64,000 bases of DNA from Bacteroidota bacterium (GTDB lineage Bacteria; Bacteroidota; Bacteroidia; Cytophagales; Microscillaceae), in the NCBI GenBank assembly GCA_004293265.1, contig RDXZ01000009.1, positions 1 through 64,000 on the forward strand, given 5' to 3'. The notes below the pieces were generated by a model. That model did not search any database and was not told the DNA's origin. It saw nothing but the letters and a program-made list of their open reading frames with translations. A program made the position numbers and the translations under genes. Shown here in pieces: positions 1 to 64,000 of the stretch. The first letter of the stretch is position 1, and the number at the start of each line of letters is the position of its first letter.

Positions 1-314
1 GTACATCTGCCTATTTTATGGACGAAGGTATGTTGGTTCAGTTCTATATATTAGGGGTATTTGTAGGTATGATGATGGGAGCAATACAGTCGATGTCTCG
101 TTCTACTTATGCTAAGTTTATCCCTATGGAAACCAAAGATCATGCCTCTTACTTTAGTTTTTTTGAAACGGTTGAGAAGTTTTCAATTTCAATAGGTGCT
201 TTGGTATATGCATTGATTAATCAGATTACAAAAACACAACAAGCAAGTGCTTTGGCTTTGGCTTTTTTCTTTGTTATTGGTTTTTTATTAATTAGAAAAA
301 TTATTTTAAAATAA
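1..314 (+). CDS. MFS transporter (UMF1/Atg22-like), C-terminal fragment truncated by window edge
   Basis: ORF 18..314 translates to ...GAIQSMSRSTYAKFIPMETKDHASYFSFFETVEKFS..., typical of the C-terminal half of UMF1-type MFS permeases; gene probably starts upstream of the window. Confidence 0.6.
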   Translation, partial: TSAYFMDEGMLVQFYILGVFVGMMMGAIQSMSRSTYAKFIPMETKDHASYFSFFETVEKFSISIGALVYALINQITKTQQASALALAFFFVIGFLLIRKIILK

Positions 315-342
315 CAATGAAACTTTTTAAAACATTAAATAT

Positions 343-884
343 ATGAATAATTCGACAGATGGTGTTACATTATACGCCGCATTTATCCAAGATGTACTCA
401 AAAACTATGAGAGTTCTACTGATGATTACAATGAATTACTAAACTTTACAAAAGGTTATGATATTCTCAACCCTTTAATCAAGTTCCAATTCAGATTTAC
501 AACGATATGTGTGGCTGGATTGAAGAAAATTTAGGAAAATTTAATTTGATTAGAGTAGGAAGAAATATTGGTGAAACTGCCTATCAAGGTATGCTCGATA
601 ACAAACTTTTTTCTGATAGTGCAACGCCACATCAAATTATGGAAGCGTTGGTGGTGGTGGCTTCGCAAATGATTCAAGATAAATTGGAGCGCGGCTGGAA
701 AATTATAGAAAGTAATGATAATTTTGTTGTGATGCAAAGAACACAAACATTTAACAGCATTTTACAATTGGGTTTATTAGATGGCTTAATTCGAAAAACA
801 AAAGTAAGCGGAGTTAAAGTGGAATATGTGAGAGAAATTGCGAAAGGTAATGAATTTGATGAATATAAAATTTCTTGGATATAA
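343..884 (+). pseudogene. Hypothetical protein split by an apparent 1-nt frameshift (ORFs 343..534 and 507..884)
   Basis: Two overlapping ORFs; adding one base near 'aatcaagttccaattcag' gives a continuous ...NPLIKVPIQIYNDMCGWIEENLGKFNLIRVGRNIGETAYQGML... reading. Confidence 0.6.
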
Positions 885-1005
885 ATTTTATAAGCCATTT
901 TTTTTTAAAAAGTAACTATTTAGATGACTTTGGTACGAGTTTTATGCTTTGCACTAAAATTACCTAAATAGTTATAATTTTTTTAATTTTATGCAAAGTA
1001 TTCTT

Positions 1006-1094
1006 ACGCCCTCGCTTGTGTCCCACAAGAGAATGTTGTAACAAACGATTCTTAACACCAACGACGACTGCTTGTGGGACACAAGCAGGGGCGA
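1006..1094 (+). repeat. Repeat family R1, copy 1
   Basis: acgccctcgcttgtgtcccacaagagaatgttgtaacaaacgattcttaacaccaacgacgactgcttgtgggacacaagcaggggcga. Confidence 0.85.
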
Positions 1095-1199
1095 AAATAA
1101 ATATTATTATTGTTTAATCACTTCCTCAAAAAATAAATTTGTTATTCATAAAAAAAGACTTTAATTTTGTATCAATAAAATGTTATTTCTTATTTTTTT

Positions 1200-2750
1200 A
1201 TGCAACAAATCAATATTATTACTTCGCCTGATGTCGCTTTTGATACAGAAAGTCTTTGCCAACATCTTCAAAAATCGTATCAATTCACAGATTTTAGAGT
1301 TTTGAGAAGGTCTATTGATGCCCGCCAAAAAACGATAAAAGTAAATTTAACGATTGCTTTGTATCAAAATGAAGTAATGCCTGATTTGCTTTCTACTCAA
1401 TTCAAATACCAAGATGTGAGCAAAAAACAACAAGTAATTATCGTTGGTGCAGGTCCAGCAGGGCTTTTTGCGGCATTACGATTGATAGAATTAGGCATCA
1501 AACCTATTGTTTTGGAACGAGGGCAAGATGTGAGAGCAAGACGTAGAGATTTAGCCGCCATTAATAAAGAACAAATCGTAAATACAGAATCTAATTATTG
1601 TTTTGGAGAAGGTGGGGCAGGTACTTATTCTGACGGAAAACTCTACACCCGCTCACATAAGCGAGGAGATATGATTAGAGTTTTAGAAATTTTGGTAGGG
1701 CATGGAGCCACTGAAGATATTTTGATAGACGCACACCCACATATTGGCACAAACAAATTGCCTTTGATTGTGCAGAATATTCGCGAAACAATTTTTAAAT
1801 ACGGCGGAGAAATACACTTTAATACAAAAGTGATAGATTTTATTCTCGAAAAAAATAAAATGAAAGGCGTGATTACCGCCGATAATAAATCTTGGGAGGC
1901 AATAGGCGTGATTTTAGCCACAGGACATTCTGCCAGAGATATTTTTTCATTGTTACAACAAAAAAATATTGACATCGAATTTAAGCCTTTTGCATTGGGA
2001 GTTCGCATAGAACATCCTCAAAAACTAATCGATAAAATTCAATATCATTGTGAAGAAAGAGGTGATTATTTGCCTGCGTCTTCTTATAGTCTGGTCAGTC
2101 AAGTCAATTATAAAAATAAACAAAGAGGAGTTTTTTCGTTTTGTATGTGTCCGGGTGGTTTTATTGTGCCTGCGGCTACAGAAAATGGAGAGATTGTAGT
2201 CAATGGAATGTCCCCTTCTCGCCGCAATTCAAAATTTGCTAACTCAGGAATTGTAGTGGCTATTGATGAAGATGATATAAAAGAATTTAAGTCCTTTGGC
2301 GCGTTGGCTGGCGTGGCTTTTCAGCAAGCAGTAGAACAAAAATCGTGTCAGTTAGCAGGAAATACACAAAAAGCACCTGCTCAAAAAATGCTCGATTTTA
2401 CACAAAAAAAACAATCAAAAGATTTATTAGATTGTTCATATCAACCCGGACTTACTTCGGTAGTTTTAGATGAGGTCTTGCCTGACTTTGTAGCACATAC
2501 TTTGCGAGAAGGTTTTATTGATTTTGGTAAAAAAATGAAAGGATATTTGACAAACGAAGCCCAAATAATTGGGGTAGAAAGCCGTACATCTTCACCTATT
2601 CGTATTCCTCGCCACCCAAAAACTTGCGAACATACACAAATTGCAAACTTTTTTCCTTGCGGAGAAGGGGCAGGCTACGCAGGTGGAATTATGTCAGCGG
2701 CAATGGACGGAGAAAAATGTGCCGAAAGTTTAGTAAGCTTGTTGTTGTAA
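1200..2750 (+). CDS. FAD-dependent oxidoreductase (COG2509-like uncharacterised FAD-dependent dehydrogenase)
   Basis: Rossmann motif VIIVGAGPAGLFAALRLIELG, CFGEGGAGTYSDGKLYTR, C-terminal PCGEGAGYAGGIMSAAMDG. Confidence 0.85.
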   Translation: MQQINIITSPDVAFDTESLCQHLQKSYQFTDFRVLRRSIDARQKTIKVNLTIALYQNEVMPDLLSTQFKYQDVSKKQQVIIVGAGPAGLFAALRLIELGIKPIVLERGQDVRARRRDLAAINKEQIVNTESNYCFGEGGAGTYSDGKLYTRSHKRGDMIRVLEILVGHGATEDILIDAHPHIGTNKLPLIVQNIRETIFKYGGEIHFNTKVIDFILEKNKMKGVITADNKSWEAIGVILATGHSARDIFSLLQQKNIDIEFKPFALGVRIEHPQKLIDKIQYHCEERGDYLPASSYSLVSQVNYKNKQRGVFSFCMCPGGFIVPAATENGEIVVNGMSPSRRNSKFANSGIVVAIDEDDIKEFKSFGALAGVAFQQAVEQKSCQLAGNTQKAPAQKMLDFTQKKQSKDLLDCSYQPGLTSVVLDEVLPDFVAHTLREGFIDFGKKMKGYLTNEAQIIGVESRTSSPIRIPRHPKTCEHTQIANFFPCGEGAGYAGGIMSAAMDGEKCAESLVSLLL

Positions 2751-3005
2751 TCTGAATTTGGGATAATATTTATTTATAAATAATTGAAAATCAATTATTT
2801 ATAAATAAATATTATTTTAAACATTTTTTATAAAATTAAATTGATGCGATTTGATGGAAGTTTGACCTTATTTTATGAAAAAATTTTTTTTTTGATTTTT
2901 AGAAAATTTATACGGAAAACTATCACAAAAAGCACGCGGATAACGCGAATTTTACAGATTAAAACGGATTTTTTATTTTTATCCAGAACTGATTATCAAA
3001 CATTT

Positions 3006-3959
3006 TTATTTATTTATTTTTGAATAATAATAAAAAAATTGTTCTGGTTTGTATTTTGTGGATTCACTTAAAGTAAAATAGCCTTCTGATTTGTCAGTGC
3101 TAAATGCCAATGCTTCTCCTTGTGGCTCAGAAAAATAAGGCAATCTCACAGGCAAACGTTTAAAAGTTTTGTCTAAATCTTCTTTTTCATTTCTCTTCCA
3201 ATAATAAACATTGTCATAATCTTTCAAAATAATTTCTTGCCCATCAACAGAAATATCACCAGCAACAATTTTAAAACAAGGTAATTCTGCGATTAATTCT
3301 ACTATTTCAATTTTTTGTGTAGATTGTGGATATTTCCATTTGAAAACCATTACTTTTGGTTTTTCTCTTTTGGTAATAATATAAATATCTTTTGTAATTG
3401 GGTCAGGAATAAATGCTTCGCTATCTCGTTTCGCATTGTTTGGATAACGAAAACGCAGGCTATCTATTTTTGGAATATAACCTCGATATCCTCTTGAGAT
3501 AGTATGTAAATTTGGTTCTACAAAACGATATATTTTTTTTATGTCATATTTTCCTTGATTATCACCTATATCTCCCACATAAATATAATTTTTATTGGCT
3601 TGAGGTCCGGCACCAATTTTTATTTCTTCCCAATCTCTTGCAAAAGCAGGCACTTTAAAAGTTGCCCAATGCAGTCCATTTTTATCAAATAAATAAATTT
3701 CGGGCTTTCCACCGCTGTCGTTATGCGTCCAAAAAAAATTATGATTTGCTCTTGACATTACCAAACCAGATGCTTCTGTTAAAGCATTGCTTTCAAGCAT
3801 CGCGATTTTTTTTCCTTTTTCAAAAATATTTTCTTTCAATACAATATTTTTATTTATCATAGGCGGAAATGGATTGCTTTGATGCAATATCACATAGATA
3901 TAACCCAATATTGCCAATATAAAAGTTAAAATTCCTAAACTAATCGCATATTTTTTCAT
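3006..3959 (-). CDS. Hypothetical membrane-anchored/secreted protein
   Basis: 317 aa ORF with N-terminal hydrophobic segment; no firm family. Confidence 0.6.
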   Translation of the reverse strand: MKKYAISLGILTFILAILGYIYVILHQSNPFPPMINKNIVLKENIFEKGKKIAMLESNALTEASGLVMSRANHNFFWTHNDSGGKPEIYLFDKNGLHWATFKVPAFARDWEEIKIGAGPQANKNYIYVGDIGDNQGKYDIKKIYRFVEPNLHTISRGYRGYIPKIDSLRFRYPNNAKRDSEAFIPDPITKDIYIITKREKPKVMVFKWKYPQSTQKIEIVELIAELPCFKIVAGDISVDGQEIILKDYDNVYYWKRNEKEDLDKTFKRLPVRLPYFSEPQGEALAFSTDKSEGYFTLSESTKYKPEQFFYYYSKINK

Positions 3960-4001
3960 TTTTTTTAGTATTTTTTTAGATTTTGTGTAATTATTATGTC
4001 A

Positions 4002-5030
4002 TTATTTATCTTGTTTTTTTAGATATAATTCCCATTGCCAAGCCGATGAAGTTAAATCATCAATTGTTTTTTGAGAAGTCCAATTTAATATTTTTTTGGC
4101 TTTACTACAATCTGCATATACTTTTTCAACATCGCCCAATCGGCGTGGTGCAAATTCAAAATTTAATTTTTGATTGGATACTTTTTCAAAACTATTAATT
4201 ACCTCTAAAATTGAGGTTGGTTTTCCAGCCCCAAAATTAAATATTTCGATTTGTGTATCGTTTTTTTGTTCCAATAACCTTTCTAACATCAATATATGAG
4301 CATAAGCCAAATCTATCACGTGAAAAAAATCACGCTGACAAGTGCCGTCAGGCGTTTGGTAGTCGTTCCCAAAAACCTTCAAAACTTTTCTAATGCCTAC
4401 TGCTGTTTGTGTGATAAAAGGCATCAGTGTTTGTGGTTCACCCAAAGGCAATTCTCCTATCAAACCGCTCTCGTGCGCGCCCATAGGATTAAAATACCGC
4501 AAAATACTTACTTGTAAATCTTTTTCGATTTGACAAATATCTTCTATAAAACTTTCGCACATTTGTTTGGTTTTACCATAGACAGAAGGCGTTTTGATAA
4601 TGGGAGTTTGTTCTGTAATTGGTAGTTTTTCAGGGCTTCCATATACGGTGCAAGAAGATGAAAAAATTAAATTTGTAACGTTATAGATTTTCATCATTTC
4701 TAATAAGTTGAGCATTACAATCAAATTATTAGCATAATATTGATGAGGTTTTAATACTGATTCGTTTACATATTTGAAAGCTGCCAAATGAACTACTGCA
4801 TCAATATTTTGATTTTGTGCAAAAAAATAAGCCAATTTTGGCTTTTCACACATATCTATTTCAAAAAATTTAGGTAATTTTCCTGTAATTTTCTGTATAT
4901 TTTCTATGATAAATTTTTTAGAATTACTTAAATTATCGATAATAATTACTTCATAATTTTTGTTTAATAATTCTACGGCAATATGCGAACCAATATAACC
5001 TAATCCACCTGTTAATAATACTTTAGGCAT
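4002..5030 (-). CDS. galE: UDP-glucose 4-epimerase
   Basis: LLTGGLGYIGSHIAVELL, SSSCTVYGSPEKLPITE, YGKTKQMCE, RYFNPMGAHESGLIGE: extended SDR GalE signature. Confidence 0.95.
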   Translation of the reverse strand: MPKVLLTGGLGYIGSHIAVELLNKNYEVIIIDNLSNSKKFIIENIQKITGKLPKFFEIDMCEKPKLAYFFAQNQNIDAVVHLAAFKYVNESVLKPHQYYANNLIVMLNLLEMMKIYNVTNLIFSSSCTVYGSPEKLPITEQTPIIKTPSVYGKTKQMCESFIEDICQIEKDLQVSILRYFNPMGAHESGLIGELPLGEPQTLMPFITQTAVGIRKVLKVFGNDYQTPDGTCQRDFFHVIDLAYAHILMLERLLEQKNDTQIEIFNFGAGKPTSILEVINSFEKVSNQKLNFEFAPRRLGDVEKVYADCSKAKKILNWTSQKTIDDLTSSAWQWELYLKKQDK

Positions 5031-5092
5031 TTTAATTTTAATTTATCATTCATATAGCAATTTTTATACCTTTATTTGTAGATATATTTTGA

Positions 5093-6832
5093 CTAATATT
5101 TTCCTGTTCTAAAATTAAATTCTCGTTTGGTTACATTGCCCAATTTATCAATAGCACGCAAAACAAGTCTATAATTTTTATTTTTTTGAAAATTACGAAT
5201 AATACCTAAATAAGGTTGTTCGGGTTGTTCATTGATAGAATAACGAATTTCCTCGTAGCCCGCACCCATATCAGTAGCCGCCAAGAAAATAGAAATAAAA
5301 GATGGATAAGTATTGGTTTCTTTGTCTATCGGTGGTGAACTAAATGTAGCAAAAACTTCTGGTCCTTTATCATCAACAATAAACTCAATATTTTTTACAT
5401 TTCTATTGTTTACATTGTCATATCCATAATATTCTACTTTGTGATAACCGCCTTGCAATACGCTAAAACTTTGGTTATAAGCATTTTCTACGGCATCTCC
5501 ATCTATGCTATAAGTAATACGTTGTAAACCAGATTCGGGGTCTGTGGCAGTAAAAGCAACTTTTGTATCTCGACTGATAAAAGTTGTATCTCCTTTTTGA
5601 AAGTTTGCACCTAAAAATTGTGAATTAAGAGTCGGTCCTGTTAAATCAACATAGACTTGCCCAACACTATGGGTATATTCGTCATATTTCATATCATTTC
5701 CTGCACCTTGATTGTCCATATTATCTACTGCATAATATTTAATGGTATGCAAACCTGCTTTATTAGGCAAATAAAAAGGGTCATCATAATCTTTATAGGG
5801 TTCATTATCAACAGAATAAAGTACTTTTTTGATGCCTGATTTGTTATCTACTGCAGTCAATTTAAGTTTTGTACGCCCTGAAAAATATACTTTTGCATTT
5901 TCTCCTTCTCCTACAATAAACCTATCTCCCAAAATATCTGCTGACATAATTGGAGAAGTTTTATCTAAATAAAAAGTAACTTTGGTCGCTTCTTCTTTGT
6001 TGGTTACTTTGTCTATCGAATAATAAGTAAGCGTATGTTCCCCGTCATTCAAATAAGTAAAAGGAATCAAAGCACGTGGAGCAGGATATAGTTTTTCACC
6101 ATCACCATCTAACTCGTAATAAGTCCGAGCCAATCCTGAAATACTATCAGAAGGACTAAGATAAATTTTTGTTCCCGTTGAAATTATATTATTACTACTG
6201 ATACCAACAATTGAATGATAAGTTTTAGGAGGTGTAACATCTACGGTAAAAATATTATTTTGTACTTTTTCTACATTTCCTACGTTATCAACGGCATAAA
6301 ATTTCAAATCATAATTACCTTCTTTTCCAAAATCGATGGTAGAATTATAAGGCGTGAACGGAATAGTTCCATTGATAGATTGATATAAATTTTGTATTCC
6401 TGACATTTCATCTTTGGTTCTCAAATCTACTTTTAAGCCTTTTCCATAATAATTTTTTCCATTATTAAAAATATAGGGTGCGCCCGAAAAAGTAATATTA
6501 GAAGTTGGGGCAAGTCCATCAGCATAAATAACAAAATTATCTTCTGTTTTATGCAATCCATCTATATGCCTCAGATTATGTTTTCCATGTCCGTCTAAAT
6601 AAATAGGTTTGTATTCATTTTTAATTTTGGGGTTGTCCAAAGGAGATAGAGGGGTAGGAGTACCTGTGGGCGTATGCGAAATAAATAAATATACAGGAAG
6701 TGTGGCTTGTTGATAATATCTCCCCAAACTATCTACATAAGATTTTTTTTCGTGTGTAAGTGGTTCTTGTGCTGATAGTTGCTTCACAACAAACAATAAA
6801 AATATAGTATAAAATATAGGAAGAAGTTTCAT
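5093..6832 (-). CDS. Secreted/outer-membrane protein with tandem OmpL47-like Ig-fold repeats
   Basis: Signal peptide and repeated 'D..SG...I.YSID...Y..PF.....G.HT..YYA.DN..N' modules. Confidence 0.65.
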   Translation of the reverse strand: MKLLPIFYTIFLLFVVKQLSAQEPLTHEKKSYVDSLGRYYQQATLPVYLFISHTPTGTPTPLSPLDNPKIKNEYKPIYLDGHGKHNLRHIDGLHKTEDNFVIYADGLAPTSNITFSGAPYIFNNGKNYYGKGLKVDLRTKDEMSGIQNLYQSINGTIPFTPYNSTIDFGKEGNYDLKFYAVDNVGNVEKVQNNIFTVDVTPPKTYHSIVGISSNNIISTGTKIYLSPSDSISGLARTYYELDGDGEKLYPAPRALIPFTYLNDGEHTLTYYSIDKVTNKEEATKVTFYLDKTSPIMSADILGDRFIVGEGENAKVYFSGRTKLKLTAVDNKSGIKKVLYSVDNEPYKDYDDPFYLPNKAGLHTIKYYAVDNMDNQGAGNDMKYDEYTHSVGQVYVDLTGPTLNSQFLGANFQKGDTTFISRDTKVAFTATDPESGLQRITYSIDGDAVENAYNQSFSVLQGGYHKVEYYGYDNVNNRNVKNIEFIVDDKGPEVFATFSSPPIDKETNTYPSFISIFLAATDMGAGYEEIRYSINEQPEQPYLGIIRNFQKNKNYRLVLRAIDKLGNVTKREFNFRTGKY

Positions 6833-7062
6833 TTTTTAAAAAAAATTATTACCAAAAAATAGAATAATTTTGTATGAGTTTTAATGATTGTTGAATAATT
6901 TGCTTTACAAAAACGGTGCTAATATAGTGCAAATATTTTAATAAAAAAATAAGTAATGAAAAAATAGTGTTTTTTTTATATAATTTTTTTTTCGAGTGAG
7001 GTATAATATTTTAATAAATAATTGATAATCAATTGTTTAATTTTTTTGTATCAATTTATTCC

Positions 7063-7683
7063 TCAAAACAATTCACGTAAAAATTCCCATTTTAGATGAT
7101 TATAATGTGATTTTTCAAAAGGAAATTTTATGATTGTGTATTGTGGAAAGTTAGACATTTTATCTTTTGTATATTCTGGCAAGATTTCTTTATATTTAAT
7201 ATTATGCTTTCTAAATTCTCTTTGTTGGGAAGTTTTTAAATTCTTTTTATGAAATAAAAAATGTTCTATTTTTGTATCTAAAATAGGATTTTTTGTGAAA
7301 TTTTGGTATAAATTCAAAATATACTCTACAAAAATATGCACATTTACCAACTGATATTCATAATCTTGTGGGTCTAAACTCACAGATTTTAGTTCACAAA
7401 TCAAAATATAAGTTATATCATTTTCTTCGCAGACCACCACAGCATCACAACGTTTTTTTATGTTTGGAGCATTACCCAAAAATTCATTATTTGCTTTTCG
7501 TTCGGTATTTTCTCCAAAACTAATAGGTTTATCCAAACTAAAAACAAAAGCATTTAGAGGCAAGTTTTTGATGATAACTTCACGTAAATCAGTATTTTCT
7601 GTAGCATTTTCTTCTTTTAAACTTACTTTATTGTCTTTTATTTCCAATAAAAGTAAAGCATTGATATAGTTTTGTAAATTCAT
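7063..7683 (-). CDS. Putative PD-(D/E)XK nuclease-like partner of the ATPase
   Basis: KRCDAVVV...ITYILICELKSVSL...DYEYQLVN gives a D...ExK...Q pattern like RecB-type nuclease cores; starts 7 bp after the ATPase stop. Confidence 0.5.
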   Translation of the reverse strand: MNLQNYINALLLLEIKDNKVSLKEENATENTDLREVIIKNLPLNAFVFSLDKPISFGENTERKANNEFLGNAPNIKKRCDAVVVCEENDITYILICELKSVSLDPQDYEYQLVNVHIFVEYILNLYQNFTKNPILDTKIEHFLFHKKNLKTSQQREFRKHNIKYKEILPEYTKDKMSNFPQYTIIKFPFEKSHYNHLKWEFLRELF

Positions 7684-7690
7684 ATTTTAG

Positions 7691-8992
7691 TTAACCAAGT
7701 ATATCAAAAAGAGAATCTGAAACTTCATTAAATCGTTTGATTGCCTCATCAAAAGTTGTTTTTTCCATACCAAGTTTGTCTATTTTCACTTCTTCAACTG
7801 TGCCTTCTTCGTGAGCAATATACACTCGAATATCGTCTTTTTTTAAAATATCTTTTTCTGTATAACCATACTCTTGCATTAATTCTTCTTTCTCCGCAAA
7901 ATCATTTGAAAGCATAAAACAATTATTAAGTTCTTTGACTATATAATCACTATGTGTAGTTATCCAAACTTTAATTCCTGAATTAACTAATTTAACTAAT
8001 AATCTTGCAATTTTTATTTGATTTTCGGGGTGTAGGTTGAGTTCGGGTTCGTCTATCATCAATAAATCGCCTTTTTGAACTATGTGTTTAAGATAAAAAT
8101 GTAAGTCTGCCAAAGTTCGCACAGAAGTAGAAGCCATAAAAGCGGGCGTAATTACTCCATTGGCATCTTGTATTTGAAAACTATCATAATGAATTTGATA
8201 TTTTACGCCTAAAATTTTCTCTATTTCATTTATTAAAATCGTATCTTTTAAAAATGAGTCATATTTTGATAACTTATTTAAGTCAGAAACAAAATCTATT
8301 TGAGATTCAAGAGGTAAAGCATATTTATCCAAGTCATTACTACCATTTCTAATTGTATATCTTGCTTTCTTATTGATTGCATTTTTGAATAAATGCAAAG
8401 CATCTCTTTGGGCAGTCAAAATAAATAGATTTTGATTAAAAATATGATATGCTATGAAATCTAAACATTTTTCTAATGAGTCTTTATCAAAAATTTCTTT
8501 TGTTTGTTTTTCAACTTGAAATTTGAAAAAAGATGTATTTTTTATATTTTCATAAGAAAATACAAAGCCTTCACTACCTTTCACTTCCCCGTAAATACTA
8601 TCTAATCCTTCATAAAATTCTTCGTCTGAAATACTACCTTCGATGCTTGTTTCTTCAAAAGTCTTTTCGTTTGAATCAAATATTTTATTCATTTGTTTTC
8701 CATATTGTAAAATTCTATCTGAAAATTCTGCTTTAAAATTATCTTTCAAAATTTTTAAATCAACTTCTTTTGTTAATCCTGCATTAAGTTCTGAAGCCAA
8801 AGTTACTTTATCAATCGCATCAAAAAAATTAGAATTTATTGTTGCATACGTTAGTTTTCGTGATAAAACTCCCCAAATTGCATAAGTTAAATACGTCTTT
8901 CCCGTATTATTTTTACCTGAAATAATGGTAAGATTACCCATTTCTATTTTGGCATCTTTGATAGCACCTAAATTTTTGAATTTAAAAAGCAT
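7691..8992 (-). CDS. OLD/AAA_15-AAA_21-type ATPase
   Basis: Walker A GKNNTGKTYL at N-terminus, Walker B LLMIDEPELNLHPENQ, WITTHSDYIVKELNN; gene context with nuclease-like ORF. Confidence 0.85.
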   Translation of the reverse strand: MLFKFKNLGAIKDAKIEMGNLTIISGKNNTGKTYLTYAIWGVLSRKLTYATINSNFFDAIDKVTLASELNAGLTKEVDLKILKDNFKAEFSDRILQYGKQMNKIFDSNEKTFEETSIEGSISDEEFYEGLDSIYGEVKGSEGFVFSYENIKNTSFFKFQVEKQTKEIFDKDSLEKCLDFIAYHIFNQNLFILTAQRDALHLFKNAINKKARYTIRNGSNDLDKYALPLESQIDFVSDLNKLSKYDSFLKDTILINEIEKILGVKYQIHYDSFQIQDANGVITPAFMASTSVRTLADLHFYLKHIVQKGDLLMIDEPELNLHPENQIKIARLLVKLVNSGIKVWITTHSDYIVKELNNCFMLSNDFAEKEELMQEYGYTEKDILKKDDIRVYIAHEEGTVEEVKIDKLGMEKTTFDEAIKRFNEVSDSLFDILG

Positions 8993-9031
8993 AATTGAAA
9001 ATCATTGTTTAATTTAAAAAATATAAACCTT

Positions 9032-9070
9032 AAAAACTTTCCAAAAGTTTAAAAACTTTTGGAAAGTTAA
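9032..9070. repeat. Palindrome family R4, copy 1
   Basis: aaactttccaaaagtttaaaaacttttggaaagtta. Confidence 0.7.
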
Positions 9071-9074
9071 TAAA

Positions 9075-9127
9075 AAAACTACCTACTCAAATACAAATTC
9101 ATTTCTCCATAGATTTTAAAAAAAATA
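9075..9127 (-). repeat. Duplicated remnant of the carB 3' end (direct repeat)
   Basis: Encodes IFFKIYGEMNLYLSR* versus authentic car[16 protein letters not shown]; about 50/53 nt identical by hand alignment. Confidence 0.9.
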
Positions 9128-9517
9128 TCATATATGATTTTTAAACCATTCTTGTACCTGTTCCAAAGTTTGTTCACCTGATGCGACAGAAATAGTGAAA
9201 TTGATGAGCGAATCATCGTCTGCTTTTATTTCTATTTTATTGAGAAGTAAAAAAATAATAGATGTTTGTAATCCTGTCCTTTTGTTTCCATCTTGAAAAA
9301 TATGGTTACAAATGATATTAAACATATAAACACCTGCCTTTTGATAAATTTCAGGGTAAAGTGGCTCGCCAAACATTTCAGCGGTAACTGCTTCGATGAG
9401 ATAATCTAAATTTTCTTCGTGCAAAAAATTATCAGGTGGGATAAAATTACCACCAAATACTTTCACTTGATTGTGATTAATGGCTATGATTTGCTCTTTT
9501 GTAAGATATTTTATCAT
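9128..9517 (-). CDS. Doc/Fic-family (death-on-curing) toxin
   Basis: HIFQDGNKRTG Fic/Doc motif; ORF track starts at 9532, but ATG at 9517 overlaps the antitoxin stop as ATGA. Confidence 0.85.
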   Translation of the reverse strand: MIKYLTKEQIIAINHNQVKVFGGNFIPPDNFLHEENLDYLIEAVTAEMFGEPLYPEIYQKAGVYMFNIICNHIFQDGNKRTGLQTSIIFLLLNKIEIKADDDSLINFTISVASGEQTLEQVQEWFKNHI

Positions 9518-9702
9518 GCCAACGCCTCCCATACTTTCTCATATTTCTTATTGGTTGTTTCGATTAACAAACTAAGTTCATCTTGTTTTTCATCTTCTTT
9601 TTCTTTGGTAAGTTTAGCAACGAATTCCGCTACTTTTTCTAATTTTTCATCAGGCAAAGTATTTATTTTTACGATAAGTTGTTCTTTGTCTATTGTTGTC
9701 AT
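9514..9702 (-). CDS. Antitoxin of Doc-type TA module (DUF2281-like small acidic protein)
   Basis: 62 aa, MTTIDKEQLIVKINTLPDEKLEKVAEFVAKL..., overlaps toxin start by 4 nt. Confidence 0.7.
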   Translation of the reverse strand: MTTIDKEQLIVKINTLPDEKLEKVAEFVAKLTKEKEDEKQDELSLLIETTNKKYEKVWEALA

Positions 9703-9839
9703 AATTTTACATATAATTAGATACTGATTTTTTAACGGATAAAATGACTGAATCGTATTTTTATTATCAAAAAAAATATAATTTCTGTCTATTTTTCAAC
9801 AAACAAAAATTATATCAAAAATAATTTTAATAAAAATTC

Positions 9840-12719
9840 CTACCTACTCAAATACAAATTCCTTTCTCCATAGATTTTTAAAAAAACATCATCTTGTAAA
9901 CTTTCAATAAAATAAATCGCTTCACCTGTTGATTTCATTTCAGGTCCGAGTTCTTTGTTTACATTTGGAAATTTATTAAAAGAAAAAACAGGAACTTTAA
10001 TCGCATAACCGCGTCCTACGGGTACAAAATAAGAAGTGGCTGATTTGTCTAAATCAAAATCTTTGAGTTTTTTTTCACCCAACATTATTTTAGTAGCAAT
10101 ATTAATATAAGGTTTTTGGTAGGCTTTGCAAATAAAAGGAACTGTGCGCGAAGCACGCGGATTTGCCTCAATAATATAAACTACATTGTCTTTGATAGCA
10201 AATTGAATGTTTATCAAACCAACGGTTTCTAATGCCAAAGCAATTTTTTTGGTGTGTACCGCAATTTGTTCCATCAACAAAGGACTTAAAGAAAACGCAG
10301 GCAAAACCGCGTTTGAGTCGCCTGAATGTATGCCCGCAGGCTCAATATGCTCCATAATGCCAATGATATAAACATTTTCACCATCACAAATTGCATCAGC
10401 CTCCGCTTCAATTGCTTTGTCCAAAAATCTATCAATCAAAATATTGTTATCAGGAAAATCTGCCAAAACTTCTACCACGTGTTGCTCCAATTCTTCTTCA
10501 TCAATCACAATTTTCATTTTTTGTCCACCTAATACATAAGAAGGTCGCACCAACAACGGAAAATCCATTTTTTTAGATAATTCGACAGCATCTTCTGCAT
10601 TACGCACCGCCCCAAATTCAGGATAAGGAATATTCAAATCACGCAACAAAGACGAAAAACGCTCTCTATCTTCTGCCAAATCGAGTGCTTTATAAGTTGT
10701 GCCAATGATTTTAATACCATATCTATCTAATTTTTCGGCTAATTTCAGCGCAGTTTGCCCGCCTAATTGCACAATAACGCCTTCAGGTTTTTCGTGTTTG
10801 ATAATTTCATAAATATGTTCCCAAAAAACAGGTTCAAAGTATAATTTATCAGCAATATCAAAATCTGTCGAAACCGTTTCTGGATTGCAATTAATCATAA
10901 TCGTTTCATAACCACATTCTTTGGCAGCCAAAACGCCATGCACACAACAATAATCAAACTCAATGCCTTGCCCAATTCGATTAGGACCTGCTCCCAAAAT
11001 CAAAACTTTTTTTCTTTCTGTCTTGATTGCTTCATTTTTTAGGTTGATGACTTGTTCTGCTTGCGATTCACCAATGTTTACGCCTTGAAAAGTAGAATAA
11101 TAATAAGGCGTTTTTGCTTCAAATTCGGCGGCACAAGTATCTACCATTTTATAAACTCTGTGAATGTTCAAAGTTTGTCTTTTTTCAAAAACTTTACTTT
11201 CCAAGCATCGCAAAAGATGTGCAATTTGTCTATCAGCATATCCTTTTTGTTTGGCATTCAATAACAATTCGGGTGAAATAGTATCAATATTATATTTTTG
11301 AATTTCTTTGTCTGTTTCAGCAAGGTCTTGAATTTGAGAAAGAAACCATTTGTCGATTTTGGTAAGTTTTTGAATGGTTTTTGGAGAAATTCCCATCATA
11401 AAAGCATCTTTGATATGAAAAATTCTATCTGCACTCGGAAATTCTAAACTTTTCAACACTTGTGCTTGGTCTGTGAGTTCCTTGCCATCTGCTCCCAATC
11501 CATTTCTACGATTTTCCAACGATTGACACGCTTTTTGGAGTGCTTCCTGAAAATTACGCCCAATGCCCATCGCCTCGCCCACAGATTTCATTTGTAAACC
11601 CAAAGAAGTATCTGCTCCTTTGAATTTATCAAAATTCCAACGAGGAATTTTTACAATCACATAATCAATACTTGGCTCAAAATAAGCAGAAGTTGTTTTG
11701 GTAATTTGATTTTTTAATTCATCTAAATTATAACCAATGGCTAATTTTGCCGCAATTTTTGCAATCGGATAACCTGTTGCTTTCGAAGCCAACGCAGAAG
11801 AACGCGAAACTCTTGGATTGATTTCTATGACAATAATTTGGTCTGTTTCAGGGTGCAATGCAAACTGAATATTACAACCACCTGCAAATTGTCCGATGCC
11901 ATTCATACATTTAATTGCCAAATCACGCATTTTTTGATAGACTTTATCCGAAAGTGTCATCGCGGGAGCCACCGTTACGGAGTCGCCTGTGTGTATGCCC
12001 ATTGGGTCAAAATTTTCGATAGAACAAATAATAATGACATTTCCTGCACTATCACGCAGAAGTTCCAATTCAAATTCTTTCCAACCCATAATGCTTTGTT
12101 CGACCAAAACTTCGTGAATCGGTGAAGATTTTAAGGCGTGTTGTAAGGCATCAGTAAATTTTTCAGGATTATCCACAAAACCGCCTCCTGTGCCTGCTAA
12201 CGTATAGGAAGGACGCAAAACCAACGGAAAACCAATTTCTTGGGCAATTTTTTTGCCTTCGAGAAAACTTGTGGCGGTTCTGCCTTTGCAGACATTTGCA
12301 CCCAATTTGTGCATCAACAATCTAAATTTTTCTCTGTCTTCTGTGATTTCTACGGCATGAATATCAACACCAATAATTTGAGTATTATATTTTTCCCAAA
12401 TGCCTGCTTTTTGGCAATCGATGGCTAAATTTAAAGCCGTTTGACCTCCGACAGTAGGTAAAACGGCTTGTATTTTATGTTTTTCTAAAATTTCAATGAT
12501 TGATTTTTTTTCTAATGGCTTCAAATAAATATGGTCAGCAACAGTAGAATCGGTCATAATTGTAGCAGGATTGGAATTGATAAGCACAACTTCAATTCCT
12601 TCTTCTCTCAAAGACCTTGCGGCTTGCGAGCCAGAATAGTCAAATTCGCAGGCTTGCCCAATGACAATCGGACCTGAGCCAATGATTAATACAGATTTTA
12701 TTTGATGATTACGAGGCAT
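9840..12719 (-). CDS. carB: Carbamoyl-phosphate synthase large subunit
   Basis: 959 aa with two ATP-grasp halves: [25 protein letters not shown] and [23 protein letters not shown]. Confidence 0.96.
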
Positions 12720-12929
12720 TTTTTTTGATAGACTTTTTTATTTTTTTTGCAAAGGTATAAAAAAAATACGAATTTTTATTTTAAGAGGTAATAAAATATT
12801 TAAGAATAAAAAAATAGGCATAATAAAAAATTATTAATACCACAGATGTAATACTAAAATTTCAGGATATTTACGCCTTTTTATACACTATATTTATTTT
12901 TGAAAATTACTTCTTTTTTCTGACTTTTT

Positions 12930-13307
12930 TTAGTCAATAGGCTCCCATAATTGAATTTTATTTCCTTCCGCATCAAGAATATGAACAAATTTACCATAGT
13001 CAAATGTTTCAATATTATCTACAATGGTTACTCCTTCTTTTTTTAGTTCTTCTACAAGTCTTTCCAAATTTTCAACACGATAATTTATCATAAAGTCCTT
13101 TGTTGAAGGTTCAAAATATTTTGAGTTTTCGGCAAAAGGTGTCCACTGCGTTTGTGCTTTTTTTGCAGTATCTTGACTTTCATACCATTCAAACGTTGCA
13201 CCATAAGGATTTGTGTCTAATCCAAGATGTTTTTGATACCATTCTGTTGTTGCTTTTGGGTCTTTACATTTAAAAAAAATGCCCCCAATTCCTGTTACTT
13301 TTTTCAT
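12930..13307 (-). CDS. VOC family (glyoxalase/bleomycin resistance-like) protein
   Basis: GIGGIFFKCKDPKATTEWYQKHLGL...VHILDAEGNKIQLWEP. Confidence 0.85.
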   Translation of the reverse strand: MKKVTGIGGIFFKCKDPKATTEWYQKHLGLDTNPYGATFEWYESQDTAKKAQTQWTPFAENSKYFEPSTKDFMINYRVENLERLVEELKKEGVTIVDNIETFDYGKFVHILDAEGNKIQLWEPID

Positions 13308-13378
13308 TTTATTTTAGTTATTTAATAATTCTCGTAATTATTTTAAATGCGAAACAAAAAATTACAATATCCCATATT

Positions 13379-14425
13379 TTAGATTTTTTTTAAAACTCCC
13401 GATTTTGACAATATGAAAGTTTCTTTGATTGTATCAGAAAGGATTTTTGTTAAATTGATTGAACCATCTTTATTTATTGTTGGAGCAGTTTTTATCTGAA
13501 CTCTGTGATAAATAGTATCGTTTTCAAAATATCCTTTGGTCGTAAAATTCATTCCCATATCACCACCTGAACGCGCCAATTCAAATGCAGTTAATAATTT
13601 ATCATTTTTATCATAAATAATGTAAGCAAGCACAGAAGCATAAATGCTATCGCCACCTGTCAAAATAATATACTCATTTAAACCATTTTTTCTATCTTGC
13701 TTAGAAAATAATCTTTCTTCAATAAAAGGGTTAGGATTTGATTTTGTGGTATCACCAAATAATCTTTGATAAATTTCACTCTTAACTTTGATAGCATCTA
13801 AATTTTCAAAATTTGCCAATTTTGTTAAATCAAATTCTTTTCTTTTATAGTTTTTTTTAGCATTACTTTTTTTATCCATATCTTCAAAAAAACCAGATAA
13901 CATACTCCATTTTTCTTCACATAAATTATCTACTTTAATGTTTTTCTGCCTTGTGCCTTTACAACCAAAACATATTTCAAAAAATGCTATTGCTTTTTCT
14001 TTTTCATAAAAAACAAATGTATGTTCAGGGTCATAACATTTAGCACCATCTACATCATTGCCTTTGTAATGATACAATGCCTCAAATAGTTTATTGGTTT
14101 GTTTTTTATCAAGCGTGTAACGACTAACAATGTTGCGTAAAACAAGTGTATCATTCACAATTTCAGCAGCAGATTTATAAGAATCAAAACCTTTATCTAA
14201 CTTAAAATGAATAGCCTCTATGTGTGTTATTTTATTGAATGGAAAAGTATTTTTTTGGTTTTGTTTTGGATTGGATATAAGACTACATTTGGTATTTCTT
14301 TCATCAAGGTTTCGATGATTTGAATTTCCTTTGCAAGCAAATAAACAAAATAAGAAAATAATCAGCAAGTTTTTTGACATAGTTTTATAAAGTTTGTTAC
14401 TGTAAAATTTTCGTATATTAATCAA
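13379..14425 (-). CDS. Hypothetical lipoprotein
   Basis: Lipobox-like ...LIIFLFCLFACKGNS near N-terminus. Confidence 0.55.
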   Translation of the reverse strand: MINIRKFYSNKLYKTMSKNLLIIFLFCLFACKGNSNHRNLDERNTKCSLISNPKQNQKNTFPFNKITHIEAIHFKLDKGFDSYKSAAEIVNDTLVLRNIVSRYTLDKKQTNKLFEALYHYKGNDVDGAKCYDPEHTFVFYEKEKAIAFFEICFGCKGTRQKNIKVDNLCEEKWSMLSGFFEDMDKKSNAKKNYKRKEFDLTKLANFENLDAIKVKSEIYQRLFGDTTKSNPNPFIEERLFSKQDRKNGLNEYIILTGGDSIYASVLAYIIYDKNDKLLTAFELARSGGDMGMNFTTKGYFENDTIYHRVQIKTAPTINKDGSINLTKILSDTIKETFILSKSGVLKKI

Positions 14426-14445
14426 AATGGCGAAATATTTGTTTT

Positions 14446-14534
14446 ACGCCCTCGCTTGTGTCCCCACAAGCGAATATTGTAACAAATAAATCTTACACCA
14501 ACAACGACTGCTTGTGGGACACAAGCAGGGGCGA
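14446..14534 (+). repeat. Repeat family R1, copy 2
   Basis: acgccctcgcttgtgtccccacaagcgaatattgtaacaaataaatcttacaccaacaacgactgcttgtgggacacaagcaggggcga. Confidence 0.85.
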
Positions 14535-14600
14535 ATTGGTTTAGTAAGTCTATTAGTAAATATAAAATTACCTTTTTTTATCATACCTGATGCCCAATCA

Positions 14601-15986
14601 CTAATACCCCAAAATTTTTAGCATCGTTTCACTTTTTTGTTCATCGGCAAACATATAATCTTTAATCGTGCCATTTTCATCTCGACTGATAATAATATGT
14701 TTTGGTGCAGGAATCAAGCAATGTTGTATTCCACCATAACCGCCCAATGAATCTTGATATGCTCCCGTATGAAAAAATCCAATGTATTGTTTTTCGTTAT
14801 CAGGCAACAAAGGTAAAAAAACCTCTGAAATATGTGCCTCAGAATTATAATAATCCATCGAATCACAAGTCAAACCACCCAAATTTACTTTGTGATAAGG
14901 ATTGTCCCAACCATTGACCGCCAACATTATGTATTTTTGATTCATTCCCCAAACATCAGGCAAATGTGTGATGAACGAGCCATCAATCATATACCAAAGT
15001 TCTTTATCGTTTTGAAGTTTTTGGTCGATAACAGAATAAATAACTGCTCCTGTTTCTCCGACAGTAAAACTACCAAATTCTGTAAAAATATTAGGTACAG
15101 GTACATTGTTTTTATTACAAATCCATTGAATATTCTCAATGATTTGTTCAGCCATATATTGATAATCAAATTCAAATTGCAAAGAAGTTTTGATAGGAAA
15201 ACCGCCTCCAATATCAATCGTATCCAAAGTAGAACAAACTTTTCGAAGTTCACAATATTTATACATAAATCGACTCAATTCACTCCAATAATAAGCACTA
15301 TCTTTGATGCCTGTATTGATAAAAAAGTGCAACATTTTGAGCCTGAATTGTGCGTGAGGAGCGATTTTTTCTTTGTATAATTGATTGACATCGCTAAATC
15401 GAATACCCAAACGAGAAGTATAAAAAGCAAAATTAGGTTCTTCGTCAGAAGCAACTCGAATGCCTAAATTAATAAATTTGGCTTCTAAATCTTGGTATTC
15501 ATCAACTTCTCTCAAATTATCAATAATAGGAATACAATTAAAACCTTCATTAATAATTTCTCTGATTTGTTTGATGTATTCAGGACGTTTGAATCCATTG
15601 CAAATGATAAAAGTTTCTTTGCTTAATTTTTCTGATTTATGTAATTGTCTTATGATTGGAATATCAAAAGCAGATGAAGTTTCGATATGTGAATCATTTT
15701 TTAAAACCTCTTCTAAGATATGCTTAAAATGAGAAGATTTTGTGCAATAGCAATACACATAATTACCTGCATAATTAAACTTTTTGATTGCCTTATTAAA
15801 AATCTCTTTTGAATAATCAATATGTTCCTTTATTTTTGGAAGATATGTGATTTTGAGTGGTGTTCCATATTTTCGGATAATATCCATCAAAGGTACACCA
15901 TTAAATAAAAGACTTTCACTTTTTACCTTAAATTCTTTTGTAGGGAAATCAAAGGTTTGTTCTATCAAATCTCTATAACTTTTCAT
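14601..15986 (-). CDS. speA: PLP-dependent arginine/ornithine/DAP decarboxylase family (probable arginine decarboxylase)
   Basis: NYVYCYCTKSSHFKHILEEVL, DIGGGFP, EFGSFTVGETGAVIYSV, HTGAYQDSLGGYGGIQHCLIP: fold III decarboxylase motifs. Confidence 0.75.
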   Translation of the reverse strand: MKSYRDLIEQTFDFPTKEFKVKSESLLFNGVPLMDIIRKYGTPLKITYLPKIKEHIDYSKEIFNKAIKKFNYAGNYVYCYCTKSSHFKHILEEVLKNDSHIETSSAFDIPIIRQLHKSEKLSKETFIICNGFKRPEYIKQIREIINEGFNCIPIIDNLREVDEYQDLEAKFINLGIRVASDEEPNFAFYTSRLGIRFSDVNQLYKEKIAPHAQFRLKMLHFFINTGIKDSAYYWSELSRFMYKYCELRKVCSTLDTIDIGGGFPIKTSLQFEFDYQYMAEQIIENIQWICNKNNVPVPNIFTEFGSFTVGETGAVIYSVIDQKLQNDKELWYMIDGSFITHLPDVWGMNQKYIMLAVNGWDNPYHKVNLGGLTCDSMDYYNSEAHISEVFLPLLPDNEKQYIGFFHTGAYQDSLGGYGGIQHCLIPAPKHIIISRDENGTIKDYMFADEQKSETMLKILGY

Positions 15987-16217
15987 CGCATAAGGCTCTT
16001 TTTTTCAACATAAAAATTTTTATTTTTATTGATATAAAGAGGAGATTGTTTATTTGTTTTTAAAATTTATGCAAAATAAAAGTAAAATTTGTTTAATTTC
16101 AAATATTTATTCAATTCTTTCTAAAAAAAATATTTTAAACACTTATTTTTTTGTTCTTGTCTTATTTTTTTGTTTTTATTATATATTTTATTTATTTTTG
16201 CAAAAAATGTATTATTT

Positions 16218-16736
16218 ATGAATAATCTTGTTCTTATACGTCAAGGGGGTGCTTTTTTTGCTTATTTATTTTTGCAAATATTTTTTTTTAGATATTTAGA
16301 TTTATTTGGCGTAGCCTTTTGTTTTCTATACGTTAATTTTTTGTTATTTTTACCTATCAACACAGACAAAAGAATGTTATTGTTTGTAGGTTTTTTTGTA
16401 GGTTTTTTTATAGACGGATTTGATAGCACATTAGGTATTCATACTTTTGCTTGTGTTTTGATAATGTTTCTTAGACCTTTTTTATTACATTTTTTATCAG
16501 ATAAAAACGAGGTTTATACACTTTCTTTGTCAGAAAATGGCGTATTTTGGTATCTACAATATACTCTAATTCTTACATTTATACATCATTTCACTATTTT
16601 TTTATTACAACAATTCAACATTAGTTATTTTTTAGATACATTGATAAAAGGCGTAGCAAGTGCGATTTTGACGGTTTCATTAGGACTTTTGATTCAGTAT
16701 TTATTCTTTTCTCCTTTGGTAAAAAATTCGAAATAA
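16218..16736 (+). CDS. MreD-like rod shape-determining membrane protein
   Basis: Hydrophobic ~170 aa protein, FVGFFIDGFDSTLGIHTFACVLIMFLRPFLL; start taken as the internal ATG (MNNLVLIRQGG). Confidence 0.6.
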   Translation: MNNLVLIRQGGAFFAYLFLQIFFFRYLDLFGVAFCFLYVNFLLFLPINTDKRMLLFVGFFVGFFIDGFDSTLGIHTFACVLIMFLRPFLLHFLSDKNEVYTLSLSENGVFWYLQYTLILTFIHHFTIFLLQQFNISYFLDTLIKGVASAILTVSLGLLIQYLFFSPLVKNSK

Positions 16737-16939
16737 AAAAATATTTTTAATTATTTAAGTATGTCAAAAATTAAGTATTGTAAAAAAATAGAAACGAATA
16801 TCTCTGAACAATATTTTTGAACTAATGCCTCACACACGCCTTATGAATTGCAAAATATCTAAAAATTTTTTTTAACAATTTGTATTTATAAAACACTCAA
16901 ACAAAATTATTACAATAAACAAAAAAATAAATTCAAAAT

Positions 16940-18181
16940 ATGATTTCTCAAAATACTCAAAAAATAGATACGTCTATTGCTCAAAATACAAAGCCAAATT
17001 ATCAATTTGCGTTAATAATTATGGCAATTTTGTTTTTTACTTTTGGATTTATTACGTGCTTGAACGATATTTTGTCGCCAACACTTAAAAAAATATTAAA
17101 TTTGAATTATACTCAAACATCTTACATTCCTTTTGCATTCTTTTTTGCTTATTTTTTGATTTCTCCGCCATCAATTTGGGTAGTCAAAAAAATTGGCTTT
17201 CAAAAAAGTACAGGCATAGGAATTTTAATCACTGCATTGGGTTGTTTATTGTTTTTGCCTGCCTCTATTTATTTATCTTTTGAAGTTTTTTTAGTGGCAT
17301 TGTTTACTTTGGGAAGCGGAATGGCATTGTTGCAAACGGCGGCTAATCCTTACATTGCTATTTTAGGAAGCCCTGAAACCTCTTCGAGTCGTTTGACGAT
17401 TGTGCAGGCTTTCAATTCATTAGGCACAACTTTAGCCCCTGCCTTCGGAACGTATTTAATTTTAAATAATTTAGGAAAAAATCCAAGCCCAGAGGCACTA
17501 AAAATTCCATATACGAGCATAGGAATTGCTTTATTTTTATTGGCATTGGTTATTTTTATTATCAATTTACCAAAAGTTTTGCCTGACCAACAAGACGAAT
17601 CAATGGAATCGAACAAGGTAAGCGTTTGGCAACATAATCATTTGATTTTGGGTGCAATAGGAATTTTTATGTACGTAGGAGCAGAAGTTTCGATTGGTGT
17701 TTATTTAGTTAATTACATTGGGTTGCCCGAAATTATCAACTTAGAAGAAAAACAAGCAGGTTTTTATTTGTCTTTTTATTGGGGTGGTGCGATGGTGGGG
17801 CGTTTTTTAGGTTCTTGGGTAATGCAAAAAATTGCTCCTAACCAAGTTTTGTTTTTTAATGCAGTTTTGGCTACGATTTTACTTTTGTTAGGTATTTTTT
17901 TACAAGGTTTTGTGGCGTTGATGGCTATTTTATTGATTGGTCTTTGTAACTCGATTATGTTTCCTACTATTTTTACTTTGGCTATCAAAAAATTAGGAAA
18001 ATTTACAGAAGCAGGAGCAGGAATTTTGTGTATGGCAATTGTTGGAGGTGCGTTGGTGCCTGTTTTGCATGGCAAAATGGCAGATATTTTTGGGCTACAA
18101 ATTTCTTTTTTAGTGCCTGTTATTTGTTATATTTATATTGCTTTTTTTGGTTTTAAAGGATACAAAGTAAATCAAAAATAA
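16940..18181 (+). CDS. Sugar MFS transporter (FucP/GlcP-like)
   Basis: FFTFGFITCLNDILSPTLKKILNLNYTQTSYIPFAFFFAYFL...QTAANPYIAILGSPETSSSRLTIVQAFNSLGTTLAP. Confidence 0.9.
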   Translation: MISQNTQKIDTSIAQNTKPNYQFALIIMAILFFTFGFITCLNDILSPTLKKILNLNYTQTSYIPFAFFFAYFLISPPSIWVVKKIGFQKSTGIGILITALGCLLFLPASIYLSFEVFLVALFTLGSGMALLQTAANPYIAILGSPETSSSRLTIVQAFNSLGTTLAPAFGTYLILNNLGKNPSPEALKIPYTSIGIALFLLALVIFIINLPKVLPDQQDESMESNKVSVWQHNHLILGAIGIFMYVGAEVSIGVYLVNYIGLPEIINLEEKQAGFYLSFYWGGAMVGRFLGSWVMQKIAPNQVLFFNAVLATILLLLGIFLQGFVALMAILLIGLCNSIMFPTIFTLAIKKLGKFTEAGAGILCMAIVGGALVPVLHGKMADIFGLQISFLVPVICYIYIAFFGFKGYKVNQK

Positions 18182-18186
18182 ATGAG

Positions 18187-19134
18187 ATGATGACAACGCC
18201 CAAAGATATAATTACAAAATATCCTTTTTTGAAAACAAATGACGCAGAAAATATAATTATGGGTGATGATATTGATGCGGCTTTGTCTTGTTTTTTATAT
18301 CTTTCTCAAAATCCAAACGCAAAATTAGTCGGTATTTATCATCAATATAAAAAAATCTATTTTAATGCTACTATTGTTTCTAAAAAAGAATTAGGCAATT
18401 GTATTTATATTGATTTGGATATTTACCACCAAAAATGTCGTTCTTTGGGGCATCATATTGTAAGGCTGAACAAAGAAAATAAATTGCAAGGCTTTCAAAA
18501 TAGTTGCAATTTGAACGAATTAAAAGGTTTTTCGATTGAAAATAATTTTACAAAAAAATTTCCTTTAGGAACAATTCACTTTTTATTGTGGTTATATCAA
18601 ATCGATATTCCTTCTACAAATTGGGCAAAATATTTGATTTGGTTGGCTGATTCTACTTTTATCAATGGACAAAACCATCGATTTCCAAAAAACGTAATCA
18701 CTTGGATAAATTTATTTCCTGTACCTGCTTTGGTGGAAAGTTTTGCAGAATTAGATACAGAAATTTTTGAAGAAAAAATGGAGGAATTACAACAAATATT
18801 ATCCCAAAAAAATTTTGAACAAGGAGAAGGACAAGTAAAATCAAAACATAAACAATTGACAGGTTTTCAATGTCAGCCGAAAAAAAATGCTAATGCAGAA
18901 GAATTAAGTGTATATATTCAAAAAATATTTCAAATGATTGAAGAAATGACAAATTGGCAAATCAAACCTGAACAAATTTGCGTAGAAGATATGGAATATT
19001 TTTCATTCAAAAGAAAAACTGAAAAAATTGAAAACGTTTTAAAAGATACTAATTTAGACGATTTTTTAATCAAAAACAAAGTTTTTTCTTATGTTTTTCC
19101 ATTCAAAGATAGTATCAATTATACACATTTTTAA
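18187..19134 (+). CDS. Hypothetical protein, possibly DHH-phosphoesterase-like
   Basis: MGDDIDAALSC...YIDLDIYHQKCRSLGHHIV loosely recalls DHH motifs; only 5 bp from the MFS gene. Confidence 0.45.
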   Translation: MMTTPKDIITKYPFLKTNDAENIIMGDDIDAALSCFLYLSQNPNAKLVGIYHQYKKIYFNATIVSKKELGNCIYIDLDIYHQKCRSLGHHIVRLNKENKLQGFQNSCNLNELKGFSIENNFTKKFPLGTIHFLLWLYQIDIPSTNWAKYLIWLADSTFINGQNHRFPKNVITWINLFPVPALVESFAELDTEIFEEKMEELQQILSQKNFEQGEGQVKSKHKQLTGFQCQPKKNANAEELSVYIQKIFQMIEEMTNWQIKPEQICVEDMEYFSFKRKTEKIENVLKDTNLDDFLIKNKVFSYVFPFKDSINYTHF

Positions 19135-19144
19135 AAAAAATAAG

Positions 19145-19181
19145 CAAAAAAACTATCATTTTTTTTAATGATAGTTTTTTA
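19145..19181. terminator. Bidirectional intrinsic terminator-like hairpin
   Basis: aaaaaactatcattttttttaatgatagtttttt between convergent genes. Confidence 0.75.
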
Positions 19182-19195
19182 ACATAAAACAATAA

Positions 19196-19990
19196 CTATT
19201 TTTTTCGCGTAGGCAAAGAAATCATAAACTCTAAAACCAAAGCGTGTCCACTTTTTTCTAAATTATTAGGTAATTTGTATCCAAAAATTAAAACGTGATG
19301 TTTTATATCAATCTGAATGGCGGTAATCAATGCCGCCAAATCGTGTGTTCCTGAGTACCAATCTGCCACTAAACTCACGTTTTTGAATAAATGTTGTTCA
19401 AATCCTAACATAACACTCAAAGGTCTTATCGGTTTAGTTTGAAAAACTCCTTCTTCGTTTGTGAATCTTCGAAATCCAAAAGATTGTTCGGTGCCATAAC
19501 TCAAACCACCTGTTAATCTTGTTTTTGTTTTGGGTAGTCTAAAACTCAAATGGCTATATACCCAATAACCTATATCTTTTCTTGGGATAGAATACAACAA
19601 ATTTGAACCTGCGGTAATTTTTGTTTCCCATTTTGAGTCTGTCAATGGAATTACGTGCTTTCCACCTAAGCCTAAAGATAAATTATCAGAACCGCTACTA
19701 TTCATATTGTTGAAAGCTAAAGTAGCTTCTGTACGTTTATTAATTCCATAACAGAAAAAATTAAAGCTATTCCAAGAATTTGGTTTTTCCCAAAAATTGA
19801 CTTGGCTTTCGTGTGTGATTTCAATATTTCCTTTTTCAGCGATGTCTGCTGAGGGAATACCAACGATTAAAGATTGAGAAAATGAACAAAAAGTGTTAAA
19901 TACTAAAAAGACTGAAAAAATTAAAATGAATTTTAAGTAATACATATATAAATTTAAAAATGTAATACTATAACAAAATATCTTATTCAT
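19196..19990 (-). CDS. Hypothetical outer-membrane protein (YjbH/beta-barrel-like)
   Basis: Signal-like N-terminus and alternating beta-barrel pattern. Confidence 0.5.
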   Translation of the reverse strand: MNKIFCYSITFLNLYMYYLKFILIFSVFLVFNTFCSFSQSLIVGIPSADIAEKGNIEITHESQVNFWEKPNSWNSFNFFCYGINKRTEATLAFNNMNSSGSDNLSLGLGGKHVIPLTDSKWETKITAGSNLLYSIPRKDIGYWVYSHLSFRLPKTKTRLTGGLSYGTEQSFGFRRFTNEEGVFQTKPIRPLSVMLGFEQHLFKNVSLVADWYSGTHDLAALITAIQIDIKHHVLIFGYKLPNNLEKSGHALVLEFMISLPTRKK

Positions 19991-20027
19991 TTGTTTTGAA
20001 AAGATTTTAATTTTTGTTGAAAAATAA

Positions 20028-20164
20028 AAAATATATACACATCAAAAAGTGTTTTTCACGATATTGTTTTTCGTTTTCCCCGCATTTCACGAGAGGCTAT
20101 TGAAGTTCAACTTCTATTGAGGTTGTGCTAAAATACCAAAACCATTTTCCAATGTGTATATAAA
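20028..20164 (+). repeat. Interspersed repeat family R3, copy 1
   Basis: tatatacacatcaaaaagtg...ttccccgcatttcacgagaggctattgaagttcaacttctattgaggttgtgctaaa..., homologous to reverse complement of 29815..30012; ends form an atatacacat/atgtgtatat inverted repeat. Confidence 0.7.
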
Positions 20165-20169
20165 AAAAT

Positions 20170-20946
20170 CTATTTGTCAAATGTACTATCAAGTTTCACA
20201 GGTATTTCGAGATGTTTTGTTTTTTTCAATTTTCTGTTATAATTCCAAATCACTAAACTGATGATAGGTTGTCCAATCGCAATCGGAATAATTAATAAAA
20301 GTACTTGGGGCAAAAAAGGAAATAGTTTGGAGTTGGTTACTAAAAATGCAGTTAAGCCTGCGATAAACCCATGCGACATTCTAAAAATATGAATAAAAAG
20401 CCAATAAAATTTATTTTTAGGTTTTTGGATATAATTATAAAGGTCAATTATACAACAATAAAGCCCAATGGTAGAAAAAGAGAACAATACAATCGAATAA
20501 AAAATATCTTTTTCCAAGTTCATAATGCCTAAAAATACAAACACAAAAGAAGTAACAAGCATACCAAGCGTCAAAACCCAATCCACAATTTGAGGTGATT
20601 GTCCTTTGTGCAAGGTTTTTATAAACAAAATCCGATATCCAGAAGCAACTTGATAAAAACTGATAATAGCAATCGGAATAAAAAAGTAAAATTTAGGTTT
20701 GAAAATACTCGCATTTACCGCAAGTACTGTCGTAAGAGTCATAGCCCAGAAGAAAACTTTGCCTGAAAGTCTATGAATAGTGCGTCCTTTTTTTGAGGTT
20801 ATGGCAATAAATCCACTTAATAAAGTCAAACTTCCTGCAAAAATGTGTATAAATTTTAAAAATTCTAAAATAGTCATTGTGCTTTTTAATAAAAATTGTA
20901 TGTCAGTCAAAAAAAAATATTTTTCAATCTGAATTGAAGTATGCAA
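20170..20946 (-). CDS. Integral membrane protein (DUF2306-like)
   Basis: Multi-TM: LKFIHIFAGSLTLLSGFIAITSKKGRTIHRLSGKVFFWAM. Confidence 0.6.
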   Translation of the reverse strand: MHTSIQIEKYFFLTDIQFLLKSTMTILEFLKFIHIFAGSLTLLSGFIAITSKKGRTIHRLSGKVFFWAMTLTTVLAVNASIFKPKFYFFIPIAIISFYQVASGYRILFIKTLHKGQSPQIVDWVLTLGMLVTSFVFVFLGIMNLEKDIFYSIVLFSFSTIGLYCCIIDLYNYIQKPKNKFYWLFIHIFRMSHGFIAGLTAFLVTNSKLFPFLPQVLLLIIPIAIGQPIISLVIWNYNRKLKKTKHLEIPVKLDSTFDK

Positions 20947-21109
20947 ATATAATATTTTTTTTAGAAAATAAAATTAAATTAGTTAATAATATAATGTGAT
21001 TAACAAATTTTTAATATTTTTATGATATTTTTTTTATATTTTCAGAATAAAATTTTTATATTTTATATTTTTAAAAAATTTTAATTTGCATTAAGAAATA
21101 TTGAATTAA

Positions 21110-21178
21110 CTATTTTGGTGCAAGCGTCCACGCTTGCACCAGTGAGTATTTCGTGTCTACGCTTGCACGAAGTTCAAA
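21110..21178. repeat. Nested palindromic repeat
   Basis: ctattttggtgcaagcgtccacgcttgcaccagtgagtatttcgtgtctacgcttgcacgaagttcaaaatag; outer CTATTTTG/CAAAATAG, inner GGTGCAAGCGT/ACGCTTGCACC. Confidence 0.7.
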
Positions 21179-21208
21179 ATAATAGTTTTATTAACAATAT
21201 CTAAATAG

Positions 21209-22399
21209 TTACGATTTTACTTCCTCAATTACCTCCAAAATTATTTTGCAAGCCCAACGAATTTCATCTTCAGTAATTATCAAAGGAGGAGCAATTCGCA
21301 TCGCATTATCACAATACAAAAACCAATCAGTCATCAGACCTTTTTCCAAACATTTATCAATAATTGCTTTTAAGATTGCAAAATTTTCAAAAACAACTGC
21401 CAACATTAATCCATTTTGCCTTACTTGTTTGATTTTTGAATGTTTTAACAAACTTACAAACAATTGTCCTTTTTGTTCTGCGTCTGCGTATAATTTCTCA
21501 TCTGTGATAACTTCCAAAGATGCCAAAGCCGCCGCACAACAAACAGGATGCCCACCAAAAGTAGTGATATGCCCTAAAATAGGTTTGTTTTTTAATACAC
21601 TCATTATTTCTTGACTGCTTACAAATGCTCCAATTGGCATTCCTCCGCCCATTCCTTTTGCCAAAACCAAAATATCAGGAATAACGTTTATTTTTTCGAA
21701 ACCAAATAAAGTACCTGTTCGTCCAAAACCTGTTTGTACTTCATCAAAAACTAATAAAGTGCCTGTTTGATTACATTTTTGTCTTAATTGCTGAAAATAA
21801 TTTTGACAAGCAGACACAATTCCTGCCTCACCTTGCACTACTTCTATGATAACACAAGCCGTTTTTTCTGTTATTTTATCAATATCACTAAAACTTCCAT
21901 AATGAATTTGAGTAATTTGTGGTAACAATGGTCTAAAATTAGTCTTAAAATTTTCTCCACCACCAATCGAAAGTGAACCTTGCGTAGAGCCGTGATATGC
22001 CTGAAAACAACTAATTATTTCGGTTCGATTTGTAAATTTTTTGGCTAATTTCATCGCTCCTTCTATGGCTTCTGTACCTGAATTGACAAAAAAAATATTT
22101 TGTAAATTTGGAGGCAAAAAATCTGTTATTTTTTTGGCTAATAAAACTTGCGGACTTTGCACAAACTCACCATATACCAAAACGTGCATATATTTGGCGG
22201 CTTGTTCTTGGACTGCTTTCACAACTTTTGGGTGGCAATGCCCTACATTACTCACAGAAATTCCTGCAATCAAGTCTAAATAAGATTTTTTTTCGGGAGT
22301 ATAAAAATACATTCCTTCTGCTCTTTCTATTTCTATTAACAATGGAAAATCAGAAGTTTGAGCAATATTTTGAAGAAAAAGTTGTCGATGTGTCAGCAT
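21209..22399 (-). CDS. Aspartate aminotransferase family (class III, ArgD/RocD-like)
   Basis: GHCHPKVVKAVQEQ, FVNSGTEAIEGAMKLAKKFTNRTEIISCFQAYHGSTQGSLS, VFDEVQTGFGRTG, LAKGMGGGMPIGAF. Confidence 0.9.
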   Translation of the reverse strand: MLTHRQLFLQNIAQTSDFPLLIEIERAEGMYFYTPEKKSYLDLIAGISVSNVGHCHPKVVKAVQEQAAKYMHVLVYGEFVQSPQVLLAKKITDFLPPNLQNIFFVNSGTEAIEGAMKLAKKFTNRTEIISCFQAYHGSTQGSLSIGGGENFKTNFRPLLPQITQIHYGSFSDIDKITEKTACVIIEVVQGEAGIVSACQNYFQQLRQKCNQTGTLLVFDEVQTGFGRTGTLFGFEKINVIPDILVLAKGMGGGMPIGAFVSSQEIMSVLKNKPILGHITTFGGHPVCCAAALASLEVITDEKLYADAEQKGQLFVSLLKHSKIKQVRQNGLMLAVVFENFAILKAIIDKCLEKGLMTDWFLYCDNAMRIAPPLIITEDEIRWACKIILEVIEEVKS

Positions 22400-22500
22400 T
22401 TTTTTTTATAAATATAAATAATGAACCAATTTTTAATATGAGTTGCAAAAAAACGAATAAGTATTAAAACTATTTATTTCAATCTAAAAAATAAGTGAGT

Positions 22501-22630
22501 GCTACAAATGTAATGTTTTTGTCATTTGGAGCGAAGCCAAAAATCTCGTTTTTCGTTTACCAAACGTCATTTAACAAGCAGTTGCTTCACTTCGTTCAGC
22601 AAGACAAAGCATTACATTAACAGCATTACC
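22501..22630 (+). repeat. MITE-like repeat family R2, copy 1
   Basis: gctacaaatgtaatgtttttgtcatttggagcgaagcc...gcagttgcttcacttcgttcagcaagacaaagcattacattaacagcattacc. Confidence 0.8.
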
Positions 22631-22741
22631 AAAATAAATATTTTTTTTTGATATAAACAAAAAAATATTTGCAAAAATAGGTTTCTTTTTTTACTTTTGT
22701 GATAAATTCATAAAATTCATCATTAAAAATTATTAAAAAAA

Positions 22742-23464
22742 ATGTTTACACATTCAGAAATTTCAAAAATTTTATTTTTAGATATCGAAACAGCACGAAA
22801 TACACAATATTTTAAAAAACTCACGCCCGCAATGCAGGAAATGTGGAAACATAAATCACAATTTATCAAAACAGAAAACGAAGATGATACTCCCGAACAA
22901 AAATATTATGAAAGAGCCGCTATTTATGCAGAATTTGGGCGTGTGGTTTGTATTAGCATTGGTTTTGTGCATTTCAAAAAAAATGAAGAGGGCATAGAAG
23001 AAGGAACTATTCATCTAAAATCTTTTTGTAGCGACAACGAAAAACAAATTTTAGAAGATTTTAGACAATTGCTCAATGAAAAATTTAAGGACTGGAAACT
23101 TTGCGCACATAACGGAAAAGAATTTGATTTTCCTTATTTATGTAGGCGTTTTTTGATAAATCAAATCGCCATTCCTTATTCGTTAAATATACAAGGCAAA
23201 AAACCTTGGGAAATTTCACATCTCGACACAATGGAATTATGGAAGTTTGGAGATTATAAAAGTTATACCAAATTAGAACTGCTTTGTAATTTATTTGATA
23301 TTCCTACGCCCAAAGATGATATCGATGGCAGTGAAGTAGGTACTGTTTTTTGGGAAGAAAAAAATTATACTCGTTTGTCCACTTATTGTGAAAAAGATGT
23401 GGTGGCTACTATTCAAGTGTTGTTAAAATATTCTTTGCTTGAATTGGCAAAAGTAAAAGAATAA
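22742..23464 (+). CDS. Predicted 3'-5' exonuclease (PolB-type exonuclease-like, DEDD)
   Basis: ILFLDIETARN, CAHNGKEFDFPYLCRRFL, STYCEKDVVATIQVLLKY. Confidence 0.85.
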   Translation: MFTHSEISKILFLDIETARNTQYFKKLTPAMQEMWKHKSQFIKTENEDDTPEQKYYERAAIYAEFGRVVCISIGFVHFKKNEEGIEEGTIHLKSFCSDNEKQILEDFRQLLNEKFKDWKLCAHNGKEFDFPYLCRRFLINQIAIPYSLNIQGKKPWEISHLDTMELWKFGDYKSYTKLELLCNLFDIPTPKDDIDGSEVGTVFWEEKNYTRLSTYCEKDVVATIQVLLKYSLLELAKVKE

Positions 23465-23541
23465 AACCAAAAAATATACTAACATTTTCTTTTTTACGTT
23501 ACTTCTATTTGTTTTATTGATTATTTTTCCCTATAAAAACT

Positions 23542-24969
23542 ATGAAAAAAACTATTCTATTGCTATTGATTATTATTACTTTTTTTTTCAATCTCAACTT
23601 AAAAGCACAAGAAATAGAAGATAAAAAAACGTTTTATCTTTCCTTAGATTCGGCTTTGAATGAGCCTGATAGAGTAAAATATTTGGACTTGACTTGGCAA
23701 TATTTGATAGAACTCCCCGAAACAATCGGACAACTCAAAAATTTAGAAGTGTTAAATTTGGGCTGGAATAAACTCATTATTTTACCCAAAGAAATTATCA
23801 ATCTACCAAAATTGAAACGTGTGGCTTTGAATGATAATCCAAAATTGAATATGAAAAAAATATTTAGAGTATTGACGCAAATCAAAAACTTAAACGATTT
23901 GAGTATCGGATATTCTAATTTAAAAGATATTCCAGATGAAGTAGCAGGCTTGAAAAGTTTAGAATCTATCGAACTTTTGTGTGATTCTTTGGTAAATACT
24001 GAACACGTTTTTAGTGTATTAGCAGAAATAAAAGGCTTGGAAAGATTAAAATTTCATAGAAATAAAATCAGAAAAATTCACGATAATATTGGTTTATTGA
24101 TGAATTTATCTTATTTAGATTTGAGTAATAACAAATTATCAGCATTGCCCGAAAAACTTATCAAACTCAAAAAAGTCCGCGAATTATATTTACATACCAA
24201 CGAATTGACAGAAGTTCCTAATAGTATTACTAATATGAAAGATTTAATTATTTTGGATATTCATAACAATCGTTTGTCTGATATTTCTTCACGAATTGCT
24301 TATTTTCCTAATTTACAAAGATTAGATTTGAGTGAAAATAGTTTGGCAGAGGTTTCATCAAGATTATTCACTTTAAAAAGTCTAAAATCATTGAATATTT
24401 CTCGCAATGACATCAAAGAATTGCCGTCAAGCATTGCATTATTAAACAAATTAGAAGAATTAAATTTGAGTTATAACAGCCTTTCAGATTTGCCCGCAGG
24501 TTTGGATAGAATCAAAACATTGAAAAGTTTAGAAATTGCAAGTAATCCAAAAATTAATTTTTTACGATTTTTTCAACAAAATAACAAAGGTTTTTCGAGG
24601 CTTGATTATTTAGATTTATCAAACAATAAATTAGATTCACTTTCGGGGCGAATAAGCCAGATAGAACATTTAAGAGCATTAAAACTATCTAATAATTCTC
24701 TCACGCATATACCTGAGAGTATGGGCGAGATGCGAGATTTGAAAGAATTAGATTTAGGTGGCAACGCTTTTCGTGAATTTCCAACACCTGTAATGGCGAT
24801 GATGAATTTAGAAAAATTGGTTTTAGATTTTAATAAAGTGGCTTATATTCCTGAGGATATTGCTAAAATGAAACAATTAAAAGAAATTTCTTTGCGGTAT
24901 AATCCATTGCCTGAAAAAGAAGTGGATAAAATTCGGACTTTATTGCCACAGGTAAAAATTATTCGCTAA
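23542..24969 (+). CDS. Secreted leucine-rich repeat protein
   Basis: Signal peptide plus many LxxLxLxxNxLxxLPxxIxxLxx repeats. Confidence 0.9.
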   Translation: MKKTILLLLIIITFFFNLNLKAQEIEDKKTFYLSLDSALNEPDRVKYLDLTWQYLIELPETIGQLKNLEVLNLGWNKLIILPKEIINLPKLKRVALNDNPKLNMKKIFRVLTQIKNLNDLSIGYSNLKDIPDEVAGLKSLESIELLCDSLVNTEHVFSVLAEIKGLERLKFHRNKIRKIHDNIGLLMNLSYLDLSNNKLSALPEKLIKLKKVRELYLHTNELTEVPNSITNMKDLIILDIHNNRLSDISSRIAYFPNLQRLDLSENSLAEVSSRLFTLKSLKSLNISRNDIKELPSSIALLNKLEELNLSYNSLSDLPAGLDRIKTLKSLEIASNPKINFLRFFQQNNKGFSRLDYLDLSNNKLDSLSGRISQIEHLRALKLSNNSLTHIPESMGEMRDLKELDLGGNAFREFPTPVMAMMNLEKLVLDFNKVAYIPEDIAKMKQLKEISLRYNPLPEKEVDKIRTLLPQVKIIR

Positions 24970-25002
24970 AAAAAATTATATATTTAAAAAAAAAACAAAA
25001 TT

Positions 25003-25542
25003 ATGTTTAAGCCTGATGTTATTTTTGCTCAAATTGAAAAAAGTTTGGATAGTTATGTAAAAAATTTAGATAATTATTCTGATAATCAATTTTATTTTAA
25101 ATCTTCGCCTGAAATATGGTCTTTGGGACAAATGTATGCACATCTGGTTTCGAGTCATAGTTTTTTTATTTATCATATCAACAATTGTTTGCAAAAAAGA
25201 AAAGGGCAAGAAGGAGGAGAAAAAAATGAATTTGGAACAAAAATTTTAATTAAAAATAGTTTTCCACCTATCAAAATTTCTATTCCTGATGCTTGGAAAG
25301 GTGAAGAACCAATCGCTAAAACGATTCAAGAATACAAAGATATTTTTCCAACAATGAAAAATAACATGAAAAATATATTAGAAAACATCAAAAATGATGA
25401 CCAATCCTATAAAACTTTGCACGTGGCGGCAGGTTGGTTGAGTGCAGTAGAATGGTTGCAAGTCGCTGATATGCACCTTCGACACCATTTTAGACAACGA
25501 GATGAGTTAGAAACAACCAGTAAAAATTTGTTATCTACTTAG
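25003..25542 (+). CDS. DinB family protein
   Basis: FYFKSSPEIWSLGQMYAHLVSSHSFFIYH...LQVADMHLRHHFRQRDEL. Confidence 0.8.
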   Translation: MFKPDVIFAQIEKSLDSYVKNLDNYSDNQFYFKSSPEIWSLGQMYAHLVSSHSFFIYHINNCLQKRKGQEGGEKNEFGTKILIKNSFPPIKISIPDAWKGEEPIAKTIQEYKDIFPTMKNNMKNILENIKNDDQSYKTLHVAAGWLSAVEWLQVADMHLRHHFRQRDELETTSKNLLST

Positions 25543-25562
25543 TAGATATAAATTTAATGTAA

Positions 25563-25608
25563 TATGTTAGAACTTTCCAAAAATTTAGAATTTTTGGAAA
25601 GTTTTGGT
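25563..25608. repeat. Palindrome family R4, copy 2
   Basis: gaactttccaaaaatttagaatttttggaaagttt. Confidence 0.7.
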
Positions 25609-25701
25609 ACAAAAATATATTTTTATACCAAAATCAATGTAAAAAATAAAAAAAGTATTAACTTTGCGACCTAAAAATCCATTAAAAAATACTTTAAAAT
25701 C

Positions 25702-28700
25702 ATGTCAAAAGAATACAATCCAAAAGAAATAGAAAATAAGTGGCAACAATATTGGCAGGAAAATAATATTTATCAAGTTGAAAATCAATCAGATAAACCA
25801 AAATATTATGTATTAGATATGTTTCCTTATCCGTCAGGTGCGGGTTTGCACGTGGGGCATCCGTTAGGATATATTGCCACTGATATTTTTTCTCGCTATA
25901 AAAAAATGCAAGGTTTTAATGTTTTGCATCCGATGGGTTTTGATTCTTTTGGACTTCCTGCCGAACAATATGCAATCGAAACAGGGCAACACCCTGCTAT
26001 CACCACTGAAAATAATATTAAAACCTTTAAAAATCAATTATCAAAAATAGGTTTTAATTACGATAAAAATACAGAAATTCAGACTTCGAGTGCTGCTTAT
26101 TATCGTTGGACACAATGGATTTTTGGGCAATTATTCAATGCTTATTTTGATAAAAAAACACAAAAAGCAGAAGAAATTAGTACATTGATTGATGCTTTTG
26201 AAAAAAATGGCAATCAAAATATTGAGGCTGTTTGCAATGAAAATACACCTATTTTTTCAGCAGAAGAATGGAAAAATAAAACTCAATCAGAAAAACAATC
26301 GATTTTATTGAATTATCGTTTGGCTTTTATTGCTGAAGCGACAGTGAATTGGTGTCCTGCTTTGGGAATGGTGTTGGCAAATGACGAGGTAAAAGACGGA
26401 CTTTCGGAGCGTGGCGGACACCCCGTAGAACGCAAAAAAATGAAACAATGGATGATGAGAATTACGGCTTATGCGGATAGATTGTTGGAGAATTTGGAAA
26501 ATTTAGATTGGTCGGAGGCTGTCAAAGAAATGCAAAGAAATTGGATAGGAAAGTCTATAGGTTGTGAAATTGATTTTAACCTCACCCCCTTGCCCCCTCT
26601 CCACTTGGAGAGGGGGAATATTCAGACTTCAAATCAGTCTGTTTATTATCCAAATCTATTTACAACAGAGCCTGAAAAATGGAAATATTTGAAAGAATTA
26701 GCACGAAACCACCGCAAAAACTCAACAGAAGCAGAAAATATTTTGTGGCAAGAGTTAAGAAATCAAAAATTAGGTTTCAAAATTAGAAGGCAACACGCTA
26801 TTGAAGATTTTATTGTCGATTTTGTTTCTTTGGAAAAAAAATTGGTCATCGAAGTAGATGGCGAATATCATAATGAAAAAGAACAAAAAGAATATGATAA
26901 TTTTAGAACTTGGACATTACAAAATACAGGTTTTAATGAAATTCGTTTTACAAATGATGAAGTTTTAAATGATTTGAACAATGTATTAGAAAAAATTAAA
27001 AATAGATTAAAAAATAATAACAGCAAAATAACAATCCCCTCTCCAAATGGAGAGGGGGCAGGGGGTGAGGTTCAAAAACTGACCGCCTTTACTACCCGCA
27101 TCGACACTATTTTTGGCGTTTCTTACCTTGTGCTTGCTCCCGAACACGAAATTATACCAATACTAACCACCGAAACACAAAAAGAAGAAGTTGAAAAATA
27201 TGTTCATTGGGCAAAAAATAGGTCAGAATTAGAAAGACAATCAGAAGTAAAAAATGTTTCAGGCGTATTCACAGGAAGCTATGTTATCAATCCATTTAAC
27301 CAAGAAAAAATACCAATTTGGGTGGCTGATTATGTGTTGGCAGGTTATGGAACAGGCGTTGTGATGGGCGTTCCAAGTTCTGATGAAAGAGATTTTAGAT
27401 TTGCAAAGCATTTTAATTTACCAATCCGTTTGGTGATAGAAGGCACAGAAGAAATGGAAAATCCAACCGAAAAAAAATATGGAAAAATGATAAATTCCGA
27501 TTTTTTGAATGGATTGGATACAAAAGATGCCATCAAAAAAGCCATCGAATTTGTTGAAAATCAAGACATTGGACAATCAAAAGTGAATTTTCGTTTGCGT
27601 GATGCCGCGTTTAGTCGTCAAAGATATTGGGGCGAGCCGATGCCTATTTATTATAAAGATGGATTGCCTTGTTTGGTTGATGAAAGTGATTTGCCTTTGT
27701 TATTGCCTGAAATTAACGAATACAAACCAACTGCTGACGGCGAGCCACCTTTGGCAAGAGCAAAAAATTGGACATATAAAGGTTATCCACTCGAAACAAC
27801 CACAATGCCCGGCTGGGCAGGTTCATCTTGGTATTTTTTGAGGTATATGGATAGTCAAAATCAAGATATATTTGCTTCAAAACAAGCCACAGATTATTGG
27901 AATCAGGTTGATTTGTATGTGGGAGGAACAGAACACGCAGTCGGGCATTTGTTATATTCGCGTTTTTGGACAAATTTTTTGGCGGATAGAGGTTTTATTT
28001 CTTTCCAAGAACCATTCAAAAAAATGATAAATCAAGGAATGATTCAGGGGCAATCGGCTTTGATGTATCGTTTGAAAAATCAAGATACTTTTATCTCTTG
28101 GAATTTAAGAAAAAATTATAAAGAAGAAGAATTGCAAGAATTGCATGTAGATGTCAATATTGTTGAAAACAATGTTTTGAACATTGAATTATTTAAAAAA
28201 TGGAGAAGCGAAAACGAAAATGCTACTTTTTTGTTGGAAGATGATAAATTTATATGCGGTTCACAAGTCGAAAAAATGTCAAAACGTTGGTACAATGTAG
28301 TCAATCCTGATGATGTGATTGAAAAATATAGTGCAGATACTTTGCGTTTATACGAAATGTTTTTGGGACCTTTGGAGCAATACAAGCCTTGGAGTATGCA
28401 AGGCATTGATGGTTGTCATAAATTTTTGAAACGTTTGTGGCGTTTGTTTTATGACAATGAAGGCAATATCCAACTCACAGACGAAACCGCAAATCCTGCT
28501 GAATTGAAGGCTTTGCATAAATGTATCAAAGGTGTGAGAGAAGATTTAGACCGCTATTCGTTTAATACACCTGTGAGTAAATTTATGATTTTGGTAACTG
28601 AATTGATAGAATTAAAATGTCATAAAAAATCAATTTTAGAAAGTTTTTTACGCTTGTTAGTGCCTTACACGCCACATATTTGCGAAGAACTTTGGCAAAA

Positions 28701-28959
28701 TGGATTGGGTTATTCATCAAGTATTTATCATTCAGAATTTCCTATTTTCGAAGAAAAATATTTGACTGAAAATGATTATAGTTATCCTATTCAAATCAAC
28801 GGAAAAATGAGAGGCAATGTTACATTTCCACTCGATTTATCAAAAGAAGAAATTGAAAAAATGATAGTTGAAAACGAACTTGTCCAAAAATATTTAGAAG
28901 GCAATGTTCCTAAAAAAGTAATCATTGTTCCTAAAAAAATTATAAATATTGTGTTATAA
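25702..28959 (+). CDS. leuS: Leucyl-tRNA synthetase with in-frame DUF559 domain insertion in the CP1 editing domain
   Basis: MFPYPSGAGLHVGHPLGY (HIGH region), KMSKRWYNVVNPDD (KMSKS), LTAFTTRIDTIFGVSYL editing core; 1085 aa = about 921 aa LeuRS + about 164 aa insert. Confidence 0.97.
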   Translation: MSKEYNPKEIENKWQQYWQENNIYQVENQSDKPKYYVLDMFPYPSGAGLHVGHPLGYIATDIFSRYKKMQGFNVLHPMGFDSFGLPAEQYAIETGQHPAITTENNIKTFKNQLSKIGFNYDKNTEIQTSSAAYYRWTQWIFGQLFNAYFDKKTQKAEEISTLIDAFEKNGNQNIEAVCNENTPIFSAEEWKNKTQSEKQSILLNYRLAFIAEATVNWCPALGMVLANDEVKDGLSERGGHPVERKKMKQWMMRITAYADRLLENLENLDWSEAVKEMQRNWIGKSIGCEIDFNLTPLPPLHLERGNIQTSNQSVYYPNLFTTEPEKWKYLKELARNHRKNSTEAENILWQELRNQKLGFKIRRQHAIEDFIVDFVSLEKKLVIEVDGEYHNEKEQKEYDNFRTWTLQNTGFNEIRFTNDEVLNDLNNVLEKIKNRLKNNNSKITIPSPNGEGAGGEVQKLTAFTTRIDTIFGVSYLVLAPEHEIIPILTTETQKEEVEKYVHWAKNRSELERQSEVKNVSGVFTGSYVINPFNQEKIPIWVADYVLAGYGTGVVMGVPSSDERDFRFAKHFNLPIRLVIEGTEEMENPTEKKYGKMINSDFLNGLDTKDAIKKAIEFVENQDIGQSKVNFRLRDAAFSRQRYWGEPMPIYYKDGLPCLVDESDLPLLLPEINEYKPTADGEPPLARAKNWTYKGYPLETTTMPGWAGSSWYFLRYMDSQNQDIFASKQATDYWNQVDLYVGGTEHAVGHLLYSRFWTNFLADRGFISFQEPFKKMINQGMIQGQSALMYRLKNQDTFISWNLRKNYKEEELQELHVDVNIVENNVLNIELFKKWRSENENATFLLEDDKFICGSQVEKMSKRWYNVVNPDDVIEKYSADTLRLYEMFLGPLEQYKPWSMQGIDGCHKFLKRLWRLFYDNEGNIQLTDETANPAELKALHKCIKGVREDLDRYSFNTPVSKFMILVTELIELKCHKKSILESFLRLLVPYTPHICEELWQNGLGYSSSIYHSEFPIFEEKYLTENDYSYPIQINGKMRGNVTFPLDLSKEEIEKMIVENELVQKYLEGNVPKKVIIVPKKIINIVL
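26579..27071 (+). mobile_element. Palindrome-bounded in-frame insertion encoding DUF559 (PD-(D/E)XK/Vsr-like) nuclease domain
   Basis: Arms cctcacccccttgccccctctccacttggagaggggg (about 26580-26616) and cccctctccaaatggagagggggcagggggtgagg (27036-27070) are inverted repeats; between them ...ARNHRKNSTEAENILWQELRNQKLGFKIRRQHAIEDFIVDFVSLEKKLVIEVDGEYHNEKEQKEYDNFR... Confidence 0.9.
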
Positions 28960-28987
28960 TCTATTATTCACTATTTTTTAAAAATAT

Positions 28988-29776
28988 ATGCAAAAGTTTG
29001 AAAATATAATCAAAACTATTTTTGGTGTGGGAATTTCTGTTGCAATTTTATTATTGTTATTGAATTTCTCAAAAATTGAAATAGGAAATGTAATGGATTG
29101 GGCGATTGGTTTTGGCATATTTGCGTGGCTTCTTGTGATTACTACCATTCCTTGGGATATTTATTTTGAGGCAAATAGCGTACTAAATCACGCGGCATTA
29201 TCTAAAAAAAAGGAAATTAGTTTTGATGAAAAAGAATTAATTTACGTCAAAAAAGTTGCTTTTAATGCTTTGTGGATTGCGGTTTTGATACATATTATTT
29301 CTGCGATAGTGCTTTATTTGATAGCCCATTTCAAAATTAGTGTTTTGGGTTATTATGGAAGTGGTGCTTCTGTGTTATTGACTTTTTTAAGACCTTCTGT
29401 CCGATTTTATCAATATATTTCAGAAAGATTGTCTAATATTGGCTTTGAGGCACAATATCCGCGAGATGATGTAAGAGAATTATCTAATAAAGTTACTATT
29501 TTAGAACAATCTTTGTTGGAATTAGGAGCATTTTTAGATGAAGGAAAAGAAGATTCTTGGATTTTTAGACAAAATAAATTCACTGAAAAACACGAGCAAG
29601 ATATTAAACTTTTACAAAAAAAACTCGCTTATTTGCAAGAATTGTTGGAGCAACAAAGCGAAAGAATATCAAGAGAAACCCAAAATGCTATCGCAGAAAT
29701 CAATCGCGATGGCAAATTTGTGGATAAATTTGTAGAAAACTTAGTAGAAATTATCAGATTTATCAAAAAAGTTTAA
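28988..29776 (+). CDS. Hypothetical membrane protein with C-terminal coiled coil
   Basis: TM segments then TILEQSLLELGAFL...LLQKKLAYLQELLEQQSERISRE. Confidence 0.6.
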   Translation: MQKFENIIKTIFGVGISVAILLLLLNFSKIEIGNVMDWAIGFGIFAWLLVITTIPWDIYFEANSVLNHAALSKKKEISFDEKELIYVKKVAFNALWIAVLIHIISAIVLYLIAHFKISVLGYYGSGASVLLTFLRPSVRFYQYISERLSNIGFEAQYPRDDVRELSNKVTILEQSLLELGAFLDEGKEDSWIFRQNKFTEKHEQDIKLLQKKLAYLQELLEQQSERISRETQNAIAEINRDGKFVDKFVENLVEIIRFIKKV

Positions 29777-29814
29777 AAATCAGTAACTATTTGGGTAAGT
29801 TAATAATGATTATT

Positions 29815-30012
29815 ATATATCTCAGAAAGCGGTTTTAAGGTTTTAAACCTATAAATTCTTTAAAAGACTTTATAGGTTTAATATATTGATAATCAATGAT
29901 TTATAATCAATAAAATAATTTAGGCAACTTCTATAGAGATTTAACTTCAATAACCCCGCGTGAAACGCGGAGAAATCGAGAAACATTATCTTAAAACCAC
30001 TTTTAGAAGTAT
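29815..30012 (-). repeat. Interspersed repeat family R3, copy 2, carrying nested palindromes
   Basis: Reverse complement tatatacttctaaaagtggttttaag...tctccgcgtttcacgcggggttattgaagttaaatctctatagaagttgcctaaa aligns to copy 1; also holds aaacctataaa/tttataggttt and ttgataatcaa palindromes. Confidence 0.7.
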
Positions 30013-30020
30013 ATATTCAA

Positions 30021-30806
30021 TTATTTTCCTTTATAATTTGGTTTTTTCTTTTGTACAAAAGCCATTACTCCTTCAATAAAATCATCAGTTTTAAAATTTA
30101 CTGCTTGACTTGTTGCTTCAGTTTCTAAGGCTTCGGCTAAAGTTCTTTTTTCTGCCTCTCTAAGATTGATTTTTGTTTGTTGTATGGCAATATATGCTCC
30201 CTTAGCAATATGTTCGGCAATTTTTTGCACATAATCATCAATCTCATTTTCAGCCACTATATTATTGACCATACCTAATTGATGAACTTCTTTGCCTGTT
30301 AGTTTTGCGGCAGTTGTCATCAATTCAAAGGCTTTTTGGTAACCGACAGATTTTACCAAATAATAAGAACCACCACCATCACTCGAAAGCCCAATATTTG
30401 TAAATATTTGACTAAACATAGATTCGGGAGTAGCAAAAGTCATATCACAGGCTAAGGCAAAATTTGCTCCCACGCCTGCGGCAACTCCTTTGACTTTGGC
30501 AATAAAAGGAATATTTAATTCCCTGATTTTCAAAGAAATAGGATTTATTTTGGTACGTAAATAAGTAGTAATGTCATATTCTTTTGGATTGAGCAACATC
30601 GTGCTATCCACCAAATCTGCTCCACTACAAAAATTTCCGTCTGCTCCTGTCAAAATAACAACTCTTGTGCCGTCATTTTCACATTCATCAATTTTTTCTT
30701 TTAATAGCAATAAAGTACTTTGACTTACTGCATTTTTGGCTTTGGGGTGATTGATAGTAATGGTTTTAATTTTATACTCATCAACGCTTACTAAGATTTT
30801 TTCCAT
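30021..30806 (-). CDS. Enoyl-CoA hydratase/isomerase family
   Basis: TINHPKAKNAVSQSTLLLLKE, LTGADGNFCSGADLVD, GVAAGVGANFALACDMTFATPESMFSQIFTNIGLSSDGGGSYYL. Confidence 0.92.
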   Translation of the reverse strand: MEKILVSVDEYKIKTITINHPKAKNAVSQSTLLLLKEKIDECENDGTRVVILTGADGNFCSGADLVDSTMLLNPKEYDITTYLRTKINPISLKIRELNIPFIAKVKGVAAGVGANFALACDMTFATPESMFSQIFTNIGLSSDGGGSYYLVKSVGYQKAFELMTTAAKLTGKEVHQLGMVNNIVAENEIDDYVQKIAEHIAKGAYIAIQQTKINLREAEKRTLAEALETEATSQAVNFKTDDFIEGVMAFVQKKKPNYKGK

Positions 30807-30812
30807 TATTGA

Positions 30813-31112
30813 TTAAAGTAAAAAACCATAAGAAATTAATGCACCTAAAACCGAAACGGCTGTCGCAATATAAGCACTCATATTTGATGAACTATATTCC
30901 ATTTGTGCAAATCTTCCAAACGACCTCAATAAATAATATACTCCCGCAACGATAGCAATTAAAGGTAAAATTACTTTCATACTACCCAATCCTAAAAGTC
31001 CTGCAACGACTGTTCCGATTACTTTGATGCCTGTTGCGATAGTGGCTGTACTTGTAACGGCAGTTGTTACCATTAATGTACTTCGTGTTTTTGCGTGGTC
31101 TTCGCTACTCAT
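30813..31112 (-). CDS. Hypothetical small membrane protein
   Basis: 99 aa, several hydrophobic segments. Confidence 0.55.
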   Translation of the reverse strand: MSSEDHAKTRSTLMVTTAVTSTATIATGIKVIGTVVAGLLGLGSMKVILPLIAIVAGVYYLLRSFGRFAQMEYSSSNMSAYIATAVSVLGALISYGFLL

Positions 31113-31214
31113 AACTTTGTATATTTTTTTGAATGAATAAATTTTTTTCTAATTTTAAAGCAATATTACACATAATAAACCATAATTCCAAATAAAAAAT
31201 TCAAAAAAATTAAA

Positions 31215-31913
31215 TTATTTTTTTTCAAAATAATCTACTGCGATTTCTGCGTATATAAATTGTTTTTCTTTGGGCTGTATTTTTCCATAAGGAAATGATT
31301 TTGAACTTTGCCAATTTGTAATTTTTTGTTCTGATTGTAAAAAACCAAAGTTATAAGCTGCAGCATAAAATCTAACTCTTTCGGTTTCGTTATTAAATTT
31401 TTTATGGGCAAATATTTTTTGAACTACCCAACAAAACGCTTTCAAATATAGTAATTGCCAAGTCAAATTGCTCAATCTTTTGATTCTTTCTTTCCTTTCT
31501 TCTTTTATATCTTTATATTTATAATTGAAAATATTTTTTGTAGGATATTTATATTTTTCGAGCTGTTTTTCTAAGGTTTCGATAAAAGATGGCTTCATTT
31601 GAAAACGTCCTATTGAAAAATTAGCATAACTTTCACCGCCATTGACGTACAAAAGTTCTAAAGTTTTAACTTCTATAAAGTTTTTTATGTCAGAATATCG
31701 CACTATTTCAGGAAAAACTATAGCCGCACAACCTTTCCAACTCAAATTATCTACCACTAAATATTTTTCAAAAAGCGTTTGATTTTCTTTGATAAATTGT
31801 AAACTCTCGTGATATTGTTTTTTAAATGCCTTTTCAAAACCTGAACTTTGAGCCGATAAATTCAATAAATAAAACATAAAAAACAAAAAAAGAAAGTTTT
31901 TTTTTATAGTCAT
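31215..31913 (-). CDS. Hypothetical secreted protein
   Basis: Signal peptide MTIKKNFLFLFFMFYLLNLSAQS; VNGGESYANFSIGRFQMKPSF vaguely recalls lytic transglycosylase-type motifs. Confidence 0.5.
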   Translation of the reverse strand: MTIKKNFLFLFFMFYLLNLSAQSSGFEKAFKKQYHESLQFIKENQTLFEKYLVVDNLSWKGCAAIVFPEIVRYSDIKNFIEVKTLELLYVNGGESYANFSIGRFQMKPSFIETLEKQLEKYKYPTKNIFNYKYKDIKEERKERIKRLSNLTWQLLYLKAFCWVVQKIFAHKKFNNETERVRFYAAAYNFGFLQSEQKITNWQSSKSFPYGKIQPKEKQFIYAEIAVDYFEKK

Positions 31914-31995
31914 ATTTTTTTTTGATTTAATTTATTTTATTTTTGTAACCATTAATTATCTATGCAAACTAAAATTTGTATTGCTTAAATTTTAT

Positions 31996-32127
31996 TGCTA
32001 TAAATGTAATGTTTTTGTCTTTTTGAGCGAAGCGAAAAATATGCGATTTCGTTCACAAAACGCCTTTCAACACAAGCAGTTGCTTCACTTCGTTCAGCAG
32101 GACAAAGCATTACATTCACAGCACTAC
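31996..32127 (+). repeat. MITE-like repeat family R2, copy 2
   Basis: tgctataaatgtaatgtttttgtctttttgagcgaagcg...agcagttgcttcacttcgttcagcaggacaaagcattacattcacagcactac. Confidence 0.8.
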
Positions 32128-32231
32128 GTTTAAATTTTATTGCGTAAAAAATTTCACAAATATATAAAAACAATTCTAAAATAACAAATAAAAAACTTTT
32201 TTTATAAGCAATAAACAATTATGTTCAAAAT

Positions 32232-33425
32232 TTATTCTACCATTTTTATTTTTCTAATCAAAAAACGTGGTTGAAAAGTCATATAAAATCCATAATTATA
32301 TTCAAATAGTTTTAGTCTGAGGTCATAATAAGGTTCTACTCTCAAAGAAAAAGTTAAATTTTCAGTGATTTTAAAATCTTTACACCAACGTAAAAAAATT
32401 AGTTCTCGAAATCTAAAAAAACGTTCACTACCTGTTTGTGCCGCAGAAATCGAACCATATAAAGCGCCGCCCATATTGGTCGGTCTAAAATTATTGGTAT
32501 ATAAATAATTGACTAAAAAATCACCTACTTTTGTTTTTATTTTGATATTAGAATAAATCCCTGCGCCAGATGTTTCTGTAAAACTTATCAAGGTAGAATC
32601 AGGGAAAACTTCTTTTTGAGAATACAAACCATATATTTCAGCACTTATTTTTTGGTGAAATGATGTTTTTAAACCGATAGTAGTGGCTAATTGGGTGGTG
32701 GCAGGCGGGAGCGTAGTGGCTTTGATGTCTTGTCCGCCTTGATGAAAAAAAGTATTTTGATTTGTCAAAGCAAGCGTAAAATTTTTTCGTTCCAATATAT
32801 TAAAATCAATTTTAAAACCTGCCCAAAAAACTTCTTGTGTAGGTGGATTTTGTGCTAATTGTTTTTGCCAATCTATCCAAGTTTCTGTTTGCCATTTTTT
32901 TCTTTTGTATTTGATTTGTAAACCATTTTCAAAAGGTCTTTTGTAGCCTTGTTCAAAAGCATACAAAGGTTCGATAAGTTGATGAGCAAAATTGGCGTGA
33001 ATATTCCCTAAAATAACATCAAAACTATCTTTGATAGAGGTCTTTGCGTAACGCATACGGAAGCGAGGTTGGACTTGGGTAAATTCAGTATTTCCAAAAT
33101 CTTTTTGAATATTTGCACCTATTTCGATAGAAAAATTTTGATGTAGATGATAAACCAACGAAGGAGTAAGATAATATCCAAATATTGTTTCGCCTAACAA
33201 AACAGGGCTAAAATATTCATTATTTCTCAAATATCCTTTTGAAAAACAAGAAAAATAAAGATTGTTTTTTTGTGTACTATCTAATTGAGGCAGGTTTTCT
33301 GTCAAAGATTGATTAGGTAATTGTGCCAATAAATAACAATATTTCAAAATAAAAAAGGCAAAAAGTAGATATAATTTTTTCATTTTATTTTTTTTGATAA
33401 GGAAATAAAAATAGCAATAATACAA
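32232..33425 (-). CDS. Hypothetical outer-membrane protein
   Basis: Signal peptide and beta-barrel-like pattern. Confidence 0.55.
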   Translation of the reverse strand: MYYCYFYFLIKKNKMKKLYLLFAFFILKYCYLLAQLPNQSLTENLPQLDSTQKNNLYFSCFSKGYLRNNEYFSPVLLGETIFGYYLTPSLVYHLHQNFSIEIGANIQKDFGNTEFTQVQPRFRMRYAKTSIKDSFDVILGNIHANFAHQLIEPLYAFEQGYKRPFENGLQIKYKRKKWQTETWIDWQKQLAQNPPTQEVFWAGFKIDFNILERKNFTLALTNQNTFFHQGGQDIKATTLPPATTQLATTIGLKTSFHQKISAEIYGLYSQKEVFPDSTLISFTETSGAGIYSNIKIKTKVGDFLVNYLYTNNFRPTNMGGALYGSISAAQTGSERFFRFRELIFLRWCKDFKITENLTFSLRVEPYYDLRLKLFEYNYGFYMTFQPRFLIRKIKMVE

Positions 33426-33430
33426 AAAAA

Positions 33431-33904
33431 CTACATCAAAAAAGAATTTTTTTCTACTTTTTCTTTTAATTGTTGTTTGAATAATAATAATTTTTCTTGG
33501 ATAATTGATGATTCAATTCCTATAATTTGTGCGGCTAAAATTCCTGCATTTTGAGAAGCATTTAATGCCACAGTCGCCACAGGAACGCCATTGGGCATTT
33601 GCAAAATAGACAACATCGAATCCCAACCATCAATCGAGTTATGAGATTTGATAGGCACACCAATCACAGGCAAAATTGTCAAAGAAGCAATCATTCCGGG
33701 CAAATGTGCCGCTCCTCCTGCTCCTGCAATGATGACTTTTAAACCATTTTGAACCGCATTTTGAGCATACTCGAACATACGCAAGGGAGTACGATGAGCA
33801 GAAACAACTTCAGCTTTGAAAGCAATATTCATTTCTGTTAAAAAATCAGCTGCAGGTTTCATCAATTCCCAATCGGATTGACTGCCCATTATAATTCCTA
33901 CCAT
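33431..33904 (-). CDS. purE: N5-carboxyaminoimidazole ribonucleotide mutase
   Basis: VGIIMGSQSDWELMKPAADFL, VVSAHRTPLRMFEYA, IIAGAGGAAHLPGMIASLTILPVIGVP. Confidence 0.96.
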   Translation of the reverse strand: MVGIIMGSQSDWELMKPAADFLTEMNIAFKAEVVSAHRTPLRMFEYAQNAVQNGLKVIIAGAGGAAHLPGMIASLTILPVIGVPIKSHNSIDGWDSMLSILQMPNGVPVATVALNASQNAGILAAQIIGIESSIIQEKLLLFKQQLKEKVEKNSFLM

Positions 33905-33974
33905 TTTTTTTTTGAGTAATAATTTGATAAATATTTTAGGTTCTACTAAGATTTATACGATTTTTCTATTGAGA

Positions 33975-34026
33975 ACTGTAGTACACACTTTTAGTGTGTG
34001 TCCACACACTAAAAGTATGTGCTACA
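33975..34026. repeat. Perfect-arm hairpin repeat
   Basis: gtagtacacacttttagtgtgtgtccacacactaaaagtatgtgctac. Confidence 0.65.
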
Positions 34027-34324
34027 GTTTTTATTTTCCGTATAAATTTTAGAACAACCATATTTTATTAAAAAAAATATTAATTTTCGTTTTTTTTGTT
34101 GCAAAAATACAAATAAAATCTATGATTGCAATTTTTTTCTAATTACAATTTTTTTAGTATCAATTTTTTATCAGAAATTTATGACAGATAGAAATTTTAG
34201 TCTATGTTTTTAAAGATTTTTGAATGTTTTGAATAGGCACAAAATCACAATAAAATTTTCTTCCATAATTTTTAAATTTTGAATAAAACTATCTATCTTT
34301 GCAAAAAAACTAAAAATAATTAAT

Positions 34325-34957
34325 GTGATGGACGAGTTATTCAAAGAACTTTTGCCTTTTTTTCCTTCAAAATATCATGCTTATCATCTTTCTTTGGAGG
34401 ATAATATTTGTCATTTTTCAACATTGCATTGGGGATATTATCTGCTTACATTTTTGGTAGTTACCCCTGTACTTTTTTTGCTTATTTATTGGGAATCTGC
34501 GTATAAATACGCTAACCCATTCACACACAAACCTATCAAAAAAATATCATTAAAAACAAATATTACCACGTTTTTGGTTTGTGCTTTGGTTGGTTTGATG
34601 ATGACTTCGATTCCTTTTATATTGTATAGTGATGATGTTACAAAAGTGAGCATAGACGGCAATAAAAAAGAAATTAGAATTTATGGTATTTTTTCTACAG
34701 AAACTATCCCTTTTGCAAAAATCAATCAAATAAGTAGTGAAATCATAACAGAAAAAGATTATAAAAAATCATTTTTGGGTGAAAACGGCACAACCATAAA
34801 AATAATCACAGATGCAAGTCCAAGTTATGTGCTTGTGTATAGATTGTATGGCAAATTGGACGGAACGCAAGCAGGCAGTAAAGCGGCGGCTTTGAAAGAA
34901 ATATTTAAAATCAATGAAAGTCTTAATAAATATTTACAAAAAGCAAAACAGCCCTAA
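34325..34957 (+). CDS. Hypothetical membrane protein
   Basis: Two TM segments; TAnnTTTG box TATCTTTG at 34294-34301 just upstream. Confidence 0.55.
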   Translation: MMDELFKELLPFFPSKYHAYHLSLEDNICHFSTLHWGYYLLTFLVVTPVLFLLIYWESAYKYANPFTHKPIKKISLKTNITTFLVCALVGLMMTSIPFILYSDDVTKVSIDGNKKEIRIYGIFSTETIPFAKINQISSEIITEKDYKKSFLGENGTTIKIITDASPSYVLVYRLYGKLDGTQAGSKAAALKEIFKINESLNKYLQKAKQP

Positions 34958-35054
34958 AACGCTTGTTAATCTGTTATTTTAACGTTTTTTTTATCCTCAA
35001 AACTATTTTTTTTGAGTTTTATAGCATTTTTTTCTCATCAAAAACACAATTTTT

Positions 35055-35828
35055 ATGAACATTACTTTAATTCAAACGCATATATATTGGCAAGATGTGG
35101 CGGCAAATTTGGCTCACTTTGAAGAAAAAATTTGGCAAATAAAACAAAAAACAGATTTGATTATTTTGCCCGAAATGTTTACTACAGGTTTTTCAATGGA
35201 CGCAAAAAATTTAGCAGAAGTCCCCAATTTAACAACTTTTAAGTGGCTAAAACAAATGGCAACTCAAACAGATGCCTGCGTAATGGGAAGCTATATGGTC
35301 AAAGAAAATGACGAATATTTTAATCGTTTGATAGCCATGTTACCTGACGGAACTTTTTATCAATACGATAAAAGGCATTTGTTTAGAATGGCAAACGAAC
35401 ATCAAAATTATACTTTTGGTACAAAAAAAATTATTTTTGAGTGGAAAAATTGGAAAATTTGCCCACAAATTTGTTACGATTTGCGTTTTCCTGTTTGGAG
35501 TAGAAATGTAGATTGTGAATATGATTTGCTGGTCTATGTAGCCAATTGGCCTCAAGCACGCAAGCAGGCGTGGAATGTGTTGTTGCCTGCGCGTGCAGTC
35601 GAAAATTGGTGTTATGTGGCGGCAGTCAATCGCATAGGCGAAGATGGAAAAGGGCTTCAATACTCTGGAAACTCACAAATTGCTGATTTCAAAGGCGAAA
35701 CAATTTGGCATCAAGACAACGGAGAGGCAATTTTTAGTTATGATTTAGATAAAAAAGAATTACAAGAATATAGACAAAAATTTCCTGCTTATTTAGATGC
35801 TGATATTTTCGAATTAAAAATAAAATAA
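35055..35828 (+). CDS. Nitrilase-family amidohydrolase (omega-amidase-like)
   Basis: LIILPEMFTTGFSM, YDKRHLFRMANEH, ICPQICYDLRFPVWSRN: Glu-Lys-Cys triad. Confidence 0.9.
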   Translation: MNITLIQTHIYWQDVAANLAHFEEKIWQIKQKTDLIILPEMFTTGFSMDAKNLAEVPNLTTFKWLKQMATQTDACVMGSYMVKENDEYFNRLIAMLPDGTFYQYDKRHLFRMANEHQNYTFGTKKIIFEWKNWKICPQICYDLRFPVWSRNVDCEYDLLVYVANWPQARKQAWNVLLPARAVENWCYVAAVNRIGEDGKGLQYSGNSQIADFKGETIWHQDNGEAIFSYDLDKKELQEYRQKFPAYLDADIFELKIK

Positions 35829-35942
35829 TTTCTCTAAAATTTCACTGATTTTTTTAAGGTTTAATTTAAGATTTAGTTTAAGATTTAATTTGATATATTT
35901 TTTATTTTAATTACCTTTGCAAAGAAACAAAATTATTTTTAA

Positions 35943-37157
35943 TTGATAAAAAAAACAAAAAAGATGACAGATTTATTTCTTACAAGTCGCTTAACTCCTA
36001 TTTTGGAGCAAGTCAAAAATTTTATCTTAGATGAAATTATGCCTTTAGAAAAACATATTCATAAAGGTTTTCATTATATTTCACAAATTATTATCGAAGA
36101 AAAACGCCCCAAAATACACAAATTAGGTTTGTGGGGCTTGCACCTTTCAAAAAAATTAGGTGGTTTAGACCTTTCATTAGTTGAATTTGGGCAATTGAGC
36201 GAAGTATTAGCACTTTCTCCTTTTGGACATTATGCGTTTAATTGTCAAGCACCTGATATTGGTAATTATGAATTATTACATCAATTTGGAACAGAAGTAC
36301 AGCAACAAAAATTTATGAAACCTTTGATAGAAGGAAAAATAAGAAGTTGTTTTGCTATGACCGAACCAGAATTTGCAGGCTCAAATCCTGTTAATTTAGG
36401 CACAACAGCCGTTTTAGAAGGCGATAATTATATCATCAATGGGCATAAATGGTACACATCTTCAGCCGATGGCGCAAGTTTTGCTATTGTGATGGCAGTT
36501 ACCAACCCCGACAATCCACCACACCAAAGAGCAAGTATGATAATCGTACCGACAGACACAAAAGGCTATCAGTTTGTACGTAATATTTCTGTGATGGGTG
36601 ATGAAGGCGAAGGTTGGAGTAGCCACGCAGAATTGAGGTTCGAAAATTGTATCGTTCCCAAAGAAAATTTGATTGGACAAGCAGGAACAGGTTTTGCCTT
36701 AGCACAACACAGACTCGGACCCGGACGTATTCATCACACCATGCGTTGGATTGGAATTTCTGAAAGAGCCTTAGATATGATGATACAATATGCACTCAAA
36801 AGACAACTGAATATTGGTGAAAAACTAGCTGATAAACAAGTTATTCAACATTGGATTGCAGAATGTAGAGCAAATATCAATGCGGCAAGACTAATGGTTT
36901 TGGATACTGCCCGACAAATTGATGAAAAAGGTGCCTCTGCCGTCAAAGATTCTATTTCAATGATTAAATTTTTTGTTCCTAAAATTATGCACGAAACTTT
37001 GGACAGAGCCATTCAAGTACATGGTGGTTTGGGCGTTTCTGATGATACTATTCTTTCTCATTTGTGGCGACACGAAAGACCTTCACGCATATATGACGGG
37101 GCTGATGAGGTGCATAAATCAGCCTTAGCCAAAAGTATTTTCAAAAAATATCAATAA
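35943..37157 (+). CDS. Acyl-CoA dehydrogenase family protein
   Basis: CFAMTEPEFAGSNP, GHKWYTSSADGASFAIVMAVTN, QVHGGLGVSDDTILSHLWRHERPSRIYDGADEVHKSALAK. Confidence 0.92.
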   Translation: MIKKTKKMTDLFLTSRLTPILEQVKNFILDEIMPLEKHIHKGFHYISQIIIEEKRPKIHKLGLWGLHLSKKLGGLDLSLVEFGQLSEVLALSPFGHYAFNCQAPDIGNYELLHQFGTEVQQQKFMKPLIEGKIRSCFAMTEPEFAGSNPVNLGTTAVLEGDNYIINGHKWYTSSADGASFAIVMAVTNPDNPPHQRASMIIVPTDTKGYQFVRNISVMGDEGEGWSSHAELRFENCIVPKENLIGQAGTGFALAQHRLGPGRIHHTMRWIGISERALDMMIQYALKRQLNIGEKLADKQVIQHWIAECRANINAARLMVLDTARQIDEKGASAVKDSISMIKFFVPKIMHETLDRAIQVHGGLGVSDDTILSHLWRHERPSRIYDGADEVHKSALAKSIFKKYQ

Positions 37158-37164
37158 AAAAAAA

Positions 37165-37201
37165 GAACTTTCCAAAAGTTTGAAACTTTTGGAAAGTTAG
37201 C
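37165..37201. repeat. Palindrome family R4, copy 3
   Basis: gaactttccaaaagtttgaaacttttggaaagttag. Confidence 0.75.
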
Positions 37202-37253
37202 CATATTTTAAATAACCCAAACAGATAGAAAAAAATTATTTTTCAATTAAAAA

Positions 37254-38156
37254 ATGCAACAACAACACAGAACATTGGCTTGGATACTTTTGATTTCACT
37301 CAGTTTTATTTGGGGAACGTCATTTATTATGATAAAAAAATCATTATTATTTTTTTCACCTTATCAATTAGGTTTTTTAAGAGTTACTATATCAAGTTTG
37401 GCTTTTTTACCTTTGAGTATTTTTTATCTCAAATCAATTACCAAAAAAGATTATTTACATCTATTTATTACAGGTTTTTTAGGAGTACTTTTATCAGGAG
37501 TTTTGTTTCCGATTGCTCAAAACAATGGTGTAAGCAGTTCTATTACTTCTGTTTTGAATGCTACATATCCAATTTTTGTAATGATTTTAGGTTTATTATT
37601 TTTCCAAGAAACGATTAATAAAAATCAATTTTTGGGTTTATTGTTGGGTTTTTTGGGCATCAGTTTTTTAATTTTGTTCAATGCCAAAGGAGAATTAAAA
37701 TGGAATTACTTTGCTATTTTTGCTTTGTTGGCAGTGCTTTGTAATGCTGTTTGTGCGCATTGGATAAAAATTTATCTCAAAAACATCAGTGCCTTAGGTA
37801 GTTCGAGTTTATCTATTGTTTTACTTTTACCTTTGGCTATGGTGGGAGTTTTTGCCACTGATACGCCAAAAGTTATACAAAGTAACGCCAATGTATCACA
37901 AGGAGTTTTATTTGTTACTTATTTATCGATTTTTGCTACTGCGTTAGGCACTTGGTTATATACCAAATTATTACAGATTTCAAGTCCTATTTTTGCTTCC
38001 TCTGTTGCTTATTTGATTCCGATTGTTTCTATTTTTTGGGGAGTTTATGATGGAGAAATATTGAGTTTTTGGCAAATTTTAGGCTTTTTAGCGGTGGTTA
38101 GTGGCGTATATTTATTAAATAAAAAGAAGAAAGAAATACAAATAATAGAAGCATAA
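37254..38156 (+). CDS. EamA/DMT family transporter
   Basis: SLSFIWGTSFIMIKKSLLFFSPYQLGFLRVTIS; about 10 TM. Confidence 0.88.
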   Translation: MQQQHRTLAWILLISLSFIWGTSFIMIKKSLLFFSPYQLGFLRVTISSLAFLPLSIFYLKSITKKDYLHLFITGFLGVLLSGVLFPIAQNNGVSSSITSVLNATYPIFVMILGLLFFQETINKNQFLGLLLGFLGISFLILFNAKGELKWNYFAIFALLAVLCNAVCAHWIKIYLKNISALGSSSLSIVLLLPLAMVGVFATDTPKVIQSNANVSQGVLFVTYLSIFATALGTWLYTKLLQISSPIFASSVAYLIPIVSIFWGVYDGEILSFWQILGFLAVVSGVYLLNKKKKEIQIIEA

Positions 38157-38168
38157 AAGCAAAAAAAT

Positions 38169-38837
38169 ATGAAAAAATATGCTATTATTGTCGCGGGTGG
38201 TGCGGGTGCGCGTATGCAAAGCGAAATTCCAAAACAATTTTTATTATTAAAAAATAAACCGATTTTGATGCAAACCTTATCTATATTTGCCTCTATACAA
38301 AATATAGAATTGATATTGGTTTTGCCTGAAAATCAACTTGTTTTTTGGGAAAATTTATGTAAACAATATCAATTTAATATTCCTTACACATTGGCTTTGG
38401 GTGGAAAAACACGCATAGAATCAGTAAAAAATGGATTAAATTGTATCAAAAACGAAGAAAGTTTGGTCGCTATTCACGATGGCGTGCGACCTTTGATTGA
38501 TATAAAAACAATCGAAAATAGTTTTGAAAAAGCAGAAAAAAATGGAAATGCAATCACTGTAATTCCTTTAAAAGATTCTATTCGACAAAAAATAAACGAA
38601 CACGAAACCAAAACAATGAATCGTGATGATTTTTATTTGGTACAAACTCCTCAAACTTTTCAAACAAAACTTATTCAAAAAGCATATCAAACTAAAAATA
38701 TCGAGCATTTGACAGATGACGCAAGTGTTTTAGAAAATTTTGGAGAAAAAATTTATACAATTGAAGGCAATTATCAAAATATAAAAATTACTACGCCCGA
38801 AGATTTGATTATTGCAAATGTTTTGTTTGTTGAATAA
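38169..38837 (+). CDS. ispD: 2-C-methyl-D-erythritol 4-phosphate cytidylyltransferase
   Basis: AIIVAGGAGARMQSEIPKQFLLLKNKPILMQTL, AIHDGVRPLI, VQTPQTFQT, LTDDASVLE. Confidence 0.94.
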   Translation: MKKYAIIVAGGAGARMQSEIPKQFLLLKNKPILMQTLSIFASIQNIELILVLPENQLVFWENLCKQYQFNIPYTLALGGKTRIESVKNGLNCIKNEESLVAIHDGVRPLIDIKTIENSFEKAEKNGNAITVIPLKDSIRQKINEHETKTMNRDDFYLVQTPQTFQTKLIQKAYQTKNIEHLTDDASVLENFGEKIYTIEGNYQNIKITTPEDLIIANVLFVE

Positions 38838-38838
38838 A

Positions 38839-38999
38839 ATTTGGTAGTGCTATAAATCTAATGTTTTGTCTGATTTTAGGTTTAAAATTAGACTTATTTT
38901 AAAAGAAGCGAAAATATACTTTTTCATTTACAAATTACCATTCAATAAGCAGTTACTTCACTTTGTTCAGCAGGGCAAAACATTCATAACACTACCAAT
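38839..38999 (+). repeat. MITE-like repeat family R2, copy 3
   Basis: Ends aatttggtagtg...cactaccaattt; internal agcagttacttcactttgttcagcagggcaaaacatt. Confidence 0.8.
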
Positions 39000-41751
39000 T
39001 TTTATTATTATTTTGAATTAAATTTATAATTTTTGCTTTCCAATCTGATATTTCGAAACCAGTAGGATTAGAAGAAAAATCTTTTCTTAATCGACCAAAC
39101 GTACCTTTATCATTGACATAAGCTTCCAATTTTCCTAATAACCGTACTGTTTCAAGTGAATTACCACTTTCTTCAAAATCTTTGAGTAGATTTTTTAATT
39201 CTGTCTCATTTTTTAGGGAATTAACTTTCCTTTCAGATTCTTTTGTTGTTTCTTCCTCATTAGCAAAATTACTCGAAAAGTCATTATTAAAATCTTTTGA
39301 AAAAATAAAAGGAAACTCTTTTTGATAAATTTCTTTATATTCTTTGATTTCTTTGATGCTTTTTTTTTCTTTTGAAAATAACTCAATATTTTCATTTTTA
39401 TTACTCAACTCAAATAATGCTGTCCAAATCTCCGCTGTAACATCATAATCATTGTTTTCAACTTTAATTAGAATTTTACGCTCTTTATAATCACAAGTGG
39501 CATAAACACCTTTTTTTAGATGTTTAAAAAACAAACCATTTTTCCAATACAAATAGTTTTCTGCTTTTGAACCATATTGTGAAATAAAACGCAAGAAAAG
39601 ACTTTTAGGTAAAAATTTAGGAAAATGAATTTCAAAAGATGTTTCTAATTTACAATAATCTAAAGCGAGATTTAATCCATCTTCATTGGTGCAAGTTGGA
39701 GATAAATATTGTGGTGCTACATACAAAGTTTTTCCTTTCTTTTCTATTTCAAAAATCAACTCAAATTCTTTCATTAAATCTATCCAAACATTTGGTGTAA
39801 TACCTGATGTTTTTATTTGCTTTTTCACATGTACAAAATCAAATTCGCCTTTGCCTTGCAAATCTTTTGAAAGAATTTTATAAATATAATCTGATAACCA
39901 AACAGGATTTAAGAAAACATAGTCTTTGAGTTGTTCAGAAATATTATTTTGATAATGATAACAAATAATCGCCCCTGTTTCGTGTAAAAAATTAGTAAGT
40001 GTTTGGATTTGAGAATCATTTTGCAAAATCTTTTTCTCTGTATTGTCATTCTCTTGACAAAGTTTTTCATATGCCTCAAAAGATAAAAACATTTCTTTTT
40101 GATTGGCTAAAAGTGCGCGAATATCATCATAAACTTTGGGAAAAGGTTTTGCTAAATGATCTAAATGATGTAATTGATTAAAAATACTTTGTTTTAATTT
40201 TTTTATGTCTAAATCATATTCTTGTGTGTCGTTTTCTTTCCTCAAATGTATTTTATATTTTAAATTTGCGTCGTCAGTTTTACAAGTTCCATTTTCTTTG
40301 TTTTGAATTTCAAAAACAATATTTTTAGGTGCATAATTTTTAATGCTTTCTCGCCAATATTCCAAAGGATACATGCCTTTTTCCTCATCTTGTTTGTTGG
40401 TTTCCGCGTCCCACACCAAAAAATACATAGCATTATTACTCAAAAATAAAGAATGTGTAGCGTGATAATATTCCTGACCGCCAAAATCCCAAAGTTTGAG
40501 CGTGATATCTCTAGGAAAATAAAAACCAATAACAGATTTTTTTGTTTCTTGATTTATTTCAGATTGTTTTTTTGTGATATCTAACGAACTTTTTAATAAT
40601 TTTTTTTGAATCCCATCAGGAAGTTGATTGATTTTTAATGTTTCTTGTTCTATTTTTTGGTCTAAACTCAATAAATTATTATTTTCTATTTTTATTATTT
40701 CAAGAGCAACTCTTTGTGCTTCTTCAAAATCAGGCAATTCACTCACGGGAATTGTCCATTCCTCTATCAAAATACCGTGTGTTCTTTCTTCTTTGGGAAT
40801 AACAACAAATTCATTTTTCCTAAATTGATGTGAAAGTGTAGTTTTCCCTGCTTCTCCATTACCTATCCAAATTACCTTTGCCTCTGCGTTGATAATTTGC
40901 CCTTCTGCAAGTGCAATAAAGTAGTTGCGGACATCTTCTAAGACATCCTCAGGTTCATAATCAAAAATATATTTATCAAAAATCTCTTTGGGAATATTTT
41001 GAATCGGATTGCCTACTAAATAAAGTTCTTTAAGTTTTGGTAGATCTTTTAATAAATTTTTATCAAAAAAATCTAAATTATTGTTGCTAATATTTAAGTA
41101 TTCTAATTCTTTAAACCTTTTAAAATCATAAGTTTTAATAATTATTTTATCATCATTACCATTTGATATAAATTTTGATATAGCATCTTGTAGTTTTTCA
41201 TTTTTGATTCCTGAAGTTTTTCTAAGATATTCTTTAAACGACAACTCATTGTCTTCAGCAAGACAAATTTGATTATTGCTTAAATCCAAATGTTTCAAAT
41301 TAAATAAATCTTTGAAAGGTTCGATAAATATTATGTGATTACTTCTTAATTCTAACTTTATTAATTTTTTTAAATCATTCAATGGCTTTAATGGTAAGTT
41401 TTGTAATTCGACGATAGGTCTAATATCATCTGCATTCTTCTCCAAACAACGAGATAAATTTAGTACTTTTAATTCATTCAAAAATTTAAGAGGTGAAAAG
41501 TCTGATAAAAGCCAATTATCTTCTAAATTTAAATACAATAGATTTTTAAACTTTTTCAAAAATGAAATATCTTCAATTTTATTATAATGAGATAAATCTA
41601 ACCCTATTATATTTTGGTTGCTATCTAATAAATAAGATTTGGAATTTTGAAAACCATCCCATTCTATAAATTCTTTAGCACTTCTTGTAAACTGCTTCAA
41701 TTTAAAACCAAGTATTTTTTCTAATTCAATAATTTGTAATGGTTTATTCAT
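38992..41751 (-). CDS. LRR-Roc-COR (ROCO) GTPase protein
   Basis: N-terminal LRRs, Roc P-loop GNGEAGKTTL, switch II LKLWDFGGQEYYHATHSLFL, COR-like region VLFLNPVWLSDYIYKIL... Confidence 0.85.
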   Translation of the reverse strand: MNKPLQIIELEKILGFKLKQFTRSAKEFIEWDGFQNSKSYLLDSNQNIIGLDLSHYNKIEDISFLKKFKNLLYLNLEDNWLLSDFSPLKFLNELKVLNLSRCLEKNADDIRPIVELQNLPLKPLNDLKKLIKLELRSNHIIFIEPFKDLFNLKHLDLSNNQICLAEDNELSFKEYLRKTSGIKNEKLQDAISKFISNGNDDKIIIKTYDFKRFKELEYLNISNNNLDFFDKNLLKDLPKLKELYLVGNPIQNIPKEIFDKYIFDYEPEDVLEDVRNYFIALAEGQIINAEAKVIWIGNGEAGKTTLSHQFRKNEFVVIPKEERTHGILIEEWTIPVSELPDFEEAQRVALEIIKIENNNLLSLDQKIEQETLKINQLPDGIQKKLLKSSLDITKKQSEINQETKKSVIGFYFPRDITLKLWDFGGQEYYHATHSLFLSNNAMYFLVWDAETNKQDEEKGMYPLEYWRESIKNYAPKNIVFEIQNKENGTCKTDDANLKYKIHLRKENDTQEYDLDIKKLKQSIFNQLHHLDHLAKPFPKVYDDIRALLANQKEMFLSFEAYEKLCQENDNTEKKILQNDSQIQTLTNFLHETGAIICYHYQNNISEQLKDYVFLNPVWLSDYIYKILSKDLQGKGEFDFVHVKKQIKTSGITPNVWIDLMKEFELIFEIEKKGKTLYVAPQYLSPTCTNEDGLNLALDYCKLETSFEIHFPKFLPKSLFLRFISQYGSKAENYLYWKNGLFFKHLKKGVYATCDYKERKILIKVENNDYDVTAEIWTALFELSNKNENIELFSKEKKSIKEIKEYKEIYQKEFPFIFSKDFNNDFSSNFANEEETTKESERKVNSLKNETELKNLLKDFEESGNSLETVRLLGKLEAYVNDKGTFGRLRKDFSSNPTGFEISDWKAKIINLIQNNNKNW

Positions 41752-42114
41752 ATTTTTTTTGTATTTTTTAATTTATTGTTCTAAGAACTTAACAAGGTTT
41801 AAATAGATGTTTTATTTTTGCAAATTTATGTTTTTTTTGATTTATCAAGCCTTTTAAACATTGAAAAACCACAAAATCAGATGTTTACTTTCAATGGTTA
41901 TTTATTTTCTTACCCTTCTCAGTGCGTCAAAAAGTGCGATAAAACCTCAATTTCACGTTTATTTGTTCAGCACATTTTTATTTTATACAAAGATAAGAAA
42001 TTTATTTTTAGAAATATAAATTATTTGTAAAAAAAAATCAAAAATTAATATTTATAAAATAGACCTGTTGCAGATTGATTTACAATAGATTAAAAAATAA
42101 AAAGATGTAAATAA

Positions 42115-42145
42115 TTGATAATGAATTAATTATATTTTATCTTTG
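42115..42145 (+). promoter_or_regulatory. Bacteroidota-type promoter of the IS
   Basis: TTG (42115-42117), 20 bp spacer, TATCTTTG (42138-42145). Confidence 0.55.
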
Positions 42146-42164
42146 CAACCTAAATATTAACAAT

Positions 42165-42659
42165 ATGAAACTAAATATAAAGGACTTAAAAAATGGTCGT
42201 CAGTGGCAATCAAGCACTGGATTATCAGAAGAAAAATTTTATAATTTACTAAACACATTTAAAATGTGTTATGAAAAACAAAATAACAACCAATCACTAT
42301 CTGAAGGACTATCTAATTTAGGTATTAAAAATCCTATTTTAAGCACTTATGAAGATTGTTTATTTTTTGTTCTTTTTCAATTAAAAAATGGGTTAACTTT
42401 TGATGTTTTAGGACTTATTTTTAATACAGATGGAAGTAATGCAAAACGTAATTTTGAACGTTATTTAGTTATCTTAGAGTTGGCTTTAGCAGAAAGAGGT
42501 TATGTACCTAAACGCAATTTTTCAGATGAAAAAGAGTTTTTAGCGTATTTAAAAGATGAAAAAGAACTTATTTTTGATGGGACAGAGTTTCCTATTGAAC
42601 GTCCAGATGATAGAGAAGAACAAAAAGAAGCATTTAGTGGTAAAAAAAAACACACGTAA
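42165..42659 (+). CDS. IS5-like transposase, ORF A (N-terminal part)
   Basis: HTH-type N-terminal region followed by FDGTEFPIERPDD...SGKKK, first DDE aspartate region. Confidence 0.85.
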   Translation: MKLNIKDLKNGRQWQSSTGLSEEKFYNLLNTFKMCYEKQNNNQSLSEGLSNLGIKNPILSTYEDCLFFVLFQLKNGLTFDVLGLIFNTDGSNAKRNFERYLVILELALAERGYVPKRNFSDEKEFLAYLKDEKELIFDGTEFPIERPDDREEQKEAFSGKKKHT

Positions 42660-42673
42660 AAAAAGTTTTACTT

Positions 42674-43084
42674 TTGTCAAATAAAAAGCGTAAAATATTA
42701 TATATCAGTAAAATATATGTAGGTGCAAAACACGACTTTGGTATGATGAAAAAAGAGTTTTCATCTGATTTGAGTTGGTTTAATGAATTTTCTTTATTTT
42801 TAGATAGTGGATTTCAAGGATTTGATAAATTGTACAAAACAAAAGAGTTAAAAATTACTTTTAGACGCACCAGAGCCAAAAAAGGAGAAAAAAAAGATTT
42901 GACAGACGAACAACTTTTACACAATAAAGAAGTAGGCAGTGAGCGAATTTTTGTAGAACACGCTATTGGTGGTTTAAAACGATTTAAAATTCTTTACAAT
43001 CGTATAAGATTGAAAAAAGATGATACACTTAATTCCATAATAAACTGTGCTGCAGGGCTGTGGAATTTTTATATCGATTCATAA
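42674..43084 (+). CDS. IS5-like transposase, ORF B (C-terminal part, -1 frame)
   Basis: YVGAKHDFGMMKKEF, LFLDSGFQGF, FVEHAIGGLKRFKILYNRIR: DDE catalytic C-terminal region. Confidence 0.85.
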   Translation: MSNKKRKILYISKIYVGAKHDFGMMKKEFSSDLSWFNEFSLFLDSGFQGFDKLYKTKELKITFRRTRAKKGEKKDLTDEQLLHNKEVGSERIFVEHAIGGLKRFKILYNRIRLKKDDTLNSIINCAAGLWNFYIDS

Positions 43085-43307
43085 AATATTGATTTTCAAG
43101 TAGCAACAAGTCTAATAAATTAAAACTCTGTTTTAAAGTTGGAAGCTAAATAATTACAATTTTTTTCAATTATATATTTTATAAATTTGGAATTTATCTA
43201 ATAATATGATAACTTTGTGCGTAGGTACTTTGAGTAGATTGTAATAGATTTAATATCCAAAATTTACAAAAAAAATTAGATTAGTTCAAAAAATAAAAAA
43301 TAAAAAT

Positions 43308-44468
43308 ATGCCTTATTATTATCGATTAGGGAATATCCCCCCAAAAAGACATACACAATTTAGACAAGAAGACAAAAGCTTATATGCCGAAGAATTGGTA
43401 AGTTCTCATGGTTTTAGTGGTATTTATTCCAATTTATACCATATTTATCCACCGACAAGAATTAAAAAAGTATTGGATTCTGTTCGATATGATACAAAAA
43501 TTATTGAAAATCAAGGATTGAAACAAACACACCTCAAAACTTCTGTGGCAGGAATTACAGGAAAAGATTTTTTAGATGCCCGAAAAGTACTCTTAAAAAA
43601 TAACGATTGTGCCATTGCTATCTGTAATCCTGAAAATAAATCGATGGATTATTATTATAAAAATGGAGAAGCAGACGAAGTGATTTATATTCATGATGGA
43701 GAAGGATTTTTATATTCTCAATTTGGAAAACTCAAAATTCAAAAAGGTGATTATGTAGTCATTCCAAGAACTGTAATTTATAAAATAGAATTTGATGAAA
43801 AACCTGTGAGATTATTGATTATTGAATCGATGTCTGCCATCGAAACCGTCAATCATTATCGTAACAAATTAGGGCAATTATTAGAACATTCGCCTTATTG
43901 TGAGCGTGATATTCACCCACCACAAGAAATATTTACCGAAAAAGAAAAAGGTGAATATCTATTAAAAATAAAAAAACAAGGTTTTTTACATCAATATTTG
44001 TATGAACATAGTCCTTTTGATTTGGTAGGTTGGGACGGATTTTTATATCCTTATACTTTTTCTATTTATGATTTTGAGCCAATAACAGGGCGTATTCATC
44101 AACCGCCACCTGTTCATCAGACGTTTCAAGCACATAATTTTGTGATATGTTCGTTTGTGCCTCGTTTGTTTGATTATCACCCATTGTCTATTCCTGCACC
44201 TTATAATCATTCTAATATTGATTCTGATGAGGTTTTGTTTTATGCAGAAGGAGAATTTATGAGTAGAAAAGGCATTGATAGAGGTTCGTTCACATTGCAC
44301 CCAGGCGGATTGCCTCACGGACCGCACCCTGGAACCGTAGAAAAAAGCATTGGTGCAGTTCGCACAGATGAGTACGCAGTGATGGTCGATACTTTCAGAC
44401 CTTTGCATCTCACCACTGATGCTTTGGAATTTTTAGATGAGAAATATCCAATGAGTTGGTCAGAATAA
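43308..44468 (+). CDS. hmgA: Homogentisate 1,2-dioxygenase
   Basis: FVICSFVPRLFDYHPLSIPAPYNHSNIDSDEVLFYAEGEFMSR...FTLHPGGLPHGPHPGTVEKSIG. Confidence 0.93.
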   Translation: MPYYYRLGNIPPKRHTQFRQEDKSLYAEELVSSHGFSGIYSNLYHIYPPTRIKKVLDSVRYDTKIIENQGLKQTHLKTSVAGITGKDFLDARKVLLKNNDCAIAICNPENKSMDYYYKNGEADEVIYIHDGEGFLYSQFGKLKIQKGDYVVIPRTVIYKIEFDEKPVRLLIIESMSAIETVNHYRNKLGQLLEHSPYCERDIHPPQEIFTEKEKGEYLLKIKKQGFLHQYLYEHSPFDLVGWDGFLYPYTFSIYDFEPITGRIHQPPPVHQTFQAHNFVICSFVPRLFDYHPLSIPAPYNHSNIDSDEVLFYAEGEFMSRKGIDRGSFTLHPGGLPHGPHPGTVEKSIGAVRTDEYAVMVDTFRPLHLTTDALEFLDEKYPMSWSE

Positions 44469-44707
44469 AATCAATACAACATTTTTCTTATAAAAACTTC
44501 TCTCCGATTAGGATTTTTAAAACAAGGTTAGGCTTTTGATGCAAACCTTGTTTTATTTATTTAACGCGAGTTTGGGATAGTATTTATTCATAAATAATTG
44601 ATTTTCAATTATTTACATACAAATATTATTTTTATTAAAATATTTTGACTGGTCATTTGAAATAATAGTCAGACTTTCGTAAATTTCGGTACAGAATATA
44701 GTACTAC

Positions 44708-44748
44708 AAAAAAAGGTAATAAAATTTTGAATTTTATTACCTTTTTTA
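44708..44748 (-). terminator. Intrinsic terminator downstream of rplS
   Basis: aaaaaaggtaataaaattttgaattttattaccttttttatt. Confidence 0.8.
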
Positions 44749-44752
44749 TTTT

Positions 44753-45124
44753 TTATTCTGCTGCAACAGCTTTTTTATCCTTTACGCGAGCTGCTTTACC
44801 CATTTTACCACGCATATAATAAATTCTTGCTCTGCGAACAAAACCTTGTTTTACTAATTCGATAGTAGCGATATTAGGGGATAAAATTGGGAATACTCTT
44901 TCTACACCTACGCCGTTAGATACTTTACGGACAGTGAAAGTTTCACCATTTGTATTGCGATTTTTACGTTGAATCACAATGCCTTTGAATTGTTGGACAC
45001 GTTCTTTGTTTCCCTCGCGGATTGTTACGTGAACATTGATAGTGTCACCTGATTTAAAATCTGGGTATTTAGCACGAATTGTAGAATTTTCAGATTCAAC
45101 AAGTTTTTTTATTAACGCATTCAT
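44753..45124 (-). CDS. rplS: 50S ribosomal protein L19
   Basis: FKSGDTINVHVTIREGNKERVQQFKGIVIQRKN...TFTVRKVSNGVGVERVFPILSPNI. Confidence 0.97.
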   Translation of the reverse strand: MNALIKKLVESENSTIRAKYPDFKSGDTINVHVTIREGNKERVQQFKGIVIQRKNRNTNGETFTVRKVSNGVGVERVFPILSPNIATIELVKQGFVRRARIYYMRGKMGKAARVKDKKAVAAE

Positions 45125-45396
45125 AATATTTTTATATATGGATAAGCAATCAAACTATTATTTTCAAAATTGGAGTGCAAATATAGAATATTTTTTTATA
45201 TTTTACAAAAAAAAATAAAAAAAAATATTTTTTTTATCAATTTTTATTGATAATGTATTGATTTTTAGGATAATAAGGCAGTAAAATCAACTTTTTTTAA
45301 GTATTAAAAAATATTTTTATATATGTTTTAAAAATAGAAAAAGTTGATTTTATGCCAAAAATGAATTAGTTTTATTTTAGAAATGTTATATTATGT

Positions 45397-45536
45397 TTTG
45401 GTATTGCTATTAAATAATACTTTGTCCTGCTGAACGAAGTGAAGCAACTGCTTGTTAAATGGCATTTTGTAAACGAAAAAGTATATTTTTCGCTTTGCTC
45501 AAAATGACAAAAATATTACATTTGTAACACCACCAA
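45397..45536 (-). repeat. MITE-like repeat family R2, copy 4 (reverse orientation)
   Basis: ttttggtattgctattaa...tttgtcctgctgaacgaagtgaagcaactgctt...tttcgctttgctcaaaatgacaaaaatattacatttgtaacaccacc. Confidence 0.8.
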
Positions 45537-45583
45537 AAAATTTATAACTCAACATCACAAAGAGTAAAACCTACCATAATTTT

Positions 45584-46021
45584 TTAACGAAAACAAGGGT
45601 CAGACGAACTTTCAAAACGCGTTTTGGACTTGTCAGGGTTGATGCGTACATAAGCATTGACTTTTTCGCATTTCCATTCGATAACAAAAACATAAATATT
45701 TTTGTCTTTTGAGTTTGCAAACTTAAATTTCAATGTGTTCTCGTCAGAAGGCATTAGTTCAAGTTTCTTATCTTTCATTTTTTTGTTGCTATAGTAGTAT
45801 TGCCCATCCATAGATTCAAAAATCTGTTCACCACCTTTGGAAGTATATGCTCTGCCCGTTTGTGCCATAGATAAAAAAGGAAGTGAAAAAAAACAAAAAC
45901 ATACAAAAATAATTTTTAACATACAAGAATAATTTAAAAGTGAAAAAATAGACTTCCTGCGAAATAACCTTCCCTCTCTCAAAATGGAGAGAGGGAAGGG
46001 TGTGAGGCTTAAAAAAAACAA
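45584..46021 (-). CDS. Small secreted hypothetical protein (true start probably the internal ATG, MLKIIFVCFCFF)
   Basis: Signal peptide MLKIIFVCFCFFSLPFLSMAQ; upstream extension reads into a palindromic repeat. Confidence 0.55.
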   Translation of the reverse strand: MFFLSLTPFPLSILREGRLFRRKSIFSLLNYSCMLKIIFVCFCFFSLPFLSMAQTGRAYTSKGGEQIFESMDGQYYYSNKKMKDKKLELMPSDENTLKFKFANSKDKNIYVFVIEWKCEKVNAYVRINPDKSKTRFESSSDPCFR

Positions 46022-46036
46022 TTTTGCAGGAAGTCT
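45950..46036. repeat. Nested palindromic element containing the same ctcaC...CCCTCTC/GAGAGGG core as the leuS insertion arms
   Basis: Outer arms agacttcctgcgaaat / attttgcaggaagtct; inner ccttccctctctcaaaatggagagagggaagg followed by gtgtgagg. Confidence 0.8.
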
Positions 46037-46209
46037 AATGTAGTTCGTAATACGCCAATTTTTATTTTCTTTTGATAAGTTTTAAGTTGACAGCATAAAG
46101 TTAAAATCTTTTTTTTTAATTTCCAAATAAATTTCCAAATTTTTTTTGCTGTAAAAATTTTGTATATATTTGAAATTTTTAAAAAAAATATGTATTTGGA
46201 CAACCGATT

Positions 46210-46294
46210 TACCCCTGCTTGTGTCCCACAAACAGTCGTTGGTGTAAGATTTGTTTGTTACAACATTCCCTTGTGGGACACAAGCGAGGGCGTA
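46210..46294 (-). repeat. Repeat family R1, copy 3 (reverse)
   Basis: acccctgcttgtgtcccacaaacagtcgttggtgtaagatttgtttgttacaacattcccttgtgggacacaagcgagggcgt. Confidence 0.85.
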
Positions 46295-46343
46295 AAACAT
46301 TAATATACAAAATTTTTATACTAACATATATTACAAAAAAAAT

Positions 46344-46868
46344 TTATAAATTCAATTCTAATAATCCTTCTGGTAAATCTACTTCAATAATTTGATTGGT
46401 TTTATCTACTTTTTTGACAATAGCATCTACCCAAGGAATCAAAACCTCTACTTCATTATAAGTCATACCTAATAAATCTTGATGTGGACTTTCATAAAAA
46501 TTACTAATTTTTCCTAAATTACCTTTTTCAACATCAACCACCACATATCCTAATACTTCGTGTAAAAAATATTCGTCTTCATTCAAATTAGGCAACATAG
46601 ACAAAGGTAGATGCACTTCTAAATGGACTAATTTTTGGGCATCATCTACATTATTTGACTCCTCTAACTTTACGATTGCCCTTCTATTTGGTAAAATTTC
46701 AATTTTTTTTATCATAAAAGGTACTAAAATATTCTTTTGTAGCAACAAAATTGACTTCAAATTCGTATAAGAGTTAGGTGAGTCTGTATCCAACACAAGT
46801 GCAATTTCTCCTTTTAGTCCGTGTGTTTTTTGAACATAACCTAATAAAAAACAATCTTCTTTTTTCAT
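46344..46868 (-). CDS. rimM: 16S rRNA processing protein RimM
   Basis: FLLGYVQKTHGLKGEIALVLDTDSP...VLIPWVDAIVKKVDKTNQIIEVDLPEGLLEL. Confidence 0.94.
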   Translation of the reverse strand: MKKEDCFLLGYVQKTHGLKGEIALVLDTDSPNSYTNLKSILLLQKNILVPFMIKKIEILPNRRAIVKLEESNNVDDAQKLVHLEVHLPLSMLPNLNEDEYFLHEVLGYVVVDVEKGNLGKISNFYESPHQDLLGMTYNEVEVLIPWVDAIVKKVDKTNQIIEVDLPEGLLELNL

Positions 46869-47074
46869 TTTTAAATTTTAATAAGTGCAAAGGTACAAAA
46901 TTTTATCTATTAAAAATAATTTTTTACCTCAAATTTATTGAAAAAAAATGTTAATTTTATGACAAAATATTAAATATAACCATTTTTTTACTAACTTTGT
47001 GAAAGAATATTAGGTTAAAAATCATTACTTAAAAAGAAATAAAAATTAATATACTTGTACTCATTTTAAATTAT

Positions 47075-50000
47075 ATGAAAACAAAGTTTCTATGGTTTGT
47101 AAAATTATGTTTGCTATTTTTAGTAATCAATAATTTGAAATCACAAACAATTACATTAACAGATGCCTGCACAGCACCTACTATTGTAACGCCAGGAAGT
47201 GGTGCATTTGTCAGTGCTAATACCTATCTCAATGCAAATGCAGATGTAACCGCCGCTATGACACCTGATGGTTTTATTCCCGCTTGTGCAGCTGCCAACC
47301 AAAGAGATGGCTGGTTTGCTTTTACCGCAGTAGGTACTTCTATGGTCGTGTCTTATACGCCTATTACAGCCGAAGATGTAGCAGTAGCCGTTTATCAAAA
47401 CACTTGCCCTTTGCCAAATGCTACAGGTACTATTTTACAATGTGCCAACTTATATGGTGCAGGGGTTACGGAAACCGTAAACTTAAGTGCTACCGTTGGG
47501 GTTACTTATTTAGTACGTGTCATTAAAGTATCAGGTCCGAGTGCCGCTATGACAGGAAAAGTTTCTGTTTATACAGGACCAAGAAGTTTATCATCTGGAG
47601 ACTTATGTACTGATGCAGGTTCTACTACTCGTACACTTTCTACCACAAGTTGTAACATTCCTTTTGATATCAATGCGAGATTTTTTCATAATGACCAATA
47701 TACTACCACTTGTACGGGGGCTTTACCTACTTTTGTAGATGGTTGGGCAAGAATTGATTTACTTTTAAATCAAGCCATTAGAGTTTCTTATACACATACC
47801 ACAAAAGATGCAGAAATTGCTATTTATAGTGGAGGTGCAGGCGGAGCCAATGCTACTATTTGTACAGGACTTGCTATAAGAGCCTGTGGTAATAGTGTAG
47901 GAATTGCGTCAGGGCTTCCACTCACAGAGTTTGTCGATTATACTTCTACCTTGGCAGGAATCAATACTTTTTATATCAGAGTAACTAATCGTACAGATAG
48001 AGCCACAATGACAGGAACTTTGTGTATTACAGAGTTGATTGCAAGAGATGCTTGTACTAATGCTATTGAAGGTATTAAAGTTGGAGATTGTAATGTTCCC
48101 TTAGATGTTCCTTCTACCTTTGGTGGAACTGTTAGAAATAATACAGAAAATGGTATCATTTCTGGTGAAACAGATAGCACACCAGATGTTTGGACTTATT
48201 TCATTGCACCTTTTACAGGTATAGTAGCCATAGAATATAACGGAGCTGCAAGTAGTACAAACTGCGGATTTGCAGTATATGAAACCTCTTCACCTGGTAC
48301 TTTTTGTACTGATTTGAATACTCCTACTCCTTATTTTGCAAGACAACCTGACTTAAGTCCTGTGCAGTTAACCAATGGAAGTAATCCTTTTTCAGGTAAT
48401 TTTTTGATAAAAATTACAACAGGACGGAGATATTATATAAGAGTAGTAAATGCAACAGGTTCATTGATTACAGGTTCTTTGTGTCTTTATAAAAGCGATA
48501 AAAAAGCTGAAGATTATTTTCATACATCTGCTTTATTGAGTAACACAGGTGCTGATTGCGGTATTCAATTTAATTTATTAAGTAGATATGAAAATAATGG
48601 ATTAGCAGGTACATCACTCAATAGTATCAATTGTGTATCTCCTAAAAACGCTATCAATGATGTTTGGGCTTCGTTTCGTCCCGTAGTCGGTGGTACATAT
48701 ATCATTGAATATAACAATGATAATAAATCTTCAACAGTGGCTAACGATGTGATGTTGTCTGTATATAGAATACCTGTTACTAGCGTAGGAGCTGATTTTG
48801 GAGGAAAAGGGGCAGATACTTATAGTGCGATAAGAGCCGCAGGAGCAGCTGCAAACTTAAATAATGGACAAGTATCATCTGAAAGTACAATAACTATTTC
48901 AGGTTCATCACTACCAATTCAAACAGGCGATTTAGATGGTAGCGGGGGAGATAGTCCTAATGATGATGGTTTTCCAGCAGCATACGGAGAAAGGTGGTAT
49001 AGAATTGGGGGAGTAGCAGGACAAACTTTTAGAGCTCGTTTTGAGGTAACATCAGGAACAGCTGCTTTGGAATGTGTCGAGGTGAGTAAAGCAACAGGTA
49101 ATATTATTTATGCAGATGTGCCAAACTTTGATATTGGTAATAATCCAAGTATATTAGCGCTCAAACAAGGCATCACACAAGATCTAGGTGGTACAGCTAC
49201 AAGTGACTATTATATCAGAATTATTAGAACTAGTCCCCTTACTACTCTGACAGGAAAATTAATTATTTATTACCCTAATACTAATGGCTCAAATATGCAA
49301 TTAGTGAATACTATGTGTGCTGATAACTTAATAGAAGGTATAGAAACGCTTACCTTGACGGGTGCAAATATAGCCACAGGCTTTCATTATTTTATTCGTG
49401 TAGCCAACAAGGCAATAGGTTCAACAATTGGTACTTTATGTATCCGCGATAATTCAGTAACGCAAGGTGATTTGTGTAGCAATGCCACAGGTTTGTTGGT
49501 TGGGAGTTGTGATGTTAATTTTGACGTTCCACTTACTTTTAACAATAACCAGCCTTTACCTACGGTGCCTTTGTGTGGAACAGGATTTTTTAGAGATGGT
49601 TGGATTTCGTTTACCGCCACCTCCACACAAACAACAATAGAATATAAAAGTGATAACAACGTAGCCTTAGCAGTGTATAGAGGTTCTTGTTCCAATTTAA
49701 TTTATTTGAATTGCGTTAATAATGATCCTGATGATGGTATCGAAAGTATCAAAATAAGCAATGCCATTGTCGGTTTGACTTACTATGTACGCATTATGAC
49801 TTTAAAAAATGTAGCCGTAGATGGAAGTGTTTGTATTTATAACAACAATGAGCGCGATGTTTGTGATGATAATGATATGGTTACACGCGTAGTGGGCGAT
49901 TGTAATTTACCTTTTGATGTGCCTGCAAGTTTTGACAACAGCACGTTAGCAGGTGGAGGCTTTGTGCCTTATCGTGATTTTGGTCAAGCGTTTCCTGTCA

Positions 50001-53000
50001 CAGAAACTGGTGGCTCTTTGACGCAAACCATCTTACCTGCTTATGCTTCTACTTGTGATGGAAATTTAGCGGCAATAGATGGAACTTTACTTCCTAACCA
50101 AAGTGTCGCTAAAGACGCTTGGATACGAGTGATAGGCAATGGAGGTGATGTAACTTTACTATATAACAATAGAGAAGCAACCTCAAATCCATCTTTAATT
50201 ATATATACTGCCTTAAAAGCAGTAGGACCTGTCAATTGTGGTTCTGGGTTAGATGGAGCAGGAAATGGCACAGCTGCCAATCAATATGCTTGTACGAACA
50301 GAGTAACCACTACAAGTCTTCAAACCGAATCTGTTACTTTTACCACCAATGCTGGGCAATTGTATTTAGTGAGGATATTAGATTTAACAGGAACAGGTAT
50401 GACAGGAAGATTGTGCGTATCAAGTGGACGACAAGATTATGAAGACCCTTGTGTAAACGTAGCAGGAGGTCTGCCAGGTCCAGCGGCAAGACAAGTAACA
50501 GTAGGTCAGTGTAGTATTCCGATGAATATTGTAACAGGATTAAATACTTGTTCTGTGCCTAATACATCTACTAATATTCTTAGTGGAACTTATACTATTT
50601 ATACAGAAAATTTTGATAACACAAATTGGGTTTCAAGTCCTGTCGACAATGATGCTTGGAATACTAATAATAGTCGTACATCTTCTGGATACGCAGGTGT
50701 GAGTGGTGGCAATAATATGCGTATGCGTAACTCCATTACCGCAGGTACAGTTTGTACTTTGACAAGTGGAACTATTTCTACCCTTACACTTACAAATATC
50801 ACAGTTTTATGGGGCGCAAGACGTACTGGTAGTGTAGCCGCCTTGACTTTTGAATGGAGAAGTGTAGCAGCTGGTACTTGGAATAATGTTACATTTACTA
50901 ATGTTGCCAATAATGATACTTGGGCATTGATAAATTCAGGAACAAGAATTGCACTTCCCGCAGGGGCAGCTGGTCTAGTCGATTTGCAATTTAGATTTAC
51001 TATTATTTCTGATGGTAATGGTGGAAGCACTAATGATAATTATAGAATAGATGATTTTAGTGTGCAAGGTAATTTAGCGTCAGGACCTCCAACTAATTAT
51101 AACGGAATCAATATTTTAGATTGTGCAGGCAATAATAAGGATTGTTCGGGAGGTGATGTATGGGCAACCGTAACCATTCCTTCTATTTGTAATCCGACTA
51201 CAGCATCATCTTTTACAACACAAGTGACTTGTACGGGTGCAGGGTATAACTGGAATACTTCTAACAATACTTGTTCTTGTCCAGCAAATACAATTCGTGC
51301 TACTTATCCAAATACTTTTACAGTACAATATGATAATAGAGATGGACTTTTAACGCCTGCTACAGATGTTAAAATGGTCGTCTATGATGCTTCGGTGGTT
51401 GGTTTTGATTGTAAAAATCAAAATACATATAAATGTGTAGGTTTTTCAGACAACGTGGGAGAAGGAATTGAGAGTTCAACCATTCAATTTGCACCTTCTA
51501 TGCCTTTGACACCTAATTTCCCAGCATCAGGAAAAACTTATTTGATTCGTATTATAAATAAAAGTACAACTGCAAGTGCTTTTGGAACTTTATGTTTGAT
51601 GTATGGTTCTTCTTTAGCAAGTTCGATTTGTCCGCCTCCTAATTGTTATGGAGAGTTGGAGGGTGAGTTTGTACCTTTTAATGTAAAAGGTGGAACTTAT
51701 GTTGATGTGAATACGCCCTCACGAACTATTCCTAATTGTGTAACACCAGGTGGTAGTAGCCCTGCTACTAATACTGATAATCCTATTCGCGCTCAAGGTT
51801 GGATGTCGTTTACGGTACCTGCTACGGCGAGTTATACTGCCGTAACAGTACAATATAACAATGACTTAACTTCAGGAAACGACCCTAATGCGGCGATTGC
51901 AGTTTATACTGCTCCTAATATGCCATTGCAAACGGGAAGCAATGTTTGTCCTACGGCACCTAATACAACTCCACCAGCAATTCTTGCGGCTAATTGTGTA
52001 GATGTATCAGGAAATGCAAACGGTGTACAGTATCTCGCGTGTTCAAACGCTGTATATCAAGGACCTGAAACAATGACATTTACCATTCAAAAGGGAAGGA
52101 CGTATTATGTTCGTATTATGAATGTTGATAATGTGTCTAATCCATCAGACTTAAATGGTTTGATTCGTGTGTTTCCTTTTGCACAATGTAGTCCAGGACC
52201 TGAATTGGTAACTGATGGTAAATTTGATATGTGGCCTGATATAAAAGCAACAGGGGGCGTACCACTCACAGCCGCTACAAGAGCAAACAACACTACTCCT
52301 ATTTGGGTTACCGATTCGCCTTCAGCTGCTCAAGATGCTGCAATGACTGCTGCAAGAGATGCTTATGACACAAACTTAGATGCTTATGTATTGCAAACAC
52401 CTAATGTAGAATTTGATGACCCTTATCCTAATAATTTGGATAATAACTCAACCACAGGTATTGCTCGTTTTGCTACTGATTATGGATTTGTAAGAGATAT
52501 TAGCAGTGCAAGCTTACCTGCAACAGGGGCAGGAAATCCACCTACTTCTTTGACTTATGCACAAGCAAGGTCAGAACAAGGAGAATTAGGACCAGAAGGA
52601 CGTTATCTCATCAGACAAACCCCTTGGACAGTAAAAGGTGATTGGTATGGTTATGGAAATGGCTACTCTGGTTATGGTGGTAATTGGGGTTGGGGAAATA
52701 CTAATTATTGGTATTGTGCATCAGGCAATGGTGGTTCAGGTGACGAGGCTTGCGTTGTTATCAATAGAGGAATAAGATATGGTAGTACAGACGGGACTTA
52801 TAATGATATACAAGCCAGGTGGACAAATACAGGAGTTTATGTAGATAGACCAAGGGCGTTGCCAGATACAAGAGAAGCTAATTTTATGATTGTCAATGGT
52901 TCGTATGACCCAGATAATTCTTTACCGCCAGGAAAAGTATGGTGCCAAACTATCAACAGAGGTGCAGGGGCAGGAAAAGTTGGTTATTATATTTTCTCTG

Positions 53001-54136
53001 TTTGGGTACAAAATATGATTAGTGGAGGTAGAAACCTTGATGTGCCTATGATGAGAATGACTGTCTGCGATATGGAAGACCCTGCTACAGGTGCTTTGCC
53101 TGCTGAATTAGACCTTGACCCAAGTGCCGCAGTAAGATTAAGCCGTTTACCGGGCGTAACTGACGTATTAGGAACAGGTGGAGCAATATTAGGAACTGTA
53201 AGACATCTCCCGATTCCACCAGTAGATAGAGTAAAAGCACCAAGAGTTGATTTTTCTTACGGTGCAGCTATGACTTGTAATTTGAGCTCTGAAGCAAGAG
53301 ATAGACGTTTGAAAACTTTAGGGGCTTCGTTTTTAGTAACCGAAACACCTGATAGATGGAAACCTATTCGTTGTGTATATCGCGCTCCTCAAAACATTAC
53401 TGAAATGAATATTTGTTTAGAAAACTTATCATTAACTAAAAATGGAAATGACTTTGCCATTGATGATATTTCTTTTTATGAATGTTTGAATCCTGATGCA
53501 GAAACTTTTGATAAATTATTGAAAGGCGACCCTTGCGAATTAACAGATAACCCTCAATCAGTAGATATTTTGTTGGGTGCAAGTATGTTAGATTTCTCTG
53601 GTAGATTGATAGGGGATAGAGTAGCATTAAATTGGCTTACTACCAAAGAAGACAAAACTTTACGTTATGAAATTCAAAGAAGCCATGATGGTACTAATTT
53701 CTATACCATCGGTTCAGAAGATGCAAGAGGAGTATTAGCAGGAGTAACCGCAGAATATAACCATAACGACAGAGATTTACCATTAGGCGTAAAAACTTTG
53801 TATTATCGTTTGAATATCGTTGAACTAAATGGTTATTCTCGTTTTTCTAACGTAATTGTAGTCGGTTTAAATAGTATCGAAACTTTTGATGTAAAACTTA
53901 TTCCAAATCCTGTAAAAACAAACGACGAAGTAGAAGTTCGTTTCAATGTACCAGAAGGAATCGCTAACATTGGAGTTTTTGATATGATGGGAACTCGCTT
54001 GATGACAACTCAAATGCCAACCACAAACGGTGAAAATCGTTTGATGATTAGCACAAAAGGAATGATTGCAGGTATGTATTTAGTAAAAATTATCCATAAT
54101 GGAAAAACAGTTACTAAAAAATTGATAGTTCGCTAA
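47075..54136 (+). CDS. Giant secreted multi-repeat protein with T9SS type A C-terminal sorting domain
   Basis: Signal peptide; about ten or more repeats with 'DGW.SFTA...V.Y......AVY...C......C........TYYVRI......G..C'; C-terminal KLIPNPVKTNDEVEVRF...GMYLVKIIHNGKTVTKKLIVR. Confidence 0.9.
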   Translation: MKTKFLWFVKLCLLFLVINNLKSQTITLTDACTAPTIVTPGSGAFVSANTYLNANADVTAAMTPDGFIPACAAANQRDGWFAFTAVGTSMVVSYTPITAEDVAVAVYQNTCPLPNATGTILQCANLYGAGVTETVNLSATVGVTYLVRVIKVSGPSAAMTGKVSVYTGPRSLSSGDLCTDAGSTTRTLSTTSCNIPFDINARFFHNDQYTTTCTGALPTFVDGWARIDLLLNQAIRVSYTHTTKDAEIAIYSGGAGGANATICTGLAIRACGNSVGIASGLPLTEFVDYTSTLAGINTFYIRVTNRTDRATMTGTLCITELIARDACTNAIEGIKVGDCNVPLDVPSTFGGTVRNNTENGIISGETDSTPDVWTYFIAPFTGIVAIEYNGAASSTNCGFAVYETSSPGTFCTDLNTPTPYFARQPDLSPVQLTNGSNPFSGNFLIKITTGRRYYIRVVNATGSLITGSLCLYKSDKKAEDYFHTSALLSNTGADCGIQFNLLSRYENNGLAGTSLNSINCVSPKNAINDVWASFRPVVGGTYIIEYNNDNKSSTVANDVMLSVYRIPVTSVGADFGGKGADTYSAIRAAGAAANLNNGQVSSESTITISGSSLPIQTGDLDGSGGDSPNDDGFPAAYGERWYRIGGVAGQTFRARFEVTSGTAALECVEVSKATGNIIYADVPNFDIGNNPSILALKQGITQDLGGTATSDYYIRIIRTSPLTTLTGKLIIYYPNTNGSNMQLVNTMCADNLIEGIETLTLTGANIATGFHYFIRVANKAIGSTIGTLCIRDNSVTQGDLCSNATGLLVGSCDVNFDVPLTFNNNQPLPTVPLCGTGFFRDGWISFTATSTQTTIEYKSDNNVALAVYRGSCSNLIYLNCVNNDPDDGIESIKISNAIVGLTYYVRIMTLKNVAVDGSVCIYNNNERDVCDDNDMVTRVVGDCNLPFDVPASFDNSTLAGGGFVPYRDFGQAFPVTETGGSLTQTILPAYASTCDGNLAAIDGTLLPNQSVAKDAWIRVIGNGGDVTLLYNNREATSNPSLIIYTALKAVGPVNCGSGLDGAGNGTAANQYACTNRVTTTSLQTESVTFTTNAGQLYLVRILDLTGTGMTGRLCVSSGRQDYEDPCVNVAGGLPGPAARQVTVGQCSIPMNIVTGLNTCSVPNTSTNILSGTYTIYTENFDNTNWVSSPVDNDAWNTNNSRTSSGYAGVSGGNNMRMRNSITAGTVCTLTSGTISTLTLTNITVLWGARRTGSVAALTFEWRSVAAGTWNNVTFTNVANNDTWALINSGTRIALPAGAAGLVDLQFRFTIISDGNGGSTNDNYRIDDFSVQGNLASGPPTNYNGINILDCAGNNKDCSGGDVWATVTIPSICNPTTASSFTTQVTCTGAGYNWNTSNNTCSCPANTIRATYPNTFTVQYDNRDGLLTPATDVKMVVYDASVVGFDCKNQNTYKCVGFSDNVGEGIESSTIQFAPSMPLTPNFPASGKTYLIRIINKSTTASAFGTLCLMYGSSLASSICPPPNCYGELEGEFVPFNVKGGTYVDVNTPSRTIPNCVTPGGSSPATNTDNPIRAQGWMSFTVPATASYTAVTVQYNNDLTSGNDPNAAIAVYTAPNMPLQTGSNVCPTAPNTTPPAILAANCVDVSGNANGVQYLACSNAVYQGPETMTFTIQKGRTYYVRIMNVDNVSNPSDLNGLIRVFPFAQCSPGPELVTDGKFDMWPDIKATGGVPLTAATRANNTTPIWVTDSPSAAQDAAMTAARDAYDTNLDAYVLQTPNVEFDDPYPNNLDNNSTTGIARFATDYGFVRDISSASLPATGAGNPPTSLTYAQARSEQGELGPEGRYLIRQTPWTVKGDWYGYGNGYSGYGGNWGWGNTNYWYCASGNGGSGDEACVVINRGIRYGSTDGTYNDIQARWTNTGVYVDRPRALPDTREANFMIVNGSYDPDNSLPPGKVWCQTINRGAGAGKVGYYIFSVWVQNMISGGRNLDVPMMRMTVCDMEDPATGALPAELDLDPSAAVRLSRLPGVTDVLGTGGAILGTVRHLPIPPVDRVKAPRVDFSYGAAMTCNLSSEARDRRLKTLGASFLVTETPDRWKPIRCVYRAPQNITEMNICLENLSLTKNGNDFAIDDISFYECLNPDAETFDKLLKGDPCELTDNPQSVDILLGASMLDFSGRLIGDRVALNWLTTKEDKTLRYEIQRSHDGTNFYTIGSEDARGVLAGVTAEYNHNDRDLPLGVKTLYYRLNIVELNGYSRFSNVIVVGLNSIETFDVKLIPNPVKTNDEVEVRFNVPEGIANIGVFDMMGTRLMTTQMPTTNGENRLMISTKGMIAGMYLVKIIHNGKTVTKKLIVR

Positions 54137-54160
54137 TCATTTTTTTTGAATAAAAAATAA

Positions 54161-54199
54161 AAAAAACCATACACTAAGTTTTTAGTGTGTGGTTTTTTG
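54161..54199 (+). terminator. Intrinsic terminator of the T9SS cargo gene
   Basis: aaaaaaccatacactaagtttttagtgtgtggttttttg. Confidence 0.8.
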
Positions 54200-54318
54200 T
54201 TTTTATCTCTCATTTTGATATTTATATTTTTTTTTCGTTTAAATAAATTTTTTTTTGTATTTATAAAAAAAAATATTTATATTTGTAAAAAAATTATAAA
54301 AAATAAATATATAAAAAT

Positions 54319-54477
54319 ATGAAAACAAGTGATTTAATCGAAATAGGCGTATTGGTCATCGTTGTTATGTTCGCCTTAGCTATGTTAAAAAGCGTTATTT
54401 GGTATGGACTTTTATTTGGTGGCGGTTATGCAGTCTATAAATTAGTATCTAATAATTCAAAACAAATAAACAAATGA
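54319..54477 (+). CDS. Small 52-aa membrane protein (absent from supplied ORF track)
   Basis: MKTSDLIEIGVLVIVVMFALAMLKSVIWYGLLFGGGYAVYKLVSNNSKQINK*; ATGA overlap with downstream gene. Confidence 0.65.
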   Translation: MKTSDLIEIGVLVIVVMFALAMLKSVIWYGLLFGGGYAVYKLVSNNSKQINK

Positions 54478-55112
54478 TACATATCAAAAGTTTTGTTTTT
54501 AATGCTTTCCAAGAAAATACGTATATTTTATATGATGAAACTAAAGAGGCTATCATTATTGACCCAGGCTGTCAGATGCACGCAGAACGCGGAATTTTAG
54601 ATAATTTCATAGAAAAAGAACAACTTAATTTGGTACATTTGCTCAATACACATTGTCATTTAGACCATGTGTTTGGTAATTTATACTTTCAAAAAAATTA
54701 TAATTTAAAATTAGCCATTCATCAAGCAGATGTACCTGTGTTGGCGGCTTGTACAATGGTGGCAAAAATGTATAATTTATCACCTTACGATGAATCTTTG
54801 GCTGATATTTTCTTGGAAGAAGGGCAACAAATCAAATTTGGAAACACAATCTTAGATATTTTACATTTGCCCGGACACGCACCTGGGCATCTTGGCTTTG
54901 TCAATCACACTGAAAAATTTATCATCAGTGGAGATGTGATATTTAAAGGAAGTATTGGAAGAACAGATTTTCCACTTTGTAATCATGATCATTTGATGGA
55001 TAGTATTAAAAATAAACTTTTTTTATTGCCCGATGATTATATTATTCATACAGGACATGGACAAAGTACTACCATTGGAGATGAGAAAAAAAACAATCCT
55101 TTTTTTAACTAA
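54474..55112 (+). CDS. MBL-fold metallo-hydrolase (glyoxalase II-like)
   Basis: NTHCHLDHVFGN, LHLPGHAPGHLGFV, ISGDVIFKGSIGRTDFP. Confidence 0.92.
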   Translation: MIHIKSFVFNAFQENTYILYDETKEAIIIDPGCQMHAERGILDNFIEKEQLNLVHLLNTHCHLDHVFGNLYFQKNYNLKLAIHQADVPVLAACTMVAKMYNLSPYDESLADIFLEEGQQIKFGNTILDILHLPGHAPGHLGFVNHTEKFIISGDVIFKGSIGRTDFPLCNHDHLMDSIKNKLFLLPDDYIIHTGHGQSTTIGDEKKNNPFFN

Positions 55113-55142
55113 TAAAAAATATTAAAAAAAAATGCTACTTTC

Positions 55143-55174
55143 TTTGGAATTGTCAAAAAAACAGTATATCTTTG
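55143..55174 (+). promoter_or_regulatory. Putative recA promoter, Bacteroidota type
   Basis: TTTG (55143-55146), 20 bp, TATCTTTG (55167-55174). Confidence 0.45.
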
Positions 55175-55211
55175 CTAAAAAATAAATCAAAATATTCAAA
55201 ATAATTTTTAT

Positions 55212-56291
55212 ATGTCAAATAATTCAACAGACAAAGCTGAAAAACTTAAAGTTCTCCAAAGCACAATGGAGAAATTGGATAAAACTTTTGGAAAAGGAAC
55301 GGTAATGCGTTTGAACGACGCAAGAGTGGAAGATGTTGCAACCATTTCAACTGGCTCTTTAGGATTGGATATTGCATTGGGCGTAGGTGGCTTCCCGCGT
55401 GGACGTGTGATAGAAATTTATGGACCTGAATCATCAGGAAAAACAACGGTTGCTATGCACGCCATTGCAGAAGCACAAAAAGTGGGTGGAATTGCGGCAT
55501 TTATTGATGCAGAACACGCTTTTGACCGCTCTTATGCTGAAAAATTAGGCATCGATACAGAAAATTTATTGATTTCTCAGCCTGACCATGGCGAGCAAGC
55601 CTTAGAAATTGCAGAACATTTAATTCGTTCAGGGGCAATTGATATTATTGTCATTGATTCAGTGGCGGCATTGGTGCCAAAAGGTGAGTTAGACGGCGAT
55701 ATGGGAGATAGCAAAATGGGTTTACAAGCAAGGTTGATGTCGCAAGCATTGCGTAAATTGACAGGAACTATCAATCGTACAGGCTGTTGTTGTATTTTTA
55801 TCAATCAATTACGCGATAAAATCGGCGTAATGTTTGGTAGCCCAGAAACAACCACAGGTGGAAATGCTTTGAAATTTTATGCTTCTGTGCGTTTGGATAT
55901 TCGTAGAATAGGACAAATCAAAGAAGGTGCTGATAGTGTGTTAGGAAACAGAACAAGAGTAAAAGTGGTAAAAAATAAAGTGGCACCACCTTTCAAACAA
56001 GTTGAATTTGATATTATTTATGGAGAAGGCATTTCAAAAGTAGGTGAAATTTTGGATATTGGTGTTGAACTGAACGTCATCAAAAAAGCAGGCTCTTGGT
56101 TTTCTTATAAAGAATCAAAATTAGGACAAGGACGCGAATCTGTCAAAGATATATTGATGCAAAATCCTGAATTGATGGAAGAATTAGAAAGAGAAATCAA
56201 AATCAAAATCGCTGAAGACGCACCAAGAATGGACGCAAAAGCCAAAAAGAAAATGGCAGCTGAGGAAGATGATGAAGAAGAGGAAGATTAA
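55212..56291 (+). CDS. recA: Recombinase RecA
   Basis: [64 protein letters not shown]. Confidence 0.98.
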
Positions 56292-56323
56292 TATTATTTC
56301 TTAATTTTTTATTGACAATATAC

Positions 56324-56368
56324 AAAAAAATATCACTTCTAAAACAAAATTTTAAAGTGATATTTTTT
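56324..56368 (+). terminator. Intrinsic terminator downstream of recA
   Basis: aaaaaaatatcacttctaaaacaaaattttaaagtgatatttttta. Confidence 0.75.
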
Positions 56369-56560
56369 ATTTTTTTTGAGGTAAGTTCAAAATAATTTAT
56401 ATTTATAATCAATTGATTTTCAAGTATTTATAAATAAAAGTTATTTTGATTAGGATTTTTTTAATGATAATTTTAAATACTTTTTCATAGTATTATTACT
56501 CAACTTCTGTTAAAAATACCTTGCAATCATATTATGATTTATTTTTCTTTTGCGATTTAT

Positions 56561-56749
56561 TTATTTATTTACCAATACTTTATCAAAATCAATACATAGA
56601 ACATTATCTTCATAATCTTCTATCAAAGAAACTAATAAGTCAAGTTCTTCATATTCAACACTTCCTATTGGGTGAGAAATCTGCATAAGATCCCAAACTC
56701 GTTTTAGTGCGTTTTGGTATTGTTCGGTGGAATTAAGTTTATGGTTCAT
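56561..56749 (-). CDS. HigA N-terminal-like antitoxin fragment lacking an HTH
   Basis: NSTEQYQNALKRVWDLMQISHPIGSVEYEELDLLVSLIEDYED resembles the N-terminal portion of HigA (COG5499-like); ORF ends before any HTH. Confidence 0.65.
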   Translation of the reverse strand: MNHKLNSTEQYQNALKRVWDLMQISHPIGSVEYEELDLLVSLIEDYEDNVLCIDFDKVLVNK

Positions 56750-57044
56750 AAGTAATTTTTTTTGCGTCTATTTTATCATATTCAACATGTGTTCCTATCC
56801 AAAGAATAAAAACAAATTTTATTTCATAATCTACTTCAGTTATCAAACGAAAATCATTCCCTTTTATGTTAAAAATTACTCGATTATTTCCTAAAATACT
56901 TGCATTTCCAAATATATTTTTAATTTCATTGGGTGTACTCCATTCTTGTTGTTTAGTAATAATGTACCAATCTCGTAATGGCTGTTCTGATTCGGGATAA
57001 ATCTTCCAAAAATTACGTAACGTACTTTTCGCTATAATTCTCAT
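56739..57044 (-). CDS. higB: HigB-type mRNA interferase toxin
   Basis: MRIIAKSTLRNFWKIYPESEQPLRDWYIITKQQEWSTPNEIKNIFGNASILGNNRVIFNIKGNDFRLITEVDYEIKFVFILWIGTHVEYDKID. Confidence 0.9.
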   Translation of the reverse strand: MRIIAKSTLRNFWKIYPESEQPLRDWYIITKQQEWSTPNEIKNIFGNASILGNNRVIFNIKGNDFRLITEVDYEIKFVFILWIGTHVEYDKIDAKKITYEP

Positions 57045-57481
57045 TTATTTAATAAAATATATAATTTGTCTAACTGTTTTTCGAGATTTTGGATTTGTTT
57101 TTCGTGCTTATCTTCGTTTTTTTGAATTTGTTTTTGAAGGTCGCTTATATAATTATCTTTTTCCATGAGTAGTTTTTCGTATAGTTTTTCCGTGCCATTT
57201 ACAATAGAGTTGATATAATTTGCTGAATTTCCATCCACTTTACAATTATTAAAAACCATTTTTGTATCAAAACTTACCAGACCTGCTATACTCATTTCTA
57301 AAGCATCAGCAATAATTTGCAATTCACTAAAAGATATATCCTTATTTCCATTCTCAAGATTTTGATAATTACGCACTGTCATATCTAATTTTTGTGCTAA
57401 CTGTGTTTGAGTAAAACCTTTTAATTCTCTTAGTTTTTTAATTCTATCTTTAACTTCTGCTAATTTTGTTGTGATTGTCAT
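57041..57481 (-). CDS. XRE-family HTH regulator with C-terminal coiled coil
   Basis: KKLRELKGFTQTQLAQKLDMTVRNYQNLENGNKDISFSELQIIADALEM; heptad-like C-terminus; 4-nt overlap with higB. Confidence 0.9.
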   Translation of the reverse strand: MTITTKLAEVKDRIKKLRELKGFTQTQLAQKLDMTVRNYQNLENGNKDISFSELQIIADALEMSIAGLVSFDTKMVFNNCKVDGNSANYINSIVNGTEKLYEKLLMEKDNYISDLQKQIQKNEDKHEKQIQNLEKQLDKLYILLNK

Positions 57482-57591
57482 AAAATAAATTTTATTATGA
57501 AGTTTATCTTCGTGTTAAGTGAACTTTATTTCCAAACGCAAAAGTAAATAAAATCGTTTACATATCAAACAATTAAACTAAAATTTTATTT

Positions 57592-58125
57592 ATGGATATG
57601 GATTTTAATAATGATATTGAAGGTAAAACTACTCTACAAGATCCAGAGTCATTGCGTAGGCAAACAGAACTTATAAATTACTCTGTAGAAAAACGGAACA
57701 CAATACTTGAAAAAGTATTTGGTAGTAAAGTAGCAGTTCTTAAAGATAAGCAACAAGAAGCACTAGTAGCCAAACATTTCGAACACGAACTAAAAGACTA
57801 CACAGCATTTCGTGAAGCGCAAGGAGCTTCACTTAAAAAATTTCTTCAAGAAAGTTTTAATCGACTTACTGGTAATCAAGCGAGACAAACGGGTAATTCT
57901 TTGGTAGCAGATACTGACAATTTTATTTCTACTACAATTAAATCTGAAGCAGATTTAATTGATTTGATTAAGACGCAGGATTCCATAAACCAAGCTATTC
58001 CAAATACTTATCTGAAATCCAGAGCAGATGAACAATTGAAAAAAACTATCGATAACTATTATGTAACACTTGAATTAATATCTACTGAATTTCATAAAAA
58101 AATAGCAAGTACCACAACAAAATAA
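57592..58125 (+). CDS. Hypothetical soluble helical protein upstream of DUF4407 gene
   Basis: 177 aa, no recognised family; gap to the DUF4407 gene under 100 bp. Confidence 0.6.
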   Translation: MDMDFNNDIEGKTTLQDPESLRRQTELINYSVEKRNTILEKVFGSKVAVLKDKQQEALVAKHFEHELKDYTAFREAQGASLKKFLQESFNRLTGNQARQTGNSLVADTDNFISTTIKSEADLIDLIKTQDSINQAIPNTYLKSRADEQLKKTIDNYYVTLELISTEFHKKIASTTTK

Positions 58126-58208
58126 AATTTAGTCATAACTTTAACCATTATAGACTTTAAAAATCTATAGTGGTTTTTACTATTACAAACTATCATCTAA
58201 AAAAAATT

Positions 58209-59930
58209 ATGAATAACATCTCCAAAATATACAGTTTCTTTATTACCTTTTCGGGTGCAAAAAAAGATATACTACGTGAATGTAAAGAAAAAGAACACAT
58301 GAAATATGCTGTGTTTGGTGCTCTCGTTTTGATGACAACTTCTTTTGCTTTTATTTCGGGGACTTTCGCTGCTTATGAATTTGCACCAGGTTATCCATAT
58401 CTTGCTTTTTTGGGCGGTATAATGTGGGCGTTATTTATTCTTTTGATAGATATTGGTATATTGATGACTATCAAAAGAAGTGATAGAAATAATTGGGTAT
58501 TTGTAGTGATACGAATTTTAGTAGGAGTTTTTGCTGCATATGTTGTTTCGAAACCTTTAGAAGTAGCGTTATTTCAAAGTCAAATTAATTTTAAAATGGA
58601 GGAGTATGGACGTAACAAATTAGTTAAAAATGAACAAGAAAACAAACGTATTGTAGATTCTTATGCGAATAAGGTAAAAGATATAGATTCTGTAATTGTC
58701 AAACAACAAAAAGCACAAAAAGATATTTTACAGATACCATCTTTGACAAAAGAATATACAAGCTGTAATGGGGAGGCACAAAGTATTTATGCAACTTATC
58801 AAACTTGTGCGGGTGTAGTGGCGAGTTTACAAGGCAAGTATCAAGGCAAAATGTTAAAAGATTTCAAACTTTATGATGCTAATATATTTCAGGCAAACCA
58901 GGCTTGTGCGAATTCTAAGCTATATGAATATACACAAAAAAATAATATTTGTAATGTATTAAAAAATAAACTCGATGTTGCACAAAAACAATATGATGAT
59001 TGGGAAAAGAATTTTGTGCCTACAAAAAGAAAAGAGCAAACAATAATAGATTTGAATAAAACACAAAAAGATTCCACACTTACAAATGTTCAAAGGAATT
59101 TAGAAAAATTAGATAAATTAAATAGAAATTTACCAAGAAAAGTAGGCGTTTTGAGTCAGATAACAAGTTTCTACCCTAATGATCCTGATAATGAAGGTAA
59201 TTTTCAGATTTGGTTGGGTATTTTTTTGGTGCTGGTTATTGTAGAAATAGCACCCGTATCTGTAAAAATGATGGCACCACAAAGCGATTATGACTATCGT
59301 GAGAGAGCTCAAGATGATGCTGAGAGGACACTCACTGGAAAACCTCTTCTTGATACTACTATTACAAGTTCTATCTATTATATATCTTATTTAAACGATT
59401 TAAATAGTACAAATTCGGATAATGAATTGAGAGAAACTCGCAATCGTTTACAAAAAAAGTTAGATAGTTTTTATGAATTTATTGAGTATATTTTTTCACA
59501 TCAAAATAGATTTGCTAAATATGTGGAAAAAGAAGAATATAAAATAACACGAATACGAACAAGAGAAAGGTTAAATATTGAAAAGGAGGCAAAAAAAAGA
59601 CATTTCTCTTTATTTAATTGGTTCAAGTGGAAAAAGAAGAACAAAACAAATAAAAAAGAAGAAGAAAAACAAGCACCCGAAAGTGAAAGTGGCAATATTG
59701 AGTCAAGAAACGAAAAGAATGGTGCTGAGTCGATGAATAATCAAACAAATAGAGAAAAACTCGCTGATGCTATGCAAAGTAATCTTGATAAATTTGTTAC
59801 TAATTTCTTTAATGATATAGATGAAGCTATGAAAGCATACGAAATAAAACGTGAATATAGTTACAAAAATAGTAACTTAGGAAATGAGCAGGAAACTAAA
59901 AACTCTGAAAAAAATAAAACAAACCCATAA
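58209..59930 (+). CDS. DUF4407-like membrane protein
   Basis: FFITFSGAKKDILRECKEKEHMKYAVFGALVLMTTSFAFISGTFAAYEF...GGIMWALFILLIDIGILMTIKR; start taken at MNNISK. Confidence 0.75.
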   Translation: MNNISKIYSFFITFSGAKKDILRECKEKEHMKYAVFGALVLMTTSFAFISGTFAAYEFAPGYPYLAFLGGIMWALFILLIDIGILMTIKRSDRNNWVFVVIRILVGVFAAYVVSKPLEVALFQSQINFKMEEYGRNKLVKNEQENKRIVDSYANKVKDIDSVIVKQQKAQKDILQIPSLTKEYTSCNGEAQSIYATYQTCAGVVASLQGKYQGKMLKDFKLYDANIFQANQACANSKLYEYTQKNNICNVLKNKLDVAQKQYDDWEKNFVPTKRKEQTIIDLNKTQKDSTLTNVQRNLEKLDKLNRNLPRKVGVLSQITSFYPNDPDNEGNFQIWLGIFLVLVIVEIAPVSVKMMAPQSDYDYRERAQDDAERTLTGKPLLDTTITSSIYYISYLNDLNSTNSDNELRETRNRLQKKLDSFYEFIEYIFSHQNRFAKYVEKEEYKITRIRTRERLNIEKEAKKRHFSLFNWFKWKKKNKTNKKEEEKQAPESESGNIESRNEKNGAESMNNQTNREKLADAMQSNLDKFVTNFFNDIDEAMKAYEIKREYSYKNSNLGNEQETKNSEKNKTNP

Positions 59931-59934
59931 AAAA

Positions 59935-60258
59935 ATGAAAAATTACATTTTAATATTTTCTTTGATTTTCTTAACAAGTTGTCAAATAAATACAAAAATA
60001 AAAGATATTTTAGCAAATCCTGCAAAATTTGAGGGACAGGAAGTTGTTATTTCTGGTGTTGTAGTGGCTTCTACAAATATACCGTATCTTTCAAAGTATT
60101 ACACTTTAAAAGATGAAACAGGCGAAATAATAGTTTATCTCAAAAAAGGTAAACAAAATGTACCAAACGAAGGGGCAGAGTTTACAGCAAAAGGTAAGGT
60201 TATACAAAATGTAAAGGTATTTGGTGGTCAAAGCATTCATATAGAAGAATCTCAATAA
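59935..60258 (+). CDS. OB-fold lipoprotein
   Basis: MKNYILIFSLIFLTSCQ lipobox, then DILANPAKFEGQEVVISGVVV...YYTLKDETGEIIVYLKKG...FTAKGKVIQNV. Confidence 0.7.
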   Translation: MKNYILIFSLIFLTSCQINTKIKDILANPAKFEGQEVVISGVVVASTNIPYLSKYYTLKDETGEIIVYLKKGKQNVPNEGAEFTAKGKVIQNVKVFGGQSIHIEESQ

Positions 60259-60384
60259 CTTTCTAAAAACTAATTAAATTTATTTCCACCCAAATAGGTT
60301 TTTCTGTATATAAAGTCAAGGTTATTTATTTTTAAAATACATCTTTATTTTAAGTTTCGAACAAAATAAATACTACACAAAAAC

Positions 60385-60422
60385 AAAAAAAAGCAATAAA
60401 ATTTTAATTTTATTGCTTTTTT
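60385..60422. terminator. Intrinsic terminator downstream of tRNA-Thr
   Basis: aaaaaaaagcaataaaattttaattttattgctttttt. Confidence 0.75.
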
Positions 60423-60424
60423 AG

Positions 60425-60497
<73 letters not shown>

Positions 60498-60721
60498 TTT
60501 TTGATTAAAGAATTTGTTTTTTCCTTAATTGTGGTGCAAAGGTAAGATGTTTTTTTATAACTTCCAAATTTTTTGGAATATTTTTTTTAAATTTTTTTAT
60601 AAAAAATATTTTGGTGGATAATTTTGATAAAAAAAATGTTTTTTTTGATTTTTTTTGATAAATTATAGAATGTTTTAATTATTTTTGCGTTTGAATAGTA
60701 AATCTTAAAAAGAATTATTGT

Positions 60722-61858
60722 ATGGTCAAATATTTTTTTCTTGTATTGATGTTTTCTTTTTCTCTGTTTAATTTTTGTGAAGCACAAAAAATGAATAGTA
60801 CAGAAGAACAAATTTTTCGCTCGGAGGCAGTAAAATTTATTCAAAATTTTTATGCTGAATTGCCGTTACTTTTACCAAAATTAAATGATAGTATTCCAAA
60901 ATCAGACGAAAACGAACAAGGAAAACCTATCATCAAAAAAGTAACGAACAAAGATGTTTTTATTGATAAATTTTTTCCTAATCACGATATTTATGTCCAT
61001 AATGATTTAAGCCCTGACGACGAAGCCAAACGAACAGATAAACGCGTGATGACTATTGAGGAATATTTGCCAGAGTTAAAACGAATTTATGACAATAAAA
61101 AAGAAAAATTAGTTTTTACACTCAAATCTGCTTTGGGAAAAGAAGTTAGATACAATGGACAAGCACAAGAGGCTTATTATTTTGTAAAAATTGAAATAGA
61201 ACGAAAACTAAAAGGGGCTTATTTGGGCTTGCAATACACCGAAAATGTAAAAGCATTGGATATTTATGTCAGAACTTTGGACAAACCTGATACAAAATTA
61301 TTAAAATTTAGCATCATTGGTATTGATTTCAAAAGCCGACAAATCAAAGAGCCAGGCGCAATGACAATGGAAGAAGCCACAGCACAAGGACTGAAGTTTT
61401 TTGATGAAGAAGAATTTGAAAAAGCATACAAATACTTAAATTTTCATTCCAAAAACAAAAAATTTGCCCGAAACTCTAACGCATCTTGGGCAATGGCATA
61501 TATGAATTTTTGGGGAAGAGGTACTGAAAAAAATGACAAAGAAATGGTCAAATGGCTTGATTCGTCAGCAGATAGAGATAATTTATACGCTTTGTATTTC
61601 TTAGGAGAAAATTATTTTTTTGGTGAATATGGGGTAGAAGAAAATGAAAAAAAAGGACTAAAATACATCAGAAGTGCCGCCAAAAAAGGTTTAGCAGAAG
61701 CACAATATTCGCTGGGCGAAAAATATGAAAAAGGACAAGGCGGACTAAAACCTGATAAAAAAGATGCAAAATATTGGTACGAAAAAGCCTCAAAACAAGG
61801 ACACGCAAAAGCAAAAGCCGCTTTAAAAGCATTAAACGCAACAGGAGGGAAGAAATAA
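60722..61858 (+). CDS. Secreted protein with C-terminal Sel1-like repeats
   Basis: GLKYIRSAAKKGLAEAQYSLGEKYEKGQGGLKPDKKDAKYWYEKASKQGHAKAKAAL. Confidence 0.8.
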   Translation: MVKYFFLVLMFSFSLFNFCEAQKMNSTEEQIFRSEAVKFIQNFYAELPLLLPKLNDSIPKSDENEQGKPIIKKVTNKDVFIDKFFPNHDIYVHNDLSPDDEAKRTDKRVMTIEEYLPELKRIYDNKKEKLVFTLKSALGKEVRYNGQAQEAYYFVKIEIERKLKGAYLGLQYTENVKALDIYVRTLDKPDTKLLKFSIIGIDFKSRQIKEPGAMTMEEATAQGLKFFDEEEFEKAYKYLNFHSKNKKFARNSNASWAMAYMNFWGRGTEKNDKEMVKWLDSSADRDNLYALYFLGENYFFGEYGVEENEKKGLKYIRSAAKKGLAEAQYSLGEKYEKGQGGLKPDKKDAKYWYEKASKQGHAKAKAALKALNATGGKK

Positions 61859-61866
61859 ATTCTTAC

Positions 61867-61917
61867 ATACCAAATTTATTTTAAATGTGAGTTTAACATA
61901 AATTTGGTATTTTTTTG
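61867..61917 (+). terminator. Intrinsic terminator
   Basis: ataccaaatttattttaaatgtgagtttaacataaatttggtattttttt. Confidence 0.75.
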
Positions 61918-61937
61918 TTCAAAATAGTATTCCAAAA

Positions 61938-63464
61938 CTACTTCATTTTGATTTTTGCCCAAAAACCATTGGTGCTATTGCCGTCAGTCTGCAACAAAAA
62001 ATCATAAATTTTCAATGTTTTTTTAAATCTTCCTACAATAAACAATTCTTCATTTTTATCAATAAAAGCATCTGTTACTTCTTCGGTTTCCTCTCCTTGC
62101 CCTTGCGTGAGGCTTTGTACTTTTCCGTTGGTATCTATCAAAGCCAAAAAAATATCTGATTTTTGTGTTTCTGTTCTTAAAATATTTTCATTTTCTTTGA
62201 GAATATCTTTGAAAAAACCACAAAGCCAAATGTTATCAGTACTATGATTATACAAAATTTTTGTGCCACGACTTGTTCCGCGTCCTTTGATAGTTTTTGC
62301 CCAAGTAATATTGCCTGCATTTGAATATTTAGCAAAAAAAACGGTTTCTAAGGCTTGTAATGAGGTAGTAGGATTTATTTTGATAGTAACTTTTCCAAAA
62401 ATGGATAGCCCAAATTTAGGTTTGTTTGATAAATTTTGACTTCCTCTTATAAAACCTGTCAAATAAATATTATTCTCTTTGTCAGTGGCTATATCGGTTA
62501 CGTCTGCGTTTGTTCCCATATTTTTGACCCAAACGACCTCGCCTGAGGCAGAATATTGCGTAGCAAAAATATCAGCATTATATACCCAGCCTTCACCATA
62601 AAAAAGTTCGTGGCTACTTGTCAAACTTTTTTTACCAAAATTTGCTTGTCCTGTAATCGTTCCGACAATTGTAATATGGTCAGATTGATGTGTAATAATT
62701 TTCCAAACGTGAATTCCTGTCAATAAGTTTGTACCGCCTGAGGCTTGTCTTACCCAATCAAATTCTCCTTGTGCGTTGTATTTAGCGATATAAATATTTT
62801 TTGAATGAATGGGTTGTAAAATATATTTAGAAAATTTGGTTGTACCCGTAAAATTTCCTGTGATATAAATATTGCCATTTTTATCTGTGGTAATTGACTT
62901 GACTAAGGTTTCAGAATTTCCATTGATTTGTTGTTGCCATCTTAACTTTCCATTTTCATTTAAAGACAATAAAAACACATCAAAATTACTTTTAGGCGTG
63001 AGTTCTTGGTTATCAAAATTAAAACTTTCTTTGAATTGTCCTGCTAAAATAATATTGGTATCGCCCAAAATAGCCATATCTTGAATCGGAACTTGCAAAG
63101 ATTTTGCCCACTGAATCTCTGAATTTTTATTGATTTTAGTTAAAAAATATTTTCCATCTCTTTCTTTTAATAATATCTCACCTAATTTTATTTCTTCGGT
63201 CATAAAACCTGTCAAATAAGAATTTCCTTGACTATCTACCACTAATTTTTTTACACCTGCTCCATATAAACCTCCCAAAGAAAGAAATTGAGATTGTGCA
63301 GATAAAAAAACACTCGGAATTTGAAAAATAATAATGAAAAATATGCACACCCAAGGCTTGATGAGTAAGTTTTTTTTTAGTATATTTTTATTATCAACAA
63401 AAAATATCAATTGTATAAAAAATTGCTTCATAAGTATAATGTTAAAACCTATAAAATCTATCAA
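61938..63464 (-). CDS. SBBP-like beta-propeller repeat protein
   Basis: Repeated 'D..GN.Y.TG.F.....F........S...ifiakyn..G...W.k'. Confidence 0.75.
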   Translation of the reverse strand: MIDFIGFNIILMKQFFIQLIFFVDNKNILKKNLLIKPWVCIFFIIIFQIPSVFLSAQSQFLSLGGLYGAGVKKLVVDSQGNSYLTGFMTEEIKLGEILLKERDGKYFLTKINKNSEIQWAKSLQVPIQDMAILGDTNIILAGQFKESFNFDNQELTPKSNFDVFLLSLNENGKLRWQQQINGNSETLVKSITTDKNGNIYITGNFTGTTKFSKYILQPIHSKNIYIAKYNAQGEFDWVRQASGGTNLLTGIHVWKIITHQSDHITIVGTITGQANFGKKSLTSSHELFYGEGWVYNADIFATQYSASGEVVWVKNMGTNADVTDIATDKENNIYLTGFIRGSQNLSNKPKFGLSIFGKVTIKINPTTSLQALETVFFAKYSNAGNITWAKTIKGRGTSRGTKILYNHSTDNIWLCGFFKDILKENENILRTETQKSDIFLALIDTNGKVQSLTQGQGEETEEVTDAFIDKNEELFIVGRFKKTLKIYDFLLQTDGNSTNGFWAKIKMK

Positions 63465-63514
63465 AAGAATTTATAGGTTTGAATATAAAAATTAAAATCA
63501 ACTAAAAACAAAAA

Positions 63515-64000
63515 TTAAAGAGCAGCTTTAGTAACCTTGCTGACAGCGGCTACATTAAAAAAACCAACAGCTTTTTTCTTTGAGGCAGTATTTACGTTGA
63601 TGATATTAGTACGAACATTAGAAGGTGGACGCGCAAACAAACCACCATTTTGAAGTTGGTCGCCTACTTCTATCAAATAATAATAAGTTTCTAAGGTAAT
63701 CGAATGAATTTCTCCCGAAATTACATCACCTTTGTTAAGAGGTGGAAGTCTTTCATCTCCTGTTCGATTAGAATTATCAACAAAATCAAAAGAATTTCTA
63801 CGCAAAGGACGTATAAAAGTGATACCATTTATGCCTCCACCCGGACTAAATCCTGCATCATAAGCAGTGGTAATAGCCGTAGGACGTATATTTAATTTAC
63901 CATTTTTAAAACCTTTTATCCAATAACAATCGCCCAGTTCTGGCAAATCACGTGCATACAATTCTGCAAAATAGCCTTTGATACCTGTGATGTCCCGTTC
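63515..64000 (-). CDS. DUF4249-like protein, C-terminal part (truncated by window edge)
   Basis: Frame stays open to 64000 (ERDITGIKGYFAELYARDLPELGDCYWIKGFKNG...). Confidence 0.6.
   Translation of the reverse strand, partial: ERDITGIKGYFAELYARDLPELGDCYWIKGFKNGKLNIRPTAITTAYDAGFSPGGGINGITFIRPLRRNSFDFVDNSNRTGDERLPPLNKGDVISGEIHSITLETYYYLIEVGDQLQNGGLFARPPSNVRTNIINVNTASKKKAVGFFNVAAVSKVTKAAL

Follow-up and report, generated by a model that had tools for sequence, protein, structure and literature searches.

A divergent gene pair from a Cytophagales genome that probably encodes a PD-T4-4-type ATPase-nuclease defence system

Two adjacent genes on contig RDXZ01000009.1 of a Bacteroidota bacterium of the Microscillaceae (assembly GCA_004293265.1) very probably constitute, as judged by profile matches, a PD-T4-4-type ATPase-nuclease defence pair. 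They lie in the first 64,000 nucleotides of the contig, the stretch analysed here and referred to as the window. Both open reading frames were found where the original prediction had placed them, with the 206-aa frame starting, as it had said, 7 bp after the ATPase stop (7684-7690); the strand, which it had not given, is minus. The features of the locus are as follows.

7030..9079, no strand: segment of about 2.05 kb holding exactly the two genes (blastn against L154, L155, and L156)
7691..8992, minus strand: ATPase gene, first of the pair, PD-T4-4_A-like, ABC/OLD family, without TOPRIM (433 aa)
8894..8917, minus strand: Walker A, GKNNTGKT, aa 26-33, with K32 (G26, N28, N29, G31, K32, and T33 invariant in 30 homologues)
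8402..8413, minus strand: AQRD motif, aa 194-197 (R196 invariant in 30 homologues)
8042..8065, minus strand: Walker B, LLMIDEPE, aa 310-317, with E315 (motif position and 30-homologue alignment)
7946..7960, minus strand: H-loop, TTHSD, aa 345-349, with H347 (motif position and 30-homologue alignment)
7063..7683, minus strand: putative nuclease gene, second of the pair, PD-T4-4_B-like (206 aa)
7384..7449, minus strand: putative catalytic core, CDAVV(x12)CELKS, with D80, E97, and K99 (conservation among downstream homologues)
7342..7356, minus strand: YQLVN, with Q111, a conserved residue of the helix that follows the ELK strand (residues 105-130 in the model)

The best of 81 PADLOC matches to the ATPase is PD-T4-4_A (E value, 2.6e-90), which covers residues 1 to 429 of 433, and the best match to the nuclease is PD-T4-4_B (6.8e-16) over residues 5 to 166. 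The original prediction had proposed a defence pair made of an ATPase and a PD-(D/E)XK nuclease that fits no named system; the pair itself is borne out by PADLOC, by the motif, by the pairing of the genes, and weakly by the structure search, but PADLOC calls a defence system that does have a name. Functional selection in Escherichia coli had uncovered PD-T4-4 within an ICE-like element, and the system protects E. coli (PMC9519451), and a review table describes it as a P-loop NTPase with a PD-(D/E)xK nuclease (PMC10952713).

The window pair shares with PD-T4-4 the number and order of the genes, PADLOC recognition of both of them, an AAA_15-type ATPase, and a PD-(D/E)xK-like partner, but it is distant in sequence. 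A gene pair on an Escherichia albertii plasmid scores 855.9 and 354.1 bits against the PD-T4-4 models and is therefore close to the founding system, for which it was used as a stand-in. Compared with this pair, the window ATPase is 28% identical over its full length (1e-44), whereas the window nuclease is alignable in its core only, with 27% identity (2e-10). The window nuclease has diverged strongly from the founding PD-T4-4_B and matches the PADLOC models with E values of only about 1e-16 to 1e-14. A tree of 94 ATPases places the window sequence with those of Cytophagales and Thiotrichaceae and puts the Escherichia PD-T4-4 rows on a branch of their own; its deep order is uncertain because of the quick method and the long branches. 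Since both genes belong to the described and widespread PD-T4-4 family, the pair is best seen as a divergent new member rather than a new kind of system. It very probably belongs to a wider family of OLD-like ABC ATPases with PD-(D/E)xK-like nucleases that also includes WonAB.

The key residues of the ATPase motifs are invariant or almost so among the 30 homologues, including those of the Walker A and Walker B motifs that had been predicted. There is a signature-like STSVRTL at residues 288 to 294, and R196 of the AQRD motif is a possible equivalent of R182 of WonA. Pfam assigns the protein to AAA_15 (2.5e-27), with AAA_21 also matched. The absence of an obvious C-terminal TOPRIM domain, also predicted, was confirmed: only 84 residues follow the H-loop, they are modelled as two short strands and helices, and the Pfam search matched no TOPRIM family in the ATPase even at E values up to 10. 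The AlphaFold model (pLDDT, 82.8) retrieved PtuA of Septu and retron systems, AriA of PARIS, GajA of Gabija, and Rad50 with Foldseek, at E values near 1e-8.

The small protein carries the near-invariant motif D-x16-E-x-K…Q. Among 79 aligned rows of nuclease homologues, D80 is kept in 78 of 78, E97 in 72 of 76 (E or D in 75 of 76), K99 in 73 of 76, Q111 in 71 of 76, and a further acidic residue, E24, in 70 of 76, so the predicted D...ELK...Q spacing (CDAVV, CELKS, and YQLVN) is real and not a chance occurrence. An AlphaFold2 model built from a 36-row alignment has a pLDDT of 87.8 and a pTM of 0.87; plasmid-derived rows were left out of the alignments for the structure models. By our own reading of the topology, the predicted order of a strand bearing D80, the ELK strand, a long helix bearing Q111, and a further strand is as expected of a PD-(D/E)xK core. 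The model is a confident one and gave no result against a nuclease, but its support from Foldseek is weak, as the best E value against solved structures is 0.07 and none reaches 0.001. PD-(D/E)xK nucleases are prominent in the weak top 50, which includes FokI, BamHI, cap-snatching endonucleases, and Avs3 alongside unrelated folds, among them metallo-beta-lactamases and mitoribosomal proteins. Because these matches are weak and of mixed folds, the nuclease assignment rests mainly on the motif and the family. Searches of solved structures with phmmer and profiles gave nothing significant, the Pfam search gave no domain, and tblastn against phage records gave no match to the nuclease; its alignment contained no segment of sufficient conservation for scanning viral sequences. 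The authors of the WonAB study see in the equivalent proteins a variant, or a new form, of the PD-(D/E)xK fold (PMC12137116).

Of the other known systems, WonAB is likewise a two-gene operon of an OLD-like ABC ATPase and a PD-(D/E)xK-variant nuclease, and its authors link it to PD-T4-4 and to "OLD-ABC ATPase + novel REase" operons (PMC12137116); compared by description only, WonB (16.1 kDa) is smaller than the 206-aa window nuclease, and a WonAB model is absent among the PADLOC matches listed for both genes. The PADLOC candidate PDC-M47 is the next-best system for both genes (ATPase, 1.6e-78; nuclease, 4.8e-8) but scores below PD-T4-4 for each. PARIS also has its ATPase and nuclease in separate genes, and the window ATPase matches the AriA models (7e-30) and the AriA structure 8v47; the PD-T4-4 models, however, score far above those of AriA, and AriB has a TOPRIM-type domain, whereas the window partner has a PD-(D/E)xK-type motif, matches only PD-T4-4_B and PDC-M47B in PADLOC, and has no Pfam domain, so that it is not an AriB-like partner. 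Septu is another ATPase-nuclease pair, and the structure that the window ATPase matches best is PtuA (8eea), but PtuB is an HNH nuclease; the window partner has D-E-x-K and gave no HNH match in Pfam or PADLOC. Gabija and OLD classes 1 to 3 differ in having a C-terminal TOPRIM fused to their ATPase, in contrast to the window ATPase.

The pairing of the two genes is clearly maintained. A search of genome contigs with the single ATPase sequence found no relatives, and a search with an ATPase alignment found 497, of which 80 were kept. These loci, picked by ATPase similarity and not a random sample, come from many bacterial phyla and from archaea of the Methanosarcinales. A match to the nuclease profile lies directly downstream of the ATPase in 78 of the 80, some of the matches being short or interrupted by a shift of frame, and the nuclease was also present in all six viral contigs with the ATPase. 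One of the two loci without a match (L064) is cut off by the end of its sequence. Among the relatives searched, the nuclease homologue follows directly after the ATPase homologue, L032 being the one locus at which no such ORF was seen. Neighbour conservation, which had been proposed as a check, thus shows the pair to be co-inherited, and the contrary case, that the genes are not inherited together, is excluded by these counts. The neighbours of the nearest relatives are mostly housekeeping-like rather than defence islands, which counts against the defence reading. At L036 (5381-9521), the genes on either side of a PD-T4-4-like pair are a CysD-like gene of the PAPS-reductase family and a CysN-like gene for an EF-Tu-like GTPase; this pair apparently sits within an operon for sulfate assimilation.

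The distribution of the pair is patchy. Both congeneric genomes, G001 and G002 (the latter only 79% complete), lack it, and of the family genomes compared only G009 yielded both genes in full; in G004, pieces of both were found at the edges of contigs. The blastn comparison with the congeneric regions shows homology to G001 up to 7029 and homology to G002 from 9080 onwards, and the segment between has no counterpart in these regions. Since the pair is missing in both congeners and flank homology stops just outside it, it has the look of a 2-kb cassette that was acquired. Its GC content is 26.8%, versus 30.9% for the window and 36.4% for carB. No single genome compared has a clean empty site, and the two congener regions could not supply a true one, as neither of them has both flanks together. 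The pair is flanked by a direct repeat of 12 bp, ATTGTTTAATTT, at 7032 and 9004, which was considered as a target-site duplication and rejected as too weak (shuffle P of about 0.02, in very AT-rich DNA).

On the ATPase side of the cassette lies a Doc/Fic-type toxin gene with a small upstream ORF (9128-9702, minus strand; TIGR01550, 2.7e-16). In G002, the region between carB and the Doc gene (L154, 4910-9065) holds an N6_Mtase, Eco57I, and HSDR_N gene plus a partner ORF, probably a different restriction system; at the corresponding junction of the window, carB and the toxin pair are direct neighbours. The different defence genes at this junction suggest, on the two congeners compared and no more firmly than that, that the area near carB takes up varied defence genes. 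Between the Doc gene and the ATPase, a hairpin, ACTTTCCAAAAGTTT..AACTTTTGGAAAGT, at 9036-9067 folds at z = -6.4; it occurs at about three dozen places genome-wide, the reversed control pattern at none, and it is possibly a terminator or a member of a dispersed palindrome family.

The Doc gene is on the same strand as the pair and close to it, with 135 bp between 8992 and 9128, and it matches the Doc family, so a larger defence unit including the toxin and its small upstream ORF was weighed. We consider such a unit very improbable: in G002 a 94% identical Doc gene lies near and downstream of carB without the ATPase-nuclease pair, the pair's nearest relatives have no evident Doc gene next to them, and the strong repeat-family hairpin separates the two units. 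On the first two of these grounds, the Doc/Fic pair was rejected as part of the defence system. It is also improbable that the two genes are a toxin-antitoxin module that serves mainly its own maintenance, with the ATPase neutralising the nuclease. The two-gene operon and a possibly toxic small protein would fit such a module, and WonB is toxic when overproduced; its toxicity, however, appears only with a functional WonA, including its ATPase activity (PMC12137116), which argues against simple neutralisation. The ATPase is, moreover, far larger than usual antitoxins, and PADLOC recognises in the two proteins the components of a defence system.

For the PD-T4-4-type defence pair itself, WonAB offers the closest guide to mechanism. 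By analogy with WonAB, the ATPase would probably be a dimer with composite ATP sites; it would sense some consequence of phage infection and, by the same analogy, bind and license the small nuclease. Once activated, the nuclease would cut nucleic acid, be it host tRNA or rRNA or DNA, and so stop phage production, most likely, to judge from WonAB, via growth arrest or abortive infection. The guess made in the original prediction, that the ATPase senses or regulates and the small protein is the effector nuclease, is reasonable on this analogy. In WonAB, the ATPase residues of WonA and K71 of WonB are required for defence, translation stops while genomic DNA stays intact, with rRNA or tRNA proposed as the target, and infection is aborted (PMC12137116). 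An abortive, WonAB-like outcome is named here as somewhat probable for the window pair, with WonAB rather than PD-T4-4 itself as its basis. The behaviour of this better-studied relative speaks against direct immunity, in which the nuclease would attack phage DNA and the infected cell survive. Direct DNA attack is nonetheless conceivable, if less likely than not, because in the founding study 7 of the 11 systems that had putative DNase components conferred direct immunity (PMC9519451); the ATPase fold also resembles Rad50 and SMC-type DNA-binding ATPases. We regard it as unlikely, though conceivable, that the window pair, together with its relatives in Cytophagales and Thiotrichaceae, is a branch of the OLD-ABC ATPase plus nuclease family with a function of its own. 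The PD-(D/E)xK-like protein of such a branch would be an RNase, activated by infection, that stops translation by tRNA or rRNA cleavage in response to a trigger unlike that of PD-T4-4 or WonAB.

Several other features of the window were recorded. The leucyl-tRNA synthetase gene (25702-28959, plus strand) contains an in-frame DUF559 domain of PD-(D/E)xK type (Pfam, 3.2e-31; aa 329-436), inserted at about 26574-27076, adjoining the editing domain and flanked by 30-nt inverted repeats (93%). This form is present as a single copy in the genome and is kept in the congener G002 (1094-aa frame, 94% identity); the synthetase frames are 1112 to 1120 aa long in G001 and G006 and about 940 aa in G003, G008, and G009. 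The window also encodes a Roco-type protein with leucine-rich repeats and Roc GTPase and COR domains (38992-41751, minus strand), a DDE_Tnp_4 transposase split over two ORFs (42165-43084, plus strand), and a HigB-type toxin with an HTH antitoxin (56739-57481, minus strand).

The picture of defence system types is unchanged by this pair, which, if the assignment is right, adds a Cytophagales lineage to those with PD-T4-4-type defence. The 78 paired loci, from many bacterial phyla and archaea, and the six viral contigs indicate that the two genes are kept as a unit. D80, E97, K99, and Q111 of the nuclease and K32, R196, E315, and H347 of the ATPase are candidate catalytic residues, and they bear on the still unsolved question of what such nucleases cut.
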